Origin: an uncultured Owenweeksia sp.
GTDB taxonomy: Bacteria > Bacteroidota > Bacteroidia > Flavobacteriales > Schleiferiaceae
Assembly: GCA_937146805.1 (NCBI GenBank)
Contig: CAKZRR010000028.1
Span: 1 to 64,000 of the forward strand
Length of the DNA: 64,000 nucleotides
Reading direction: 5' to 3'
Part shown: positions 1-64,000 of the stretch, one piece after another
How the letters are laid out: each line of letters opens with the position of its first letter
How positions within the stretch are numbered: the stretch's first letter is position 1
Position numbers and translations under genes: made by a program
The notes under the pieces: generated by a model
What the model was told of the DNA's origin: nothing
Database searches by the model: none
What the model saw: the letters and a program-made list of their open reading frames with translations, nothing else

Positions 1-45
1 ACTAGGGTTAATTTGTGTGGTGTAATTGTAGTTTATTAATCCCAT
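1..45 (-). CDS. Possible start of a third cassette gene, cut by window edge
   Basis: An ATG at 45-43 on the reverse strand opens a frame of 15 codons (MGLINYNYTTQINPS) that runs off the left edge without a stop. It lies about 15 bases after the boundary heptamer of the neighbouring attC-like site, the same distance class as in the two complete cassette genes to its right. The fragment is too short to recognise, and the call rests on position alone. Confidence 0.3.
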   Translation of the reverse strand, partial: MGLINYNYTTQINPS

Positions 46-58
46 TTCTTTTAGTGCT

Positions 59-251
59 GCATAACGCCTAGCTATGCGTTGTGCGGTCTTGCGAAGCCGA
101 AACTTCCAACCTTGCACATAGCCGAGGCTTTATAATTTGCGTTTAATTTCTTCATCTGAAATATCAATTTAAAGCCTTGGCGGAGCTTATTAATTGCTCT
201 TTTGTTTCAAATTACTACCAACTGCCCTATGAAATATAGATGATGTTAGCG
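59..251 (-). repeat. attC-like inverted-repeat site between cassette genes
   Basis: Read on the reverse strand, this 193-bp stretch starts with CGCTAAC, 5 bases after the stop of the gene at 257-925, and ends with GTTATGC just before the fragment at 1-45. Inside, AAGCCTCGGCTATG and CATAGCTAGGCGTT form an imperfect inverted repeat around a further GTGC/GCAC pairing. It can therefore fold into a long imperfect hairpin like an integron attC site. The outer heptamers do not match the canonical GTTRRRY consensus exactly, so this is an analogy based on structure. Confidence 0.5.
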
Positions 252-256
252 GTTTT

Positions 257-925
257 TTATCCTTGTAAATAAATTGCATTCATTCCAATACCAATGTCAT
301 ATTCGTGTGGTTTCCAGTCAGTATTACTTTTTGTTTTAATAGTTTTTCCTGTATTTAAATAACTGAATTGATAATGGGCTTTAAAATCATCTGGAATTTG
401 CCATAGAACTTCTGTTGCCTTTACAATTTTTAAATAAGAACTTGTAGAAAAAATCAATCTTGGTTTTCTTATCTTCAGTAAGCAATTGTCAGTGAAAAGT
501 AAGGTCAAAGTATTAATCTTTGAATCAAATTCAACAGTCTTTAATTTATGTTGAATATTTAGTTGTCTACCTTCCCAGTCGCCATAAATTGAGACTGTAC
601 ACGCAGAAAGTTCTAATTTGTCTTTTAAGAACTTGCTTTGAACTTCCTCAGGTGTTAATTTAAAAACTCCATCACCTTCTGTCGGTTCTAAATTATCTAA
701 GTCAAATGTCGAATTATCAGCAGCTATAACTGAAATAACACCTCGTCTTCTCATCATATTAAAAATCGAACGACTTATATAAATACCAGGAACAAGTACA
801 GGGATTGCCACTATTAAATTGTAGGGTGACTGAAAGTCGGAATATATTACTGCACTTACAACTCCAAAACCAAGTAGGGGTAGGAGAGCTTGAAAAAATG
901 CTGCTATCGTTCTAAATGTCTTCAT
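257..925 (-). CDS. Hypothetical membrane-anchored protein (cassette gene)
   Basis: I do not recognise this 222-residue protein. The first 60 residues hold two hydrophobic segments (about 10-28 and 35-52) separated by a short polar loop, followed by an arginine-rich stretch. This suggests two membrane helices with the remaining ~160 residues as one soluble domain. It stands alone on the reverse strand. Upstream, GTTAGCG ends 9 bases before the ATG (heptamer at 934-940); downstream, the complementary CGCTAAC follows the stop (245-251). That bracketing suggests a mobile gene cassette. The start was chosen as the only ATG that includes the first membrane segment. Confidence 0.7.
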   Translation of the reverse strand: MKTFRTIAAFFQALLPLLGFGVVSAVIYSDFQSPYNLIVAIPVLVPGIYISRSIFNMMRRRGVISVIAADNSTFDLDNLEPTEGDGVFKLTPEEVQSKFLKDKLELSACTVSIYGDWEGRQLNIQHKLKTVEFDSKINTLTLLFTDNCLLKIRKPRLIFSTSSYLKIVKATEVLWQIPDDFKAHYQFSYLNTGKTIKTKSNTDWKPHEYDIGIGMNAIYLQG

Positions 926-933
926 TCAATTAC

Positions 934-1064
934 CGCTAACGGTTTTCGCTATGGCTAGTGCGGTTTATGGAAACGTTTCCGTTCTCGCCAAGAGTATAGA
1001 TATTGAAAGGGAAAAATATCATTTTTAACTTTCAATGTAGCATTGGCTATAGCGTTTGTTGGCG
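934..1064 (-). repeat. attC-like inverted-repeat site between two cassette genes
   Basis: On the reverse strand this 131-bp site begins with CGCCAAC (1064-1058) and ends with GTTAGCG (940-934). Its arms ACGCTATAGCCAATGC and CCGCACTAGCCATAGCG pair imperfectly. The two outer heptamers do not match each other. Each is complementary to the heptamer on the far side of its own gene (CGCCAAC with GTTGGCG at 1701-1707; GTTAGCG with CGCTAAC at 245-251). That is the pattern left by cassette insertion at an integron. The upstream gene ends inside the site. Confidence 0.55.
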
Positions 1065-1691
1065 CACGTTTTTTATTTCTTTTTCTTCTGTTTTTAAGTC
1101 TCTGGAGATTTCATTACTAATCTCAAACACTCTAAAGTGATCTAAGCAAAAGTCGGGGTCTTTATAGTCTTCTTCTGTCGCTCCTTGACAATGTGTGTTG
1201 AAGCCACCAATTTCTAAAAACCCATCATTATCTACATCACCGAAAAGTTCCTTTGTTAAAGGCTCTGTCTGTCCAATCAATTCAATTTTTTGCTTTGACT
1301 GTTTTAATATGTAGTAGTAATTGGGTTCAGGTCGATTATTTGCAGTTATCAAGTAGAAAGTAGTGGAATCTGTTTTAAAGATATAATCTGAACTGAGGTC
1401 AAAGCTTTGTCCTTCTAGTTCTAAAGTTTTTGATTCAATGGTTACTTGGCTACTATCTTTTCGTTTCACTTCAAAACGTTGATAGAGTCCAAGGTCATAC
1501 GGGTCTGTCAAATTGGAAAACACGAATTTCAAGTCACCGATTATATATTCAACCGAAGGCGGTGTCTGTTCTTTTGTTGGTTCAACTTCCTTTATTGCCT
1601 TATCAACTTTGTCCCAAGAATTTTTGTCGGGCTGTTGTTGATTACAACCAATTAGAGTTATCAGAATTAGTAGTTGTAGAAGTGTCTTCAT
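1047..1691 (-). CDS. Hypothetical lipoprotein (cassette gene)
   Basis: This 214-residue protein begins with a lipoprotein signal peptide: a short basic start, a leucine/isoleucine core and the lipobox LIGC around residue 16, so it is probably anchored to a membrane by a lipidated cysteine. A Thr/Pro-rich linker follows. Near residue 155 there is an acidic loop GDVDNDGFLEIGGF resembling the calcium-binding loops of FG-GAP/VCBS proteins. I chose the ATG at 1691 rather than an upstream TTG at 1709 because it places the signal peptide at the N-terminus. The last residues (NVRQQTL) are encoded inside the attC-like site, as often seen for cassette genes. Function unknown. Confidence 0.7.
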   Translation of the reverse strand: MKTLLQLLILITLIGCNQQQPDKNSWDKVDKAIKEVEPTKEQTPPSVEYIIGDLKFVFSNLTDPYDLGLYQRFEVKRKDSSQVTIESKTLELEGQSFDLSSDYIFKTDSTTFYLITANNRPEPNYYYILKQSKQKIELIGQTEPLTKELFGDVDNDGFLEIGGFNTHCQGATEEDYKDPDFCLDHFRVFEISNEISRDLKTEEKEIKNVRQQTL

Positions 1692-1700
1692 TTTAATGTG

Positions 1701-1736
1701 CGCCAACAAGTTAGTAAACGTAACTCAGGTACGTTT
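1701..1736 (-). repeat. Outer boundary of cassette array with adjacent inverted repeat
   Basis: GTTGGCG on the reverse strand (1707-1701), 9 bases before the lipoprotein ATG, is the boundary heptamer. It matches in reverse the CGCCAAC at the other end of that gene. Immediately outside lies a 7-bp inverted repeat, AAACGTA (1716-1722) and TACGTTT (1730-1736). This is the place where an attI-like site or an older attC remnant would be expected. No integrase gene is visible nearby. Confidence 0.4.
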
Positions 1737-1756
1737 ATATTTCCTTTATACTGCTT

Positions 1757-1764
1757 CAAATATA
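1757..1764 (-). promoter_or_regulatory. Candidate promoter (-7 box) for cassette array
   Basis: TATATTTG on the reverse strand fits the Bacteroidota -7 consensus TAnnTTTG. It lies outside the first cassette boundary and points into the array, where an array promoter would sit. No clear -33 TTG partner was identified. Confidence 0.45.
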
Positions 1765-1842
1765 ATGCATGTGCTTAATGTATTACATGGATAAAAGGAG
1801 GTATTATGAGGTGGTAGCATTTGTTTGTAACTTTAATACAAC

Positions 1843-1868
1843 AAAAAAAGGCGCCTTTCAGCGCCTTT
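1843..1868 (-). terminator. Rho-independent terminator
   Basis: A perfect 8-bp stem, AAAGGCGC (1847-1854) with GCGCCTTT (1861-1868), encloses a 6-base loop and is followed on the reverse strand by a run of seven T. It closes the two-gene beta-barrel operon at 1900-3128. Confidence 0.8.
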
Positions 1869-1899
1869 AAAGGAGTAAAACAAGAAGTGTGTTTTTAGG

Positions 1900-2508
1900 C
1901 TACTTAGTTTTAGGTCGGTAGCTTAAGCCCATGTTTAGCAAGCCGGCAGATCCAACACCAAACTCCATAAAAAAGGCAAAATTATTTCCAAATCGCATTC
2001 CTGCTAAGGTAGCGTGTCCTGTAAGACTAGGCCCGTTAGAATCCTTGGTGTTGTTTGTTTTGTTGTCTTTTTCTATCCGTGCTAAACCTACACTGGCACT
2101 AGAGTAAATTTGCAGGGTGTTGTTGGCAGCAGTTATCCAATTGAAGCGAAAATTGGGCATAAACATAATCACGTTGTATTCAATGTCCTCCTCTGTTGTG
2201 ATTAAGGCTCCCGTCATCCCATCATAAGTTTCAAAAAGTTCTTTTCTGGTAGTGTTCTGATAACCCATGGATAACCCAAATTCAAATATTCTGGATTGGT
2301 AAAAATGTATGGACGCCCCTATCATTGGCGCATAGTCACTTTCTATGGTTCCGTAATAGTCGTCAAAATAATAGTCATCATTGTACATGGTGTAAAAGCC
2401 AACCCCTAAAGAGGCTTGGGTAATGGATAGCGACTCTTGCTGTCCGAAACTTTTAATGCCTGTTAAAACAAAAAGGAGTAAAATGGATTTAGAAATTAGG
2501 GTTTTCAT
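1900..2508 (-). CDS. Outer-membrane beta-barrel protein, paralogue A
   Basis: A 202-residue protein with a signal peptide ending near KSFGQ (about residue 23), followed by alternating hydrophobic/polar strands and a final strand ending in YRPKTK. This is typical of small 8-stranded outer-membrane barrels in Bacteroidota. It is a clear paralogue of the gene immediately upstream at 2538-3128: both share a central MPxxRFNWI block followed by YSS..VGL and a near-C-terminal MRFGN/LRFGN block with FF.E.G.G. The two genes are 29 bp apart on the same strand with a terminator after this one, so they probably form an operon. Ligand and role are unknown. Confidence 0.75.
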   Translation of the reverse strand: MKTLISKSILLLFVLTGIKSFGQQESLSITQASLGVGFYTMYNDDYYFDDYYGTIESDYAPMIGASIHFYQSRIFEFGLSMGYQNTTRKELFETYDGMTGALITTEEDIEYNVIMFMPNFRFNWITAANNTLQIYSSASVGLARIEKDNKTNNTKDSNGPSLTGHATLAGMRFGNNFAFFMEFGVGSAGLLNMGLSYRPKTK

Positions 2509-2537
2509 AAGCTAGAAAGTGAATTAGTGAAGTTTAA

Positions 2538-3128
2538 TTAAAAGAAGCGATAATCTATTCCGAAATTAAGAAAGCCCCTATTTCCAAAACCCGTTTCAAA
2601 TAAAAACCCAAGTTCGTTGCCAAACCGAAGGCCAACAAAATTAAAGTGTGATGATGGTATAATTCGGGTTTCGTCACTACCTTCAACATCTACAATTACT
2701 GAGGAGAGCCCAACATTAATGGAAGAATAAAATTCAAAAAGATCATCCGAGGTGCGTATCCAATTAAATCTAATCTCAGGCATAAAAGATAAATAGTGCG
2801 CATTACCATCAACAGTTCGCGTTCCGGGGCCTGCATAGTTAATAAGTCGGTAATCTTGTTTTACATTTTGATAAGCAAAAGTAAGAGCCACCTCAATTTT
2901 TCTGTAGTCAAAAAATGATAAGGATGCGGCATAACTACCCGTTACGTTCTCCGACCAAGGGTTATCTGAATACAGTACGGCTGCAGAATGTAGTTCCTTT
3001 GTGGTATATATACCGGCACTTAGTTTGATTCGTTTTATTTCACCCGTGGCAGTTTCGGAGTTTTGCGCCCAAATAACTGGCGAGAAAGTGAGACACGCCA
3101 ACAGAGTTAAAGCAATGGATATTTTCAT
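2538..3128 (-). CDS. Outer-membrane beta-barrel protein, paralogue B
   Basis: A 196-residue protein with a signal peptide ending near VIWAQ (residue 22) and a predicted small beta-barrel whose last strand ends in an aromatic residue (YRFF), the usual barrel-assembly signal. It shares the MPEIRFNWI and LRFGNELGFLFETGFG blocks with its downstream neighbour, so the pair arose by tandem duplication. Sequence between the shared blocks is strongly diverged, especially in loops, so the duplication is old or the loops are under diversifying pressure. Function unknown. Confidence 0.75.
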   Translation of the reverse strand: MKISIALTLLACLTFSPVIWAQNSETATGEIKRIKLSAGIYTTKELHSAAVLYSDNPWSENVTGSYAASLSFFDYRKIEVALTFAYQNVKQDYRLINYAGPGTRTVDGNAHYLSFMPEIRFNWIRTSDDLFEFYSSINVGLSSVIVDVEGSDETRIIPSSHFNFVGLRFGNELGFLFETGFGNRGFLNFGIDYRFF

Positions 3129-3250
3129 GTGAGGTTACGTTTTAGGTTTTAAAGGTAACGAAGAATGTTTCCAATAAGTGAGTGATGGTAGGATAAAACG
3201 TTAAATATTAACATTTACACAACACCATGTGTTTTTTATTTGCATGTAAA

Positions 3251-4882
3251 TCAGTTTATTACAATAATATTGCTTTTGTAATTATTTGAGTTTTTTATCG
3301 AGATTAAATACATTCCTTTTGGTAAAAAATGAAGATTAAGTGAAGTTTCATTGGTTTTACCGGCAACAGATTTAAAAAGTACTTTCCCATTTAAATCGCT
3401 AATAAACACCTCTTCATCCTTAAAATTTTGAGCTGCCTTTAGAATAATTAAACCGGAGCTTGGGTTAGGATAAACCTGAAATGAGAGAGGGGTTGTTTCC
3501 CATTCGGTTTGAGACATGCGCCTTGAGAACTCCCAAAAATAAACAGCTCCTGAGCGACTCACTGTGTTTCCATTGCTGTCTTTCCCGTTGGTAACGGGAG
3601 AGCTAATGAGCACGTTGGTGTCTGACATGGCTACGCTAAAACCGAACAAATCACCCACGGCTCTTTGGTGTGGTACCCACTTGTCGGCTTGGTTCCAAGT
3701 ACCACCTTGCCCTTTAAAAAGATACACCGAGCCAGCCGACTCCAAGGTGTCGTGCAACCAAGCATTATGATCTTCGTAAAAAGCACCTATTAAAATGCCT
3801 TGGCCGCCAATAGCCACCGAATTGCCAAATCGATCACTGATACTTCGATCGTTGGCTACTAATTTTTGTTTTTCTATCCAATTACCCGATTGTTTCTGAA
3901 AAATATAAGCCGAACCAGCGGCATTTAAAGAAGCGGCATTGTTCTCGTCTTCATCTTCGCGATCGGCACCTATTACTAAACGAGTGCCACTTAAATCCAT
4001 AGAAACTCCAAAGCTGTCTGCCGTATCACGGTCTTGTGGAATCAACTTGGCGGTTTGGCTAAAAATACTAGCCGATTTCTCAAAAATATATACCGCACCC
4101 GCTTCGGGGTAACTGTTTTGTCCGTTATCATCATCTGTTTCGTTGGGTGCAGCAATCGCTATTATGCCTCCATCTATTTTTACCACATGGCCAAAAGAGG
4201 CAAAAGCTTTGCGATCACTGGCTACAAGTTTCTCTCTAAAAATCCATTGGCTTATTACAAACTCATATACATAGGCTGCACCAGCCTGACTCATGGTAAA
4301 GGAACCATTGGCATCGGTGCTGCTATTGGCCGCACCAATTACCATAAAATTGGTAGAAATGGCAATAGAACTACCAAACTGATCGTAGGCCTGTCTATCA
4401 GGTGCTACAATCTTTTGAATAGGAATCCACTCATCACTGCCATTTTTGCGATAAACGTATACGGCACCTGCCTCTTGCAAAGAGTCGCCTCCCGTGGTGT
4501 TTTTACTTTCGTGGGTAGCACCTACCAAGGCGAAGCTAGTACTTAGCGCTACACTGTTGCCAAATCGAGCCCCAGTTGCACGGTCATCGGCTACTAACTT
4601 CACTTTTTGTACCCAACTAGTGTCCTGTTTTGCAAATAAATAAGCCGCTCCGGCATCCGTTAAGGCCTGTATTCCTGAGCTGTCTTTTGTTTCGGCTGGG
4701 GCGCCTGCTAGGGCATAATTTGCGGCTAAGGCAATGCTGTTACCCAGTTGGGCATTGGCGTCAATGTCTTTGCCTGTTTCCTTTTGCAAAGAACCCCAAA
4801 CTTGAGCATTGCTGGTAGATCCGGTAAAAACCAAAACAAAAAATAGGCAAACAGTAGCGGAGGGTAGAATAGCGACTTTCAT
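3251..4882 (-). CDS. Secreted FG-GAP repeat protein with T9SS sorting domain
   Basis: A 543-residue protein: signal peptide (about 1-27), then seven tandem repeats of roughly 62 residues, each built around a core like FGNSVAL..xFxLVGA (near residues 46, 105, 168, 230, 290, 350 and 412). These are FG-GAP/integrin-alpha-type blades likely folding as a beta-propeller. The C-terminus from about residue 465 (YPNPSSG... to IIVIN) is a type A T9SS sorting domain, which directs export through the outer membrane and cell-surface attachment. Between blades, stretches resembling DxDGN suggest metal-binding loops. Substrate or partner is unknown. No clear promoter box was found upstream. Confidence 0.85.
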   Translation of the reverse strand: MKVAILPSATVCLFFVLVFTGSTSNAQVWGSLQKETGKDIDANAQLGNSIALAANYALAGAPAETKDSSGIQALTDAGAAYLFAKQDTSWVQKVKLVADDRATGARFGNSVALSTSFALVGATHESKNTTGGDSLQEAGAVYVYRKNGSDEWIPIQKIVAPDRQAYDQFGSSIAISTNFMVIGAANSSTDANGSFTMSQAGAAYVYEFVISQWIFREKLVASDRKAFASFGHVVKIDGGIIAIAAPNETDDDNGQNSYPEAGAVYIFEKSASIFSQTAKLIPQDRDTADSFGVSMDLSGTRLVIGADREDEDENNAASLNAAGSAYIFQKQSGNWIEKQKLVANDRSISDRFGNSVAIGGQGILIGAFYEDHNAWLHDTLESAGSVYLFKGQGGTWNQADKWVPHQRAVGDLFGFSVAMSDTNVLISSPVTNGKDSNGNTVSRSGAVYFWEFSRRMSQTEWETTPLSFQVYPNPSSGLIILKAAQNFKDEEVFISDLNGKVLFKSVAGKTNETSLNLHFLPKGMYLISIKNSNNYKSNIIVIN

Positions 4883-4931
4883 TACGATTAGGAGGTTTTA
4901 GAGTCGCTAAAATACTAACAAATTACAAGCC

Positions 4932-5465
4932 TTAATGTCCCGTAACTTGCTCGCTGCTTTTGAGTACAGCGGCTAATTCTGCTTGCAGTTCGGGGTTGGT
5001 AATGCCTTTGTCTGCTTCAAAATTTTCGTGAAATTTGGGTAATGAGAAGCTGCCCAAAACCTCGGCTTTAAACATACCAAAAAGGTTTTCGGCCAAGCCC
5101 AGTGCATTTTTACCGCCATAGCCGCCAGGCGAAGTGGACAATAAAATCATTTTTTTACCACCAAACATTTTAGAGTTGATGCGGGTGCTCCAGTCAAACA
5201 AGTTTTTAAAAGTTGCGCTAAAATTGCGGTTGTGCTCTGCAAAGGAAATTACGATAAGATCGCTCTCGGCTACTTTTTTTACAAAGTTTTCCGCTTCCGC
5301 GGGATAGCCCTTTTCCTCCCTATCAACCGAGAAAAGAGGCATATCAAAATCGTTTAAATCCAGTAGTTCTTTGCTGGTTGCATTAAGCTGGTTTAGTGCG
5401 TAATTCGCTAATTGTTTGTTGATGGAGTTTTGGCTATTACTGGCGCCAAAGGCTGTTATTTTCAT
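4932..5465 (-). CDS. NADPH-dependent FMN reductase-like protein
   Basis: A 177-residue flavodoxin-fold protein of the NADPH-dependent FMN reductase family, about the usual length. The N-terminal phosphate loop is FGASNSQNSINKQLA (about 6-20). A second flavin-contact region is LIVISFAEHNRNFSATFKNLFDW (about 75-97), and the loop STSPGGYGG (about 110-118) is the third. It would reduce a flavin or quinone with NAD(P)H in the cytoplasm. It is 17 bp downstream of the pirin gene on the same strand and very probably shares the palindrome-controlled promoter at 6374-6409, suggesting a redox- or quinone-stress response. The precise substrate cannot be told from sequence. Confidence 0.85.
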   Translation of the reverse strand: MKITAFGASNSQNSINKQLANYALNQLNATSKELLDLNDFDMPLFSVDREEKGYPAEAENFVKKVAESDLIVISFAEHNRNFSATFKNLFDWSTRINSKMFGGKKMILLSTSPGGYGGKNALGLAENLFGMFKAEVLGSFSLPKFHENFEADKGITNPELQAELAAVLKSSEQVTGH

Positions 5466-5482
5466 AATTATTTTTTTGCTGT

Positions 5483-6358
5483 TTAGTTACTCAACGAGCC
5501 AAAAGCACCGTTCTCAAAATCGGTAAAGGCTTGCATTATTTCTTCTTGGGTATTCATTACAAACGGACCTTGAGCTACCATAGGCTCATCAATAGGTTCC
5601 CCGCTTAGTAAAAGTAAGGTGCTGTCTTCTAGCGCTTCTATTTCTATCTCTTCACCATCTCTGTTAAAAATGGCCAAATGATGCGTGGGTAAAGAGCTGC
5701 CATCTATTTGGCTGCCGCCCTTAATCTGCAATAAGCAGGTATTATGGTGAGCTTTGGTTTGCAAAGTGTATTGGGCTCCAGCTTGTAAATGTATATTGGC
5801 CAAAACCATAGGGCTAAAAGTGCTGGCCGGGCCTACGTGGCTTCCCAATTCGCCCGCAATTAAATCTACAAACCCTGCTTCGTTTTCCAGTGCAAAGGTG
5901 TTGAGTTGGCTTTGAGTAAAGCCTTGGTATTTGGGCTCGCTCATTTTATACCGGCTGGGTAGGTTTACCCACAATTGCACCATTTGAAAGGTACCTCCCT
6001 GCTTGGCAAAATTTTCTTCGTGGTACTCTTTGTGTAAAATTCCCGCAGCAGCGGTCATCCACTGCACACCACCAGCTTCTATTACTCCACTATTCCCCTT
6101 GCTATCGTGATGTGCTACGCTACCTTGGTAGGCCAGAGTTACGGTTTCAAAACCACGATGAGGGTGCACGCCTACTCCTCTGGGCTTATCGGTAGGAGGG
6201 AAGTGATACGGGGCATTGTAATCCATTAAAATAAATGGACTCACCTTGATTAGGCCTGTTCTTTTATTGGCCGGAAAAAAGTTGTGAACTCTAAAACCAT
6301 CTCCTACCATGTGGGCAGGAGGAGGACTTAATATTTCGGATATAGATTTGCGTGCCAT
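5483..6358 (-). CDS. Pirin family protein
   Basis: A 291-residue bicupin of the pirin family. The N-terminal cupin carries the metal-binding motif HPHRGFETVTL around residues 65-75 and a further histidine in the EYHEE stretch. The second cupin ends with ILLLSGEPIDEP, a block conserved in pirins. Some pirins have quercetin-2,3-dioxygenase activity and others act as redox-sensitive regulators; sequence alone does not decide. The start was set at the ATG at 6358 (MARKSISEI) because the upstream extension reads through the promoter box and palindrome. First gene of an operon with the FMN reductase. Confidence 0.9.
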   Translation of the reverse strand: MARKSISEILSPPPAHMVGDGFRVHNFFPANKRTGLIKVSPFILMDYNAPYHFPPTDKPRGVGVHPHRGFETVTLAYQGSVAHHDSKGNSGVIEAGGVQWMTAAAGILHKEYHEENFAKQGGTFQMVQLWVNLPSRYKMSEPKYQGFTQSQLNTFALENEAGFVDLIAGELGSHVGPASTFSPMVLANIHLQAGAQYTLQTKAHHNTCLLQIKGGSQIDGSSLPTHHLAIFNRDGEEIEIEALEDSTLLLLSGEPIDEPMVAQGPFVMNTQEEIMQAFTDFENGAFGSLSN

Positions 6359-6373
6359 GCTGTAAATTTTTGA

Positions 6374-6381
6374 CAAATATA
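6374..6381 (-). promoter_or_regulatory. -7 promoter box of pirin operon
   Basis: TATATTTG on the reverse strand, an exact TAnnTTTG match, ends 15 bases before the pirin ATG, implying a leader of only about 10 bases. The palindrome at 6384-6409 begins two bases upstream and covers the spacer and -33 region. Confidence 0.7.
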
Positions 6382-6383
6382 CG

Positions 6384-6409
6384 TATTTCAATGTTTAAAC
6401 ATTGAAATA
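6384..6409. promoter_or_regulatory. Perfect 26-bp palindrome, probable repressor operator
   Basis: The sequence is a perfect palindrome with half-site TATTTCAATGTTT and no spacer. It directly abuts the pirin -7 box and occupies the region where RNA polymerase contacts the -33 element, so bound protein should repress. Size and symmetry fit a dimeric winged-helix repressor, for instance of the MarR family. No such regulator gene is adjacent. Confidence 0.7.
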
Positions 6410-6435
6410 TAATATTAGATCTAAGTATTTGATTT

Positions 6436-7458
6436 CTATTGTTTTGTTGAGATAACGATTTTCCCTTTGGCACGACCGCTGTGTAGTTTTTGGATTGCTT
6501 TTAATCCATCATCAAAAGCAAATACTTCATCAATAATGGGTTTTATTTTTTCCGTTTCTAGCAATTGCTTTATTCGAAGTAGGCGCTCTTGGGTAGGTTG
6601 GTTAAGTATAAAATGGTAATGCGCTTGGTGATTTTTACAAAGTTTGCGAATAGACCAAGTTTGAAAAAACATGAAAACCTTGAGTAATTTTGGAAGTCCA
6701 TACTGATCCGCGGCTTTGGGAGTTAGTCGCCTGCCTGCAATGCTAACCACATGGCCACCGGGATTTAATAGGTCAAAACTTTTTAAAGTATGGTCTCCGC
6801 CCAAGGTATCAAACACTACATCTACTTTAGGACATACCTCCCAATAATTCTCGGTTTTATAGTCTATCACTTTATCGGCACCTAAGGCTTTTACCCAATT
6901 TACGTTGGAGGTGCTGGTAGTGCAAATTACGGTAGCGCCCAGGCTTTTGGCGTATTGTATGGCAAAGCTGCCCACACCGCCAGATCCGGCTTGTACTAAA
7001 ACTGTTTGGCCTTTTTTAAGTTGTACTTCGTCAAAGCAACTAAGGGTGGTAAGGCCTACTAAGGGAATGCTCGCTGCTTCTGTAAAACTTATATTGGTGG
7101 GTTTAGCAGCTACTACATTGGCATTTACACAAAAGTAAGGTGCTAAGCTGCCGGGGCTGCTAGTGGGCGCACAGGCAAAAACAGCATCACCCACCGAAAA
7201 ACCTTTTACATTGCTACCTACTTCGGCAATGGTTCCGGCTACATCAAATGCCAGGGGGGCGGGCATTTGTTGTTTGTAAAATAGCTTGAGTTGGCCTTCA
7301 GCAATTTTATAATCTACGGGGTTAAGGCTGGCCGCTTCGCATTGTATAAGTACCTGATTTGCCAGCGGTTTGGGTGTGGCTACTTTCATTTGCTGTAAAG
7401 CTATGCTCAGTTTTCCGTAGCGTTTTAGGCGCCAAGCCAACATGGTAGGTGTTATCAT
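6436..7458 (-). CDS. Zinc-independent quinone oxidoreductase (MDR family)
   Basis: A 340-residue medium-chain dehydrogenase/reductase. The N-terminal GroES-like domain contains ASLNPVDYKI (about 50) and AFDVAGTIAEVG (about 75-86). The Rossmann domain carries the NADP loop VQAGSGGVGSFAIQYAKSLGA (about 155-175) and VVFDTLGG (about 211-218). Catalytic-zinc cysteine/histidine ligands are absent, as in quinone reductases. Likely reduces quinones or alpha,beta-unsaturated carbonyls with NADPH in the cytoplasm. Its ATG overlaps the TGA of the upstream SGNH gene (ATGA), suggesting translational coupling although the functions look unrelated. An internal ATG five codons in is an alternative start. Confidence 0.85.
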   Translation of the reverse strand: MITPTMLAWRLKRYGKLSIALQQMKVATPKPLANQVLIQCEAASLNPVDYKIAEGQLKLFYKQQMPAPLAFDVAGTIAEVGSNVKGFSVGDAVFACAPTSSPGSLAPYFCVNANVVAAKPTNISFTEAASIPLVGLTTLSCFDEVQLKKGQTVLVQAGSGGVGSFAIQYAKSLGATVICTTSTSNVNWVKALGADKVIDYKTENYWEVCPKVDVVFDTLGGDHTLKSFDLLNPGGHVVSIAGRRLTPKAADQYGLPKLLKVFMFFQTWSIRKLCKNHQAHYHFILNQPTQERLLRIKQLLETEKIKPIIDEVFAFDDGLKAIQKLHSGRAKGKIVISTKQ

Positions 7459-8705
7459 AATTTAACAAATGATTGTTTTTGAGTGGTTTGCCCTTTGTTT
7501 TTAAAAATAAGGTGATACTGCCCTTTGGCTACATTTTGCAAACTAATTTGATGAGGTATAGCATCACTAAATTCCCGTATCGTTTTTCCATCGTTGGATA
7601 AGAGTAATAGTTGGTCTATTTCCAAATTTTCCATTCCCTCAATATTAATGTGCTCCCCGCTGGGGTTGGGGTATATTTTCAGGGATATGTTGGCGAACTC
7701 CGCAGTAGAAAGTATAGGCAAAGGAACGCTGATGCTATCTACTTGGCAGCCATTGCTTACTATCAAAGTAATTTGATAGTTGCCTGGTTGGCTGTAAGTA
7801 TGCGTTGGGTTTTGAACGGTATCCGATTGTCCATCGCCAAAAAGCCACAACCAACTGGTGGCATTGGTAGAGCTGTCTACAAAGCTAAAAGTAGAGCCCA
7901 TTTGCTGCTGGTACACAAAGTTGGCGGAGGGCTTGTAAATACCCACATTCCATTTTAGTAAACTATCATACACTACCGTTTTGCAAGCTTGTCTAATAGT
8001 TTGGGCATCGGTGGTACTTAGGCTGCTCTTAAAAGTAAGTAGGCCTGGGTTTTTCTGAAAAATTACCGAATAAAAACAACAGGCAGCGGCATAGGAGCCT
8101 GCCAACGAAGGATGCGATTCATCTGGGCTATAGAGTTCAATACCAGGGTGGTTGGTACGGAGGTATTTCCAAAGATCTCCAACGGGCGAAAGCCAAGCAT
8201 CGTTATCGTTGGCCATTTTGCGATAGCTAAAGGCCAGGGCGCTATCCATACCCGCATAGGTACAAAGCCAAGGTGCGGTGGGGCAATTGCTAGCATCGCC
8301 ATTTTTGCGGCCCCAGGTGCGGTAAAAAATTGGGCGTGCACAGTTATTATTGGCTCGTATAGAATCGCAAAGTTGCGTGGCGTAGGGGTACACCCATTGT
8401 TGTACTTGCATTTGGTTAAAAGAGGGTTCTTGACTTTGGGATTGGAGCACCACATGATCCCATTGTTGGGATTTTATTTTTTGGTGGGCGGCTGCACTAT
8501 TGGCATGTTGTTGCATTTGCGCGCCTCCCGGTGTATGATTGTCAAAAATGAGTGTGTCGTTTACGGATAAGGCTAAATCTTTAACCAACTGCGGTAGGTT
8601 GTTTACGTTGGTGTAGCTGTTGCCTATAAATAGCACCGATTTGGTTTGGGCTGTTAGGCTTAGCGCGATAATTGAAAAACTGAGGAGTAGGATACTACGT
8701 TTCAT
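7455..8705 (-). CDS. Secreted SGNH-hydrolase-like protein with PKD and T9SS domains
   Basis: A 416-residue protein: signal peptide ending around residue 20, an SGNH-like domain (about 23-260), a PKD domain (about 275-355, with SWLWLFGDGQSD and HTYSQPGNYQITL), and a type A T9SS sorting domain (about 360-416, YPNPSGEH ... QSFVKL). The SGNH domain has the nucleophile block LFIGNSYT (serine near 30, GNS rather than GDS) and a C-terminal DESHPS giving the Asp-x-x-His pair. It resembles DUF4886-type proteins. It probably hydrolyses an ester on an extracellular glycan or lipid. The ATG at 8705 was chosen because it begins the signal peptide; the longer frame only adds untranslated leader. Confidence 0.8.
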   Translation of the reverse strand: MKRSILLLSFSIIALSLTAQTKSVLFIGNSYTNVNNLPQLVKDLALSVNDTLIFDNHTPGGAQMQQHANSAAAHQKIKSQQWDHVVLQSQSQEPSFNQMQVQQWVYPYATQLCDSIRANNNCARPIFYRTWGRKNGDASNCPTAPWLCTYAGMDSALAFSYRKMANDNDAWLSPVGDLWKYLRTNHPGIELYSPDESHPSLAGSYAAACCFYSVIFQKNPGLLTFKSSLSTTDAQTIRQACKTVVYDSLLKWNVGIYKPSANFVYQQQMGSTFSFVDSSTNATSWLWLFGDGQSDTVQNPTHTYSQPGNYQITLIVSNGCQVDSISVPLPILSTAEFANISLKIYPNPSGEHINIEGMENLEIDQLLLLSNDGKTIREFSDAIPHQISLQNVAKGQYHLIFKNKGQTTQKQSFVKL

Positions 8706-8757
8706 AGTAAGAGGTTCTAAATTAGAGGAAAATACATGCCGCGAAAGCGGAGAAAAA

Positions 8758-8765
8758 CAAAGATA
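8758..8765 (-). promoter_or_regulatory. -7 promoter box for SGNH gene
   Basis: TATCTTTG on the reverse strand matches TAnnTTTG exactly, 52 bases before the ATG at 8705. The intervening leader holds a small hairpin, CCGC (8739-8742) with GCGG (8747-8750). Confidence 0.5.
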
Positions 8766-8854
8766 CAAATACAGGTGACGCCCATGGCGAAGCCGCTAGT
8801 TGGGAGAGAATAAAAAACAAAGTGTAAAAAGTTTCGGTATAAGCAAGATAGGGC

Positions 8855-8862
8855 TATTTTTG
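8855..8862 (+). promoter_or_regulatory. -7 promoter box of sucC
   Basis: TATTTTTG matches TAnnTTTG exactly, 34 bases before the sucC ATG. It faces away from the promoter of the SGNH gene, so the 190-bp gap holds two divergent promoters. Confidence 0.55.
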
Positions 8863-8896
8863 CGCCACTTGTTTTGACCAAATAAATTAGAAATAG

Positions 8897-10087
8897 ATGA
8901 ACTTACACGAATATCAAGGTAAAGAAATACTAGCTTCTTACGGAGTAGGCATTCAGCGCGGTATTGTGGCCAGTACGCCCGAAGAAGCGGTGGCAGCAGC
9001 CGAAAAATTAAACGCAGATACAGGCACCAGTTGGTGGGTTGTAAAAGCGCAAGTGCACGCTGGTGGCCGTGGCAAAGGTGGCGGTGTAAAGTTGGCTAAG
9101 TCGTTAGATGAAGTGAAAAGTATTGCTTCGGATATAATTGGAATGCAGTTGGTTACGCCTCAAACTAGTGCCGAAGGTAAATTGGTGCACCAAGTATTGG
9201 TAGCTGAAGATGTATATTATCCTGGCGAAAGCGAAACTTCAGAGATTTATATGTCGGTATTGCTAAACCGTGCTACAGGACGTAACATGATTATGTACTC
9301 AACCGAGGGTGGAATGGACATTGAAGCGGTAGCAGAAAATACCCCACACTTAATTTTTACCGAAGAGGTAGATTTTAAAGTAGGCTTGCAAGGATTTCAG
9401 GCGCGTAAAATTGCTTTTAACCTAGGCCTTAGCGGAAAAGCGTTTAAAGAGATGTGCAAATTTGTAGTGTCTTTATACAATGCTTACGATGGTATTGATG
9501 CTTCTCTTTTTGAGATTAATCCAGTATTAAAAACATCAGACGATAAAATTATTGCAGTAGATGCTAAAGTATCGTTGGATGACAGTGGTTTGTTTAGACA
9601 TAAAGATTATGCTGAATTGCGCGATAAGCGTGAGGAAGACCCCATTGATGTAGAGGCGGGTGATGCTGGTTTGAACTTTGTAAACCTAGATGGAAATGTA
9701 GGTTGCATGGTAAACGGAGCTGGTTTGGCCATGGCTACGATGGATATTATTAAAATGGCGGGTGGTAACCCCGCTAACTTTTTAGATGTTGGTGGTACGG
9801 CTGATGCAGCGCGTGTGGAGAAAGCTTTCCGCATTATTTTACAAGACGATAAAGTGGAAGCCATTTTGGTAAACATTTTTGGAGGTATTGTACGTTGCGA
9901 TAGAGTAGCCCAAGGGGTAATTGATGCCTATAAAAACATTGGTAATATTAAAGTGCCTATTATAGTGCGTTTGCAAGGTACCAATGCAATTGAAGCTAAA
10001 AAGATGATTGACGAAAGCGGTTTGGAAGTACACTCGGCCGTAGTGTTGCAAGAAGCAGCCGATAAAGTAAAAGAGCTGGTAGGTTAA
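8897..10087 (+). CDS. sucC: Succinyl-CoA synthetase (ADP-forming) beta subunit
   Basis: At 396 residues this is full length. It pairs with SucD to convert succinyl-CoA plus ADP to succinate, CoA and ATP in the TCA cycle. The N-terminal MNLHEYQGKE and the ATP-grasp domain with VHAGGRGKGGGVKLA (about 53-67) are diagnostic. The C-terminal CoA-ligase-like half contains NGAGLAMATMD and FLDVGG (about 270-295) and NIFGGIVRCD (about 325-334). No sucD lies next to it: the gene is a single transcription unit ended by a strong hairpin at 10113-10143. Separate sucC and sucD is common in Bacteroidota. Confidence 0.97.
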   Translation: MNLHEYQGKEILASYGVGIQRGIVASTPEEAVAAAEKLNADTGTSWWVVKAQVHAGGRGKGGGVKLAKSLDEVKSIASDIIGMQLVTPQTSAEGKLVHQVLVAEDVYYPGESETSEIYMSVLLNRATGRNMIMYSTEGGMDIEAVAENTPHLIFTEEVDFKVGLQGFQARKIAFNLGLSGKAFKEMCKFVVSLYNAYDGIDASLFEINPVLKTSDDKIIAVDAKVSLDDSGLFRHKDYAELRDKREEDPIDVEAGDAGLNFVNLDGNVGCMVNGAGLAMATMDIIKMAGGNPANFLDVGGTADAARVEKAFRIILQDDKVEAILVNIFGGIVRCDRVAQGVIDAYKNIGNIKVPIIVRLQGTNAIEAKKMIDESGLEVHSAVVLQEAADKVKELVG

Positions 10088-10112
10088 AAACCAGAAGCAC
10101 TTTGATAAAACA

Positions 10113-10143
10113 AAAAGCTCCGAAGAAATTCGGAGCTTTTTTT
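10113..10143 (+). terminator. Bidirectional rho-independent terminator
   Basis: A 12-bp perfect stem (AAAAGCTCCGAA, 10113-10124, with its complement 10129-10140) closes a GAAA tetraloop and is followed by seven T. A-runs on the left side let it also stop transcription of the reverse-strand gene that ends at 10163. Confidence 0.9.
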
Positions 10144-10162
10144 ATGCTTTAAAGTCAACGTT

Positions 10163-10828
10163 CTACTCAATCAGTATTTTTTGATTTATCGGTAACCCGT
10201 TTCGTTGGTATTGCAAAAGGTAAGTACCAGTAGGTAAGCTACCAATGCTTAGTGCCGGGTTTTGATTAGAGATGAGCTCCTTTAAAACTACCTTTCCGTG
10301 TACATCGTTTATTTGGATGGACAGCGTGCCCTCCTCAGGTTTTATGCCTTTAACGCTAAGCTGCTGTTTAGCAGGGTTTGGATAAAACTGAAGTGGTTCA
10401 TCTAAAACATAGTTTTTATCTGATAGCACCTGAAAGTGGGAGGTATCGCTATCGCGTAGCGCGTAGATGAATGACCAATTGGAACTACTATCCTTGAATT
10501 CCCACCATTCATGCGAGTTTACAATTAAGGTGTAGTTGCCCGTTGATAAGTTATTTATCGAGATGGTATCTAAAGTAGTGCTGAGATACGGAAAGTTTCC
10601 TACTCCCTGAGGTTCGTAATAAAAAGATAGAAATAAGGTATCATTCAAAGTACGAACGGTATCTGCTATAGAGTACCAATCTACAATACTAAAAAAAGTT
10701 GCTTCCTGAAAAACGGTTAAGGAATTTCCGTTGAGGCTAAAGGTGTGACGAGCTTTTGTTAATTGCGGTGCAATTTGGCCAAAGCTAAATAATGGCAATA
10801 GAATAATTAAGGTAAGGAGGTTTTTCAT
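10163..10828 (-). CDS. Secreted protein with T9SS type A sorting domain
   Basis: A 221-residue protein with a signal peptide ending at SFGQ (about residue 17), a ~125-residue middle domain of beta-rich character that I do not recognise, and a C-terminal T9SS type A sorting domain (about 145-221, from FYPNPAKQQL to NQKILIE). It should be exported across the outer membrane and attached to the surface or released. The ATG at 10828 was selected because it starts directly with the signal peptide; two in-frame ATGs lie 6 and 10 codons upstream. No enzymatic motif is visible. Confidence 0.8.
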   Translation of the reverse strand: MKNLLTLIILLPLFSFGQIAPQLTKARHTFSLNGNSLTVFQEATFFSIVDWYSIADTVRTLNDTLFLSFYYEPQGVGNFPYLSTTLDTISINNLSTGNYTLIVNSHEWWEFKDSSSNWSFIYALRDSDTSHFQVLSDKNYVLDEPLQFYPNPAKQQLSVKGIKPEEGTLSIQINDVHGKVVLKELISNQNPALSIGSLPTGTYLLQYQRNGLPINQKILIE

Positions 10829-10957
10829 TCTCGTAAAGATATTCATTAGCGCATTCATTTTTAGCAGCTAGTAAGTAGAAGGGTATTTTTAGGTGCTGGT
10901 TTAGCCTACTGATTTAGTTTCCGAATAAATTTTAATCTTTAAAAGAAGCATTACCGC

Positions 10958-10965
10958 TATTTTTG
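10958..10965 (+). promoter_or_regulatory. -7 promoter box of menC, implying a leaderless mRNA
   Basis: TATTTTTG (exact TAnnTTTG) ends only 5 bases before the menC ATG. In this phylum transcription starts about 4-7 bases after the box, so the message would begin at or within a base or two of the start codon. Confidence 0.6.
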
Positions 10966-10970
10966 CCGCT

Positions 10971-12005
10971 ATGAAGGCAGCTTGGCAAAAACATACTTTA
11001 CATTTTAAGCAAGCCAGTGGCACTAGCCGTGGTGTTTTGCGTAGTAAAGATTCTTATTTTATTAGGCTCTCGCAAAATGGGCAAACAGGCATTGGTGAGT
11101 GTGGTTTGCTTAGAGGTTTAAGTGCCGATGACCGCCCTGATTATACCAGCACATTAGATCGCTTGATGCAACAGTTGGAAAACGAAGAGAAGAATTTACT
11201 TCCTTCCTTGCGCGAGTTTCCATCTATTCAGGCCGGTTTAGAAATGGCCTTATTGGATTTAAAGAGTAAGAAGCATCAATTGTTCCCGAGTGCTTTTACG
11301 CAAGGTGCGGCCACCATGCCCATAAATGGTCTTATTTGGATGGGCGATGTCGCCTTTATGAAAAAGCAAGTAGTCCAAAAATTAGAACAAGGTTTTGGGG
11401 TATTAAAAATGAAAATTGGCGCTATCGCCTTCGCGGAAGAGTTGGCCATTTTACAAAGTATTAGAAAAGAGTTTAGCCCCAATGAGTTGCAATTGCGGGT
11501 AGATGCCAATGGTGGCTTTAGTGCCGCGCAAGCCCCCATTATTTTACAACAGTTGGCCGATTTGGAAGTGCATTCCATTGAGCAACCCATAGCCAAAGGT
11601 CAGTGGGAGGCCATGGGCGAGCTTTGCGCGCAATCGCCTATCCCTATTGCATTAGATGAAGAGTTGATTGGACTTTGGGATGCTACGCATAGAGAAGAAA
11701 TGTTGCGTACCATAAAACCGCAATACATTATTTTAAAACCCAGCTTTGTAGGTGGTTTTGCGCAATGCGAAAAATGGATAGACTTAGTCAAAAAACACCA
11801 AGCAGGCTGGTGGGTAACCAGCGCTTTGGAGAGTAATGTGGGTTTGAGTGCTATTGCCCAGTGGAATTTTAAACAGAACAATCCGGTGGCCTCTGGCTTG
11901 GGCACGGGTGCTTTGTACACCAATAATTTTAAAAGCCCTTTGTATGTAAAGCAAGGCGAGATTGGTTATGAGCCTAACCAGCCGTGGCAAATAAATTTGA
12001 AATAA
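10971..12005 (+). CDS. menC: o-Succinylbenzoate synthase
   Basis: A 344-residue enolase-superfamily enzyme. The lysine block VLKMKIG (about 145-151), aspartate in RVDANGGF (about 177), glutamate in SIEQPI (about 203) and aspartate in ALDEEL (about 228) supply the catalytic lysine and three magnesium ligands. It dehydrates SHCHC to o-succinylbenzoate in menaquinone synthesis. The choice of MenC over a dipeptide epimerase or muconate cycloisomerase rests on the next gene downstream being menE. The upstream promoter suggests a leaderless transcript. Confidence 0.9.
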   Translation: MKAAWQKHTLHFKQASGTSRGVLRSKDSYFIRLSQNGQTGIGECGLLRGLSADDRPDYTSTLDRLMQQLENEEKNLLPSLREFPSIQAGLEMALLDLKSKKHQLFPSAFTQGAATMPINGLIWMGDVAFMKKQVVQKLEQGFGVLKMKIGAIAFAEELAILQSIRKEFSPNELQLRVDANGGFSAAQAPIILQQLADLEVHSIEQPIAKGQWEAMGELCAQSPIPIALDEELIGLWDATHREEMLRTIKPQYIILKPSFVGGFAQCEKWIDLVKKHQAGWWVTSALESNVGLSAIAQWNFKQNNPVASGLGTGALYTNNFKSPLYVKQGEIGYEPNQPWQINLK

Positions 12006-12032
12006 AAAAAGCCCCGAAAAAATCGGGGCTTA
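12003..12032 (-). terminator. GC-rich hairpin between menC and menE, T-run only on reverse strand
   Basis: A perfect 9-bp stem, AAGCCCCGA (12009-12017) and TCGGGGCTT (12023-12031), with an A5 loop follows the menC stop directly. The run of seven A precedes it, so a proper U-tract exists only for reverse-strand RNA. In the menC direction only two U follow. It may therefore attenuate rather than end menC transcription, or act as an mRNA 3'-end stabiliser. Confidence 0.55.
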
Positions 12033-12104
12033 AGAAACAGGGTTAGTCTTAATAAAATAGACTATATAGAAATTAGGAACTGTATTAATGAAACGCAGTT
12101 AAGC

Positions 12105-13136
12105 ATGAAAGGGTTGGGTGTAAACAAAAAAAAACTTCTATTTAAGGGTAGTGAGTTGATATTGAGTGAAATAAATTTGTATTCTACTGGTCTTCCTGCT
12201 TCGGTATTAGAGTTTTTGCAAACGTATTTCAACGATTCTGATTTTATAGAGATTGAAACCTCTGGTTCAACCGGTACGCCCAAAAAAATCCGGTTAACAA
12301 AGGCCATGTTAAAAGCATCGGCTAAAGCCACTTTACAATTTTTGAATATACAGCTGGGGCAAAAGGCTTGGGCTTGCTTACCTACTAACAAAGTTGGAGG
12401 ATTAATGATGTTGGTACGCTGGGTAGAGGGTGAGTTAGACCTGCATTGGGAGGAACCTTCTTCTAAGCCTTTACAGGGGTTAGATCAAAAAATTTCGCTG
12501 GCAGCGCTTACGCCCCAGCAGGCTTTTAATTGCTTAGATAAACTGCATTTTATAGATAAACTTATTTTAGGCGGAGGCCCTATTTCTCTAGAGTTGGATC
12601 AAGAATTACAAAAAGTAGAAGGCGCTGTTTATCATAGTTATGGCATGACGGAGACGGTTTCACATATTGCCTTAAGGCGGATAAATGGAGACAAGGCAAG
12701 CGACTGTTTTAAGGCCTTGCCAGAAGTGCGGTTTTCGATAAACGAAAAGGATTGTTTGCAGATAGATGCCAACCATTTGGGTATTAAAAGTTTGCAAACC
12801 AACGATGTGGTGGCTTTGCAAAATGATACGCGCTTTAAGTGGTTGGGTAGATTGGATAATGTAGTGAATTCAGGCGGAGTAAAATTGTTTCCCGAAAAAA
12901 TAGAAGAAGCCATAGGTACCTTGCCGCTGCCGTATTTTGTGATGGGGATACCCGATCCCGTTTTAGGTGAAAAATTAATATTGGTAGTGGAGAGTACATC
13001 TGCGATAAGCAAGGAAGAATGGCAACAATATTGGCAGCATTTGCCTAAGTTGCAACAGCCCAAAGCCTGCTTTACAAGAGCTGTATTTTGCTATACCGAA
13101 ACGGGTAAGTTAAAGCGAAAGGAAAGCTGGGTATGA
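12105..13136 (+). CDS. menE: o-Succinylbenzoate-CoA ligase, short form
   Basis: A 343-residue acyl-AMP-forming ligase. It activates o-succinylbenzoate to its CoA thioester for menaquinone synthesis. The phosphate loop ETSGSTGTPKK is near residues 50-60, the motif SYGMTETVSH near 177-186, LGRLDNVVNSGGVKL near 247-261, and the catalytic lysine region ETGKLKRK near the C-terminus. It is much shorter than the 450-500 residues of typical MenE because most of the N-terminal subdomain is absent, as is usual in Bacteroidota. It follows menC by 99 bp on the same strand. Confidence 0.9.
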   Translation: MKGLGVNKKKLLFKGSELILSEINLYSTGLPASVLEFLQTYFNDSDFIEIETSGSTGTPKKIRLTKAMLKASAKATLQFLNIQLGQKAWACLPTNKVGGLMMLVRWVEGELDLHWEEPSSKPLQGLDQKISLAALTPQQAFNCLDKLHFIDKLILGGGPISLELDQELQKVEGAVYHSYGMTETVSHIALRRINGDKASDCFKALPEVRFSINEKDCLQIDANHLGIKSLQTNDVVALQNDTRFKWLGRLDNVVNSGGVKLFPEKIEEAIGTLPLPYFVMGIPDPVLGEKLILVVESTSAISKEEWQQYWQHLPKLQQPKACFTRAVFCYTETGKLKRKESWV

Positions 13137-13137
13137 T

Positions 13138-13143
13138 AAGGAG
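13138..13143 (+). promoter_or_regulatory. Shine-Dalgarno-like AAGGAG before orphan gene
   Basis: AAGGAG sits 5 bases before the ATG at 13149 and directly after the menE stop. Strong Shine-Dalgarno sequences are uncommon before genes in this window, so it stands out and supports that start. Confidence 0.5.
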
Positions 13144-13148
13144 AAGCC

Positions 13149-13790
13149 ATGAGATATAAGAAAATTAGAGGTCAGAGAAGAAAGGTGATAAAAATCCAAA
13201 ATTGGGTAAAGGGTTATTCGATGCTAGATGTTGAATGGTTGTTAAGGAGTGAGTATGGATATGTCAAAGTTACAGTGCAACCTTGGAGAAATTTAACTTT
13301 GACTAACAGTCAAATACCCGAGCCAAAAGGAGAGGCAAAAAAGAAAATAATAAAAGGGCTTGGAGAAATATATAGCGCTTGCAAAACAGAACTTGACAAC
13401 CTGGGTAAACCTTATTATTTGAAAATTTGGTTATATGAACCAAGGTTGTCTATGTCACAAGTTGTTTATGCCTTAGATGAAAAAGCAGAGTATTATAGGG
13501 GCATGTTTGAGGAAGGGAGTTTCAAAGAAAAGGAGGACTCGTTTACAAATGGGTTAAGCCCTAGTTTTAGTTGGGAATCAATGATAGATGAAGATGTGTA
13601 TTTAGAAAGTAGGTTGTTGTGGGAGATAGATCAAGGCTGGGACTATGAAGGAGGGGCTTCACCTAGAAAGTTGCTGAATAAATTAAAGAAAGGAAGTTAC
13701 AGAAGTCAGAAAGTTGATGGAGAGGGAGGAAACAAAGACACTGTTTATTTTTTGCCAAAAGGTAAAGTATGGGTGGGAGAGCTGAGATAG
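13149..13790 (+). CDS. Hypothetical protein, orphan between menE and truA-like gene
   Basis: I do not recognise this 213-residue protein. It is soluble by appearance: basic N-terminus (MRYKKIRGQRRK), no signal peptide or membrane segment, an acidic middle (EEGSFKEKEDSF, about 121-132) and a lysine-rich stretch before the end (LLNKLKKGSYRSQK). It begins 12 bases after the menE stop behind a Shine-Dalgarno-like sequence and may be cotranscribed with menE. Its codons lean more to AGA/AGG and its sequence looks unlike the housekeeping genes on both sides, which would fit an acquired gene, but this is an impression and not a calculation. Confidence 0.65.
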   Translation: MRYKKIRGQRRKVIKIQNWVKGYSMLDVEWLLRSEYGYVKVTVQPWRNLTLTNSQIPEPKGEAKKKIIKGLGEIYSACKTELDNLGKPYYLKIWLYEPRLSMSQVVYALDEKAEYYRGMFEEGSFKEKEDSFTNGLSPSFSWESMIDEDVYLESRLLWEIDQGWDYEGGASPRKLLNKLKKGSYRSQKVDGEGGNKDTVYFLPKGKVWVGELR

Positions 13791-13838
13791 GGGTTTTTGA
13801 ATAGGTAAATAGAACGGCAAAGTCAGTATTTTATAGTT

Positions 13839-14627
13839 ATGAGTAAAAAACAAGCGTACCGAGTTGAAATACAATATTTGGGCTTTAGGATGCATGGTTG
13901 GAGCAAGCAGCCGGGGCTTAAAACGGTGCATTATTTTGTAGATAAAACCATAGCTTTTGTGTTGCAACATGATCGGTTTAAAACCTTGGGCAGCAGCCGC
14001 ACTGATGCCAAAGTATCGGCCAACGCAGGTAGTTTTACCTTATGGTTGGAGGATGCTATAGACGAGTCCTTTTTTTTGCAAGAACTGAACAAAAACTTCC
14101 CAACCGATATACGGGCATTAAAAGTGCAAAGTGTGGCACCTAATACCAATGCCTTACAACCCAATAAAATGAAGGAGTATTTGTATTTGTTTGCCTTTGG
14201 CCAAAAGGCGCACCCCTTTTGTGCTTCATTGGTAACGGTGCTAAGTGAACCCTTAAACTTAGAGTTGATGAAAGCGGGTGCCAAGCTTTTTGAAGGGCAT
14301 CATAATTTTTGCAACTATGTAACCAAACCAAGTGCTAATACCCAAACAGAGCGTGCGATAGCCTATTGTCAAATTGAGGAGAATACCTTTTATACAGCTA
14401 GTTTTTTTCCTGAAAAGAGTTATGCATTACGAATTCAATCGCAAGGTTTTATGCGCAACCAAGTGCGATTAATAATGGGGCAATTGTTTGATTTAGGCTT
14501 AGGTAAAATTGATCTTAATTTTATAAAAAGCAGCCTGTGCGAAAAAGCCCAAGATCCGTTACCCAGTATTGCGCCTGGTTCGGGCTTAATTTTACAAACT
14601 ATTTATGACCAAGCAGAAAGCGATTAA
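13839..14627 (+). CDS. TruA-like tRNA pseudouridine synthase (divergent)
   Basis: A 262-residue protein of the TruA family, slightly longer than E. coli-type TruA is at its core. TruA isomerises uridines 38-40 of the tRNA anticodon arm. The catalytic loop reads SSRTDAKVSA (residues 52-61, catalytic aspartate about 56) instead of the near-universal GRTDAGVHA. Other family blocks remain: FEGHHNFCNYV (about 148) and GFMRNQVRLIMG (about 204-215). The aspartate is kept, so activity is plausible, but the changed Gly and His suggest altered substrate choice, and a standard truA may exist elsewhere. It overlaps rlmF by 23 bp, so both RNA-modification genes are coexpressed. Confidence 0.8.
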   Translation: MSKKQAYRVEIQYLGFRMHGWSKQPGLKTVHYFVDKTIAFVLQHDRFKTLGSSRTDAKVSANAGSFTLWLEDAIDESFFLQELNKNFPTDIRALKVQSVAPNTNALQPNKMKEYLYLFAFGQKAHPFCASLVTVLSEPLNLELMKAGAKLFEGHHNFCNYVTKPSANTQTERAIAYCQIEENTFYTASFFPEKSYALRIQSQGFMRNQVRLIMGQLFDLGLGKIDLNFIKSSLCEKAQDPLPSIAPGSGLILQTIYDQAESD

Positions 14628-15558
14628 AAAGGTGGGTTTACACCCTAGAAACAAACATCAGGGCCGCTACGACTTAAAACAGCTGGCGGCTGCCTATGCG
14701 CCCTTAGGCCAGTTTATAGTAAAACATGAAAAGGCGGGTGAAACCATCGATTTTTTTAACGCGGAAGCAGTTAAAAGTTTGAATAAAGCCTTGCTAAAGC
14801 ATTACTATGGTATGGATTATTGGGATATTCCTAAAGAGTATTTATGCCCGCCTATTCCGGGTAGAGCCGATTACATTCACCATGCCGCTGATTTGGTTTT
14901 AGAGCGATTTACTAGTCTATCGGAAGAAGGTTTACCACAAATTACTTGCTTAGATGTTGGCGTAGGTGCCAATTGCGTATATCCAATAATTGGTGTTAAC
15001 GAGTACGATTGGAGTTTTATTGGGTCTGATATTGACCGTGCGGCCTTGCAATCGGCTTGGCAAATTGTGCGTAATAATGAGGGGTTAAAAGAGAAGGTAC
15101 AATTGCGTTTGCAAACCAATAAAAAGCACTTTTTTAAAGAGGTATTGCAGCCTAATGAGAAAGTGGAGTTGGTAATCTGCAATCCTCCATTTTACGGTTC
15201 TCAATCTGAATCGGAAGAGGCTACCTTGCGTAAGCTCCGAAATTTATCAAAAGAAAAAATTGAACAAGTACAGCGTAATTTTGGCGGGCAAAGTCAGGAG
15301 TTGTGGTGTAAAGGAGGGGAGCAACGCTTTGTAAAAGACCTTATTTTTGAGAGTCGCCCATTCGCAAAATCTTGCTTTTGGTTTACTTGTTTAATTTCCA
15401 AAGAGGCACACCTTAAAAGTGCTTACCAAGTGCTTAAAACAGTGGGAGCTCATGAGGTAAAAACCATTGCCATGGGGCAAGGTCATAAGGTAAGTAGGAT
15501 TTTGGCTTGGACTTTTCTGAAACCAGATGAACAGTGGACTTGGATGGAGACAAAGTAG
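14605..15558 (+). CDS. rlmF: 23S rRNA (adenine-1618 N6)-methyltransferase
   Basis: A 317-residue SAM-dependent methyltransferase of the RlmF/METTL16-like family. The N-terminus has the family block HPRNKHQGRYDL (13-24). The SAM site is CLDVGVGANCVYP (about 115-127), and NPPF at 193-196 is the catalytic motif of N6-adenine methyltransferases. It modifies A1618 of 23S rRNA in E. coli. The start overlaps the truA-like gene by 23 bp on the same strand, so the pair is translationally linked. Confidence 0.92.
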   Translation: MTKQKAIKKVGLHPRNKHQGRYDLKQLAAAYAPLGQFIVKHEKAGETIDFFNAEAVKSLNKALLKHYYGMDYWDIPKEYLCPPIPGRADYIHHAADLVLERFTSLSEEGLPQITCLDVGVGANCVYPIIGVNEYDWSFIGSDIDRAALQSAWQIVRNNEGLKEKVQLRLQTNKKHFFKEVLQPNEKVELVICNPPFYGSQSESEEATLRKLRNLSKEKIEQVQRNFGGQSQELWCKGGEQRFVKDLIFESRPFAKSCFWFTCLISKEAHLKSAYQVLKTVGAHEVKTIAMGQGHKVSRILAWTFLKPDEQWTWMETK

Positions 15559-15620
15559 GATATAAGCTTCGTGGTAAGATGGGCATTTTGTTATTTTCGC
15601 TAGTCTTAAACTAGGCCTAC

Positions 15621-16421
15621 ATGGATAAACCTTCAGAATCATCTACCTGCATTAGTTGCGGCAGTACTTTTTTGGAAAACTACTGCCAGCACTGTGGGCA
15701 AAAATTGATAAACGATAGGATAACGGTAAAGCGGAGTTTGCAGCAGTTTTGGGCTACCATGTTTAATGTTGATAAAGGACTTTGGTTTACCATTAAGGGT
15801 CTTTTTGTTAATCCCCGTGCCGTTTTTAATCAATATATTTCAGGAGGGACCAATCGTTACGTACACCCATTTCGGTTTGCGATTATTTTGATTACTGTAC
15901 AAACCTTTTTATTGGTAAGCTCCGGTCTTTACCGCAATATTCAGGTAAATTTTTCGGTAATGATGGAGCAGGAAGTAAACCCTTTACAAGGGATTCTTAT
16001 GGCATTTGTAAATTCGCATATGCACTTACTGATTGCGGCTTCTATCCCTGCATTGGCGTTTGGATCTAGGCTGTTTTTTGGATCTAAAAAATACAATTTT
16101 GCAGAGCATTTGGTCATACAATCCTTTGCTTATGGTCAAGTGGTTTTTATCGGAATATTAACCTTTCCAATACAATATTACTTGCAAGGTGAATCCATGC
16201 TATTTCAATTTGTTAGTGCTGGTTTTACCATCGTTTATTTAACGTATGCCTATTTTTCTGTATTCAAGCAAAATGTGTTGCTGGTACTGTTAAAAACCAT
16301 TTTTTCATTCGTGTTTTGGGTTATTGGCTTAGTTTTAATCACTGGGGTATCGAGCTTTATATACATGTACTTTTTGTATCAAACCAATCCAGCATTATTT
16401 GAATCGTTAAAGCAATCGTAA
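15621..16421 (+). CDS. DUF3667 membrane protein with zinc ribbon
   Basis: A 266-residue protein. Cysteines C10, C13, C22 and C25 (CISCG ... YCQHCGQ) form a zinc ribbon at the cytoplasmic N-terminus, followed by the DUF3667 region and four or five hydrophobic segments between about 85 and 255. Function of the family is unknown; it is widespread in Bacteroidota. A weak promoter-like TATTTTCG lies about 25 bases upstream of the ATG. It is followed by another small membrane protein on the same strand. Confidence 0.8.
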   Translation: MDKPSESSTCISCGSTFLENYCQHCGQKLINDRITVKRSLQQFWATMFNVDKGLWFTIKGLFVNPRAVFNQYISGGTNRYVHPFRFAIILITVQTFLLVSSGLYRNIQVNFSVMMEQEVNPLQGILMAFVNSHMHLLIAASIPALAFGSRLFFGSKKYNFAEHLVIQSFAYGQVVFIGILTFPIQYYLQGESMLFQFVSAGFTIVYLTYAYFSVFKQNVLLVLLKTIFSFVFWVIGLVLITGVSSFIYMYFLYQTNPALFESLKQS

Positions 16422-16457
16422 CACAAAACGATTAGTGGAATACACAGTTTTAAATGG

Positions 16458-16465
16458 TAATTTTG
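16458..16465 (+). promoter_or_regulatory. -7 promoter box for DUF6095 gene, implying a leaderless mRNA
   Basis: TAATTTTG (exact TAnnTTTG) ends 4 bases before the ATG at 16470. With transcription starting 4-7 bases after the box, the mRNA would start at the A of the ATG or just after. This is the second such case in the window. Confidence 0.55.
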
Positions 16466-16469
16466 ACCT

Positions 16470-16697
16470 ATGGCTACCAATAAAGATAAACTACTTACGG
16501 GCATTAAATTTTTAGCCCTTGGCTTTCCTTTTATATTTATTGGTCCGGCCTTGTGGACATGGCAGGGGGTAAAGGGCTTAAAAGCAGGATACTACTTATG
16601 GCCAATACTAAGTATAATAGCCATGCTTTTGGCCGCTTTTTTATGTGTAAAAGGTATCCGTACAGTAATGGCGGCTTTGTTTGATAAAGATAGCTAA
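16470..16697 (+). CDS. Small membrane protein, DUF6095-like
   Basis: A 75-residue protein with two hydrophobic segments (about 12-34 and 42-62) and short polar ends. Length and the pattern KLLTGIKFLALGFPFIFIGP match the DUF6095 family of Bacteroidota as I remember it. Role unknown. Its stop codon overlaps the uvrA stop on the other strand (convergent overlap of 4 bases), leaving no room for an intergenic terminator. Confidence 0.7.
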   Translation: MATNKDKLLTGIKFLALGFPFIFIGPALWTWQGVKGLKAGYYLWPILSIIAMLLAAFLCVKGIRTVMAALFDKDS

Positions 16698-19507
16698 GCC
16701 AACTTGGTTTGTAGTTTGGGTGCTAAATATTCAGCGGTATAAGATTCTTTCACTTTTACCAAATCTTCGGGGCTGCCTTCAAATAGTAAACTGCCACCAT
16801 TTTTTCCGCCTTCGGGGCCTAAATCAATTACCCAATCGGCACATTTAATTACATCAGGGTGATGCTCAATTACAATAATGCTATGCCCGTTTTTTAACAA
16901 AGCATAAAACGATTGCAAAAGCTTTTTAATGTCGTGAAAATGCAGACCCGTTGTAGGTTCATCAAAAATAAACAAGTGCGGAGCGTGTTTGTTGCCTTTG
17001 CCTAAAAAGGTGGCTAATTTTATACGTTGCGCTTCTCCTCCCGAAAGAGTGTTGCTACTTTGTCCTAAAGTTACATAGCTTAGGCCTACATCCTGTAGGG
17101 GTTGTAGTTTATTGGTTATCTTTTCTTGTCCTGATTTTTTGAAAAAATCAATGGCCTCATCTACCGTAAGTTGCAAAATATCAAAGATGCTCTTTCCTTC
17201 AAATTTCACATCCAAAATTTCGTTTTTAAAACGCTGGCCATTGCACTCTTCACACTTCAGGTGTACATCGGCCATAAACTGCATTTCAATGGTAATCTCA
17301 CCTTCACCTAAACATTTGGGGCATCTGCCACCATCAATATTAAACGAAAAATTACCCGCTTTAAAACCTCGGGCTTTAGCCAGTTTTTGGCTGGCGTATA
17401 AGTTTCGTATATCATCGTAGGCCTTAAGGTAGGTTACGGGGTTACTACGGCTCGATTTACCAATAGGGTTTTGATCTACAAATTCAACATCCGATATTTT
17501 ATTAATATCACCTGTTAGTGCGGTATGTTTTCCCGTGGCATCGCTATGGCCGCCCAACAATTTTTTAAGTCCTGGGTATAAAATTTTACTAATAAGCGAG
17601 CTTTTTCCTGATCCACTTACCCCTGTAACCACGGTGAAGCAGTGCAGCGGAAAATTAACATCAATGTTTTTAAGGTTGTTTTCACGGGCGCCCTGTACGG
17701 TAATAAATTTGCTTGGTACTTTTCGCTGTGGCGGAATGTTTATCTGCTCACGACCACTTAGGTATTTAGCGGTATAGCTATCTTCTTCTTTTACAAGAGT
17801 TTGCACATCTCCATAAAAAGTAACCTCACCACCCATAGAGCCAGCGGCAGGGCCCACGTCCACAATTTGATCAGAGGCCAGCATTACTTCTTCATCGTGT
17901 TCAACAACCACAACGGTATTACCTAGGTCTCTCAGCTTTTTAACCACCTGAATCAAACGTTCGGTATCTCTAGGGTGCAGGCCAATACTGGGCTCGTCTA
18001 AAATATAAGTGGAGCCAACTAAAGCACTGCCTAGGCTTGTAGCTAAATTTATTCGTTGCGATTCGCCTCCCGAAAGGCTATTGGAAACACGATTAAGTGT
18101 TAAATAACCCAAGCCTACTTCCAGTAAATAACTCAGTCTGTTGTTGATTTCGGTCAGCAATCTTTCAGCAATCTCTTTTTCGGTTTTACCCAGCTTTACC
18201 TCCTTAAAATAGGCACTAAGCTCGGTTATAGGCAGGTTTACTAATTCTTTAATATTCTTACCTCCAATTTTTACATAGCCCGATTCTTTTCGCAGACGGG
18301 TGCCTTCACACTCAAAGCATTTTGTTTTTCCGCGGTAACGCGAAAGCATAACGCGGTATTGAATTTTATAACTATTGGATTCAATGAATTTGAAAAAAGC
18401 ATTAATTCCTTCAAAATGTTTGGTGCCATTCCAAAGATCACTTTTTTGATCGCTGTTTAACTCAAAGTAGGATTTGTGAATAGGAAACTTTGCCTTATCG
18501 GCACCATTAATAAGTTGGTCTTTCCATTCACTCATTTTTTCGCCTTTCCAAGGCGCTATGGCATCTTGAAAAATGGAGAGGCTGCTATCAGGTACTACTA
18601 AGTCTTCGTCAATACCTATTACCGTTCCAAATCCCTCACATTTTGGGCAGGCGCCAAAAGGGTTGTTAAAACTAAAAAGGTGAACACTGGGCTCTTCAAA
18701 CCGAACATTGTCAGCCTCAAAAGTGTTAGAAAAAGTTTCTTTAACACTGCCATCGGCTAATTCTATAATACACTTTCCTCGACCTTCGTAAAAGGCAGTT
18801 TGTATAGAGTCGGCCAAGCGATTGGCATTGTCACCACTCAAATGGTCAGTCACCAATCGGTCAATAACAATTTCCACCAATTGCTTTTCTATATTCAGAT
18901 TTGCACTGTCAATCTCCTCAATTCGTTTTGTTTCACCATCTACCGCAACCCTCGAATAGCCTTGTTGTTCTAAAATTTTTATTTGTTCATCAAGACTTCT
19001 CCCGTGCAACAAAAAAGGGCATTTCACTAAAATGCGGCTATCAGTCGGAAGACGCTCCACAAAACGAGTAACATCTTTTAGGCTGTGTTTTTTTACTTCT
19101 TTTCCGCTTACAGGGGAGTACGTTTTGCCCACTCTAGCAAATAACACTTTAAGGTAATCGTAAATTTCGGTTGAGGTACCTACCGTGGATCTAGGGTTAC
19201 GCGAAATAACCTTTTGTTCGATGGCTACAGCTGGAGAAATACCTTTTATGTATTCAACTTCGGGTTTGTCGAGTCGTCCTAAAAACTGACGGGCATACGA
19301 AGATAAACTTTCCACATATCGTCTTTGTCCTTCGGCATATAAGGTGTCAAAAGCCAAGGATGACTTACCCGAGCCACTTAATCCGGTAATAACCGTAAGT
19401 TTTTTATGAGGAATACTGAGACTCACATTTTTTAAGTTGTGCACCTTGGCACCCTTAATGATAATGTGCTTTCTAGGGTCTAAATTTTCGAACGAATTTT
19501 GCTTCAT
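16694..19507 (-). CDS. uvrA: Excinuclease ABC subunit A
   Basis: At 937 residues this is full length. UvrA is the damage-sensing ATPase of nucleotide excision repair, loading UvrB. Two ABC modules are visible: Walker A GLSGSGKSS (42-50) and GVSGSGKSS (about 640); signatures NSLSGGESQRI (about 478) and NTLSGGEAQRI (about 820). The UvrB-interacting and insertion domains lie between. Zinc sites: CPKC...CEEC in the C-terminal half is intact, and CFEC is present, but the first CxxC of the N-terminal zinc module is missing: where E. coli has CPHC the sequence reads TFSNTFEAD, and only ACPKCEG remains. This appears to be a lineage feature. Confidence 0.95.
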   Translation of the reverse strand: MKQNSFENLDPRKHIIIKGAKVHNLKNVSLSIPHKKLTVITGLSGSGKSSLAFDTLYAEGQRRYVESLSSYARQFLGRLDKPEVEYIKGISPAVAIEQKVISRNPRSTVGTSTEIYDYLKVLFARVGKTYSPVSGKEVKKHSLKDVTRFVERLPTDSRILVKCPFLLHGRSLDEQIKILEQQGYSRVAVDGETKRIEEIDSANLNIEKQLVEIVIDRLVTDHLSGDNANRLADSIQTAFYEGRGKCIIELADGSVKETFSNTFEADNVRFEEPSVHLFSFNNPFGACPKCEGFGTVIGIDEDLVVPDSSLSIFQDAIAPWKGEKMSEWKDQLINGADKAKFPIHKSYFELNSDQKSDLWNGTKHFEGINAFFKFIESNSYKIQYRVMLSRYRGKTKCFECEGTRLRKESGYVKIGGKNIKELVNLPITELSAYFKEVKLGKTEKEIAERLLTEINNRLSYLLEVGLGYLTLNRVSNSLSGGESQRINLATSLGSALVGSTYILDEPSIGLHPRDTERLIQVVKKLRDLGNTVVVVEHDEEVMLASDQIVDVGPAAGSMGGEVTFYGDVQTLVKEEDSYTAKYLSGREQINIPPQRKVPSKFITVQGARENNLKNIDVNFPLHCFTVVTGVSGSGKSSLISKILYPGLKKLLGGHSDATGKHTALTGDINKISDVEFVDQNPIGKSSRSNPVTYLKAYDDIRNLYASQKLAKARGFKAGNFSFNIDGGRCPKCLGEGEITIEMQFMADVHLKCEECNGQRFKNEILDVKFEGKSIFDILQLTVDEAIDFFKKSGQEKITNKLQPLQDVGLSYVTLGQSSNTLSGGEAQRIKLATFLGKGNKHAPHLFIFDEPTTGLHFHDIKKLLQSFYALLKNGHSIIVIEHHPDVIKCADWVIDLGPEGGKNGGSLLFEGSPEDLVKVKESYTAEYLAPKLQTKLA

Positions 19508-19529
19508 GAGGCCTGAAAAACGGAATTTG

Positions 19530-19537
19530 CAAAGGTA
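19530..19537 (-). promoter_or_regulatory. -7 promoter box of uvrA
   Basis: TACCTTTG on the reverse strand is an exact TAnnTTTG match, 22 bases before the uvrA ATG. No LexA-type palindrome was seen nearby. Confidence 0.55.
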
Positions 19538-19702
19538 CCATTCTACACAGGATTTGGAAGTTAGGATAAAATTTTTTTATATTTGGAATTCGCAAAGCCT
19601 CAAAAGTGCTCTGCAAAATCAAATTAATCCTTAAATAATTACACGCTTATAGAACATAACTACTTGTATTGATTTTTTTTATTAACCCAAAATCAGGTAG
19701 GT

Positions 19703-20290
19703 ATGAGCAATTCAGAACTAAGCGATAAGGATCTTATCAGAGGTTACCTAGAAGGTAACGAACTATTACTCGAATTTTTAGTTAAAAGACATCAGCAACG
19801 AATCTTCTCGTACATAATAGTGCGTATTCAAGATAGAGATTTGGCAAATGATATTTTTCAGGATACTTTTATAAAGGTGATAAACACTTTTAAAAGAGGG
19901 AAGTATAATGAAGAAGGTAAATTTTTGCAATGGACCATGCGTATTGCGCACAACTTGATTATTGATCATTATCGCAAGGAGAAAAGAATGCCTAAGGTGA
20001 GCCCAAATGATGAGTTTGATATTTTTAGTGTGATAAAGGATGGTACTTTATCTAAAGAGGATAGCCTGATAAAAGAGCAAATTGAAAGTGACTTACATCG
20101 CTTGATTGAAGAGCTACCTGAGGAACAAAGAGAGGTATTAAAGATGCGTCACTTTGCGGGGATGAGTTTCAAAGATATTTCGGAACAAACAGGGGTAAGC
20201 ATTAATACTGCCTTAGGGCGTATGCGCTATGCCTTAATTAACTTGAGAAAATTAATGGAGAAAAATCATGTTTCACTTTTGATGCAATAA
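19703..20290 (+). CDS. ECF-type RNA polymerase sigma factor
   Basis: A 195-residue sigma-70 family protein with only regions 2 and 4. Region 2 (about 25-95) has DLANDIFQDTFIKV for core binding and FLQWTMRIAHNLIIDHYRK for -10 recognition. Region 4 (about 128-180) is LPEEQREVLKMRHFAGMSFKDISEQTGVS followed by NTALGRMRYAL, a helix-turn-helix for the upstream promoter element. No anti-sigma factor gene follows; instead a 48-residue protein lies 82 bases downstream. This class (RpoE-like sigma factors without an anti-sigma neighbour) is common in Flavobacteriia. Regulon unknown. Confidence 0.92.
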   Translation: MSNSELSDKDLIRGYLEGNELLLEFLVKRHQQRIFSYIIVRIQDRDLANDIFQDTFIKVINTFKRGKYNEEGKFLQWTMRIAHNLIIDHYRKEKRMPKVSPNDEFDIFSVIKDGTLSKEDSLIKEQIESDLHRLIEELPEEQREVLKMRHFAGMSFKDISEQTGVSINTALGRMRYALINLRKLMEKNHVSLLMQ

Positions 20291-20372
20291 TTTGAAGGGT
20301 TAAATTTTGCAGCTCATACAATAAGGATAAAATGTTGTGCGTTAATCTTCCATCGAACAATAATTTAAGCCT

Positions 20373-20519
20373 ATGCAGAATTTTACATCTTTAAAACATG
20401 AGTTAGAGGCTCAAGAAAAACCTCGAAAAGATACCATTCAATTTATTCTAAATTACTCCAAAGCTTTGGAGGTTAAGAAACTCAAAAATGGAATGGAAAT
20501 CGATTTGATTAGGAATTAA
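20373..20519 (+). CDS. 48-residue companion protein of the sigma factor
   Basis: A short open frame of 48 codons plus stop starts at the ATG at 20373. It is charged and soluble, mostly alpha-helical by appearance (KHELEAQEKPRKD then IQFILNYSKALEVKK). It lies 82 bases after the sigma-factor stop on the same strand, and a strong terminator begins directly at its stop codon, so the two genes share a transcript end. Small proteins of this type follow sigma factors in related genomes as far as I recall. It may modulate the sigma factor, but nothing in the sequence proves that. Confidence 0.65.
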   Translation: MQNFTSLKHELEAQEKPRKDTIQFILNYSKALEVKKLKNGMEIDLIRN

Positions 20520-20554
20520 AAAAACGCCCGCTGATAAGTGGGCGTTTTTTTTTT
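20517..20554 (+). terminator. Strong rho-independent terminator
   Basis: Stem AAAACGCCCGCT (20521-20532) pairs with AGTGGGCGTTTT (one G-U pair) around a GATA loop, followed by ten T. A-runs on the left make it usable for the convergent glycosyltransferase gene, whose stop codon lies within it. Confidence 0.9.
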
Positions 20555-21701
20555 AAGCTCTTATGTAGGGCCGCGCCTCATCATGTAGGCTATCTTTATT
20601 CAGTAGGCTTTTATAAACGGCACCAATGGACTCGGTCATTCTTTTTATGTCGTGAAAAGATTGTACCAACTGCCTTGCTCTTTCACCTAGCTCGTTTCTT
20701 AGTTTGGGATTTTGATGCAGCTGTACAATAGCGCTGGCCCAATCTTGTACGTTCCCAGAAGCACATAATATGCCGTCTAAATTAGTGTCTATTAGCTCCG
20801 TGATACCGCCCATTGGTGTGGTGATAATAGATTTCTTCATCGCCATGGCTTCTAAGATACCAATGGGTGAAATTTTGCTGGTTGAGGGGTAACAGAAAAT
20901 ATCAATGTGGCAAAGAATATCGGCTACATCTGTTCGGGCAGGTATTAAGCTCACATTTTCGCTAATGCCTTTTTCATTTATAAGTTGAACACATTTTTGC
21001 TTTAAAGGACCTTCACCTACCATCAGTAAGTGTATTTCAGGACTTACTTTAATAGCGGCAGCAAAGGCTTTAATCAATGTAAAGGGATCTTTGAGCGTGC
21101 TAAACGCATTGATAAACCCTACAATTGTTTTATCTGAGGGGATGCATAGTGATGACTTCGTAATCTTCGAATCTCTATTGGGGTGGTAATGGGTAGTATT
21201 AACTCCGTAGGAAATGAGTTTGGCTTTACGCATTTTTAGCTTTTCCACTCCAAGTTGAAGGTCCGTATCAGAAATGACAATATTCCGTTGACTTTTGGAA
21301 ATGAGAAAACGCTCTATTCCCTTTTTAACACGAAATTTTAAACGGTTACTAGAGTGCGTGAAAGCCCAAGAGTGGATGGTGTAAATAAGTGGTAACTGCA
21401 TAGATTTGGCCATAAATATAGAGTTGCTGGCCGCGCACGTGCCGTGCGCATGGATCACATCAATTTTTTCTTTCTGCCCAATTTCTCTGAGTTTTTTCCA
21501 GATTCTAGGGTCAAAAGGTTTGGTGGTAGGCACTATATAGCAGGTAATCCCCATTTTTTTTAAGCGCTCTACAAACACACCTCCTGTAAAAGATACCACA
21601 ACCGAACGAAAATTTGTTTCGTCTAGATTGTGAACCAAATCCAAAACGTGGGTTTCGGTTCCACCAATTTTACCCGGCTGTAAGGTGTGGAGAATATTCA
21701 T
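20553..21701 (-). CDS. Glycosyltransferase family 4 protein
   Basis: A 382-residue GT-B fold glycosyltransferase. The N-terminal acceptor half begins with the typical GKIGGTETHVLDLV (10-23). The C-terminal donor half has VGFINAFSTLKDPFTLIKAF (about 195-214), the nucleotide-binding VGEGPLKQKC (about 227-236) and the E-x7-E-like block GILEAMAMKKSIITTPMGG (about 285-303). It transfers a sugar from a nucleotide-sugar donor, probably to a cell-surface polysaccharide or lipid in the cytoplasm. It stands alone, without an export cluster, so the acceptor cannot be guessed. Confidence 0.88.
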   Translation of the reverse strand: MNILHTLQPGKIGGTETHVLDLVHNLDETNFRSVVVSFTGGVFVERLKKMGITCYIVPTTKPFDPRIWKKLREIGQKEKIDVIHAHGTCAASNSIFMAKSMQLPLIYTIHSWAFTHSSNRLKFRVKKGIERFLISKSQRNIVISDTDLQLGVEKLKMRKAKLISYGVNTTHYHPNRDSKITKSSLCIPSDKTIVGFINAFSTLKDPFTLIKAFAAAIKVSPEIHLLMVGEGPLKQKCVQLINEKGISENVSLIPARTDVADILCHIDIFCYPSTSKISPIGILEAMAMKKSIITTPMGGITELIDTNLDGILCASGNVQDWASAIVQLHQNPKLRNELGERARQLVQSFHDIKRMTESIGAVYKSLLNKDSLHDEARPYIRA

Positions 21702-21715
21702 GGTTGGGCTTTGCT

Positions 21716-21723
21716 CAAAGTTA
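21716..21723 (-). promoter_or_regulatory. -7 promoter box of GT4 gene
   Basis: TAACTTTG on the reverse strand is an exact TAnnTTTG match ending 14 bases before the ATG, giving a leader of about 10 bases. Confidence 0.5.
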
Positions 21724-21831
21724 GAAACAAAAAGGGAATATCAAAAAACCCAACACGGTATTATGGTAATAAGCTAAAAACGAATATGTTGCGGTCTTTA
21801 TTTTTCGGCAGGTGTACGATAAGCCTTTAAG

Positions 21832-24645
21832 TTAATAGTAGGCACGCCTTAGCCTATTGATAATGTTGCTTTGATCAATATCCAGTACAAACCTAAATTG
21901 AGCGAGGTAATGTTGGTTTCCAACAAGCCATTTATCATTAGCATAAATCGGAAAATACAATTCTAAAAAATCGGTAAGTAGGGCAAGACGAATACCTGCA
22001 TCATATTGGAATTCAACATTTTTTGAATCTTGAAAAAATGCAGCATCCGCGTAGGCACCAAAAACAAACCAAACGGGCACACTTAAATTTTGTGAAACAA
22101 GCCATTCATCGGCAAATTGGTTGGTTTGAGATTTAAAACCTCCATCGGTGGTAAAAAACTGCTGACTATAAATTCCATTGGTTTCCGATCTTCCAAAAAA
22201 GTGATAGTCAAACAGATAATCTTGAGTTCCGCTTAAACCCAATTGATAGTAGTTGGAACCATTGGCTGCTTCATTTATATTTTGGTACAACAGTGCTCCG
22301 GCAAAAGTTCTTAGAATAAGCCATTTTTTATTTGGAAGCATGTATCGCTTGTCAAAATCGGCTGTTATTTTCCCAAAATCATCGCCAATTTGTAAATCTC
22401 CAATAAAGGTAAAAGGCTTTAATATTTTGGTTTCTTCGTAGCGGTAATTAATATTAAAAACGGTGTAGCTATCGTAATTACCAAAATCAGTTTGTCGGTT
22501 ATACCCTTTCGGGACATCCCTTTCTAGTTTTACCAGTCGTAGTCGTAACTTAGAAATATCCGTGCTTCGTGGAAACTTTTTCTTAAAATGAAAATTGATA
22601 GCAGGAGATAAGCGGTAATAAGCCAAGCCTTTATCGTAATGATAATAGCGGCCGTACATGCCAAAAGTTATTTGATGAAACAGCGAACTATTCCGTGTAA
22701 CCCAGTTGTATTTTAAAGTGGTGCTACCTGTTAACTGTCCTGTACCGGTGCTATAATCTGGACTAAAGATAAACTCAAATGGTTTTTGTACCAGCGAGCT
22801 ATTGTCTAGTGAAACACCGAGCAAAACTTTATCGTAATTATTGAAGTTTATAGTAGGTGTCCAAAATAGTTGAGAGTGCTTGGGATCTTCAAAACTGTAG
22901 TAAAACTGTAGTTTAATAGGTTCGGTCTTTTTTAAAGCAGCTCTGTTATAATATTTGTTGTTGCGTTGGCTGTACTCGGGTACCGCAGTATGTTTGTTTA
23001 CCCGAATTTCATCGTATTCGGCATTGTGGATTTGAAATGTTTTCTTTCCGGTATGGCCAGGATACCATTGGGTAAGTACCGGCTTTCCATCTTTAATACC
23101 AGTTATTGAATAGGGAGTAGCCAATTCACCTTTATTTACAATGGTTACGGTAGTTACGGTTGGGCAGGTTTCAAATTTGACAATTTTATAATCGTAGGTT
23201 TTGGTGGTATAAAGTCCATCTTGTAAAAACCAATCGGTGGGTTTATTGGCAAAATATTGAATGCTTTTGATAAAAGATGCGGGGTTGGCGTTATCCGTTT
23301 CATCCAACAAGTATTTATTAATGCTCCGTCTAAAAGCAATGGGCGAAACGTACTCCTGTAAATGGTTTATAGCCAAGTAGGCTTTACTTTGCGCAATGGC
23401 CTGATAGTTTAATTTGGTAAGCGAATCGGCCGGAGTAGAAAGAGCTTGATCTAGGCCTTGACGGGCTAGGTATAGGTAAAAGAAATGATTTTGATGAGCG
23501 TAATCGAAATGGTGTAAAGAGAAAAACTTACCTAAAAAAGAGTTGCTAAAAGGGAGCCATTTTTTTTCGGGAAAGTGTTGGGCTATAAAAAGGTACTTAT
23601 AGTAATGCGGTAAGCCTCTTGCCAACCACACGTGCCGTATTCCATCAATAGTCATCCGGTACCTAAAAATACTTTCTGCCCAAGCCGTGGCTAGGCTACT
23701 ACTGTATTTAAAGGCATTTTTAGGGTGTTCAATACTTAAAAGCTGATCGCTTTGAAAGTGGTTGTTTTTATCGGTTAATAACACCCAATCTAATTTGCCT
23801 TCTGGTTTTATGCCTGTTTCTTTTTCATAGAAATCGGCAATTTGTAAAGAAATTGTATTGGCGGTTCCTAAAATCCAAGGCTCGGCATTGGTAAGGTATA
23901 AGTTGGTATTTTGATTAATAGGTAATACTGTAAAATGCTTAGAAATAAAAAAATGCAAGCCGCTACCATAATGTCTAAAGTACTTTAGGTTAGTTTTTGG
24001 ATAGCCAGATGATTGCTCCACAGCATTGCTAGCCACTTTGTGATTTTTAGGCAATTGCCATTGGATTTGATAGTGATTTTTCAAGGTATATCGATCACTT
24101 TGAAAGGTAACCGGATAGTTTACAAAACCGCTGCTATCCAAAGGAGAAAGCGCGGGTAACCAATCGGCTATACGGTAAACGTGATGGGCCAATCCTTGGC
24201 CATTAAACTCGGCATTGGGGAGCAGTAAGGTAAAGTCAAACTTAAGGTTAATACTATCACCTGATGCTAATTTATTGGAAAGCGGAATGCTTAGGAACTC
24301 GCAGGTGTCGCAATCTTTAAAGTTATTGTTTTCGATATTTCCGTTAATTAACGAGATAGAACCTCGCTGTATGGAATCAGCAAAAAGAACGTCATTATTT
24401 TGGTGCTCGGCCAATTGTTTTAGCAACAACGAATTTTTGAGTTGCAAGGCCCTTGGCGGGAGATGGATAGCTGCATGAGTGAGAGGAACCAGAGAACTGT
24501 TTACTAAGGTAAAGTGGGCGCTGCCTGTAATGGTATGGTTCGCAGTATCTAGCTTTAGGCTATAGCGCATGGTGTTTCCCTGAGCCATTCCCGAAAGGGA
24601 AAAAACCAAAATTATCAGTGTAAAGAGTAGCCGTATTTGTTTCAT
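21832..24645 (-). CDS. Pseudo-M1 metallopeptidase fused to outer-membrane beta-barrel
   Basis: A 937-residue protein. Signal peptide (1-21); an M1-type N-terminal beta-saddle domain (about 25-245, HFTLVNSS, LKFDFTLLLP); a degenerate peptidase domain (about 260-480); an immunoglobulin-like segment (about 505-560); then about 350 residues of amphipathic strands ending in RLRRAYY, an outer-membrane barrel. At the position of HExxH the sequence reads AESIF (323-327), so both zinc-binding histidines are gone, and the WLNEG block is WLARG (340-344), so the third zinc ligand Glu is Arg. Peptidase activity is very unlikely; substrate or peptide binding at the surface is a guess. Full-length and intact, so not a pseudogene. 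Confidence 0.75.
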   Translation of the reverse strand: MKQIRLLFTLIILVFSLSGMAQGNTMRYSLKLDTANHTITGSAHFTLVNSSLVPLTHAAIHLPPRALQLKNSLLLKQLAEHQNNDVLFADSIQRGSISLINGNIENNNFKDCDTCEFLSIPLSNKLASGDSINLKFDFTLLLPNAEFNGQGLAHHVYRIADWLPALSPLDSSGFVNYPVTFQSDRYTLKNHYQIQWQLPKNHKVASNAVEQSSGYPKTNLKYFRHYGSGLHFFISKHFTVLPINQNTNLYLTNAEPWILGTANTISLQIADFYEKETGIKPEGKLDWVLLTDKNNHFQSDQLLSIEHPKNAFKYSSSLATAWAESIFRYRMTIDGIRHVWLARGLPHYYKYLFIAQHFPEKKWLPFSNSFLGKFFSLHHFDYAHQNHFFYLYLARQGLDQALSTPADSLTKLNYQAIAQSKAYLAINHLQEYVSPIAFRRSINKYLLDETDNANPASFIKSIQYFANKPTDWFLQDGLYTTKTYDYKIVKFETCPTVTTVTIVNKGELATPYSITGIKDGKPVLTQWYPGHTGKKTFQIHNAEYDEIRVNKHTAVPEYSQRNNKYYNRAALKKTEPIKLQFYYSFEDPKHSQLFWTPTINFNNYDKVLLGVSLDNSSLVQKPFEFIFSPDYSTGTGQLTGSTTLKYNWVTRNSSLFHQITFGMYGRYYHYDKGLAYYRLSPAINFHFKKKFPRSTDISKLRLRLVKLERDVPKGYNRQTDFGNYDSYTVFNINYRYEETKILKPFTFIGDLQIGDDFGKITADFDKRYMLPNKKWLILRTFAGALLYQNINEAANGSNYYQLGLSGTQDYLFDYHFFGRSETNGIYSQQFFTTDGGFKSQTNQFADEWLVSQNLSVPVWFVFGAYADAAFFQDSKNVEFQYDAGIRLALLTDFLELYFPIYANDKWLVGNQHYLAQFRFVLDIDQSNIINRLRRAYY

Positions 24646-24655
24646 GCGTTGCGGG

Positions 24656-24663
24656 CAAATATA
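24656..24663 (-). promoter_or_regulatory. -7 promoter box of pseudo-M1/barrel gene
   Basis: TATATTTG on the reverse strand, an exact TAnnTTTG match, ends 10 bases before the ATG. The leader would be about five bases, nearly leaderless. Confidence 0.55.
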
Positions 24664-24713
24664 CAGGCTAATTATTGGCCGAGCCGTTAATTTAACAAGG
24701 CCTTATAAAAAGT

Positions 24714-24752
24714 AAAAGAGCACGGTTTGCCTGCTGCATACCATGCCCTTTT
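24714..24752 (-). terminator. Terminator of PspC-PadR operon
   Basis: AAAAGAGCACGGT (24714-24726) and ACCATGCCCTTTT (24740-24752) pair over 13 positions with two wobble-type mismatches around a 13-base loop. On the reverse strand it lies just after the PspC stop and is followed by T-rich sequence. Confidence 0.6.
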
Positions 24753-24779
24753 GGGGGAGAAGAAACTATTTTGAGCGAG

Positions 24780-26504
24780 TTAAATGGTAATTTTAAAATT
24801 ATTACTAAGCGGAATTAGAGCGGCAAGCTGCTGATTTTCACTAATTGTATCCTTTGATTTTTGAACGGGTTCTGTTTCTTTTGGAGATGTATTGCTACTA
24901 TCCGTTTCGGTTTCTTCTTCTAAATATTGACTGGGTAAATCGCAGCCTTGGCAGTTAAGTCCGTGTGGGGTCATTTCCCAGGTTCTGCCAATCATATCCC
25001 AGTCCCATTCGTTACTAATATTGTCAATATCGTAAATAATATCGGCCATGGTTTCATCTAAATATACCGAGCTACCTGCTGGTAAATAAAGAGATATGTT
25101 TATTTCTTGCCCTCGGAAGCGGGTATTTTGGCGTAAAAGGTAATACAAGGGTACTTCAATAATGGAGTCGGTAATTTTGTATTCCATAATTACATCTGCC
25201 GTGTTTTTACGTGCTTCCTTTCGGTTAGGGCCTTGGGCTTCCGTTATAATTTTTAGATAAGCCTCATTTCCCGGAGCTTGTTTTATATCTAACTCTACAA
25301 AGCTAAAGGCATTTTTGTTGTTGGTTTGAAGCCAGTCAGAGCTAAAATCATTTAAGTAAGTGCGAGCGATTGTATCCTCTAAAACTTTTAAATGATAGTG
25401 GCTGTGGGAAGGTAAGTCTACGGTTTCGGTGATATGGGCATTACGGTCAAATTGCAAGCCCGCTTTTACGCTCCCAGTAATAAGTAGCGCCAAACCAATT
25501 ACGGTGGTAACGGTAAGGGCCGATCGGGTGGGTTTATTGAGTGGGTCGAGGTTGAAAATAAGACGGATGCCTAAATAAATAATAAGAAAGAAGGGCGCTA
25601 TGGTGGCTAAAATTAAGCCGGCTAGAATTAGGTTGTAGTGGTTTTGACCAATCGTTACCAATTCAATCCAATCAAAAAAATCACTTATTCCATACCCCGA
25701 GCCAATAAACTCAACACTGCCTGCAAACATGCCTATTACAAGGGATATTAAAATTAAAAAACCAATAAGCAGAAAAAAGAATCCAAACAGTTTACCGATT
25801 AGACGAAAAATGAGCCTAAAGCTTTCGATAATAAAGTCACCAATTCGAGAAAAGAGATCCCCAATTTGATTGTTGTGCTTTTTAAAATCGTACTCAGTGG
25901 CCTTTTTGGCAAAGTCTTTTACATTATTGCCAATATTACCCAGGTCATCTTTTATCGATTTTTCGATGTTGCTCACATTAACATGTGCTCCGCGCATTTG
26001 CAGTTTTTCGGCTGTGGTTTTTGCTTTTGGAATAACCACCCACATAATAATGTAGAACAAGAAACCGAATCCACTAAACATTAGGGCTAAAAATAGTAGG
26101 CGAATCCAAGTAGGCTCGGTATTCCAGTAAGCTGCTAATCCTGAGGCTACTCCACCAATCATAGAATTGTCTGGATCTCTAAAAATGCGTTTCGAATTGC
26201 TTTTATAACTGTGTGAGTTCTGCTTTTTGGGTTCTTCATCGGCATCCAAATAATCTTCGGGTTCACCCATAATGCCTATAACTTCCTCTACATCGGTAAG
26301 AGAGATTACATCTTTTGCCGGGCCTGTTCTATCTTTAAAAAGCTCGGCTATGCGTACCTCTATATCGTTAATAATTTCAGATCCACCTTCGGTACTTTTA
26401 AATTGAATTTTAAGAGTTTCGAGGTAGCGCTCAAGTTTGTAAAAGGCATTTTCATCAATATGAAAAATAAATCCGCCTAGGTTAATATTTAATGTCTTAT
26501 TCAT
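24780..26504 (-). CDS. PspC-domain envelope stress membrane protein
   Basis: A 574-residue protein. The N-terminal cytoplasmic domain (1-85) begins with NINLGGFIFHIDENAFYKLERYL, a block shared by PspC-type proteins of Bacteroidota. The PspC domain (about 107-165) has DNSMIGGVASGLAAYW and FLFYIIMWVVIPK. Three further hydrophobic segments lie at about 235-265, 295-320 and 335-350, and a ~200-residue periplasmic beta-rich tail follows. It is 6 bp downstream of a padR gene, so expression is probably PadR-controlled. PspC proteins sense or counter membrane stress in other bacteria; the role here is inferred. Confidence 0.82.
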   Translation of the reverse strand: MNKTLNINLGGFIFHIDENAFYKLERYLETLKIQFKSTEGGSEIINDIEVRIAELFKDRTGPAKDVISLTDVEEVIGIMGEPEDYLDADEEPKKQNSHSYKSNSKRIFRDPDNSMIGGVASGLAAYWNTEPTWIRLLFLALMFSGFGFLFYIIMWVVIPKAKTTAEKLQMRGAHVNVSNIEKSIKDDLGNIGNNVKDFAKKATEYDFKKHNNQIGDLFSRIGDFIIESFRLIFRLIGKLFGFFFLLIGFLILISLVIGMFAGSVEFIGSGYGISDFFDWIELVTIGQNHYNLILAGLILATIAPFFLIIYLGIRLIFNLDPLNKPTRSALTVTTVIGLALLITGSVKAGLQFDRNAHITETVDLPSHSHYHLKVLEDTIARTYLNDFSSDWLQTNNKNAFSFVELDIKQAPGNEAYLKIITEAQGPNRKEARKNTADVIMEYKITDSIIEVPLYYLLRQNTRFRGQEINISLYLPAGSSVYLDETMADIIYDIDNISNEWDWDMIGRTWEMTPHGLNCQGCDLPSQYLEEETETDSSNTSPKETEPVQKSKDTISENQQLAALIPLSNNFKITI

Positions 26505-26510
26505 GGCTAC

Positions 26511-26837
26511 TTAGTTTTTGGTGGTTTTAGAAACGGCTTCTACAAGTTTGTTCCACGAAGCCTGCAATTCGGAGAGGGCGGCAATACCCTTCTCGGTAAG
26601 TGAATAGTACTTTCGGGGTGGCCCCGAGGTTGATTCTTCCCAGCGATAGGCAAGGAGTTCTGCATTTTTAAGACGAGTAAGCAGGGGATATAATGTGCCT
26701 TCAACAACAATCATCTCTGCCTTTTTCAAGTGGGCAATAATATCTGAAGCGTAGGCATCTTGCTTTTGTAAAAGCGATAAGATGCACAACTCCAGAGCAC
26801 CTTTGCGCATTTGGGCTTTGGTGTTTTCTAAATTCAT
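26511..26837 (-). CDS. PadR family transcriptional regulator
   Basis: A 108-residue winged-helix protein of the short PadR class. The helix-turn-helix region runs from RKGALELCILSLLQKQDAYASDII (about 11-34), and the wing is the VVEGTLYPLLTRLKNAELLAYRW block (about 44-66) followed by GPPRKYYSLTEKG. It is a dimeric repressor. Adjacent PspC downstream (6 bp) and a dyad over the promoter upstream (26962-26984) suggest it represses its own operon. Inducer unknown. Confidence 0.92.
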   Translation of the reverse strand: MNLENTKAQMRKGALELCILSLLQKQDAYASDIIAHLKKAEMIVVEGTLYPLLTRLKNAELLAYRWEESTSGPPRKYYSLTEKGIAALSELQASWNKLVEAVSKTTKN

Positions 26838-26941
26838 AGGGCGGTAGTCATTTAGTTTTTCATTTTTATGGTTTAGGGCATTCGCCTGGTTTTCGTAACA
26901 GGTTTTAAAAATTAAAATAGCTTTTTAGCTAGAATGCTTGG

Positions 26942-26949
26942 CAAAGATA
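26942..26949 (-). promoter_or_regulatory. -7 promoter box of padR-pspC operon
   Basis: TATCTTTG on the reverse strand matches TAnnTTTG exactly, about 105 bases before the padR ATG. A TTG about 21 bases upstream, inside the dyad at 26962-26984, is a fitting -33 element. Confidence 0.55.
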
Positions 26950-26961
26950 TATTAAAAGACA

Positions 26962-26984
26962 GGTACTATGCAATACAAAGTACC
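26962..26984. promoter_or_regulatory. Probable PadR operator
   Basis: An interrupted dyad GGTACT (26962-26967) and AGTACC (26979-26984), with inner pairs TATG/AATAC only partly symmetric, overlies the -33 position of the padR promoter. Its position is what an autorepressor needs. Confidence 0.55.
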
Positions 26985-27090
26985 ATATAAAAACGTAACT
27001 ACCTGATTATAGGGCAGTATAATTTTAAAAGGAGATTTTGTTAGCCTCGAAAAGAGATTAATTTAAGAGTTGCGTGATGGTGAAAAGGGC

Positions 27091-28131
27091 TTAATTGAGT
27101 TGACGCATGGCTTTTGAAAAGCGTCTAGAAAGGTGAAAGGCCTCACCAATGGGTGTAGATTTTTCGCCATTAACTTTGGCCTGCTTAGCCAATAAATGCA
27201 GCTGCTTAAAATGATTGTTGGTAATACGCCAAGCTTGTCCCAAGCTTATTTGTGCATCGTAAATATGTGCGGGCTCGGCATTGGCTCCATTTACCTCTAG
27301 TATGGCAAAATTTTTAAGTTGCTCTAAATCTTGCCAGCTGTCAAACTTTAAATCGAAACGGCCGTATTCAAAGCCATGTAGCGATTCACAAATTTGCGCC
27401 ATGGCTTTTTTTAGGGCAACCGTATTGTGTTGTTGGGCATTGCAAAATTGGGTGCCCAATCTATGGTTTCCAATGGCTTCTAGCTTTAATATTTCATTTT
27501 TGGCGAGCACCTTGTTTAGGGCAACATCGTTGCTTTTACGAAGGCGTTTTAATTGTAGAAAAAAGCGGTCGTCCTTACGTAATAGTGCTTCCAACGTACT
27601 TTGTCCATCTCCCGTAAGGGTAAAAAAAACTCGCTCCATTAAAGAGGTTATTTCCCAAGTGTTATTTATGGGGTTTTTAATACAAAACACACCCACCTCC
27701 TTGGGGTAATCTATAAATTGTTGTGCTAAATAATCAAATTGCAACGCAAGATTTAATTTCTTTAATTCATTGTAGTTGTTTATTTTATGGATTCCTTTTC
27801 CGCGCATTCCCCGGTCGGGTTTTAGTATTATCGGAAAATCAATAGGCTGTGTTTTTAACCAATGAGCTAAGGCGTTTCCTTGATGATTTTTTGGTATTTT
27901 AAGGGTGGTGGGTGTCCAATGTTTGGGGCTTTTTTGGTGCATTTCCCACTTCGATTCTTCATACATCCCGCCATAGCGCATAAACGGCCTGTTAAGTAAT
28001 GATGGAAATGTAAAGCCTGTGGTAGTACCGTAATAGAGGTACTGAAAAAAACGCGGTAAATACACAATTTGCCAGGGCCAATATTCCCATTGCAAAAGCA
28101 CAATTCGCTTACGTCTCCACCAGTCTTGCAT
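27091..28131 (-). CDS. ATP-grasp family protein
   Basis: A 346-residue protein with an ATP-grasp fold similar to the D-alanine-D-alanine ligase superfamily. Visible are the nucleotide-binding DFPIILKPDRGMRGKGI (about 103-119), a glutamate-lined loop FLAQQFIDYPKEVGVF (about 141-156), and metal-binding YGRFDLKFDSW and AILEVNGANAEPAHIYD (about 275-300). It would ligate a carboxylate to an amine using ATP; substrate unknown. A single hydrophobic patch near the N-terminus (WPWQIVYLPRFFQYLYY) is likely part of the fold. It overlaps the NRDE gene by one base (TAATG), so they are coupled. Confidence 0.78.
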   Translation of the reverse strand: MQDWWRRKRIVLLQWEYWPWQIVYLPRFFQYLYYGTTTGFTFPSLLNRPFMRYGGMYEESKWEMHQKSPKHWTPTTLKIPKNHQGNALAHWLKTQPIDFPIILKPDRGMRGKGIHKINNYNELKKLNLALQFDYLAQQFIDYPKEVGVFCIKNPINNTWEITSLMERVFFTLTGDGQSTLEALLRKDDRFFLQLKRLRKSNDVALNKVLAKNEILKLEAIGNHRLGTQFCNAQQHNTVALKKAMAQICESLHGFEYGRFDLKFDSWQDLEQLKNFAILEVNGANAEPAHIYDAQISLGQAWRITNNHFKQLHLLAKQAKVNGEKSTPIGEAFHLSRRFSKAMRQLN

Positions 28132-28844
28132 TAGCCTTTCAGGGTTTGAGTTAAGTATTGTTCGCTGCCACTGATAAAATCTTTGTAAAGCAACTCGGCC
28201 TTTTCGTGGTTAGTAGAAATCTGAGAAACACTCAATGTCTTTAAAATGCCCCATCTGCTCATTAAAAGGTCATTTTCGCTATCACCATCTCCGGCTTGTA
28301 AATGAAAGTTTAGAATGCCGTTGGCTGTAAATTGGTTATTGCTTTGGCGCCACTTATCAAACCAATGCTTTCGCTTAATGCGCACTTGGGGGGTGTACAA
28401 CATACTGGAGGACCAAATTTGTGTTTCGCTACTATTTATTTGATTAATAGTAGTTTGGGCTGTGTCGTGCGTAATTTGAAATAAGCCGGTTTGATCTTTC
28501 AATAAAAGAGTGAAGGGTTCTAAATTGTTAAAATTATAGCCTTGGTAAAAGTGGGTAGCGGATGCATGTTTAAAGCTATCTAAAACTACCAAGCCTCTGC
28601 TATGGCGGTAGGGTAATTTTCGCTGGTGTGGGTGGCTGCCACCATTAAGCAGGCAGGCAGCTTTATTGCTTTCCGAAAAAGCAAACCAGGTACCTTGTGC
28701 TTCTAAATCTTTTGGAAAAAACACTTTAACACCTCCAATAATATCTTCCACAAAATGCGGAGTTGTTGGGCGGTCCATGCGCTCATCTCGATTGTGAGTG
28801 AAAATGTAGCCATTGGGTAATGGCAGGTATGTTAAAGTACACAT
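28131..28844 (-). CDS. NRDE family (TANGO2-like) protein
   Basis: A 237-residue protein of the NRDE/TANGO2 family, Ntn-hydrolase-like. It begins with MCTLTY, whose cysteine is at position 2 as in the family, and has the naming motif HNRDERMDRP (about 17-26) and LEAQGTWFAFSE plus AACLLNGG (about 48-70). Function in bacteria is uncertain; the eukaryotic counterpart is linked to heme or lipid handling. Coupled by a one-base overlap to the downstream ATP-grasp gene. Confidence 0.88.
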   Translation of the reverse strand: MCTLTYLPLPNGYIFTHNRDERMDRPTTPHFVEDIIGGVKVFFPKDLEAQGTWFAFSESNKAACLLNGGSHPHQRKLPYRHSRGLVVLDSFKHASATHFYQGYNFNNLEPFTLLLKDQTGLFQITHDTAQTTINQINSSETQIWSSSMLYTPQVRIKRKHWFDKWRQSNNQFTANGILNFHLQAGDGDSENDLLMSRWGILKTLSVSQISTNHEKAELLYKDFISGSEQYLTQTLKG

Positions 28845-28920
28845 GGTTTACCCGCAAAAATTTTTAGGAGCGGGAAGTTAAGAAAAAAAATAGGCTACCA
28901 TTTGTCGCGTAGACAATCCT

Positions 28921-30210
28921 TTAATCTGAAAAATTTTGCCTTTGGAAGGGTCTTATAATCAGGCGCATTTTTTTATCATAGCTAAAGTAACTCAACACCC
29001 AGTTTGTTAAAACCACCGCCTTGTTTTTAAAACCCACTAGGCTCATTAAGTGAACAAACATCCAAACGAGCCATCCGGCAAAGCCACCAAAACGCAGGGT
29101 GCCTAAATCTACCACGGCTTTGTTTCGGCCTACAGTAGCCATGGTACCGGGGTCTTTGTATTTAAAATTTTGCGGTTTTTTATTTTGCGCCCAAGCTTTA
29201 AAATTTTTGGCTAGGTGTTGCCCTTGCTGCATAGCCACTTGTGCCAACATGGGGTGTCCTTTGGGGTATTCACTGGCTTGCATAGCCGCTACATCACCAA
29301 TGGCAAAAATATTTTGGTGGCTACCTACCTGATTAAACTCATTCACTAAATAGCGACCACCTCCCATTTCACCTTGTTCGTTTAAACCTTCGATGGACGC
29401 GCCTTTTACCCCAGCTGCCCATATTAAGGTGCTGGCCGGTAAAGTTTTTTTATCGGTATAAACATCCTTACCATCGTAATTGGCCACCTTGGTGTCTGTC
29501 CAAACTTGCACGCCTAGTTGTGTTAAATATTTAAGCGATTTTTTAGAGGCCGTATCGCTCATAGGCGGAAGCACTTTATCCATAGCCTCAATAAGGTGAA
29601 TGGACATTTGACGAAAGTCTAAATCGGGATAATCGTTGGGCAACACATGGGTTTTGAGCTCAGCTAGGGCTCCGGCCAGTTCTACGCCTGTAGGTCCAGC
29701 ACCCACAATTACAAAGTTCATAAGCCTTTGACGGTCAGATAACTCATGGCTTAGCGCTGCTTTTTCAAAATTCTCTAAAATTAAAGATCGAAGATTGAGG
29801 GCTTCCGGAATATTTTTCATGGGAAGACCTTTTTGGGCCACGCCTTTTAAACCAAAATAATTAGTGGTGCTGCCTGTAGCAATCACCAAATAATCATATT
29901 GCAAAGGGCCAATATTGGTGTGCAAAACATTTTGCGGTGCTTCTACTTTTTGAGCAGCAGCCAACCTGAAATAAAAGTTTTTTTGACCTTTAAAAATACG
30001 CCTTATGGGGTAAGCAATACTATCAGGTTCTAGGCCTGCTGTGGCTACTTGGTATAATAAAGGTTGAAATGTGTGGTAATTGTGTTTATCTAACATTACC
30101 ACTTGGTAGGCTTGTTTGGCCAATTTTTTGGCCAGCTGCAATCCTCCAAAACCACAACCTATAATTACAATGCGTTTAAGGTTGGTATCTGGAATATTGA
30201 GAGCGTTCAT
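28921..30210 (-). CDS. ndh: Type II NADH:quinone oxidoreductase (NDH-2)
   Basis: A 429-residue flavoprotein of normal NDH-2 length. It moves electrons from NADH to menaquinone at the inner face of the membrane without pumping protons. FAD site: VIIGCGFGGLQLAKKL (about 15-30). NADH site: VIVGAGPTGVELAGALAEL (about 165-183). The conserved IFAIGDVAAM (about 295-305) and PMLAQVAMQQGQHLAKNF (about 315-332) are present, the latter being the quinone-site block. A C-terminal amphipathic/hydrophobic tail (GGFAGWLVWMFVHLMSLVG, about 378-396) provides membrane attachment. Downstream of the glycosyltransferase by 11 bp. Confidence 0.92.
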   Translation of the reverse strand: MNALNIPDTNLKRIVIIGCGFGGLQLAKKLAKQAYQVVMLDKHNYHTFQPLLYQVATAGLEPDSIAYPIRRIFKGQKNFYFRLAAAQKVEAPQNVLHTNIGPLQYDYLVIATGSTTNYFGLKGVAQKGLPMKNIPEALNLRSLILENFEKAALSHELSDRQRLMNFVIVGAGPTGVELAGALAELKTHVLPNDYPDLDFRQMSIHLIEAMDKVLPPMSDTASKKSLKYLTQLGVQVWTDTKVANYDGKDVYTDKKTLPASTLIWAAGVKGASIEGLNEQGEMGGGRYLVNEFNQVGSHQNIFAIGDVAAMQASEYPKGHPMLAQVAMQQGQHLAKNFKAWAQNKKPQNFKYKDPGTMATVGRNKAVVDLGTLRFGGFAGWLVWMFVHLMSLVGFKNKAVVLTNWVLSYFSYDKKMRLIIRPFQRQNFSD

Positions 30211-30221
30211 ACGGTTGTTAT

Positions 30222-31178
30222 TTAACGGATGCGTTTAAAATTTTTAAACTCACCAATGGGCTTTCCCATTAGTAGGTTCACTTCTACCCAAGTTAAAATT
30301 CGATACTTGGTTTTTTCGTGTTTGGCTTTTTGTGTTTTCTTTTTAAGAGGGCCATTGACTTGTAATTCGTCTTTCCAAAATATTTTGCTGAGCCATTGCT
30401 GCATACTTTTTGGGTGGCTTCCTTTAAACTTTTTTACTCGGTTTAAAGGGCCGTAATCAAAGTAGTCTTCTTGGTCTTTAAACAGTTTTTCGGTGGCTTC
30501 TTTGCCGCGGTATGTACTACTGGATATTTTTCGTTTTTTACCCATAAGCGCAGGCGGGCGCACCCAGCCGTAGTGGTAAATTTCGGCTTCAATTTGTGCT
30601 ACCCGTAGCTTGCGGCAAGTCTCTTGATTTTGATAGTCTTCAAATTTGCCGTTAAAGCTACCTGTATGGAAACGAAAGCTTTGGGCATCTTTAAAGCTAT
30701 GTATTTGAGGTAAGTTTCTAATTACCCTAATTTCCCTTTTGTAAAAAGCATGAGATGGGTTGTAGTGCTCAAAGTCGCCCCAAAAGTGCTTGTAATGAAA
30801 CACAAAACCTTCCACCTCCTTATCTTCATGATATTGCTCAAAAGCTTTTTGTATCGTAGGGATGTATTTTTCGTGCAGTGCCTCATCACACTGTAAGTAA
30901 AAGAGCCAATCACCTGTGCAGGCTTGTTTAGCAAGGTCGGTTTGTTGCGCGAAAATGGTGTTTTTAGGATATTTTTCAGGCTCCCAATTGCTGTGCACAA
31001 TTTTAATTTTGTCACTTTTTAGCGATAGAATTTCGGCTTCTGTTTGGTCATCCACATCACCCTTGCCCAGCAACACAATGTATTCATCTACAATGGGTAA
31101 TATAGAGGCAATGCTTTCCTTGGCGGGAATAAAAAGTTTGGTGGCGTTTTTTACGAAGGTGAATCCACTAATTTTCAT
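30222..31178 (-). CDS. Glycosyltransferase, GT2-like
   Basis: A 318-residue cytoplasmic protein starting with the pattern MKISGFTFVKNATKL used by GT-A glycosyltransferases related to lipopolysaccharide core beta-glucosyltransferases. Other elements: the aspartates in GKGDVDDQT (about 38-46), TGDWLFYLQCDEALHE (about 88-103) as the DxD-like metal site, and YHYGWVRPPALMGKKR (about 206-221). Transfers a sugar from a nucleotide donor; acceptor unknown. Lies 3 bp after the SnoaL-like lipoprotein gene and 11 bp before ndh, in a dense reverse-strand run. Confidence 0.8.
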   Translation of the reverse strand: MKISGFTFVKNATKLFIPAKESIASILPIVDEYIVLLGKGDVDDQTEAEILSLKSDKIKIVHSNWEPEKYPKNTIFAQQTDLAKQACTGDWLFYLQCDEALHEKYIPTIQKAFEQYHEDKEVEGFVFHYKHFWGDFEHYNPSHAFYKREIRVIRNLPQIHSFKDAQSFRFHTGSFNGKFEDYQNQETCRKLRVAQIEAEIYHYGWVRPPALMGKKRKISSSTYRGKEATEKLFKDQEDYFDYGPLNRVKKFKGSHPKSMQQWLSKIFWKDELQVNGPLKKKTQKAKHEKTKYRILTWVEVNLLMGKPIGEFKNFKRIR

Positions 31179-31181
31179 AGG

Positions 31182-31652
31182 CTAGCTTGAGTGATCCGCA
31201 ATAATTTTCCATTGATTATTTTCAAACTTCCAAACCAGCGAATAACTGCCTTTAAGCGTGTCGGTTTGCCTAAAAAGATGCCATCGGCCAATTACCAAAG
31301 CGTGGTTGGTATTTAGATTTTTATAGCTGTCGTTCTTAAAAAGTAATTGCCCCATTTTTTCGGGGGTGGGATAACTTTTTTGGTAATTAGCTAACGTGGG
31401 TGCCCAGCCATACGTTAAACCACGGCTGCCTACAAATTGCATTGAGTCATTTTTCCAATAGGCAGCCATAAAGCCTTCTAAATCACCTTGGTTCCAAGCT
31501 GTTTCTTGAGCAGCCATGGTCGAATCAATTTGACTTTTCCAAGGTTTTACAACCTTTTTAGTTTGTGCCATTTCTGCATGGGGACATTGCTGTTTATTTT
31601 GACAAGCCATTAAAGCTCCAAAAGCAAGGAGCACGGTGAATAATTTTTTCAT
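31182..31652 (-). CDS. SnoaL/DUF4440-like lipoprotein
   Basis: A 156-residue lipoprotein. The signal peptide ends at the lipobox LMAC (cysteine about 17). The mature part has the NTF2/SnoaL fold of DUF4440 proteins: QETAWNQGDLEGFMAAYWKNDSMQFVG (about 49-75) and the closing SYSLVWKFENNQWKIIADHSS. Such domains bind small hydrophobic molecules or act as isomerase-like enzymes; no ligand can be assigned. Its start overlaps the DinB gene stop by four bases (ATGA-type), indicating coupling. Confidence 0.82.
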   Translation of the reverse strand: MKKLFTVLLAFGALMACQNKQQCPHAEMAQTKKVVKPWKSQIDSTMAAQETAWNQGDLEGFMAAYWKNDSMQFVGSRGLTYGWAPTLANYQKSYPTPEKMGQLLFKNDSYKNLNTNHALVIGRWHLFRQTDTLKGSYSLVWKFENNQWKIIADHSS

Positions 31653-32158
31653 AGGTAGCGTTCCTTTAAAATAGTAAGGTGGTGAAAGCTGTGCCCCGCA
31701 ATAATAAAGGGAAGACTTCGTAAGGTTGTTTGGCTCCCGCTTACGGTAGCGGTTTGGTCCATCAGTTCGTTTGGCAACGATTTAAAAACACCTACTGTAA
31801 AATTGCGAAGTGTTTTAAATTGCTGCAAGGTTTCGTTCCAATTGAGGCTTGCTTTTTTGGCGTTATTAGCCCAAATGTTTTCATCAAACCCTGCTAAATT
31901 AGGCTCACCGCCTCTGGCCATCCAAAGAGCACGGTAGGTAAAAACTAAGTCGCAATCAATAAGATGCTGTACCAATTGCTGTACGGTCCATTTACCTTCT
32001 TCATAAGCGTAATCTCGTTTGTCTTCGGGTAAATTCTCCAAAAATCGAATCAACATTTCACCGCTATCGTTGAGATTTTGCAGCGCATTAGCGCCACGGG
32101 TTAATTGAACATAATGATCAAAGTAGGGGTCGTATTCACTTTTTTTGGGTCGTTGCAT
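31649..32158 (-). CDS. DinB family protein
   Basis: A 169-residue four-helix-bundle protein of the DinB/YfiT-like superfamily. Conserved histidines that bind metal are in VQQLVQHLIDCD (about 62-73) and at the end in IIAGHSFHHLTILKERYL (about 152-169). These proteins are often bacillithiol- or mycothiol-dependent transferases, but many Bacteroidota copies are unassigned. First gene of a run with the overlapping lipoprotein gene. Confidence 0.85.
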   Translation of the reverse strand: MQRPKKSEYDPYFDHYVQLTRGANALQNLNDSGEMLIRFLENLPEDKRDYAYEEGKWTVQQLVQHLIDCDLVFTYRALWMARGGEPNLAGFDENIWANNAKKASLNWNETLQQFKTLRNFTVGVFKSLPNELMDQTATVSGSQTTLRSLPFIIAGHSFHHLTILKERYL

Positions 32159-32190
32159 AGGGGGCTCTGTTCCTGATTATCGGTGGCTTT

Positions 32191-34062
32191 TTATTTGATT
32201 CCGATTAGTTTGTGGTACCATTTTAAGTTTTTAAGTCGTTCTATTTCAGTTTTTTTGGTTTCACTTTCCTTGTTCGCCTTCTGTAAATGGGATTCTGAGC
32301 TCAGTAGCTTAGTTTCAAGTCGGCTAGAGTGAAGTTGTTCGTCCAATAGTTTTTTTTCGACTTGATGTAATGCGTCTTTTAATTTTTCAGTTTCGTGTTT
32401 AAATTCTGAAATTTTATTTAAAAGTAGTTCTATCGAAGAATCCTGTTCAGATATTTTATTGTTTGTTGTTCCAAGTTGCTCTATAAGCGAAGAGTTCTTT
32501 TGTTTGAAATCCAAGAATCGCTTTCCTTGTACTTCAATGAATTTCTTGAAAATATCCGTGTCAATATCATTTCGGAATTTTAAAGCTCTTTTAAAAAAGT
32601 CAAATGCAGGTTTGATTTTACCTTTTCCAAAATTCTCTCTTGCTTTTTTATAGTAGAAATCGGCCTTGCCTGTATTAAGTTGTTCAGTTATTAATGTTCC
32701 TGGTGTTTTGTTTTGAGCAAATTCAATAACTCTTGGGTCAGTTCTTATTGCGTTGCTGGTAAGTTGTGTTTTAAGCATTAATCCACTATAGGAAGTACAA
32801 CGACTTAAAGCAACGTAAACTTGACCTGGTGCAAACGCTCTTCCTAAATCGGCAATAACTTTCTCAAATGTTAAACCTTGGCTTTTATGTACTGTAATTG
32901 CCCAAGCCAATTGAATCGGAAATTGCTCAAATGTTCCGACAATTTCTTCTTCTACTCTTTTATTTTCCTTATTGTAAGTGTATTGGATGTTCTCCCAAAG
33001 AGCTTTTTCAATAGTTAAGTCAGCTTTAGTGTCATCATCAAACTCTACAATTATCTCATCTTCTTTTAATTCTTTTATTTTAGCAATAGTCCCATTAATA
33101 AACCTATTTAGTTCACTTGTGTCGTTTTTAATAAACATTATTTGTGAACCAATTTTTAATTGTAAGTGGTGATCCGTGGGTTTGTTGCTTTCTGGAAATT
33201 TCCCTGTAACTGTTGCTTCAAATGTGAAAAGTTTTGTTTTAAGCTGGTCAAGTTTGGTTAGGTTGATTTCGTTTACAATGTCCTTGTGTGTTGCTAAAAT
33301 AATATAGTCATTTCCATTACTTGAGAAATGAGGATTGTATTTAGAGTTAAGTGTTGTGAAGTCTTCTGGGGTTAATTTACTAACTCGCACTCTATTAAGC
33401 AGGTCAATAAACTCCTGTTCATTCTGTCTGTATATTTTCTTAAGTTCTATATACAGCGGTGTGTTTTGTTCAATAATTTTTGAACTAAAGAAAAAAGGAG
33501 TTTTATAAAATTGAGAAAGAATATTCCATTCATTAGTTTTTGCAATTGGAGGTAATTGAAAAGTATCTCCAATCAAGATTACCTGAACACCACCAAAAGG
33601 TAAATATGGTTTTTTGCGAAAAACTTTTAATATTCTGTCAATTACATCCAACATATCTGCCCTTACCATTGAAATTTCATCAATGATTAGCAGTTCCAAA
33701 TTTTCAATTATTTCACGCTTGTCTTCGCTGTATCTAAATGTTGTATAAATTGTTTCTCGAATCTCTGTTCCTGTTGCGTTTGTTCTTAATCTTGAATCAT
33801 TAGGAACGAAAGGTCCAAAAGGAATTTGGAAAAAAGAGTTAATTGTAACACCACCTGCATTTATGGCGGCAACTCCTGTTGGTGCAAGAATTACTGTATT
33901 CTTATTTGTCGTGTCTTTTATGTATTTGAGAAAAGTTGTTTTACCCGTACCTGCTTTTCCTGTTAGGTAAACTAATTTATCCGTGTGGCGAACAAATTCC
34001 ACAGCGTTGTTAAATTCAACATTTTCTATATCAAGTTCTATGTTGTCTACTGTTTCGGGCAT
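32191..34062 (-). CDS. Pif1-like DNA helicase with C-terminal coiled coil
   Basis: A 623-residue superfamily 1B helicase. Walker A is LTGKAGTGKTTFLKYI (33-48), motif Ia APTGVAAINAGG (about 60-71), Walker B LLIIDEISMVRADMLD (about 124-139), motif III ILIGDTFQLPPI (about 162-173), and motifs V/VI are AWAITVHKSQGLTFEKV (about 386-402) and YVALSRCTS (about 418-426). After residue 480 the protein turns into a tail with long Glu/Lys-rich coiled coil (about 520-610) ending in LKWYHKLIGIK. It unwinds DNA 5'-3' by family analogy. The gene looks more AT-rich than its neighbours, and standalone Pif1-like copies are often acquired. Confidence 0.85.
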   Translation of the reverse strand: MPETVDNIELDIENVEFNNAVEFVRHTDKLVYLTGKAGTGKTTFLKYIKDTTNKNTVILAPTGVAAINAGGVTINSFFQIPFGPFVPNDSRLRTNATGTEIRETIYTTFRYSEDKREIIENLELLIIDEISMVRADMLDVIDRILKVFRKKPYLPFGGVQVILIGDTFQLPPIAKTNEWNILSQFYKTPFFFSSKIIEQNTPLYIELKKIYRQNEQEFIDLLNRVRVSKLTPEDFTTLNSKYNPHFSSNGNDYIILATHKDIVNEINLTKLDQLKTKLFTFEATVTGKFPESNKPTDHHLQLKIGSQIMFIKNDTSELNRFINGTIAKIKELKEDEIIVEFDDDTKADLTIEKALWENIQYTYNKENKRVEEEIVGTFEQFPIQLAWAITVHKSQGLTFEKVIADLGRAFAPGQVYVALSRCTSYSGLMLKTQLTSNAIRTDPRVIEFAQNKTPGTLITEQLNTGKADFYYKKARENFGKGKIKPAFDFFKRALKFRNDIDTDIFKKFIEVQGKRFLDFKQKNSSLIEQLGTTNNKISEQDSSIELLLNKISEFKHETEKLKDALHQVEKKLLDEQLHSSRLETKLLSSESHLQKANKESETKKTEIERLKNLKWYHKLIGIK

Positions 34063-34104
34063 TAAGGTTTCTTAATGTTTTTTTAAGGCGAGATGATGTT
34101 GCAA

Positions 34105-34112
34105 CAAAGATA
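34105..34112 (-). promoter_or_regulatory. -7 promoter box of Pif1-like gene
   Basis: TATCTTTG on the reverse strand matches TAnnTTTG exactly, 42 bases before the ATG at 34062. The rest of the 197-bp gap to ligA shows no clear terminator. Confidence 0.5.
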
Positions 34113-34211
34113 ATAGCTAGCTATTGCGAGCCTTCATAAAGTGAAAATATTTTGCTATTAAATAGAAGCAACCTAAACTGTTAATATCCCGCCAAGGGCA
34201 ACTTAATATAG

Positions 34212-36789
<2,578 letters not shown>

Positions 36790-36790
<1 letters not shown>

Positions 36791-37425
36791 TGGCGGGTTT
36801 TGGTGGTTCGGTAGCTGCTATGCAGCAAAGTTTGAAATTAAACAAGGCTTTGCTTAATAAGCATGTGCCCTATGCTACTCTTAAAAAGTATTGGGAGCAA
36901 GAAGCTAAGATGAGATATGAGCTTAGCTTTAAGGAGTTAAGTGAGGATCAGTTAAAGATTGTAAAAGCCGAAATTAAACAGAAGCTACAGGCGGATAGAA
37001 ATGCGAGAAAAAGGTTGCTGCTAGGTTTTTGTGTGCTCGGAGCCATTTTGTTGTTTTGGGTAGGGATGAAGGTGTTTGAAGCGCCTTTAAGGGATTTGAA
37101 GTTTGAAGAGATGCAGGAGTGGAGGCAAAAAGAGATAGAAGATAACCTTAGGTATAAGTTTTATGTTGAGGATGGTTACCAGCGGCTGAAGTTGGGGGAA
37201 TGGTATAATGCCAGTTTTCAGTTTGAGAAGGCAATTAGTGCTAAGCCAGGAGCGATAGAAGGCTATGTAGGCAAGATAAGGATGTGGCAGAAACAATGTG
37301 AAGTAGAGGGTGAAAGTTGTGATAAAACAGCGCGTTATTTAATGGAGCTAAAAGGTAGTTTAGGAAAGGAAAAATGGCTAGCCATTAAAGCCGCAATCAA
37401 TTCGCCTCAAAGTTCTCCAAATTAG
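36790..37425 (+). CDS. Hypothetical membrane protein with TPR-like tail
   Basis: A 211-residue protein: charged cytoplasmic N-terminus (about 1-75, helix-rich), one membrane segment LLLGFCVLGAILLFWVGMKVF (about 76-96), and a C-terminal part with a TPR-like pair of helices (GYQRLKLGEWYNASFQFEKAISAKPGAIEGY, about 128-158). I do not recognise the family. Starts inside the stop of the previous gene (one-base overlap). Its last 29 bases overlap the convergent thioesterase gene, so coding regions on both strands meet without a terminator. Confidence 0.65.
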
Positions 37426-37825
37426 TGCGTACCCAATCGGCAATAGGAATTGTTTTTTTACTCCCCATATCAAACATTACCTGCACCGAAGTGCCGGTAG
37501 CATGAATCAGCGTTTTTCCTTCTACCTTACTGCTCACGGCATATTCCAATCCAAAACTTTTAGTGCCCATTTGAGTGGTTCGTACACTTACTTCAATTTC
37601 AGTTGCGCTTAATCGCAGTTCAGTTTTAAACGAAGCTTGTATATCGGCAATCAAAAACATGTGTTTATGCCAGCTCCAGCCTGGGCAGGCCTCTATCATG
37701 TACTGAGCGCGGGCAATTTCAAAATAGGTTATAAATACGGCATTATTTACATGGCCTAGTGCGTCTAAGTCGCTCCAGCGCGCTTGTATGGGGTAGCTAA
37801 ATTTAAAAGCAGATAGATCTTTCAT
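37397..37825 (-). CDS. Acyl-CoA thioesterase, 4HBT (YbgC-like)
   Basis: A 142-residue hot-dog fold thioesterase. The catalytic block ARWSDLDALGHVNNAVFITYFEIARAQYM (about 15-43) with aspartate in the DALGHVNN part is the 4-hydroxybenzoyl-CoA thioesterase signature. It hydrolyses acyl-CoA or acyl-ACP thioesters; the physiological substrate is unclear. The ATG at 37825 is preferred over a GTG two codons upstream. Divergent from lysC, with its own promoter box. Confidence 0.9.
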   Translation of the reverse strand: MKDLSAFKFSYPIQARWSDLDALGHVNNAVFITYFEIARAQYMIEACPGWSWHKHMFLIADIQASFKTELRLSATEIEVSVRTTQMGTKSFGLEYAVSSKVEGKTLIHATGTSVQVMFDMGSKKTIPIADWVRTNLENFEAN

Positions 37826-37841
37826 AAGCACTATTTAATGG

Positions 37842-37849
37842 CAAAAGTA
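37842..37849 (-). promoter_or_regulatory. -7 promoter box of thioesterase
   Basis: TACTTTTG on the reverse strand matches TAnnTTTG exactly, 16 bases before the ATG. Confidence 0.5.
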
Positions 37850-37912
37850 AACACTCTACACCCCACGAAGTAGATAATTGCTGAGAAAGTATTTCAGCCG
37901 AAAGGCTTAACT

Positions 37913-37920
37913 TATTTTTG
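37913..37920 (+). promoter_or_regulatory. -7 promoter box of aspartokinase gene
   Basis: TATTTTTG matches TAnnTTTG exactly, 17 bases before the ATG at 37938. It is divergent from the thioesterase promoter in the same gap. Confidence 0.55.
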
Positions 37921-37937
37921 CGGCAAATTACCCTAAC

Positions 37938-39188
37938 ATGAAAGTTTTCAAATTTGGAGGTGCATCGGTAAAAGATGCGGGTAGCGTGCGAAATGTAGCG
38001 CGTGTATTAGGTTGTTTTCCGGGTGAGGAGATACTGATTATAGTATCGGCTATGGGAAAAACTACCAATACTTTAGAGCAATTGGTGCAATTGGTTTTTG
38101 AAGGAAAAGCAGGTTCACAAGAAATTATTGACCAACTCCGAAAACAGCATTTTGATATTATTAAGGAACTTTTTCCGGCAGATGAGCACCGTGTTTACAA
38201 TGATGTGGAAATTCTATTTACGCAGTTAGAATTAACGGTACAGGCTACTCAGGTAACGGATTATAATAAACTGTACGATCAATTGGTCTCTTTTGGCGAA
38301 CTGGTTTCCACCAAAATAATTTCGAGCTTTTTAAACAGCACCAATTATCAAAATAAATGGCTGGATGCCAGAAGACTAGTGCGTACAGATCAAAATTATC
38401 GTTTTGCACGGGTTGATTGGGCCTTTACCGAAAGATTGGTAAAAGAAACCATTACTCCGGGTAACCGTTATGTTACGCAGGGTTTTATTGGTTCCGATGA
38501 TGATTTTAATCCCACCACCTTGGGCCGCGAAGGTTCCGATTATTCGGCTTCGGTATTTGGTTATATTTTGGAGGCAGAAGAGGTAGTAATTTGGAAAGAT
38601 GTACCTGGGGTGTTAAATGGCGATCCTAAGATTTTTGATAATGTAGAGTTGCTGCATCAAATAAGTTACCGCGAGGCTATTGAGCTGGCTTATTTTGGAG
38701 CATCGGTTATTCATCCCAAAACTATTCAGCCACTGCAAAAAAAGAGTATCCCGCTAAGGGTGCAATCTTTTTTAAACCCAAGCCAGCCCGGTACTTTAAT
38801 TACCGAGGGCAGTGATTTAACACCGCTGTTGCCCTGCTTTATTAAAAAGGATAAGCAGGTACTTTTAACGGTTGCCACCCGAGATTTAGCTTTTATTGTG
38901 GAGGATCATTTAAGTAAAATTTACAAGCTGTTTCACCAATTTGGTGTGCGGGTTAATTTGACCCAAAATACAGCTGTGAGTTCTTCTTTTTGCATTAATC
39001 ACGATCCTATAATTACACCTAAGCTGATGGAGGCCTTGAGTGAAGATTTTAGCACCTCGTATAACGATAAAGTCACACTATACTCGGTACGCCATTATAC
39101 TGATGCTGCGAAACAGCGGGTACGTAAATCTGGGGAGGTGCTACTGGAGCAAATTAGTAGAAATACCTACCAAGTGGCTACGGTGTAA
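37938..39188 (+). CDS. lysC: Aspartokinase
   Basis: A 416-residue monofunctional aspartate kinase. It phosphorylates aspartate as the first step to lysine, methionine and threonine. N-terminal KFGGASVKDAG (about 4-14) is the ATP/aspartate motif, followed by GREGSDYSASVFGYIL (about 195-210) and DPKIFDNVELLHQISYREAIELAYFGASVIHPKTIQP (about 229-266). Regulatory ACT-like repeats fill the C-terminus. The last 43 bases of the gene recur at 40180-40222 beyond the KilA-N gene, so this 3' end is an integration site. Reading the distant copy instead would change one residue (Ala to Val). Confidence 0.92.
   Translation: MKVFKFGGASVKDAGSVRNVARVLGCFPGEEILIIVSAMGKTTNTLEQLVQLVFEGKAGSQEIIDQLRKQHFDIIKELFPADEHRVYNDVEILFTQLELTVQATQVTDYNKLYDQLVSFGELVSTKIISSFLNSTNYQNKWLDARRLVRTDQNYRFARVDWAFTERLVKETITPGNRYVTQGFIGSDDDFNPTTLGREGSDYSASVFGYILEAEEVVIWKDVPGVLNGDPKIFDNVELLHQISYREAIELAYFGASVIHPKTIQPLQKKSIPLRVQSFLNPSQPGTLITEGSDLTPLLPCFIKKDKQVLLTVATRDLAFIVEDHLSKIYKLFHQFGVRVNLTQNTAVSSSFCINHDPIITPKLMEALSEDFSTSYNDKVTLYSVRHYTDAAKQRVRKSGEVLLEQISRNTYQVATV
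39145..39187 (+). repeat. Direct repeat, copy 1 (3' end of lysC)
   Basis: The last 14 codons of lysC. It is 42/43 identical to copy 2 at 40180-40222, the single difference being C versus T in the codon GCT/GTT. Same orientation. Together they flank the KilA-N segment like attL and attR of an integrated element. Confidence 0.85.
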
Positions 39189-39202
39189 ATACTTTTGAGG
39201 TG

Positions 39203-40090
39203 TTAATTTCGCTTCTTGTTTTGGGCTTCAATAAAAGTTGCTTCTGAATTCTTTTTTAGAGATTTAATAATATCGATATCGTTCAGTGAGGTTTTTTGTT
39301 CCTGAACGGTTTCAATTAAAATTTTAAGTCTGTTTTTCCGGTTGATGTTGTTTTTTATAAGCGTGGAGTTCAAGCTTTCAATATTTGAAAGTATAGCTAG
39401 CTCATTAATACTGGCCATGTCTCTAATATTTTCACCCTGCAATACTCTTGTGGGGTTAGAACCTTTCCATTGCTTCGCGGTACATCCAAATAAGGCAATA
39501 TTTAAAAGGTCAGCTTCAGTGGCATATTCTAACCATTTTTTAGCCTCATTATATCCAGTTTTTGGAATAATGTATTTTTTAACGGCATCTGTGTGAACCT
39601 TGTAATTGGTTTTACTTAAAATTCGCCTAACATTCCATTCTAAGCTGTATTTATTAGACTCAACTTCTTTTAATCGTTGGTATTCCTTTATTACATGTAG
39701 CTTAAAAACTGGACTAATGGCTGTTCCAAATTCAAAAGCTATATCTCGATGAGCATAGGTGCCCCCATATCTCCCTTTAATGGAAAACAAACCTTTTGCA
39801 GCAGTAGATTCTACCCAGTTGGTAACGCTCATTGTGAAGGTAGGAAGGCCAGCTTCTTTTCTAAAGTGGTCGAATTCGACCACTTTAAAATCAGCGTTGT
39901 ATAAGGATTCCCAAGTCCCTAGAAATTCTATCGTTGATCGGTTTCTAATCCAGTTTTTAATAACATCCGCTGCCCGGCTACCATCTTTTTTTCCATCCAC
40001 CATATCGGTTAAGCAGATATAATCTTCTTCCTTAAACGAGGCCACTTTTATTTTGGTTCCTTGTACTGTTATAGTATTTGTTTTAGCCAT
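39203..40090 (-). CDS. KilA-N domain protein
   Basis: A 295-residue protein with a KilA-N DNA-binding domain in the N-terminal half. Diagnostic blocks: FKEEDYICLTDM (about 19-30), ADVIKNWIRNRSTIEFLGTWE (about 41-61), VVEFDHFRKEAG (about 71-82), WVESTAAKGLFSIKGRYGGTYAHRDIAFEFG (about 92-122), and FKLHVIKEYQRLKE (about 127-140). The C-terminal half is a helical region of unknown role. KilA-N proteins are typical of phages and mobile elements and bind DNA. The gene is antiparallel to lysC within a segment bounded by 43-bp direct repeats. It contains a perfect 26-bp palindrome in its coding sequence. Confidence 0.9.
   Translation of the reverse strand: MAKTNTITVQGTKIKVASFKEEDYICLTDMVDGKKDGSRAADVIKNWIRNRSTIEFLGTWESLYNADFKVVEFDHFRKEAGLPTFTMSVTNWVESTAAKGLFSIKGRYGGTYAHRDIAFEFGTAISPVFKLHVIKEYQRLKEVESNKYSLEWNVRRILSKTNYKVHTDAVKKYIIPKTGYNEAKKWLEYATEADLLNIALFGCTAKQWKGSNPTRVLQGENIRDMASINELAILSNIESLNSTLIKNNINRKNRLKILIETVQEQKTSLNDIDIIKSLKKNSEATFIEAQNKKRN
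39862..39887. repeat. Perfect 26-bp palindrome inside KilA-N coding sequence
   Basis: Half-site TAAAGTGGTCGAA meets its own reverse complement with no spacer. On the coding strand the central 24 bases spell KVVEFDHF. Because of the symmetry the same peptide is also read on the opposite strand. A perfect dyad of this length within a conserved domain is unexpected and may be a binding or recombination site. Confidence 0.75.
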
Positions 40091-40110
40091 TAATCAGTTA
40101 GTTGTAAATT

Positions 40111-40178
40111 AGATAGACACTTCCTATTTTCTATTGTAAGTCAAATTTAGTCGGTTCTATTGTATTTAGATGACACTT
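40111..40178. repeat. Paired short direct repeats in KilA-N upstream region
   Basis: TTCTATTGTA occurs at 40129-40138 and 40155-40164. AGATAGACACTT (40111-40122) and AGATGACACTT (40168-40178) form a second pair outside them. The arrangement lies between the KilA-N start and the element boundary, where regulator or recombinase sites would be. Confidence 0.5.
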
Positions 40179-40179
40179 T

Positions 40180-40222
40180 TGGAGCAAATTAGTAGAAATA
40201 CCTACCAAGTGGTTACGGTGTA
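40180..40222 (+). repeat. Direct repeat, copy 2 (duplicate lysC end)
   Basis: A 43-bp near copy of the lysC 3' end in the same orientation, complete with its stop codon (TAG here instead of TAA). It lies in the gap before the gene at 40256 and is not part of an intact reading frame. Confidence 0.85.
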
Positions 40223-40255
40223 GTATTATTAGTATTTTCGGCAAAAATTAAAGTT

Positions 40256-40885
40256 ATGAAGCAATTGTTTTTCTGTGGTTTTGCGATGGTTTTGTTTTCG
40301 TTTGGCGCTGTGGCGCAAGAACGAGCGGTTACCGAAGAGGGGGAGGAAGTAGTATTGTACCGAGATGGTACTTGGAAATATGTGAATGATGAAGACAAAC
40401 CAAAAAAAATTAAAACCAACGCTAAGAAGTTTGAAAAGGCTGCGACTTCCAGTTTTTTAGTGAAATGCTCAAAGGTGAATTTTGGAATATATATCAATCC
40501 AAAAGATTGGACTTTTACAAAAGGGGAAGGAGGCGCGGAGTATGATTTCGTTAAGAAGGGAGATGATATTTATGGTATGCTGATTACCGAAACTTTGGAA
40601 ATTCCTTTGGAGTCGTTAAAAGATATTGCTATTGAGAATGCTCGTTCTGCAGCACCGGATTTACGAGTGGTAGAAGAAGAGTATAGGATGGTGAATGGTA
40701 TTAAGGTGTTAATGATGAAGATGGTTGGAACCATCCAAGGAATTGAGTTTGCCTATTTGGGGTATTACTATTCCAATAGTTCAGGTTCATGCCAGTTTAT
40801 TACTTATTCAGGAGTATCTATTTTAGAGCAAAACAAAGAGCAGTGTGAGCTATTGCTTAATGGTTTTGTGGAGTTGAATAAGTAG
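40256..40885 (+). CDS. Hypothetical secreted protein
   Basis: A 209-residue protein with a signal peptide ending at AVAQ (about residue 21). The mature N-terminus contains VTEEGEEVVLYRDGTWKYV (about 25-43), a pattern recurrent in secreted Bacteroidota proteins, and the rest is a mixed alpha/beta domain with DWTFTKGEG and GYYYSNSSGSCQFITYSG. Two cysteines (about 71 and 183) could form a disulfide. Possibly a periplasmic or surface protein; no known family assigned. It follows the KilA-N element directly, and its promoter region may have been rearranged by that insertion. Confidence 0.7.
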   Translation: MKQLFFCGFAMVLFSFGAVAQERAVTEEGEEVVLYRDGTWKYVNDEDKPKKIKTNAKKFEKAATSSFLVKCSKVNFGIYINPKDWTFTKGEGGAEYDFVKKGDDIYGMLITETLEIPLESLKDIAIENARSAAPDLRVVEEEYRMVNGIKVLMMKMVGTIQGIEFAYLGYYYSNSSGSCQFITYSGVSILEQNKEQCELLLNGFVELNK

Positions 40886-40913
40886 CTATTAATACTGAAA
40901 ACACTTTCACTCC

Positions 40914-41819
40914 TTGAAAAAATTTGACGGCCTAGCTTGGCTGCTATTTCTAGCTTTAGCCCTTACATGGGGCAGTTCCTTTATTTTAATGAAGTACGGT
41001 CTACAGAGTTTCTCGTACAGCCAAATTGGGATGATACGAATTGCTTGCGCTTTTTGGTTTACCCTAATCTTTGCTTTTAGGCGCTATGCTCGTATTCGCA
41101 GAAAGGATTTATTGCCCCTTTTGGTAGTGGGCTTAATGGGGAATGCCATACCGTATTTATTATTCCCGTTGGCCGTGAGCCATTTAGATAGTGGCGTGGT
41201 AGGAGTGCTAAATGCCACCGTACCCTTGTTTACTTTATTAATTGGAATAGCGGTTTTTAAGACCAAGGTAGGCTGGCAAAGTATGTTGGGTATAGGTTTG
41301 GGACTTACCGGTGCGTTACTACTGTTATTGCCCGGTATTCAGGTAGATATGAGTAATTTAAGCTATAGCTTATATCCCATTATAGCTACGCTGTGTTACG
41401 CCACCTCCATTAATACTACCAGTGCCCGTTTGCTACATTTAGATTCACTTACCATCACCTTAGTTTCACTCACCTTTGTGGGTTTACCAGCCACGGTGTA
41501 TGTATTTAGCACCGATTTTTTAGACATACTGGCCAACGATCCAAAGGGTATGACGCACTTTGGGTATGTGCTAATATTGGCTATTTGCGGCACCAGTTTA
41601 GCTGCCATTGTTTTTAACTATTTAATTAAGAGAAGTGGCTCTCTTTTTAGCGCTTCGGTTACGTACGTAATTCCTATTGTAGCGCTATTTTGGGGTTTAT
41701 TAGATGGCGAAGAAATGGGCTGGTACCATGTGTTTGGAATGGTCGCCATTTTGGTAGGTGTATATATTGTAAACTACCGCAAAAAATTTAGAGATCAAAA
41801 AAAAGCGGCAAACTCCTAG
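40914..41819 (+). CDS. DMT (EamA) family transporter
   Basis: A 301-residue inner-membrane protein with ten hydrophobic segments arranged as two EamA repeats (about 5-140 and 150-290). Typical blocks: WGSSFILMKYGL (about 20-31), GVVGVLNATVPLFTLLIGI (about 93-111) and SASVTYVIPIVALFWGLLDGEE (about 246-267). Exports amino acids or other metabolites by family analogy. The start is a TTG at 40914, as no ATG precedes the first membrane helix. Its last codons are part of the terminator hairpin for the convergent M16 operon. Confidence 0.85.
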   Translation: MKKFDGLAWLLFLALALTWGSSFILMKYGLQSFSYSQIGMIRIACAFWFTLIFAFRRYARIRRKDLLPLLVVGLMGNAIPYLLFPLAVSHLDSGVVGVLNATVPLFTLLIGIAVFKTKVGWQSMLGIGLGLTGALLLLLPGIQVDMSNLSYSLYPIIATLCYATSINTTSARLLHLDSLTITLVSLTFVGLPATVYVFSTDFLDILANDPKGMTHFGYVLILAICGTSLAAIVFNYLIKRSGSLFSASVTYVIPIVALFWGLLDGEEMGWYHVFGMVAILVGVYIVNYRKKFRDQKKAANS

Positions 41820-41832
41820 TGGAATTTGCCGC
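41797..41832 (-). terminator. Terminator of M16 operon embedded in transporter 3' end
   Basis: GCGGCAAA (41805-41812) pairs perfectly with TTTGCCGC (41825-41832). On the reverse strand the stem is followed by eight T, while on the forward strand there is no T-run. The left arm and loop include the last codons and stop of the transporter gene. Confidence 0.75.
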
Positions 41833-41854
41833 CTTGGTATTGTTAAAACAACCT

Positions 41855-43924
41855 TTACTTAAAGTCGCTGGTTTTTAAACCGCTGTTCACTTTAATTTCA
41901 GTCACCGTCATTTTTATTTTTTGACCACCTGCATCAATCTCCGTAAGGTGAGGATATAATACCCCGTTTATCTCTTTATAATTGCTTACGGTGTTGCTGG
42001 TAACCATTGGGCCTTGAGGGCCGTCTACCGTGTTTTCGGAGCGCAGTTTTAAACCGCTTTCTACCGAATAGTATTCGGTTTCCTCTTCTTTGTTGGGGTC
42101 AATCACAACCATGGCATAGGCTTTTTCACCGTTTACGCTTACAATCTTTTCCAAGCGAAGGGTGTACGAGCCATCCAGGTAGTTTAGTTCTTTGTTAAAG
42201 GCTGCTTGGGCTTTTAAAGCTTCCAGCTCTTCCCCTTCCAAATCTTTACTGCCTTGCATGCCGCTGGTAAAACCTTTTTTACCATCAAATACTTGCTTTT
42301 GTAAGGTTCCCATTCCTGGGGCTACCATTTCCATAAAAAACAAATTAGGTCTCTTTTGTTTCATAGATACTGCTAAGGTCATGGGCATACCTTGAACTTC
42401 CCCTTCCATTTGAGTACTAAGGTCTTTTACCTTTTTCAAGTTTTCCTTACCACCAATAGCGGTAATGTAATTGTTAATTACCATTTCGGCAGTAACACCT
42501 GCAGGAATAGGCAGGCTAGGCTCATCGGTTACCAAACCTTCGGTATCGTAATAGGTTACTTTACCAAACTTTTTAAGGCTTTCAGATACATCCGAAGCTT
42601 TACCTACAATTACAAGGTGTGTATTACTTGGCGCAATGTATTTTTTAGCAGCAGCTACAATATCTTCTGCGGTTACCGCTTGTACTTTTTGGATGTACGT
42701 TTCGTAATAATCTAATGGTAAACCGTAGCGCTCAATGTTTAACGCAAAACGAGCTATGGTAGATGCGCTCTCTAGCTGGCGACCAAAGCTACCTGCAATG
42801 TAATTTTTGGCACCATTAATTTCGGCTTCGCTGGGCGCGGTAGTCGAAATAATTTTCATCTCATTGAAAAACTCCATTACCGCACTATCGGTAACTTCGT
42901 TTCGTACGCTGGCCGAAGCATCAAAGTACCCTACCAACTTATCATCGTCATAGCTAGAGTAGGCACCGTAAGTAAAACCTTTGTCTTCACGAATGTTTAA
43001 GTACAAACGACCTAAGCTACCGCCACCGTAAATTTGGTTGGCCAATTGCAGGTTAAAAATATCAGGGTTGCCTGGTTTTAAATCAAAGGTGTGTCCAATA
43101 TGAATAATAGACTGTACCGCAGATTCTTTATTTACAAAGCTTACCTCTAAACCAGAAGGCTGAGCAGGCATTTCGTATTCGTGCTTTACAGGCTCTTTAC
43201 GCTCCCAGTTGCTAAAGTATTTGTTTACCATTTTTTTGGCTTTACCCGCCTTAATGTTACCTACTATAGCAATGTAGGTTTGGTTAGGCATCCAATAGGT
43301 ATTATAGTAGTTCTTGCAATCTTCTAAGGTTACTTTTTCTACGCTGGCCACGGTAGACATTTCCCCGTAAGGGTGATCTAAACCATAAATACGCGCACTA
43401 AAAGCACTGCTAGCAATAGAAGCAGGGTCGTCCTTATTAGACTCAATACCCGAAATAGCTTGCTTGCGTAACTTCTCAAAGTTCTCTTCCGGAAAAGCAG
43501 GGTTCATGGCTACATCGGCCATCATAGCAATTAATTTTTCGCTGTATTTACTTAATCCCGAAGCAAAAATAGAGGTGGAGCTGGTGTTAAGGCTAGCGCC
43601 AATAAAATCTACTTCTTCGTCCAATACTTCTTTGGCTCTATTGGTAGTACCCTCTCTAAGCATTTGGCCGGCAAGTTGTACATAACCAGCATTTTCGCCT
43701 TCAAACATGGGGTCTCTATCTACAATTAAGCTCATGCTTACGCGTGGCAATTTGTTGTTTTCAACCACAATAAGCTTAATGCCATTGTCCAATTCAATAA
43801 CCTTGTACTTGCCAAAGTTTAAATCAGAGGCAGGGCCCGGTTCAGGTCTTGCACTTCTATCAAGTTGAGCACTTACATTTAGCCCAACAAACAGAATCAT
43901 TAAAAGTGAAACTATCTTTTTCAT
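41855..43924 (-). CDS. M16 peptidase-family protein, catalytically inactive partner
   Basis: A 689-residue protein with signal peptide (1-19) and the M16 (insulinase) fold: N-terminal domain about 35-225, C-terminal M16 domain about 230-430, plus an extra ~190-residue tail (about 480-689) with lipoprotein-localisation-like beta-strands (FDGKKGFTSGMQGSK, GSYTLRLEKIVSVNGEKAYAMVV). At the active-site position the HxxEH motif is replaced by YVQLAGQML, so zinc cannot bind. It is 24 bp downstream of an active M16 gene, so the two likely form a heterodimeric periplasmic peptidase as in other two-subunit M16B systems. Confidence 0.9.
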   Translation of the reverse strand: MKKIVSLLMILFVGLNVSAQLDRSARPEPGPASDLNFGKYKVIELDNGIKLIVVENNKLPRVSMSLIVDRDPMFEGENAGYVQLAGQMLREGTTNRAKEVLDEEVDFIGASLNTSSTSIFASGLSKYSEKLIAMMADVAMNPAFPEENFEKLRKQAISGIESNKDDPASIASSAFSARIYGLDHPYGEMSTVASVEKVTLEDCKNYYNTYWMPNQTYIAIVGNIKAGKAKKMVNKYFSNWERKEPVKHEYEMPAQPSGLEVSFVNKESAVQSIIHIGHTFDLKPGNPDIFNLQLANQIYGGGSLGRLYLNIREDKGFTYGAYSSYDDDKLVGYFDASASVRNEVTDSAVMEFFNEMKIISTTAPSEAEINGAKNYIAGSFGRQLESASTIARFALNIERYGLPLDYYETYIQKVQAVTAEDIVAAAKKYIAPSNTHLVIVGKASDVSESLKKFGKVTYYDTEGLVTDEPSLPIPAGVTAEMVINNYITAIGGKENLKKVKDLSTQMEGEVQGMPMTLAVSMKQKRPNLFFMEMVAPGMGTLQKQVFDGKKGFTSGMQGSKDLEGEELEALKAQAAFNKELNYLDGSYTLRLEKIVSVNGEKAYAMVVIDPNKEEETEYYSVESGLKLRSENTVDGPQGPMVTSNTVSNYKEINGVLYPHLTEIDAGGQKIKMTVTEIKVNSGLKTSDFK

Positions 43925-43948
43925 TACGTTTTGTTCTTTGAATTGGAT

Positions 43949-45262
43949 TTATTGTTGTTTGGGTAAATAGTACAATACCACACGGTTTTGCTCGGTCAAA
44001 TATTTTTGAGCGGCACGTTGCATATCTTCACGTGTTACTTTGCGGTACTTTTCAATTTCGGTATTAATCAAGTTAGCATCACCAAAATACACGTGGTAGT
44101 TGGCCAAACTTTCGGCAATACCTGCCATGGTAGAGTTGCTGCTTACAAAGTCATTCTCTAACTGGTTTAGTACTTTTTGGTATTCTTTTTCAGAGATCAA
44201 CTCATCACGCACATTTTTTACTTCGGTATCAATACCAGCTGCTAAGTCGCTTACTTCTTTGCCCATATTGCTTATTCCTAAAGTGATAAACAAACCACCA
44301 TCTTCTAAGCTAAAAGGGAAAGCCTGTACTGCTACTCCTAATTGTTGCTCATCTACCAAACTTTTATGAAAGCGAGAACTCTGACCATCTGATAAAAGAG
44401 TGGTCAACATATCCAAGGCATAGGCATCCGGTGTGCCTTGCTTGTCAATTTTATAACCGTAAAAAATCGCAGGTAACTGTATGTTATCATATACCGTATC
44501 TACCACTTCTTTGGCCATTAGGGTTACTTCTGGTTTTGGACGAGGAATTTCGTTGGTTCCCATTGGGATAGTGCCGAAATATTTCTCTACCAAAATTTTA
44601 GCCTCTTTCGGGCTGATGTCTCCTGCAATACTTAGCGTAGCATTATTGGGTACGTAAAAAGTACCGTAAAAATCGGCAAAATCATCAATCTTAGCGGCAT
44701 TCAAATCCTCCATAGTACCAATAGGGGTAATCTCGTAAGGGTGATTTGGGTATGCGTTGGCAAACATATTCTCCATAAAAGATCCATAAGGACGGTTGTC
44801 CACGCGCAATCTTTTTTCCTCTTTTACTACTTCGCGTTGCGTTTCAACACCTTGCTGGTCTACACGGGCTTGCAGCATACGCTCGCTTTCTAGCCAAAGG
44901 CCTAGCTCAAACTGATTGGAAGGCAATAACTCGTAATAAAAAGTACGGTCAAAGCTGGTGTTGGCATTTAAGGCGCCCCCATTTTGTTGTACAATTTTAG
45001 AGTACTCGCCACGGTCAATGTTTGGCGAACCTTCAAACATTAAATGTTCAAAAAAGTGAGCGAAACCAGTACGTCCTTCTTTTTCATTTTTGGCACCTAC
45101 ATGGTAAAGTACCGTTACGGCCACAATAGGAGTGGTGTGATCTTCGTGTAAAATTACGTGTAAACCATTATCTAGTTTATACTCTTCAAATTTTACATTG
45201 GTTTGGGCATTAGCGCCAAAAGCCATTCCTACACTAAGGAATAGCGCAAACAATTTTTTCAT
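43949..45262 (-). CDS. M16 family zinc peptidase, active partner
   Basis: A 437-residue secreted protease. Signal peptide ends at ANAQ (about residue 20). The zinc motif is HFFEH (69-73) with the distal glutamate in the VVKEEKRLRVDN stretch about 76 residues later. The second M16 domain follows at about 190-370. It would degrade peptides in the periplasm together with the inactive partner encoded next. The ATG at 45262 starts at the signal peptide; the longer frame adds eleven residues lacking such a signal. Confidence 0.93.
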   Translation of the reverse strand: MKKLFALFLSVGMAFGANAQTNVKFEEYKLDNGLHVILHEDHTTPIVAVTVLYHVGAKNEKEGRTGFAHFFEHLMFEGSPNIDRGEYSKIVQQNGGALNANTSFDRTFYYELLPSNQFELGLWLESERMLQARVDQQGVETQREVVKEEKRLRVDNRPYGSFMENMFANAYPNHPYEITPIGTMEDLNAAKIDDFADFYGTFYVPNNATLSIAGDISPKEAKILVEKYFGTIPMGTNEIPRPKPEVTLMAKEVVDTVYDNIQLPAIFYGYKIDKQGTPDAYALDMLTTLLSDGQSSRFHKSLVDEQQLGVAVQAFPFSLEDGGLFITLGISNMGKEVSDLAAGIDTEVKNVRDELISEKEYQKVLNQLENDFVSSNSTMAGIAESLANYHVYFGDANLINTEIEKYRKVTREDMQRAAQKYLTEQNRVVLYYLPKQQ

Positions 45263-45312
45263 TTGAGTTTGATTTTTAATGAATTGATTTTTCAACTATC
45301 GAGTAGCAGCGC

Positions 45313-45320
45313 CAAAAGTA
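45313..45320 (-). promoter_or_regulatory. -7 promoter box of M16 operon
   Basis: TACTTTTG on the reverse strand matches TAnnTTTG exactly, 50 bases before the ATG at 45262. Confidence 0.5.
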
Positions 45321-45388
45321 CTAAAAAGCATAGGGTGAAAAAGGAAATAAATGGAAAGCTTTTACCTCTGTTAATAGCGCTGTGCGAT

Positions 45389-46942
45389 TTACCGTGCAAT
45401 AACCAGTTTGTGCGTTTGGCTGTGGCCTGATGGGGCTTGCAACCGAACAAAATAGAGACCAACGGGATAAGCTTCTACCGATAAGGTGGTGTGCGCGGCA
45501 GTTAACCGTTGCTCATGCCATACAGTGCCTCTAATATCCAATAGCTGCAAGGTAGTTTTTGGAGGTAATTTATCAGCGGCTATAGTTAGGGTAGTTTGTA
45601 CGGGGTTGGGGAAGATATTTAACTCTTCCTTTTCGGTGATTACTTCTTCTACACCAATTCTATTTACACAACTAGGTATAGCACAGCCCATGCTGTCCAT
45701 CTTTACAATCCAGCCGTTGTAGCCCAAGTGTACATTTACGTGGGTGGTATCAAAAGTTGTAAAATAGCCACCAGCTATATAACCACCATCGGAGGTGGGG
45801 CGCAAATCGTAGAGTACACTCCAATCATCTGGTGGGGCATTTACACCTTGCCCGTTATAGTACCTAAACCAAAGGTCGTTTAAGTTTTCATCGATGGCTA
45901 AGGTGTATGCTTGTACAACGCCCCCAGCTAAGTTGGTGTCTTGGTGAGCCAGTCGACCTACAGCGATAAATTTCGAACCATTTTTAATTAAATGATGAGA
46001 CATTAAATTACGAATTTTGATAAATGGATAGTTTTTTTTTACAATTTCCTGTCCAGTCATATCATCTATAATAGAATAAACTGGAAAGTATTTACTTCCG
46101 CCTGCTGTTTTAGCAAAGCTTTGGCTGTAATGGATCATAATATTACCATCATCTCGGTAAGCAGCACAGGCAATTCCATCTATTTGGTTTCCTCCATACG
46201 TTTTTTGCCAAAGTAGGTTACCTGCGCTGTCGGTGCGCATTAATAAGGGGTTGGCTGTTTGCTGATCGGGCAAATAGAGTTTTGAGCCAGCCATTAAAAA
46301 TCCGCCATCGGGAGTAGGATATACATGAAAGGGATATAGACTGATACTGTCCGGCTCTTGAAAAATCTTCTCCCATAGTAGTACTCCATGCTTATTGGTG
46401 CGAACTAAATTGGCATCGTAGCGACTTTTAGCTGCTACGTATGTAAGTCCAGTAAGTATGAAACCACTATCGGGGAGTTGCTTTATTTGATAAATAGGTC
46501 TTACATTGGCGCTTAAGGCGGGATACCTTAGCCACAAGGTGTCTAAGTTAGAGTCAAATTTTAAAATTCCGTTTTTCGTTGATGGCCCCAAAGCGTTATC
46601 AATGGTTGTTACAAAATTACCATCAAAAGTTTTTACTAGGCTGATGTGATTGGATGGAAAGAAAGTTTGGGTGCTGTCTATTATGCGCTTTTCTTTTACA
46701 ATTGCACCAGTAGCATCAAATTGTAAGAGATTAACGCTGTATCGGTTGGTTGCGATTTGGTAAAATTGCCCAACACCAAAATACTGCCCATTACTTTCCA
46801 AAATAGATTGTATCCTAGTACTCTCCCTAATAGGTTCGTTAAACTGAGTTGTTTGCGCTTGCATTGCTGAGCTTGCAAAAAACAGCAAAAGCCCCAAAAG
46901 TGGGGCTTTAAACTGTTTAATATATAAATGGTTTGTTATCAT
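45389..46942 (-). CDS. Secreted beta-propeller-like protein with T9SS sorting domain
   Basis: A 517-residue protein. Signal peptide ends at AMQAQ (about 30). The body (about 35-430) has repeated units with blocks like DGGFLMAGS, DSGFILTGLTYV and DGGYIAGGYF, typical of T9SS-exported propeller proteins. The C-terminus (about 440-517, from IFPNPVQTTL to HKLVIAR) is a type A T9SS sorting domain. No enzyme motif recognised. Its ATG overlaps the stop of the decayed gene fragment upstream (ATGA), indicating that an intact upstream partner gene once preceded it. Confidence 0.82.
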   Translation of the reverse strand: MITNHLYIKQFKAPLLGLLLFFASSAMQAQTTQFNEPIRESTRIQSILESNGQYFGVGQFYQIATNRYSVNLLQFDATGAIVKEKRIIDSTQTFFPSNHISLVKTFDGNFVTTIDNALGPSTKNGILKFDSNLDTLWLRYPALSANVRPIYQIKQLPDSGFILTGLTYVAAKSRYDANLVRTNKHGVLLWEKIFQEPDSISLYPFHVYPTPDGGFLMAGSKLYLPDQQTANPLLMRTDSAGNLLWQKTYGGNQIDGIACAAYRDDGNIMIHYSQSFAKTAGGSKYFPVYSIIDDMTGQEIVKKNYPFIKIRNLMSHHLIKNGSKFIAVGRLAHQDTNLAGGVVQAYTLAIDENLNDLWFRYYNGQGVNAPPDDWSVLYDLRPTSDGGYIAGGYFTTFDTTHVNVHLGYNGWIVKMDSMGCAIPSCVNRIGVEEVITEKEELNIFPNPVQTTLTIAADKLPPKTTLQLLDIRGTVWHEQRLTAAHTTLSVEAYPVGLYFVRLQAPSGHSQTHKLVIAR

Positions 46943-47040
46943 TTTTGAATAATCACCTTTTCGCTGGCACTGTTTCCGTTAACGTCTAGCACTCGAATAA
47001 CGTACTGCTAGGTAGGGGTAGTATTAATTTGGCTTTTTGC
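46939..47040 (-). pseudogene. Decayed 3' end of an upstream gene (domain tail)
   Basis: On the reverse strand, ...QYVIRVLDVNGNSASEKV plus IIQK then stop reads like the end of a beta-sandwich or T9SS-associated domain. Its stop codon overlaps the ATG of the downstream T9SS gene (ATGA). Going upstream the frame meets a TAG at 47008-47010, and no adjacent frame continues convincingly beyond about 47040. The gene appears to have lost its 5' part; only about 20 intact codons remain. Confidence 0.55.
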
Positions 47041-47192
47041 GGTGTGAATGTACTATTAAAATCTTTTGCATTTTTGCGTTGGCTATACCTTGAGTTGGCT
47101 TAAAACCGAGTTGTAAGTCAGGTAAATAAGGGTAAAATTAAGGTGTGCTAAAACTTTTTGCAAAACAATATTTTACAGCTAAATTCTTTTCA

Positions 47193-47200
47193 TACATTTG
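47193..47200 (+). promoter_or_regulatory. -7 promoter box of rplU-rpmA
   Basis: TACATTTG matches TAnnTTTG exactly, 24 bases before the rplU ATG. Confidence 0.6.
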
Positions 47201-47224
47201 CAGCCCTTAAAAAATAAGTGAATC

Positions 47225-47752
47225 ATGTACGCAATAGTAGAGATAGCAGGGCATCAGTACAAAGTACAGCAAGATCAACAAATTTATGTGAACCGTTTGG
47301 CCGGAGCTGAAGGCGATACTTTATCTTTTGATAAGGTGCTTTTGACCGACAATGACGGAGCAATAGAAGTTGGCGCCCCAGTTATAGAAGGTATCGAAGT
47401 AGGTGCAAAAATTGTATCTCACCTTAAAGCCGATAAAGAGATTGTCTTTAAAAAGAAACGTAGAAAAGGCTACAAAAAGAAAAATGGCCACCGCCAAGCA
47501 ATTTCATTAATTGAAATTACTGGTATTGGTAAAGGAAAAGCTAAGAAAGCAGCTCCTAAAAAAGCCGAAGCACCAAAGGTAGAAGCTAAAAAAGAGGAGG
47601 CTCCAAAAAAGGCGGCTCCAGTAGCTAAAGCGGAAGCAACGGCTGATTTAAGTAGCAAAACCGTAGCCGAGTTGAAAGAGATGGCGAAAGCCGCTGGTAT
47701 TACCGGTATTTCGGCTATGAAAAAAGACGATTTGATTAAGGCGCTTAGCTAA
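47225..47752 (+). CDS. rplU: Ribosomal protein L21 with C-terminal SAP-like extension
   Basis: The first ~103 residues are normal L21 (MYAIVEIAGHQYKVQ, FKKKRRKGYKKKNGHRQ), a component of the large ribosomal subunit. It continues with an Ala/Lys/Glu/Pro-rich linker (about 104-145, repeated KKAAP/KKAEAPK units) and ends with about 30 residues, LSSKTVAELKEMAKAAGITG then ISAMKKDDLIKALS, which match the SAP/Rho N-terminal helix-extended-loop-helix. Total 175 residues against 103 typical. Extended L21 occurs in other Bacteroidota. The tail may bind nucleic acid. Cotranscribed with rpmA 27 bp downstream. Confidence 0.95.
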   Translation: MYAIVEIAGHQYKVQQDQQIYVNRLAGAEGDTLSFDKVLLTDNDGAIEVGAPVIEGIEVGAKIVSHLKADKEIVFKKKRRKGYKKKNGHRQAISLIEITGIGKGKAKKAAPKKAEAPKVEAKKEEAPKKAAPVAKAEATADLSSKTVAELKEMAKAAGITGISAMKKDDLIKALS

Positions 47753-47779
47753 ATTATAAATATTTAAAAACAGAATATC

Positions 47780-48040
47780 ATGGCTCATAAGAAAGGAGTT
47801 GGTAGTTCGAAGAACGGTAGAGAATCAGAAAGTAAACGCTTAGGTGTTAAAATTTTTGGTGGCCAAGGTGCTATTGCTGGTAACATTATTGTTCGCCAAC
47901 GTGGTACACGTCACAATCCAGGCGAAAACGTAGGTATTGGTAAGGACCATACTTTGTTTGCTTTGGTAGACGGAACTGTTGTTTTCAAAAAGAAAAAAGA
48001 CAATAAATCATACGTATCGGTAGCGCCATTCGCTAACTGA
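47780..48040 (+). CDS. rpmA: Ribosomal protein L27
   Basis: An 86-residue L27, usual length. [24 protein letters not shown] at the N-terminus reaches into the peptidyl-transferase centre. [29 protein letters not shown] is the family core. No N-terminal propeptide is present. Follows rplU in the standard order and ends before a terminator hairpin. Confidence 0.97.
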
Positions 48041-48064
48041 TTCTAACGATTTTATAATGTTTAC

Positions 48065-48107
48065 AAATCCTAACGAGTCAAGTGCTTGTTAGGATTTTTT
48101 TGTTTTT
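48065..48107 (+). terminator. Terminator of rplU-rpmA operon
   Basis: AAATCCTAAC (48065-48074) pairs perfectly with GTTAGGATTT (48088-48097); an inner CAAG/CTTG stem shortens the loop. A T-rich tract follows. Confidence 0.85.
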
Positions 48108-48173
48108 ACTTTTGGGCAGATTTTGAAAATAAAATCGCCCGTATTATTTTAAAATTATTCAATTTTTAAGCCC

Positions 48174-49445
48174 ATGCTCGAGCTTACTTACTTACGAAAC
48201 CAAGGCCAAGAAGCCGTTGACGCTTTAGCCAAAAGAAAGATAAACGCCCAAGATACCGTGGCTTCTGTTTTACAATTAGATGAACAGAGACGAAATGGCC
48301 AAACCGAATTGGATCAGTTACTATCTGAAGCGAATCAGATAAGTAAAGAGATTGGTAATTTGTTTAAAGCCGGAAAAGCACAAGAGGCGCAAGCTTTAAA
48401 ACAACGAAGTACTGAGCTTAAAGAAATTACCAAGCAAAAACAAGCCGAGCAAGAAGTTGTAAAAGCAGCGCTGGAAAGTAAGTTGGTAGAGCTACCCAAT
48501 ACACCTTATCATTTGGTGAAAGAAGGAGCAGGCGAAGCCGATAATGAGATTGTAAAAACGGTAGGTGAAATTCCTAAACTGGAAGGCGTAGCCAAACCAC
48601 ACTGGGAGTTAACGGAGCAGTACGATCTTATTAGTTTTGATTTAGGTGTTAAAATTACCGGAGCAGGTTTTCCTGTGTATATGGGTAAAGGTGCTGGCTT
48701 GCAGCGTGCTTTGATAAATTTCTTTTTAGAAGAAAATCAAAAACAAGGCTATAAGGAGTTTATTCCTCCCCACTTTATCAATGCAGCTTCGGGTTTTGGT
48801 ACAGGCCAACTTCCCGATAAGGAAGGGCAGATGTACCATATGGGAGAAGATGATTTGTACGCGATACCCACTGCTGAGGTACCCATCACCAATTTGTTTA
48901 GAGATGAAATTGTAAACCGTGCCGATTTACCTATTCAATGTACCGCCTATACGCCTTGCTTTAGAAGAGAGGCAGGTAGTTATGGTAAAGATGTGCGTGG
49001 GCTAAACCGCTTGCATCAGTTTGATAAAGTGGAGATAGTAAATGTGTGCCATCCAGATGAATCGTATGCCTTATTGGATAAGATGGTGGAGCATGTGGAA
49101 GGTTTACTGCAAAAGTTGGAGTTGCCCTATCGTATTTTGCGATTGTGTGGTGGCGATATGGGTTTTACATCGGCCATGACCTATGATTTTGAGGTGTGGA
49201 GTGCTGCCCAAGAAAGATGGTTGGAAGTGAGCTCGGTTTCTAATTTTGAAACTTTTCAAAGTAACCGCATGAAATTGCGTTTTCGCGATGAAAATAACAA
49301 GACACAATTGTGCCATACGCTTAATGGTAGTGCACTGGCTTTACCAAGAATTGTGGCAGCATTATTGGAGAATCATCAAACCGAAAAAGGAATAAAAATC
49401 CCATCGGCCTTGGTGCCTTATACCCGTTTTGAATGGATAGATTAA
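48174..49445 (+). CDS. serS: Seryl-tRNA synthetase
   Basis: A 423-residue class II synthetase, full length. It charges tRNA-Ser with serine. N-terminal long coiled coil (about 30-100, tRNA-binding) is evident. Class II motif 2 is TPCFRREAGSYGKDVRGLNRLHQFDKVEI (about 260-288) and motif 3 GSALALPRIVAALLENHQ (about 385-402). PTAEVPITN (about 232-240) contacts serine. No strong promoter box was found; its end overlaps the next gene by 13 bases. Confidence 0.96.
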   Translation: MLELTYLRNQGQEAVDALAKRKINAQDTVASVLQLDEQRRNGQTELDQLLSEANQISKEIGNLFKAGKAQEAQALKQRSTELKEITKQKQAEQEVVKAALESKLVELPNTPYHLVKEGAGEADNEIVKTVGEIPKLEGVAKPHWELTEQYDLISFDLGVKITGAGFPVYMGKGAGLQRALINFFLEENQKQGYKEFIPPHFINAASGFGTGQLPDKEGQMYHMGEDDLYAIPTAEVPITNLFRDEIVNRADLPIQCTAYTPCFRREAGSYGKDVRGLNRLHQFDKVEIVNVCHPDESYALLDKMVEHVEGLLQKLELPYRILRLCGGDMGFTSAMTYDFEVWSAAQERWLEVSSVSNFETFQSNRMKLRFRDENNKTQLCHTLNGSALALPRIVAALLENHQTEKGIKIPSALVPYTRFEWID

Positions 49446-49993
49446 TTACCGTTGCTCTAGCAACAATAGTACTTTGGAGCATATCATCGTGCTCTCAGCC
49501 CACTCAGTTTTCAAAAGAAATTGCCGTGTTGGATTCTTTAGAAACAAGATTACTAGCTGATCAAAAATTATTGGATAGTTTAATGGCTACGGGTTTGGAG
49601 GATTGGCAACCTCAGGTTACCGAAAAGCTGAAGTATTTAAACACCCACTTAACCGATAGCCTTCATCGAGACTTTTGGCTCAATGAAATGAACTTTTTGT
49701 CTCAGGCCGAAAAAGCTTTTAGAAGATTAACGGCTAACCATGTCTCCTTATCTGAAAAAATGGCTTACAATTTAAAGCAGCAGCAAACACTCGAAAATAG
49801 TTTGCGAGATAATAAACTAACACCCGAAGAGGCGCAAAAATATCTGGAACAAGAAATAGCCGCCTATCAGCAAGAAGCGGTAATGATGGGCAAGGCGGTG
49901 TATGGTAGTAAATTAGGCATGGCTCGTTGGAATATTATCGCCCCAAGAATAGACTCGGCCATTGCGCACCTTAAGGCGAAGGAATTACCTTAA
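49433..49993 (+). CDS. Hypothetical helical lipoprotein
   Basis: A 186-residue lipoprotein. The signal peptide ends at the lipobox ISSC (cysteine about 20). The mature part is almost wholly helical, rich in Glu, Gln and Leu, with heptad-like spacing from about 70 to 160. Family not recognised. Its ATG lies inside the 3' end of serS (13-base overlap), so it is cotranslated with it. Location outer or inner membrane, facing the periplasm. Confidence 0.68.
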   Translation: MDRLITVALATIVLWSISSCSQPTQFSKEIAVLDSLETRLLADQKLLDSLMATGLEDWQPQVTEKLKYLNTHLTDSLHRDFWLNEMNFLSQAEKAFRRLTANHVSLSEKMAYNLKQQQTLENSLRDNKLTPEEAQKYLEQEIAAYQQEAVMMGKAVYGSKLGMARWNIIAPRIDSAIAHLKAKELP

Positions 49994-50102
49994 GTATGTT
50001 TGAAAATTCAAAAATTGCCAAACAATAAGTGGTTTTAAAGATGAGTTTTAGTTGCTACATTTAACCTCCTTATTTCAAGTACACGTAGTTTAACTTTAGT
50101 CC

Positions 50103-51968
50103 ATGCTTTCACGCGCTTTTATCTTAATTTTCTTTGTTTGTTTTAGCTTTTTCGGCTTTAGCCAAGAGGGTATAAAAATTGGGGTAGGAGCTGATGATGT
50201 AAAGCAATCGATTGGAACGGAGGACTGGGAACTGGCGCAACATTATTATCAGCAAGAGGACTACGAAAAGGCACTGGTTTACTTTAAAAAGCTCACCAAA
50301 AAGCGGAAGGATAAGCGCTTATATGATTTGGGTTTAAATAGTTATTTGGCTTTAAACCAGTACAAGGAGGCGCGCTCAGTTATTAAGAATTACATTAAGC
50401 ATACCCAAGGCAGACAAGGTATTTACTATGCCGATTTAGTGGGTGTGTATCAAATTGAAAAAAAGGATGGTGCAGTAAATGAGCTAATGGAAGAGCTGGT
50501 GGAGAAGATGAATGCCAACCCTAATTTAGCGTACAGTTTTGGAGATGCTTTTCAGAAAAAGGGATACCCCAATTTAGCGCTGCAAATTTACGAAGCAGCT
50601 GAGGCCGTAAGCGGGTCGGTTAATTTTGATTATCAAAAATCTCAAATATTTGGTGAGCTAGGTCAAATAGAAAGTATGTACAGTATGTACGTTAAAATGG
50701 TGGTGCAAAATCCCAATTACATGCCTACTATTAAGCAGCTTTTAGGAATGAGTTTTAACCAGGGTATTATCGATGAGCAAGTTGGTTTTTTTACTGAGTT
50801 ATTAGTGAAAGAAATTCAGGCAGGAGGACCCGCCACGCTAAATGAGCTATTAGTTTTTGTGTTTATAAGACAAGAGAATTATACCGGTGCTTTTTTGCAG
50901 TTAAAGGCTTTGGATAAGCGCAATCCTGGTAATAAAAGTGATTTGTACGAATTGGCTAAGGTTTGTCAAAGTAACGAGGCGTATGAGCAAGCCCAAGAAA
51001 TTTACAGATATATTATAAAGGCGGGCAGCGATTACGCCTATTATGAGCTGGCTTTAATTCTGGAATTAGAAACGAGTCAACAACAGTTATTAAAAAGTAA
51101 TGACACTCAAAAAAGCGATTGGCAAAGCTTAGAGTTGCGGTATCAAAAGGCGTTTAAACATTTAAAAGGAACTCCTTACTTAGCAGATTGGAGCATGGGC
51201 TTGGCAGATGTTTTAGCCTTTAGGTTAGGCAAACCAGACTCAGCGGTGAGTGTGCTTAAAGGCTTGTTTAGCAACGCTATGGTAGGTGAAAAAGCCATTG
51301 CCTTGGCTAAAATTAAATTGGGCGATATTTTGTTGTTTTCGGGAGATAGATGGGAGGCCATATTAATGTACGGTCAAGCCGAGAAAGCATTTGAACAATC
51401 GCCAATAGGGCAAGAAGCTAAGTTTAAAAAAGCAAAAGCAGCCTATTATGTGGGCGATTTTGAATGGGCGCAAAGTACCTTTAATGTATTGAAGGAGAGT
51501 ACCTCTAAACTCATCGCGAATGATGCCATGAGTTATTCGTTATTAATCACCGATAATACAGCTTTAGATACAAATACAGAAGCGCTGGAGATGTACGCCA
51601 AAGCAGATTTACTATTGTATCGTCAGCAATACGATTCGGTGAACACGCTGTTAAGTAGGATGGATATTGCGTTTGGGGATCACCCTATTTTGGATGATGT
51701 GCTTTTTATGCAGGTAAAAGTGCATGTAGAACTTAGAGAATATCTGGCAGCAGCCGATAAATTGGAGACCTTATTAACCACCTATCCTAAAAGTATTTTG
51801 GCTGATAATGCCCTTTACCAATTGGCGGGTTTATATGAAGTAGAGCTGGCGCAAAAGGAAAAAGCAAGTGAATTATATCAGCAATTATTCATTGAACATA
51901 CTGATAGCTTTTTTGCAGCCGATGCGCGCAAACGTTTTAGGGAGCTACGTGGTGATGTACTTAACTAG
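50103..51968 (+). CDS. Secreted tetratricopeptide repeat protein
   Basis: A 621-residue protein with signal peptide (1-22, ending FGFSQ). The rest is a series of helical repeats of TPR type, e.g. WELAQHYYQQEDYEKALVYFKKL (about 41-63), and a C-terminal group LDTNTEALEMYAKADLLLYRQQYDSV and LAAADKLETLLTTYPKSILADNALYQLAGLYE (about 560-590), resembling the Tol/Pal-associated CpoB/YbgF repeats. Probably periplasmic protein-protein scaffold. First gene of a tight five-gene operon ending with recX. Confidence 0.85.
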   Translation: MLSRAFILIFFVCFSFFGFSQEGIKIGVGADDVKQSIGTEDWELAQHYYQQEDYEKALVYFKKLTKKRKDKRLYDLGLNSYLALNQYKEARSVIKNYIKHTQGRQGIYYADLVGVYQIEKKDGAVNELMEELVEKMNANPNLAYSFGDAFQKKGYPNLALQIYEAAEAVSGSVNFDYQKSQIFGELGQIESMYSMYVKMVVQNPNYMPTIKQLLGMSFNQGIIDEQVGFFTELLVKEIQAGGPATLNELLVFVFIRQENYTGAFLQLKALDKRNPGNKSDLYELAKVCQSNEAYEQAQEIYRYIIKAGSDYAYYELALILELETSQQQLLKSNDTQKSDWQSLELRYQKAFKHLKGTPYLADWSMGLADVLAFRLGKPDSAVSVLKGLFSNAMVGEKAIALAKIKLGDILLFSGDRWEAILMYGQAEKAFEQSPIGQEAKFKKAKAAYYVGDFEWAQSTFNVLKESTSKLIANDAMSYSLLITDNTALDTNTEALEMYAKADLLLYRQQYDSVNTLLSRMDIAFGDHPILDDVLFMQVKVHVELREYLAAADKLETLLTTYPKSILADNALYQLAGLYEVELAQKEKASELYQQLFIEHTDSFFAADARKRFRELRGDVLN

Positions 51969-51970
51969 AA

Positions 51971-52315
51971 ATGATGACCAGAGATTCGATTATATCCATA
52001 TTTGAAGAAATGGCGGACGCTTATCCCGACCAAAAAGTAAAGGGAAAATCGATGCCTTATTTATCTCTAAATGGAAATATGTTTGGTTTTATCAGTAAAG
52101 AAAATCAGTTAGTATTAAGGCTTTCCAAAGAGGATAGAGCTGCGTTTTTAAGTTCGTTTGAGGGAAGTGAAATATTTCAACACGGTGTATTAATGAAAGA
52201 TTATGTGGCCGTTCCAACTTCTTTGTTAGAGGATAAAGAAGGATTGGCTGGTTGTTTTGAAAAATGCTGGACAAACGCCACAAGCTTAAAACCAAAACCT
52301 AGTAAAAAGAAGTAA
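51971..52315 (+). CDS. TfoX-N-like small protein
   Basis: A 114-residue soluble protein. The segment KVKGKSMPYLSLNGNMFGFISKENQLVLRLSKEDRAAFLSSFE (about 22-64) fits the TfoX N-terminal domain pattern, which is found alone in many bacteria. Ends in a Lys/Pro-rich tail. In Haemophilus, TfoX controls competence, but single-domain relatives have no known role. Gap to the upstream TPR gene is 2 bases. Confidence 0.65.
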   Translation: MMTRDSIISIFEEMADAYPDQKVKGKSMPYLSLNGNMFGFISKENQLVLRLSKEDRAAFLSSFEGSEIFQHGVLMKDYVAVPTSLLEDKEGLAGCFEKCWTNATSLKPKPSKKK

Positions 52316-52317
52316 TC

Positions 52318-53226
52318 TTGTCTGTTCCATTTACCCCGAATAAAGTATTAATTACTGGTGGTACCGGATTGGTAGGCCAAGCTCTTACGGAGAGTTTATT
52401 GAATAAAGGCATTGGGGTCCATCATCTAAGTTCACGAAACAATACAGACGCTAAGGTTCCTACTTTTCAATGGAATTACTTGAAAGGAACGATTGATGAA
52501 CAGGCATTGGAAGGCGTTGATACCATTGTTCATTTAGCGGGGGCAGGTGTAGCTGATAAGCGCTGGAGTGCTGCACGGAAAAAAGTGCTGTTAGAAAGCC
52601 GTGTGCATACGGCACAATTGATCTACGATACTTGCGCAAGCTTAAATAAATGGCCTAAGGTTTTTGTTTCTGCATCAGGAATAGGTTACTACGGTTTGGA
52701 GACCAGCCTTGAACTTTGCAAGGAAAGTGATTTAGCTGCTTCGGATTTTTTTGGTGAGTTGTGTAGAAAATGGGAAGAGAAAGCATTGCAATTTTCGGAA
52801 AAGGGTAGCAGAGTAGTTTGCCTTAGAACGGGAGTAGTTTTAACACCTCAAGGTGGTGCTATGAAACACTTGTTGGCCTTGGCGGGAAAAGGACTAACCA
52901 CTATTTTTTCGGATGGAAAGCAGGCCATGCCATGGATTGCTTTAGAAGATTTGGTGGGATTGTATCAAACTTCTATTTGTAACCTAAATTGGCAAGGAGC
53001 TTTTAACGCCTGTGGCCCAACGCATAATAATCATAAGGAAGTGATGCGTTGGCTCGCTAATTTTGCAAACTCTAAGATTTGGTTGCCTAAGGTGCCTACC
53101 TTTGCCGCTAGGCTTGCACTCGGGCAAATGAGTAAAATGCTAACAGAAGGTAAGCCAATTTCGGTGAATAAGGCCGTGGAGATGGGTTACAATTTTGAAA
53201 TTAAGGAACTATCACAAATAAAATAA
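52318..53226 (+). CDS. TIGR01777-type SDR oxidoreductase
   Basis: A 302-residue epimerase-like protein of the TIGR01777/SDR39U1 family. NAD(P) site VLITGGTGLVGQALTESLLNKG (about 9-30); VHLAGAGVADKRWSAARKKVLLESRV (about 69-94) and SASGIGYYG (about 118-126) are family hallmarks. C-terminal half is DUF1731-like (WLANFANSKIWLPKVPTFAARLALGQMSKML). Uses TTG as start: 3 bases after the previous stop with no ATG nearby. Substrate unknown; some relatives affect cell division. Confidence 0.88.
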   Translation: MSVPFTPNKVLITGGTGLVGQALTESLLNKGIGVHHLSSRNNTDAKVPTFQWNYLKGTIDEQALEGVDTIVHLAGAGVADKRWSAARKKVLLESRVHTAQLIYDTCASLNKWPKVFVSASGIGYYGLETSLELCKESDLAASDFFGELCRKWEEKALQFSEKGSRVVCLRTGVVLTPQGGAMKHLLALAGKGLTTIFSDGKQAMPWIALEDLVGLYQTSICNLNWQGAFNACGPTHNNHKEVMRWLANFANSKIWLPKVPTFAARLALGQMSKMLTEGKPISVNKAVEMGYNFEIKELSQIK

Positions 53227-53230
53227 AGCT

Positions 53231-53557
53231 GTGTACATTTATAACGTTACTGTAAATATTGAAGATGCCGCACATGATAAATGGTTGGCTTGGATGAAAG
53301 AAACCCATATTTTGGATGTTTTGGCTACCAAGCTTTTTATAGACTGTAAACTTACCGAGGTGCTGGTAGATCATGAGCAAGGAAGGACGTATTCAATACA
53401 ATACACCGTTAAGGATGAAGAAACTTTAAAGCTGTACCAAGAGGTTTACGCCAAAAAGCTACAGCAAGAGCATCGGGATCTTTTTGAAGGTAAGTTTGTA
53501 GCTTTTAGAACCTTGTTGCGTGTAGAAGGGCATTTTCAAAATACCGACCCCCGTTAA
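53231..53557 (+). CDS. DUF4286 family protein
   Basis: A 108-residue protein beginning with MYIYNVTVNIEDAAHDKWL, the hallmark of DUF4286, and containing MKETHILDVLATKLF (about 23-37). Fold probably a dimeric alpha-beta barrel. Starts with GTG, as the N-terminal family block begins exactly there. Role unknown; conserved in Bacteroidota, often in operons with TPR proteins. Confidence 0.85.
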   Translation: MYIYNVTVNIEDAAHDKWLAWMKETHILDVLATKLFIDCKLTEVLVDHEQGRTYSIQYTVKDEETLKLYQEVYAKKLQQEHRDLFEGKFVAFRTLLRVEGHFQNTDPR

Positions 53558-53560
53558 GTT

Positions 53561-54028
53561 GTGTCATCCGAAAGGAAATATTCCAAATCCCAGGCTCGTA
53601 TTTTAATACATAAGTATTGCGCTTATCAAGAGCGTAGTCACAACCAAGTTCGCTCAAAGTTATTTGAGTATGGTCTTTATCCTGATTGGGTGGAGGAGCT
53701 TATTGTGGAACTGATTCAAGGAAACTTTGTTAATGAGGAGCGCTTTGCGCGAGCCTTTGTTCGAGGGAAGTTTCGTATAAAAAAGTGGGGTAGGAACAAA
53801 ATCAAACAGGCTTTGTACCCTCATAAACTATCGGCTTATGTTTTAAAAAAAGCGTTTTCTGAGATAGATGAACAGGAATACCAGCGCGTGTTAGAGGAAG
53901 TAATTGCAAAAAAAGCAAGCACCGTAAAGTTAAAAAATCAATTTGATCGAAACGGTAAAATTGCCCAATATGCCATTAGCAGAGGTTTTGAGTCTGATAT
54001 GGTTTGGGAGCTAGTTAAAGCGCTTTAA
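53561..54028 (+). CDS. recX: Recombination regulator RecX
   Basis: A 155-residue RecX built of three-helix repeats. [15 protein letters not shown] (about 28-42) and [28 protein letters not shown] (about 61-88) are typical. It modulates RecA by binding its filament. Start is GTG, three bases after the preceding stop. Its stop overlaps that of the convergent ltaE gene by four bases. Confidence 0.9.
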
Positions 54029-55047
54029 ATCAGTGATTCCAGCTTTTGGCCAACTTGCTGAATATCTTCCATGCTTACATCTAGGTGAGTAACAAAACGC
54101 AACTTTCCTTGCCCCATACCAATGGCTAAAACGCCCATATCGGCCAGCTTAGCTAAAAAGGCTTCATCTGATTTACCTTCTCTCAAGTAAAAAATTACAA
54201 TGTTGGTTTCCACGGGCTCAATACTTTTTACCCAGCTGCATTTTTCCAACGCTTGTTTTAGCACTTGCGCTTTTTCATGGTCTTCGCTTAGGCGCGAAAT
54301 ATGATTATCCAAAGCATAAATTCCAGCGGCAGCTATAAAACCAGCTTGTCTCATGCCCCCACCAAATTTTTTACGTACCCTTTTGGCTTCAAAAATAAAG
54401 GACTTATCCGCTAGTAGCAACGAGCCTACCGGGCAGCCGAGACCCTTGCTTAAGCAAATAGAAATGGAGTCAAATAAATTTCCATAATCTTTGGGTGATT
54501 GATTTTTGGCGATTAAAGCATTAAACAAACGGGCACCATCTAAGTGGTAGCCCAAATTGTTTTCGGTACAAACTGCTTTTATCTGGTGCAATGATTCCAA
54601 ATCATAACAGCTGCCTCCTCCTTTGTTACTGGTATTTTCAATAGCTACTAAACTGGTACGTGCCGCATGTACATCCATTGGGTTTCCAATAGCTGCCTCT
54701 ACATCTGTGGAATTCATTAAACCTCTATCACCTCCTATTAGTTTGGCCTGGCAGCCTGCGTTAAAAGCCATTCCGCCACCTTCGTAATTGTAAATGTGTG
54801 CGTAGTTGTGGCTAATTATTTCATCTCCTAATCGAGTGTGAACTTTAATTGCAATTTGGTTGGTCATGGTGCCGCTAGGGCAAAAAAGAGCCGCTTCCAT
54901 TCCAAAAAGATCAGCCGCTTTTTCTTCTAAAAGATTAATGCTAGGATCTTCGCCAAATACGTCATCGCCAACAGTTGCCTGCATCATCGCGTTAAGCATA
55001 GCTGTGGTTGGCTTAGTTACCGTATCCGATCTTAAATCAATACTCAT
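54025..55047 (-). CDS. ltaE: Low-specificity L-threonine aldolase
   Basis: A 340-residue PLP enzyme of fold type I. It cleaves threonine or allo-threonine to glycine and acetaldehyde. [15 protein letters not shown] (4-18), [20 protein letters not shown] (about 32-51), the PLP lysine region [19 protein letters not shown] (about 188-206) and the [18 protein letters not shown] block (about 224-241) are all present. Length is normal. Confidence 0.94.
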
Positions 55048-55119
55048 GGTTTAATTTTTAAATGGATGGTGAAAGTAAGTAAGCCACACTAAATGGGGGG
55101 TAGAAATATTAAAAGTTGG

Positions 55120-56190
55120 CTATAATTTTTTGAATTGCGCCATATCGAACTTTACGGAAATAATATTGGTATATAAATTTCCGGAGGCATCACCTATATC
55201 CGCGAAAGCGTAATCTATAGAAACACCATGATATAAAAATCCAACGCCTACATTGGGTTGCAGGGTATGTGTTTGTTTATTATTAATATCGGTAACCTTT
55301 TGGATGTTACCAATACCACCTCGTAAAAAAATCAAATTTTTATAACCTAGTTCAGTACCAAAGCTGGGGCTAATGTTTCCAAAATCGGCAGATACTAAGG
55401 TGTTTTCTTTGCCACCAAAAGTAAACTCGGCATTTAGCTCGGGTTGCAAAGTATATTTATCGTTGAGCTTAAATTTTCTACCAATACCTAGGTTTAAAGA
55501 AGGCAGGGTAAGCTCTAAGTTTTCATCGGGCAATTCGTTTCCTGTTTGCTCAAAAACATCTTCAAAGTCATCCAAGGTATAACTCCAAGCATTAAAGGTA
55601 GAGGTGGCATCTCTAAGGTTGGCACCTACTTGCCATTTTCCTAAATCGTATTGCGCCCCTAAGTCAAATCCAAAACCAAAGGCTCTGGCAAAATCGCCAA
55701 TCTGGCGGTAAATTAGTTTTACGTTAAGGCCGTAACGTAGGTTCTCTACTTTTTCGGAGGTACGCGCTAGCGAGCCTATTAAGGCATAGTCGGCAGCGGT
55801 AAATTTAGTAATGCGATCGTAATCTACATTGCCGTTTTCATCGATTAACTGTGTGGTATTTAGTATGTTGTCAACGCCAAAGCGTACCATAGAAACAGCT
55901 ACGGTATTTTTCTTATCAAGGCGTTTAGCAAAAGCTAGGTAATCGTATTGGCCAATACCAGCAAAATATTCGGCATGCATGGCGGCCGCTTGCCACGATT
56001 GGCCGATATGGTTTAATCCCGCAGGGTTCCAGTAGGCCGAGGTAACATCGTTGGTAGAGGCAGTAACCGAATTGGACATGCCCAACGATCGCGCATCAAC
56101 ACTTAAAAACAAAAAGGAGTTACTGTACTTACGGCCTTGACTAAGGCCGATAATGGGAAGTAAAAAAAGAAGGATAACTAAGTTTCTCAA
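55120..56190 (-). CDS. PorV/PorQ-family outer-membrane protein (PorV2-like)
   Basis: A 356-residue FadL-like beta-barrel. Signal peptide (about 1-18), then SFLFLSVDARSLGMSNSVTAS and SAYWNPAGLNHI (about 25-64), the hallmark PorV-family N-terminal hatch region. PorV/PorQ proteins work with T9SS, PorV as shuttle for sorted cargo. Four T9SS cargo genes in this window make the link attractive, but paralogue assignment (PorV2) is tentative. Start codon is TTG at 56190; a near-consensus TTATTTG box sits about 15-20 bases upstream. Confidence 0.8.
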   Translation of the reverse strand: MRNLVILLFLLPIIGLSQGRKYSNSFLFLSVDARSLGMSNSVTASTNDVTSAYWNPAGLNHIGQSWQAAAMHAEYFAGIGQYDYLAFAKRLDKKNTVAVSMVRFGVDNILNTTQLIDENGNVDYDRITKFTAADYALIGSLARTSEKVENLRYGLNVKLIYRQIGDFARAFGFGFDLGAQYDLGKWQVGANLRDATSTFNAWSYTLDDFEDVFEQTGNELPDENLELTLPSLNLGIGRKFKLNDKYTLQPELNAEFTFGGKENTLVSADFGNISPSFGTELGYKNLIFLRGGIGNIQKVTDINNKQTHTLQPNVGVGFLYHGVSIDYAFADIGDASGNLYTNIISVKFDMAQFKKL

Positions 56191-56270
56191 GCTAATTTCG
56201 TTTAGGCAAATAACATGAATTCCGTATTAAAAACTGCATATTTGCGCTAATATTGCTCAAAATAATTGTC

Positions 56271-56978
56271 GTGTTAAAAAGCTTAGTTCCCAATTTATTA
56301 ACCCTCTCTAATTTGGCCTGTGGCCTGTTGGGTATTTTGGCCATTTTAAAGGGCGATTTCTTAACGGCAGCCTACCTGTGTGGAGGCTCTCTTATTTTTG
56401 ATTTTATGGATGGCTTTGCCGCCAGAGCTTTGGGGGTACACTCCGAATTGGGCAAGCAACTCGATTCTTTAGCCGACATGGTGAGTTTTGGAGTAGTGCC
56501 TGGATTTTTGTTGTTTAAATTATTTGGCTTGGCCGAGTTTGGAGCGGAGCCCATTCCTGATTTTTTGAAATACTTGGGCTTGTTAGTGCCGCTTTTTTCG
56601 GCATTGCGTTTAGCCAAGTTTAATATTGATGAGAGGCAATCGGATTACTTTATTGGAATGCCCACACCGGCCAATGCCCTTTTTATATTTGCTGTGGCCT
56701 TAACCGCGGTACATAGCGGTAATGAAAGTTTAAAGGCTATTTTGTTGCATCCCGTTTTGTTAACAGGCCTAAGTATTGGTACCTCTATTTTGTTGGTGGC
56801 CGAACTGCCTTTAATGTCGCTAAAGGCAAAAAATGTAAAATGGGCTGATAATAAAGGAAGAATAATTTTATTGGCAATAATTTTACTTTTGGTAGTAACT
56901 TTAAGGCTGCGAGCCGCCCTGTTTATTATACCTTTGTACCTCATTTTATCGCTTATATTTAAACCCACTTCAAAATGA
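56271..56978 (+). CDS. pssA: CDP-diacylglycerol-serine O-phosphatidyltransferase
   Basis: A 235-residue inner-membrane enzyme that makes phosphatidylserine, the precursor of phosphatidylethanolamine. The CDP-alcohol phosphotransferase motif D-G-x2-A-R-x8-G-x3-D-x3-D is visible as DFMDGFAARALGVHSELGKQLDSLAD (about 44-69). Seven to eight hydrophobic segments follow. The GTG at 56271 was selected because the family N-terminus (KSLVPNLLTLSNLACG) begins there; a TTG at 56253 is possible. Overlaps purS by four bases. Confidence 0.92.
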   Translation: MLKSLVPNLLTLSNLACGLLGILAILKGDFLTAAYLCGGSLIFDFMDGFAARALGVHSELGKQLDSLADMVSFGVVPGFLLFKLFGLAEFGAEPIPDFLKYLGLLVPLFSALRLAKFNIDERQSDYFIGMPTPANALFIFAVALTAVHSGNESLKAILLHPVLLTGLSIGTSILLVAELPLMSLKAKNVKWADNKGRIILLAIILLLVVTLRLRAALFIIPLYLILSLIFKPTSK

Positions 56979-57226
56979 CATTTACAGCAGAAATCGACAT
57001 TATGCCTCAAAAAGCACTGCTAGATCCTCAAGGTAAAGCAGTAAGTAGCAGTATGACTAATATTGGGCTAGCCGAAATTTCGGGTGTTCGAATTGGTAAA
57101 CATATAAGCCTACAGGTAGAAGCAGCTAGTGAAGAAGCGGCTAAAGCCAAAGTAGAGGAAGCTTGTAAAAAATTATTAGCCAATCAAATTACAGAGAGTT
57201 TCGAATTTGTAATTGCACAGAACTAA
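56975..57226 (+). CDS. purS: Phosphoribosylformylglycinamidine synthase subunit PurS
   Basis: An 83-residue PurS of normal length. It bridges PurL and PurQ in the three-subunit FGAM synthase of purine synthesis. MTFTAEIDIMPQKALLDPQGKA and the block ISGVRIGKHISLQVEA are family features. Its ATG overlaps the pssA stop, and purL/purQ are not nearby. Confidence 0.92.
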   Translation: MTFTAEIDIMPQKALLDPQGKAVSSSMTNIGLAEISGVRIGKHISLQVEAASEEAAKAKVEEACKKLLANQITESFEFVIAQN

Positions 57227-57281
57227 AATTACCGTATCTTTGGTAATAGGATTGAGGTTTTTTTTAAAAATCGAAAGAGAG

Positions 57282-57312
57282 CCCCGCATTATTTATAGTG
57301 CGGGGTTTTTTA
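57282..57312 (+). terminator. Terminator of pssA-purS
   Basis: CCCCGCA (57282-57288) pairs with TGCGGGG (57299-57305), followed by six T. Confidence 0.85.
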
Positions 57313-57340
57313 GTGCCTATTGGTAAATCAAAATAGTACT

Positions 57341-57943
57341 ATGAATTTTTTAGCTCATCTGCACCTTTCAAATAACCAGCCCGATTGGATGTTTGGCAAC
57401 TTTATTGCCGATTCGGTGCGCAGCAGTCAGCTCAAAAATTATTCACGAGCTGTGGTGCAAGGTATTAAGCTACACCAGTTGATAGATGAGTTTACTGACC
57501 ATCATCCCATAGTAATGGAAAGTAAGGAACGCTTAAGGCCACAGCAAGGAAAATACAGTCCGGTAGTCATTGATATTTTATACGATCATTTTTTGGCGGC
57601 CAACTTTTCAGATTATAGTAAAGTGCCGTTGGTTCCTTTTGCCAAGGAGGCTTATATTTTTTTACAAAGCAGAGCTCATGAATTTCCTCCTACCGTTAAA
57701 AGGATGTTTCCGTATATGAAAAAGCACAACTGGTTGGTGAATTATGCTAATAGGGAAGGTTTGGAAAGTGTATTAAATGGAATGAGCCGTAGAGCGAAGT
57801 TTGAGAATAGGATGGGAGAGTCGGTGGAAATGCTGTACACCCATTATGCCCTTTTTGAAAAGGAATTTAAAGCATTTTACCCTTTGCTAAAACAACGGGT
57901 AGATCAAGAAATGGCATTGTTTTCATCTGCCGATAAGGCATAA
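57341..57943 (+). CDS. ACP phosphodiesterase-like protein (DUF479)
   Basis: A 200-residue protein of the AcpH/DUF479 family. AcpH removes the phosphopantetheine arm from acyl carrier protein. MNFLAHLHLSNNQPDWMFGNFIAD (1-24) and GIKLHQLIDEFTDHHPIV (about 42-59), with metal-binding His and Asp, are HD-domain-like signatures. The ATG at 57341 is chosen because the family sequence begins exactly there. Preceded and followed by hairpin terminators. Confidence 0.85.
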   Translation: MNFLAHLHLSNNQPDWMFGNFIADSVRSSQLKNYSRAVVQGIKLHQLIDEFTDHHPIVMESKERLRPQQGKYSPVVIDILYDHFLAANFSDYSKVPLVPFAKEAYIFLQSRAHEFPPTVKRMFPYMKKHNWLVNYANREGLESVLNGMSRRAKFENRMGESVEMLYTHYALFEKEFKAFYPLLKQRVDQEMALFSSADKA

Positions 57944-57975
57944 AAAAACCCGGCATGCGTACATACAGGGTTTTG
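57943..57975 (+). terminator. Probable terminator after ACP phosphodiesterase gene
   Basis: AAAACCC and GGGTTTT (7 bp, loop of about 16 bases) just after the stop codon, followed by a T-rich stretch. Weak but symmetric, so it may also serve the reverse-strand gene ending at 57997. Confidence 0.55.
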
Positions 57976-57996
57976 CTTTTATAGTGGGTTCGCTTA

Positions 57997-58176
57997 CTAG
58001 CGGATATCGTCACCTTCTTTATAACCAATTAGCTTGTGAGCTAATTTTGGGTTAACCGCTTCAATACCAATAATGGTAAGCCAGTATCCAACAAAAAGGC
58101 CTAAAAATAGCAACATGCTAAAGCCCATTAAGAAGATAATTAAGAAAATAAAAAATCCGAGAGTCTTAGTAAACAT
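57997..58176 (-). CDS. 59-residue membrane protein
   Basis: An intact 59-codon frame on the reverse strand, starting ATG at 58176 and ending TAG. It has a long hydrophobic stretch (about 6-40, GFFIFLIIFLMG then LLFLGLFVGYWLTIIG), probably one or two helices, and a charged C-terminal tail (NPKLAHKLIGYKEGDDIR). Divergent from the SdpI-like gene, sharing a palindromic promoter-like TGCAAATTTGCA. Not recognised; the length and coding pattern argue that it is real. Confidence 0.7.
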   Translation of the reverse strand: MFTKTLGFFIFLIIFLMGFSMLLFLGLFVGYWLTIIGIEAVNPKLAHKLIGYKEGDDIR

Positions 58177-58204
58177 TCTTTCTAATTTTGGGCTGCTAAG
58201 TTAA

Positions 58205-58216
58205 TGCAAATTTGCA
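58205..58216. promoter_or_regulatory. Symmetric promoter-like palindrome between divergent genes
   Basis: TGCAAATTTGCA gives CAAATTTG in both directions, one base off TAnnTTTG each way, at 24 bases from the right-hand ATG (58241) and 28 from the left-hand one (58176). It may be a shared divergent promoter or an operator. Confidence 0.4.
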
Positions 58217-58240
58217 GAGATAAAAGCATTTTTTAGGATT

Positions 58241-58588
58241 ATGAAATTAAGTAGCAAAACCTTTATTTTTTTTAGTGCCGTAGTTTGTTCCGCTCTGTTT
58301 GCAGGTCTATCTATTCCTTTAATAAATGGCAAGGTGCCGCCCAATGCTTTTTATGGTATTCGCATACCTATTGCTATGGAAAGTGAGGTGCTTTGGTATA
58401 AAGTAAATCATATTGGTGGCAAGGCTTTGTTATATGCTGCCGTTTTTATGTTGCTAAGTAATTTGCTCTTATTTATTTTTAGAAAAAAAGTAAAGGCGAG
58501 TTATTATGCAGGTATATTTTTAACCTTGGTTTTGGCTACGGTATTTTTAGCTACACTAATTACCCATCATCACGCATCTCAATTGTAA
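58241..58588 (+). CDS. SdpI-like membrane protein
   Basis: A 115-residue protein with three hydrophobic segments (about 8-28, 58-78, 88-108). The signature between helices 1 and 2, NGKVPPNAFYGIRIPIAMESEVLWYKVNHIGGK (about 29-61), matches the SdpI C-terminal family, linked in Bacillus to immunity against the SdpC toxin. As a single short SdpI-like protein its role is unclear. Upstream divergent partner is the 59-residue protein. Confidence 0.8.
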   Translation: MKLSSKTFIFFSAVVCSALFAGLSIPLINGKVPPNAFYGIRIPIAMESEVLWYKVNHIGGKALLYAAVFMLLSNLLLFIFRKKVKASYYAGIFLTLVLATVFLATLITHHHASQL

Positions 58589-58593
58589 ATTTG
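58586..58593 (+). promoter_or_regulatory. -7 promoter box of fumC
   Basis: TAAATTTG matches TAnnTTTG exactly and overlaps the stop codon of the SdpI-like gene. It is 47 bases before the fumC ATG. Confidence 0.45.
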
Positions 58594-58640
58594 CCGTTTT
58601 AAGATAAATTCAGAAAATCACAAAAATAGAATTCAATACA

Positions 58641-60038
58641 ATGGATTATAGAATAGAAAAAGATACCATGGGCGAGGTAAAAGTACCTGCCGAAAAGTAC
58701 TGGGGAGCGCAAACCGAAAGAAGTAGAAATAATTTTAAAATTGGTGTAGAAGCCAGCATGCCTATAGAAATTGTGCATGGATTTGCCTATTTAAAAAAGG
58801 CTGCGGCTCATGCCAATTGTGATTTAGGTGCTTTACAACCCGAAAAGAAAGATTTGATATCGGCAGTATGCGATGAAATTTTAACGGGCATGCACGATGC
58901 GGAATTTCCGTTGGTTATTTGGCAAACTGGATCGGGTACCCAAAGTAATATGAACACCAATGAGGTAATAGCCAACCGCGCGCATGTATTGGCGGGTAAC
59001 ACTTTAGGGGAGGGAGATCGCTTTATTCATCCTAATGATGATGTAAATAAAAGCCAGAGCTCAAACGATACCTTTCCTACGGGGATGCACATTGCATGCT
59101 ATAAGCGAATTGTAGAAACAACGATACCCGGTGTTGAAAAACTGAGAGATACTCTGGAGGCAAAATCAAAAGCGTTTAAGGAAGTAGTAAAAATTGGTCG
59201 TACCCACCTAATGGATGCTACGCCACTTACCTTAGGGCAGGAGTTTAGCGGATATGTTTCGCAATTAAACCACGGTTTGGTAGCCTTAAAAAACACCTTG
59301 GCACATTTATCCGAACTCGCTTTGGGTGGAACAGCAGTAGGTACAGGAATTAATACGCCACAGGGATACGCACCATTAGTAGCGCAAAAAATTGCGGAGT
59401 TTACAGGTCTGCCATTTATTACAGCCAATAATAAGTTTGAAGCCTTGGCCGCTCATGATGCCTTGGTAGAAACCCACGGTGCTTTAAAGCAAATGGCGGT
59501 TTCATTGATGAAAATTGCAAACGATATTCGCTTGCTAGCTTCTGGGCCACGTTCTGGAATTGGTGAAATTACCATTCCGGCCAACGAGCCAGGTTCATCT
59601 ATTATGCCTGGAAAAGTAAACCCTACTCAGTGTGAGGCGCTTACCATGGTGTGTGCTCAGGTTATGGGTAACGATGTAGCAGTTACGGTTGGAGGAATGA
59701 ACGGCCATTACGAGCTTAATGTTTTTAAACCTGTTATGGCGGCCAATGTGTTACAGTCCGCTCGTTTACTTGGAGATGCTTGTGTAAGCTTTACAGAGCA
59801 CTGTGCGGTGGGTATTGAGCCCAACCATGGGGTAATTAAACGCCATTTAGATAATTCGTTGATGCTGGTAACGGCTTTAAACACCAAAATTGGTTACGAA
59901 AAAGCAGCTAAAATTGCCAAAACAGCGCACGAAAATGGAACGACCTTAAAAGAAGAAGCGGTAAATTTAGGTTACCTTTCGGCTGATGAATTTGATGCCT
60001 GGGTTAAACCCGAGGAGATGGTGGGTTCTTTAAAATAG
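58641..60038 (+). CDS. fumC: Fumarate hydratase, class II
   Basis: A 465-residue full-length FumC. It interconverts fumarate and malate in the TCA cycle and needs no iron-sulfur cluster. [18 protein letters not shown] (about 96-113), the catalytic-serine loop signature [15 protein letters not shown] (about 317-331), and [22 protein letters not shown] (about 183-204) identify it over aspartase, which is close in sequence. Four bases before the amidohydrolase gene. Confidence 0.96.
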
Positions 60039-60041
60039 CCA

Positions 60042-61685
60042 ATGAAAAATATGAATAAACTAATTTTTAGAGGGACGATGCTGTTAGCATGGTCCCTTTT
60101 GTTTGCTTGTCAGCAACAGGAAAAGGCGGAAACACTTTATTTCAACGCCACTATTTACACGGTAGATTCCACTTTTAGTACCGTGGAGGCCATGGCTATT
60201 AGAGAAGGTAAAGTGGTGGCAACTGGTAGTTTTGATGAGCTAGATAAGCAGTATGTTTTTGAGCAAAAAGTAGATTTGGAAGGGCAGTTTGTCTATCCTG
60301 GTTTTAATGATGCCCACTCTCATTTTATGGGCTATGCGCAAAGTATAAAAGCGGCCAATTTGTACGGCACCCATTCGTGGGAAGAGGTGTTAACACGAGT
60401 GCAAGATTTTCATACCAAAGAGCAAGGCGATGTGATTTTTGGCCGTGGTTGGGATCAAAACCATTGGGATGTAAAAGAGTTTCCAACGCGTAATGAATTA
60501 GATTCCCTATTTCCTAATACGCCAGTGGCTTTGGTACGGATAGATGGCCATGCTTGGTTAGTGAATGGTGCGGCTTTGGCACTTTCGGGAATTAATGGAG
60601 AGAGTGAAATTAGAGGGGGAATTGTAAAGATGGAAAATGGGGAACCCACCGGTTTACTTATTGATAACGCTATTAGTTTGCTTGATTGGCCTAAAATGCC
60701 CGTAGCCCAAATGGCGGATCTTTTACAGCAAGCCGAGCAAAACCTTTTTGCAGCTGGCCTTACCACGGTGTGCGATGCCGGCTTGGAGCGCTACCAAATA
60801 GAAATGCTGGATAGTTTACATAAGGCAGAAGCTTTAAAAATAAGAGTGTATGCCATGGTAGCGGATGAGGAGCATTTAATGGAATATTACCTAAAAGTAG
60901 GACCACTTTACACGGATAAACTTAATGTGCGTGCTTTTAAATTTTATTTAGATGGTGCCTTGGGTTCTAGAGGGGCTTTAATGTTAGCACCCTATGCGGA
61001 TGACAGCAACAACGTGGGTTTGCAGTTAAATAGCTACCAACATTATTTAGAAGCTGCTAAAAAATTAGAAGCTGCTGGTTGGCAAATGTGCGCCCATGCT
61101 ATTGGCGATTCGGCCAATAGGCTGGTGCTAGATGTGTATAGTGAGGTGCTAAAAGATAAAGACAGCCGCTGGCGGGTAGAGCACGCCCAAATTGTGCATC
61201 CAAAAGATGTATTGCGTTTTGGCGAGTTGGGTGTAATTCCCTCCATACAACCTACGCATGCTACCAGCGATATGGCTTGGGCGTATGAACGCTTAGGTGC
61301 AGAAAGAATGAATGAGGCGTATCCTTATAAATCATTGAAAAAATCAGCTGGGGTATTAGCTTTAGGTACCGATTTTCCAGTTGAGAGAATCAGTCCAATA
61401 CTTACTTTTTATTCGGCTGTTTTTAGGATGGATGGCGATGGAAACCCGCCAGGAGGGTTTGGTCCGGATGAAATGCTGACCCGAGAAGAGGTGTTACGAG
61501 GTATGACAATAGATGCCGCCTACGCGGAATTTGAGGAGCACCGCAAAGGTAGTTTGGAAGCAGGCAAGTTGGCAGATTTTGTAGTGCTCGATACCGATTT
61601 GCTATCTGCCGAAAGGCAAAAAATACGCAACACTAATGTACTGGCCACCTACCTAAATGGCGATTTGGTTTTTAAGGCCGAATAG
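60042..61685 (+). CDS. YtcJ-like amidohydrolase lipoprotein
   Basis: A 547-residue lipoprotein. Signal peptide ends at the lipobox LFAC (C23). Amidohydrolase superfamily, YtcJ type: metal-binding HSH (92-94, NDAHSHFMGY), GRGWDQNHW (about 131-139), ALGTDFPVE (about 448-456) with the conserved aspartate, and GSLEAGKLADFVVLD near the C-terminus. Hydrolyses amide or cyclic-amide bonds, probably periplasmic because lipidated. Follows fumC by only 3 bases and is likely cotranscribed. Confidence 0.88.
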   Translation: MKNMNKLIFRGTMLLAWSLLFACQQQEKAETLYFNATIYTVDSTFSTVEAMAIREGKVVATGSFDELDKQYVFEQKVDLEGQFVYPGFNDAHSHFMGYAQSIKAANLYGTHSWEEVLTRVQDFHTKEQGDVIFGRGWDQNHWDVKEFPTRNELDSLFPNTPVALVRIDGHAWLVNGAALALSGINGESEIRGGIVKMENGEPTGLLIDNAISLLDWPKMPVAQMADLLQQAEQNLFAAGLTTVCDAGLERYQIEMLDSLHKAEALKIRVYAMVADEEHLMEYYLKVGPLYTDKLNVRAFKFYLDGALGSRGALMLAPYADDSNNVGLQLNSYQHYLEAAKKLEAAGWQMCAHAIGDSANRLVLDVYSEVLKDKDSRWRVEHAQIVHPKDVLRFGELGVIPSIQPTHATSDMAWAYERLGAERMNEAYPYKSLKKSAGVLALGTDFPVERISPILTFYSAVFRMDGDGNPPGGFGPDEMLTREEVLRGMTIDAAYAEFEEHRKGSLEAGKLADFVVLDTDLLSAERQKIRNTNVLATYLNGDLVFKAE

Positions 61686-61737
61686 AACTACAATTGAAAT
61701 AGAAAATCAATTATATTAGGCATCAAATAGAAACTCC

Positions 61738-63513
61738 ATGAGCAAACAACCTACTCGTTTATTTGATATTCCACGCTACCAATTGCAACATGGTGCATTA
61801 GAGGATGCTTACGCTACCAAAATTAACGGGGTTTGGCAAAAGTTGAGCACGGCTAATTTTATAGAAATGGCCGAAACTTGCAGCCGTGGTTTGATGGAAA
61901 TGGGCGTAACCAAAGATGATAAGATTGCCTTAATATCTACCAATAACCGTTTTGAGTGGCATGTGATGGATATGGGGATTTTGCAATTGGGTGCGGCAAA
62001 CGTTCCTGTGTATCCTACTATCTCTAGTGCCGATTACAAGTTCATTTTTTCAGATGCGGAAGTGAAGTACTGTTTTGTTTCAGACAGGGCTTTGTACGAT
62101 AAAGTGATGGCCATCAAAGAGGAAGTTCCTTCTTTGGAAGAGGTGTTTATTTTTGAGGAAGAACCCGGTGTCCGAAATTGGAAGGAAGTATTGGAGTTAG
62201 GCAAAGCCAACCCACAGCACCAAGCAGAGTTAGAAAAGCGCATGGAGGCGGTGCAGTATGAAGATTTGGCAACGTTGATTTATACCTCGGGAACTACGGG
62301 TTTTCCTAAAGGTGTAATGCTGGCGCATAAAAATTTGGTCTCTAATGTGGTGGATAGTTGTGTACGCATACCTTCTATTAAAAACACCAAGGCATTAAGT
62401 TTTTTACCCATTTGCCACGTGTTTGAGCGCATGCTTACCTATTTGTATATGTACCAAAGTGTGTCCATTTACTTTGGTGAATCAATTGATAAAATTGGCG
62501 ATAATATTAGGGAGGTTAAACCCGAACTGTTTGCAGCGGTACCACGATTACTCGAGAAAGTATACGATAAAATTGTTAGTAAAGGATCGGAGTTAAGCGG
62601 ACTTAAAAAGATGCTGTTTTTTTGGGCCGTAGAGGTTGCCAAAGATTACGAAGAACATGCAGGTGAAGGTTTTTATGAATTTAAAAGAAAAATTGCTGCT
62701 AAGTTGATTTTTAGTAAGTGGCAAGAAGCTTTGGGCGGAAATATAAAGGCGATTGTATCAGGAGGTGCGGCTTTAAACCCAAGCCTTAATGCCATTTATA
62801 CAGCAGCTGGTTTTAACATCCAAGAAGGTTATGGTTTAACCGAAACTTCTCCAGTAATATCGGTAAACGGACCAGATGATAAAACTAAAATTGTAGGTTC
62901 AGTTGGCATGCCAATACCTAATGTAGAAGTGAAAATTGAGGAGGATGGAGAGATAATGTGTAAGGGACCCAATGTAATGATGGGCTACTATAAAAACCCA
63001 GAGCAAACTGCTGAAGCGTTTACGGATGGCTGGTTTCATACGGGAGATATTGGTGAATGGCTAAACGGTAATTTTTTGCGAATTACAGATCGTAAAAAGG
63101 AAATGTTTAAAACCTCTGGAGGAAAGTATGTAGCTCCGCAGGTACTCGAAAACAAGCTTAAAGAATCAAGATTTATTGAGCAAGTAATGGTAATTGGTTC
63201 AGGAGAGAAACACCCCGCGGCCTTTATTCAGCCTGATTATGAGTTTGTAAAAAGTTGGGCTCGTAAAAAGGGAATTGCTCATGAAAGCATTGAAGATTTG
63301 GCTAAAAACAAATTGGTTAAATCCAGAATTGCCGAAGATGTGGAGCTAATCAACGAAACCTTTGGTAAATCCGAGCAAATAAAAAAGTTTGAACTAACCA
63401 CCGATGTTTGGTCGGTAGATGCGGGACATTTAACACCAAAATTAAGCTTAAAGCGGAAAGCCATTTTAGCTAAATACCCTGATTTGTATAAGACAATTTA
63501 CTCTGAAGAGTAA
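61738..63513 (+). CDS. Long-chain acyl-CoA synthetase
   Basis: A 591-residue AMP-forming ligase. It activates fatty acids to acyl-CoA. Phosphate loop LIYTSGTTGFPKGVML (about 178-193); YGLTETSP (about 363-370); DGWFHTGDIGEW (about 430-441); RKKEMFKTSGGKYVAPQVLE (about 453-472). Total length and the VFERMLTYLYMYQSVSIYFGES stretch fit the long-chain class, FadD15-like. A near-consensus promoter box TATATTAG precedes it. Confidence 0.9.
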   Translation: MSKQPTRLFDIPRYQLQHGALEDAYATKINGVWQKLSTANFIEMAETCSRGLMEMGVTKDDKIALISTNNRFEWHVMDMGILQLGAANVPVYPTISSADYKFIFSDAEVKYCFVSDRALYDKVMAIKEEVPSLEEVFIFEEEPGVRNWKEVLELGKANPQHQAELEKRMEAVQYEDLATLIYTSGTTGFPKGVMLAHKNLVSNVVDSCVRIPSIKNTKALSFLPICHVFERMLTYLYMYQSVSIYFGESIDKIGDNIREVKPELFAAVPRLLEKVYDKIVSKGSELSGLKKMLFFWAVEVAKDYEEHAGEGFYEFKRKIAAKLIFSKWQEALGGNIKAIVSGGAALNPSLNAIYTAAGFNIQEGYGLTETSPVISVNGPDDKTKIVGSVGMPIPNVEVKIEEDGEIMCKGPNVMMGYYKNPEQTAEAFTDGWFHTGDIGEWLNGNFLRITDRKKEMFKTSGGKYVAPQVLENKLKESRFIEQVMVIGSGEKHPAAFIQPDYEFVKSWARKKGIAHESIEDLAKNKLVKSRIAEDVELINETFGKSEQIKKFELTTDVWSVDAGHLTPKLSLKRKAILAKYPDLYKTIYSEE

Positions 63514-63530
63514 GGCTTAAAAACAGTGTT

Positions 63531-64000
63531 ATGCAGTACGCGGCTATTTTAAGAGGTATAAATGTAGGCGGTAAGCGCAAAGTTTTAATGGTAGATTTAA
63601 AGCAACTGCTGCAGAAATATGGCTTTCAAAATGTACAAACTTATATTCAAAGTGGTAATGTAATTTTTGATTGGAATGGCAACGAAACGAACGAGCAGCT
63701 AGCGACTAAAATAAAAGAACGGCTGCTAGAGAAATATGGTTTTGAAGTACCGGTTTTGGTGCGTACGGCAGATCAAATAAAAGAAGCAATAGCAACCAAC
63801 CCGTATGTAAAGTCGAAGAAACCCATCGAGAACCTGCATCTTACCTTTTTGCAAACCATACCCGAAAAGGATAGGTTAGCGGAAATTTCGACTTACGATT
63901 ACCCACCTGATATGTGTCAGATTATAGATGGAAACGTGTTTGTATGCTGTGCCAACGGCTACAGCGCCAGTAAATACACCAATCAATTTTTTGAGAAAAA
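63531..64000 (+). CDS. DUF1697 protein, cut by window edge
   Basis: An ATG at 63531 starts MQYAAILRGINVGGKRKV, the clear DUF1697 N-terminus, continuing through LKQLLQKYGFQNVQTYIQSGNVIF. The frame stays open for about 157 residues to the right edge, near the family's usual 175-180, so only the last 20-25 residues are missing. Function unknown. Confidence 0.88.
   Translation, partial: MQYAAILRGINVGGKRKVLMVDLKQLLQKYGFQNVQTYIQSGNVIFDWNGNETNEQLATKIKERLLEKYGFEVPVLVRTADQIKEAIATNPYVKSKKPIENLHLTFLQTIPEKDRLAEISTYDYPPDMCQIIDGNVFVCCANGYSASKYTNQFFEK

What the first reader, a model, noticed from the sequence alone, without database searches (positions are those of the whole stretch)
39145..40222. KilA-N gene inserted at the lysC 3' end between 43-bp direct repeats
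Seen: the final 43 bases of lysC (39145-39187) recur in the same orientation at 40180-40222 with one mismatch, and the ~1 kb between holds only a KilA-N gene on the opposite strand. Established: integrative elements often insert in the 3' end of a conserved gene and carry a copy that restores it; KilA-N domains are typical of phages and mobile elements. Inference: a very small element using the aspartokinase end as an attachment site. With no recombinase of its own it is either a decayed remnant or a hitchhiker mobilised by something else.
Basis: partly seen in the sequence, partly recalled or inferred. Interest (0 to 1): 0.75.

Follow-up and report, generated by a model that had tools for sequence, protein, structure and literature searches.

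The report
Defence-candidate gene carrying its own tag
A lone bacterial gene inserted beside lysC encodes a DNA-binding protein whose apparent binding site lies inside its own coding sequence, and bare copies of that site turn up in viruses that lack the gene, which suggests a phage-defence gene with a built-in 'self' tag that phages have copied.

Summary
The repeat is real: 43 bp, one mismatch, two copies in the genome. A congener has lysC without KilA-N or repeat, so the gene was inserted. Flanking repeats recur around homologs (5 of 62 other cellular loci, 1 of 1,660 control intervals) but often not at gene ends, so 'attachment site' is only partly supported.

The bigger result lies inside the gene. 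Codons 68-77 form a 30-bp DNA palindrome, present in 171 of 181 homologs. Its arms vary (40 types) yet stay complementary, far beyond codon chance, and co-vary with the HTH recognition helix (partial Mantel r 0.68, 0/2000 permutations): the protein very probably reads its own gene. In 395 Bacteroidota genomes all 5 copies lie in KilA-N genes; in viral contigs 118 of 121 places have no KilA-N nearby, and 47 of 50 whole records lack the gene. Two matched control palindromes gave no hit.

The protein is PADLOC's defence candidate PDC-S22. The closest known logic is BstA with its in-gene DNA element aba, without sequence homology. Best reading: single-gene defence with a self tag that phages mimic. 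Binding, defence and immunity are untested.

The parts
37938..39188 (+). lysC (aspartokinase), intact, 416 aa
   Evidence: PF00696 E 1.1e-40; single copy, syntenic in relatives
39145..39187 (+). direct repeat copy 1, inside the lysC 3' end (QVATV, TAA stop)
39203..40090 (-). KilA-N protein, 295 aa, PADLOC candidate single-gene defence PDC-S22
   Evidence: PF04383 5.8e-18; phrog_2657 1.3e-51; PDC-S22 7.4e-117
39944..39973 (-). codons 40-49: recognition helix of the HTH, co-varies with the palindrome arms
   Evidence: AlphaFold helix 40-49; covariation
39860..39889 (-). in-frame 30-bp palindrome TTTAAAGTGGTCGAATTCGACCACTTTAGA (encodes FKVVEFDHFR); perfect 24-bp core 39863-39886, unique in the genome
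40180..40222 (+). direct repeat copy 2, displaced lysC end (QVVTV, TAG stop), probably ancestral
40256..40885 (+). 209-aa protein of unknown family, next host gene; absent from this site in G003
40914..41819 (+). DMT-type permease, syntenic neighbour of lysC in G003

Best explanation
The gene is a horizontally mobile, single-gene phage-defence element that carries its own DNA self tag. Shown by sequence: its coding region contains a palindrome kept at the DNA level, and the palindrome's arms co-evolve with the protein's own recognition helix. In the cells sampled the site occurs only in such genes (plus, in some homologs, their promoter), while in viruses it occurs bare. Inferred: the protein binds the palindrome as a dimer; it suppresses replication of invading phage DNA, as BstA does; DNA carrying the cognate tag is spared because the tag binds and disarms the protein. 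Because the tag lies inside the ORF, any element that carries the gene is protected automatically, and specificity diversifies so that other tags do not work. Phages have picked up bare tags as a passport. The lysC direct repeat is a separate matter: the scar of this gene's insertion, in which 43 bp of target was duplicated or two alleles recombined.
For: Palindrome in the same frame and place in 114 of 119 homologous CDSs, and at least 12 of 15 pairs in 171 of 181. Arm complementarity 6.28/7 against 3.18 with shuffled halves (max of 2000 = 3.85); 13.1/15 pairs against 8.68 +- 0.16 under a synonymous-codon null; 12 of 72 distinct sites perfect against 0.006 expected. Mismatches in the arms (positions 7-12) are not enriched in G-T (6 of 39), so dsDNA rather than RNA. 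Arm distance co-varies with residues 41-52 (partial r 0.645), near zero for the C-terminal half and weaker for nearer flanks; residue 46 with base pair 11 nMI 0.89, residue 42 with base pair 10 0.80; partial Mantel 0.684, 0/2000 permutations, and the helix predicts arm bases at 84% (random 45%) from homologs at least 40% divergent elsewhere. The helix fits an APSES/Mbp1 wHTH (Z 8.2, 2.6 A, 87 aa). Copies per genome 0-2. Cells: 5 of 5 sites in KilA-N genes among 395 genomes. Viral contigs: GTGGTC type 118 of 121 and GGTGTC type 38 of 42 without KilA-N in the locus; 47 of 50 whole records lack the gene; 32 and 20 clusters of unrelated flanks; matched control palindromes 0 hits. PDC-S22. BstA precedent: KilA-N-like Abi protein with a DNA-based, cognate-specific in-gene immunity element (PMC8585504).
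Against: No binding, defence or immunity has been measured. PDC-S22 is only a candidate. There is no detectable homology to BstA (hhalign probability 0.1%). The AlphaFold model is a monomer (pTM 0.64). Several homologs have a further palindrome 37-68 bp upstream of the ATG, as an operator would be, and in some it is of another arm type (L005, L147, L160, L162, L163). About 14 of 49 viral contexts have a flanking T run, so a terminator role is possible there, and two related groups hold about half of the viral places. Viral records may be fragments. Bare copies of the TATGGC type are few. Direct repeats flank only a minority of homologs.
Confidence: 0.55

Rival explanations
1. The palindrome is only an autoregulatory operator: the protein represses its own gene by binding inside it (roadblock), with extra copies in some promoters. 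The bare viral copies would be operators of regulators coded elsewhere.
For: Covariation with the recognition helix fits any self-binding regulator; promoter copies at -37 to -68 in several homologs; PHROG calls the family a transcriptional regulator.
Against: Position about 200 bp into the ORF, kept even where the gene sits inside operons; arms diversify into about 40 types, which plain autoregulation does not call for; 47 of 50 viral records with bare sites have no such regulator.
Confidence: 0.2
2. The palindrome is what the protein hunts: a conserved phage DNA site that triggers defence, and the copy in the gene is a sensor or anchor.
For: The site is common in phages and absent from host DNA outside the gene in the sample.
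Against: Viral copies lack a spanning ORF in 46 of 49 unrelated contexts, where phages could easily lose them; the defence gene itself would carry a trigger. In BstA the in-gene element protects rather than triggers (PMC8585504).
Confidence: 0.15
3. For the repeat: a recombinase-free mini integrative element that uses the lysC 3' end as attachment site, mobilised in trans by an integrase of another element.
For: 43-bp repeat at the lysC end, empty site in a congener; copy 2 carries the ancestral variant, as after attP x attB exchange; L101 has three copies of a gene-3'-end repeat with two different cargo units.
Against: Homolog repeats are all different and often not at 3' ends; no third copy of the repeat in the genome; no lysC-end mimic in viral contigs; no duplicated lysC end in 88 family genomes.
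Confidence: 0.2
4. The palindrome acts as an mRNA hairpin (attenuator or terminator stem) rather than as DNA.
For: It could fold with an AAUU loop; some viral copies are followed by T runs.
Against: Mismatches in the arms are not biased to G-U (6 of 39); the arms co-vary with a DNA-recognition helix.
Confidence: 0.04

Closest known systems
BstA and its aba element (Owen et al. 2021, PMC8585504)
   Same: Single-gene protein of about 300 aa, two domains, KilA-N-like HTH domain in the N-terminal half; a short DNA element within its own gene; element specific to the cognate protein; carried by prophages
   Different: No detectable sequence similarity; aba is 63 bp over the start codon with terminal CCCGCC direct repeats, not a palindrome at codons 68-77; aba function is experimental, here it is inferred; bare copies in phages are shown here
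PDC-S22, PADLOC phage-defence candidate
   Same: The window protein matches the model over its whole length (7.4e-117)
   Different: Only a candidate name; I found no description of an in-gene palindrome or mechanism
KilA-N / APSES DNA-binding domains (PF04383, Mbp1, PCG2)
   Same: Same fold for residues 1-139 (1bm8 Z 8.2, 4ux5 Z 8.0)
   Different: The C-terminal helical region and the palindrome-coding segment are not part of Mbp1
DdrC of Deinococcus radiodurans
   Same: Closest whole-chain match: N-terminal wHTH plus C-terminal helical bundle (Z 11.7, rmsd 9.9)
   Different: High rmsd, 10% identity; no known in-gene site
Phage pac sites inside small-terminase genes (own knowledge)
   Same: A DNA-binding protein whose site lies in its own gene
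   Different: No packaging context; arms co-diversify and occur bare in unrelated viruses

Membership tests
PDC-S22 (PADLOC candidate) | match to the PDC-S22 profile over full length | tested here: met
   7.4e-117, residues 1-282 of 295 against profile 1-277 of 281
PDC-S22 (PADLOC candidate) | anti-phage activity | not testable with these tools
   no assay; the library itself lists it as a candidate
BstA | sequence homology to BstA | tested here: not met
   profile-profile comparison with BTP1 BstA, probability 0.1%; PADLOC and PHROG place the two in different families
BstA | KilA-N-type HTH domain in the N-terminal half of a two-domain protein | tested here: met
   BstA residues 32-147 (PMC8585504)
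BstA | DNA element within its own gene, specific to the cognate protein | tested here: inconclusive
   in-gene palindrome that co-varies with the recognition helix; immunity not measured
BstA | abortive infection, block of phage DNA replication | not testable with these tools
   needs plaque assays
Integrative element with attachment site in a gene 3' end | direct repeats at both ends, one restoring the host gene | tested here: met
Integrative element with attachment site in a gene 3' end | empty site in relatives | tested here: met
   G003 lysC - 468 bp - DMT - M16, single lysC end
Integrative element with attachment site in a gene 3' end | own recombinase within the unit | tested here: not met
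   only the KilA-N ORF lies between the repeats
Integrative element with attachment site in a gene 3' end | related units also sit in gene 3' ends | tested here: not met
   repeats at gene starts and intergenic sites in most DR-flanked homologs
KilA-N domain proteins (PF04383) | Pfam gathering score | tested here: met
   65.1 bits against 23.8

The most novel reading that the evidence does not exclude
A widespread single-gene defence family (bacteria, archaea, prophages, satellites) encodes its self-identity tag as a palindrome in its own coding sequence, read by the protein's own recognition helix; lock and key diversify together inside one ORF. Free phages collect bare tags as DNA passports, a DNA-only form of anti-defence.
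Probability: 0.5. Interest if true: 0.93.

Novelty: new variant of a known kind. Interest (0 to 1): 0.85.

Why it matters
How BstA's aba DNA switches the protein off is stated as open in its paper. This family offers many natural lock-and-key pairs, with residues and base pairs matched by covariation, so the question becomes testable by helix and arm swaps. If the bare viral copies are passports, they are a DNA-only, non-protein kind of phage counter-defence that present anti-defence searches, which look for genes, would miss. It also gives a readable recognition code for KilA-N proteins and a likely reason why lone KilA-N genes are so mobile.

Tried and rejected
A search for lysC-end attachment mimics in viral contigs found none. 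Duplicated lysC ends in 88 family genomes: none but the window's. KilA-N next to lysC elsewhere: none in the loci held. A nuclease or recombinase fold in the C-terminal region: no such match; best hits DdrC and generic helical bundles; absence is not proof. RNA hairpin reading rejected for lack of G-U bias. Arrays of several tag types in one phage: looked for; only L352 and L410 have two types side by side, other pairs were single chance-level matches. BstA homology: not detected. A DNA search of annotated phages with one viral context gave no match. The first, looser control for flanking repeats (11 of 89 against 2.2% of intervals) included tandem gene copies, so a stricter one was used. L137 in the strict set has repeats in a repeat-rich region and is less clean. 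Papers on KilA-N with palindrome, operator or direct repeats: nothing relevant.

Full report
Observation. The repeat is as described: 39145-39187 and 40180-40222, 42 of 43 identical, same orientation, 1,035 bp apart. lysC itself ends at 39188. It is the only direct repeat of that score in the window, and the 43-mer occurs nowhere else in the 3.16-Mb genome at up to three mismatches. Between the copies is one intact 295-aa KilA-N gene on the minus strand.

Insertion. KilA-N homologs occur in 11 of 60 relatives (window's genome counted), at other loci. The congener G003 keeps lysC - DMT permease - M16 peptidase with 468 bp after lysC, no KilA-N and one lysC end; G001 and G002 have an unrelated gene there. 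lysC proteins of relatives mostly end in QVV or similar, so copy 2 (VVTV, TAG) looks ancestral and copy 1 (VATV, TAA) altered. So the gene was inserted. The stop codon alone does not settle polarity (G003 has TAA, G001 and G002 TAG).

Are the repeats a rule? I fetched 80 cellular and 80 viral homolog loci. Counting repeats of at least 28 score units within 350 bp of the gene, 6 of 63 cellular loci (5 of 62 without the window) have one, against 1 of 1,660 control intervals in the same contigs; in viral contigs 1 of 66 against 0 of 1,623. Repeats are 35-95 bp and differ in each genome. They lie at gene 3' ends (window, L101), at gene starts (L137, L149) and between genes (L091, L120; L122 outside the strict set). 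At L149 the end of the mod gene is also repeated, which reads as recombination between a KilA-N-bearing and an empty allele. Site-specific integration at gene 3' ends is therefore not the general rule; duplication of target, or allele recombination, is the better inference. For the lysC case alone I cannot separate the two from an att-type event.

Palindrome inside the gene. Inspection of flanks showed AAAGTGGTCGAATTCGACCACTTT both upstream of some homologs and inside the coding sequence of the window gene. In 114 of 119 homologous CDSs a palindrome of 30 bp lies at the same codons in frame 0; with viral homologs, 171 of 181 have at least 12 of 15 complementary pairs. Amino acids change while the DNA stays palindromic: FKVVEFDHFK (GTGGTC/GACCAC), FKRIEFDAFK (CGCATC/GATGCG), FKLVEFDQFK, FNYTEFGIIK, FNYGEFAIIK, FKGVEFDTFK, FKPLEFERFK and others. 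Among 72 distinct sites with 40 distinct 7-nt arms, arm pairs are complementary in 6.28 of 7 positions against 3.18 with shuffled halves; the whole site scores 13.1 of 15 against 8.68 +- 0.16 if codons are redrawn for the same proteins; 12 sites are perfect against 0.006 expected. Mismatches in the arms are G-T no more often than chance (6 of 39), so the constraint is on double-stranded DNA, not RNA.

Who reads it? Across 133 non-redundant homologs the arm distance is correlated, after removing the rest of the protein, with residues 41-52 (partial r 0.645), far more than with the segments closer to the site (0.19 for 53-64, 0.32 for 81-92), and not with the C-terminal half. These residues are helix 40-49 of the model, the second helix of the HTH in a fold matching Mbp1 and PCG2. 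Residues 41, 42, 45, 46 and 49, one face of that helix, carry the signal: residue 46 with base pair 11 (N with T, D with G, K with C; nMI 0.89), residue 42 with base pair 10 (0.80), residue 45 with base pairs 8-9. A partial Mantel test gives r 0.684 with 0 of 2000 permutations reaching it, and the helix predicts arm bases at 84% from homologs at least 40% divergent elsewhere, against 45% at random and 36% from the C-terminal region. I take it as very likely (about 0.9) that the protein binds the palindrome in its own gene. Binding itself is not shown.

Where else is the site? In the window's genome the 24-mer occurs once, in the gene; in 20 genomes with homologs 0-2 times. In 395 Bacteroidota genomes drawn evenly over the phylum it occurs five times, each inside a KilA-N gene. 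In 50 whole records, up to 326 kb, 47 have no family member. The places fall in 32 and 20 clusters of unrelated flanks, 46 of 49 without a spanning ORF of 100 aa. Two palindromes of the same composition with reversed arms gave no hit in the same collection. Two records carry GTGGTC and TATGGC tags side by side (L352, L410).

Function. The protein is PADLOC's PDC-S22, a single-gene phage-defence candidate. A known system has the same logic: BstA, a KilA-N-like abortive-infection protein whose own gene contains aba, a DNA element that protects the phage carrying it and works only with its cognate BstA; how it works is stated as open (PMC8585504). There is no sequence homology between the two families, so this is not a BstA. 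The best explanation is therefore by analogy: a defence protein disarmed by its own tag, the tag sealed inside the gene, diversified so that foreign tags do not work, and copied bare by phages. The strong asymmetry, tag with gene in cells and tag without gene in viruses, fits this better than plain autoregulation. Shown: palindrome, DNA-level selection, covariation, distribution. Inferred: binding, defence, immunity, passport function. The rival that the site is a phage trigger rather than a passport cannot be excluded without plaque assays.

Limits.

Noticed in passing
L101:5694-8150: Three copies of the repeat from one gene's 3' end enclose two units in tandem: a KilA-N gene, then two unrelated small ORFs. 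Possibly an insertion hotspot that accretes single-gene units.
   Followed up: partly
L099, L102-L105, L107, L111, L117, L119, L122, L139, L147 (37-68 bp upstream of the KilA-N start codon): A second copy of the palindrome in the promoter region; in L005, L147, L160, L162 and L163 its arms differ from those of the in-gene palindrome.
   Followed up: partly
L352:7465-7515 and L410:1412-1460: Two different tag types (GTGGTC and TATGGC) side by side in viral contigs without a KilA-N gene in the record.
   Followed up: partly
L149:5880-6920: KilA-N between mod and res genes with both the mod end and the res start repeated: looks like a hybrid of an occupied and an empty allele.
   Followed up: partly
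window 39189-40913: The stretch between lysC and the DMT permease is a variable spot in the genus: KilA-N plus a 209-aa gene here, an acyltransferase-like gene in G001 and G002, 468 bp of repetitive non-coding DNA in G003.
   Followed up: partly
window 39203-40090 (protein): The whole-chain fold is closest to DdrC of Deinococcus, a DNA-break-binding protein; possible hint that the helical C-terminal half handles DNA ends.
   Followed up: no
L012:1492-2684: KilA-N gene directly followed by a GxxExxY-type gene; L120 also has one next to KilA-N. Both are lone genes that travel widely.
   Followed up: no
L091:5640-7100: The repeat around the nearest homolog is a non-coding element resembling attC-like repeats, next to a PIN-domain gene.
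   Followed up: no
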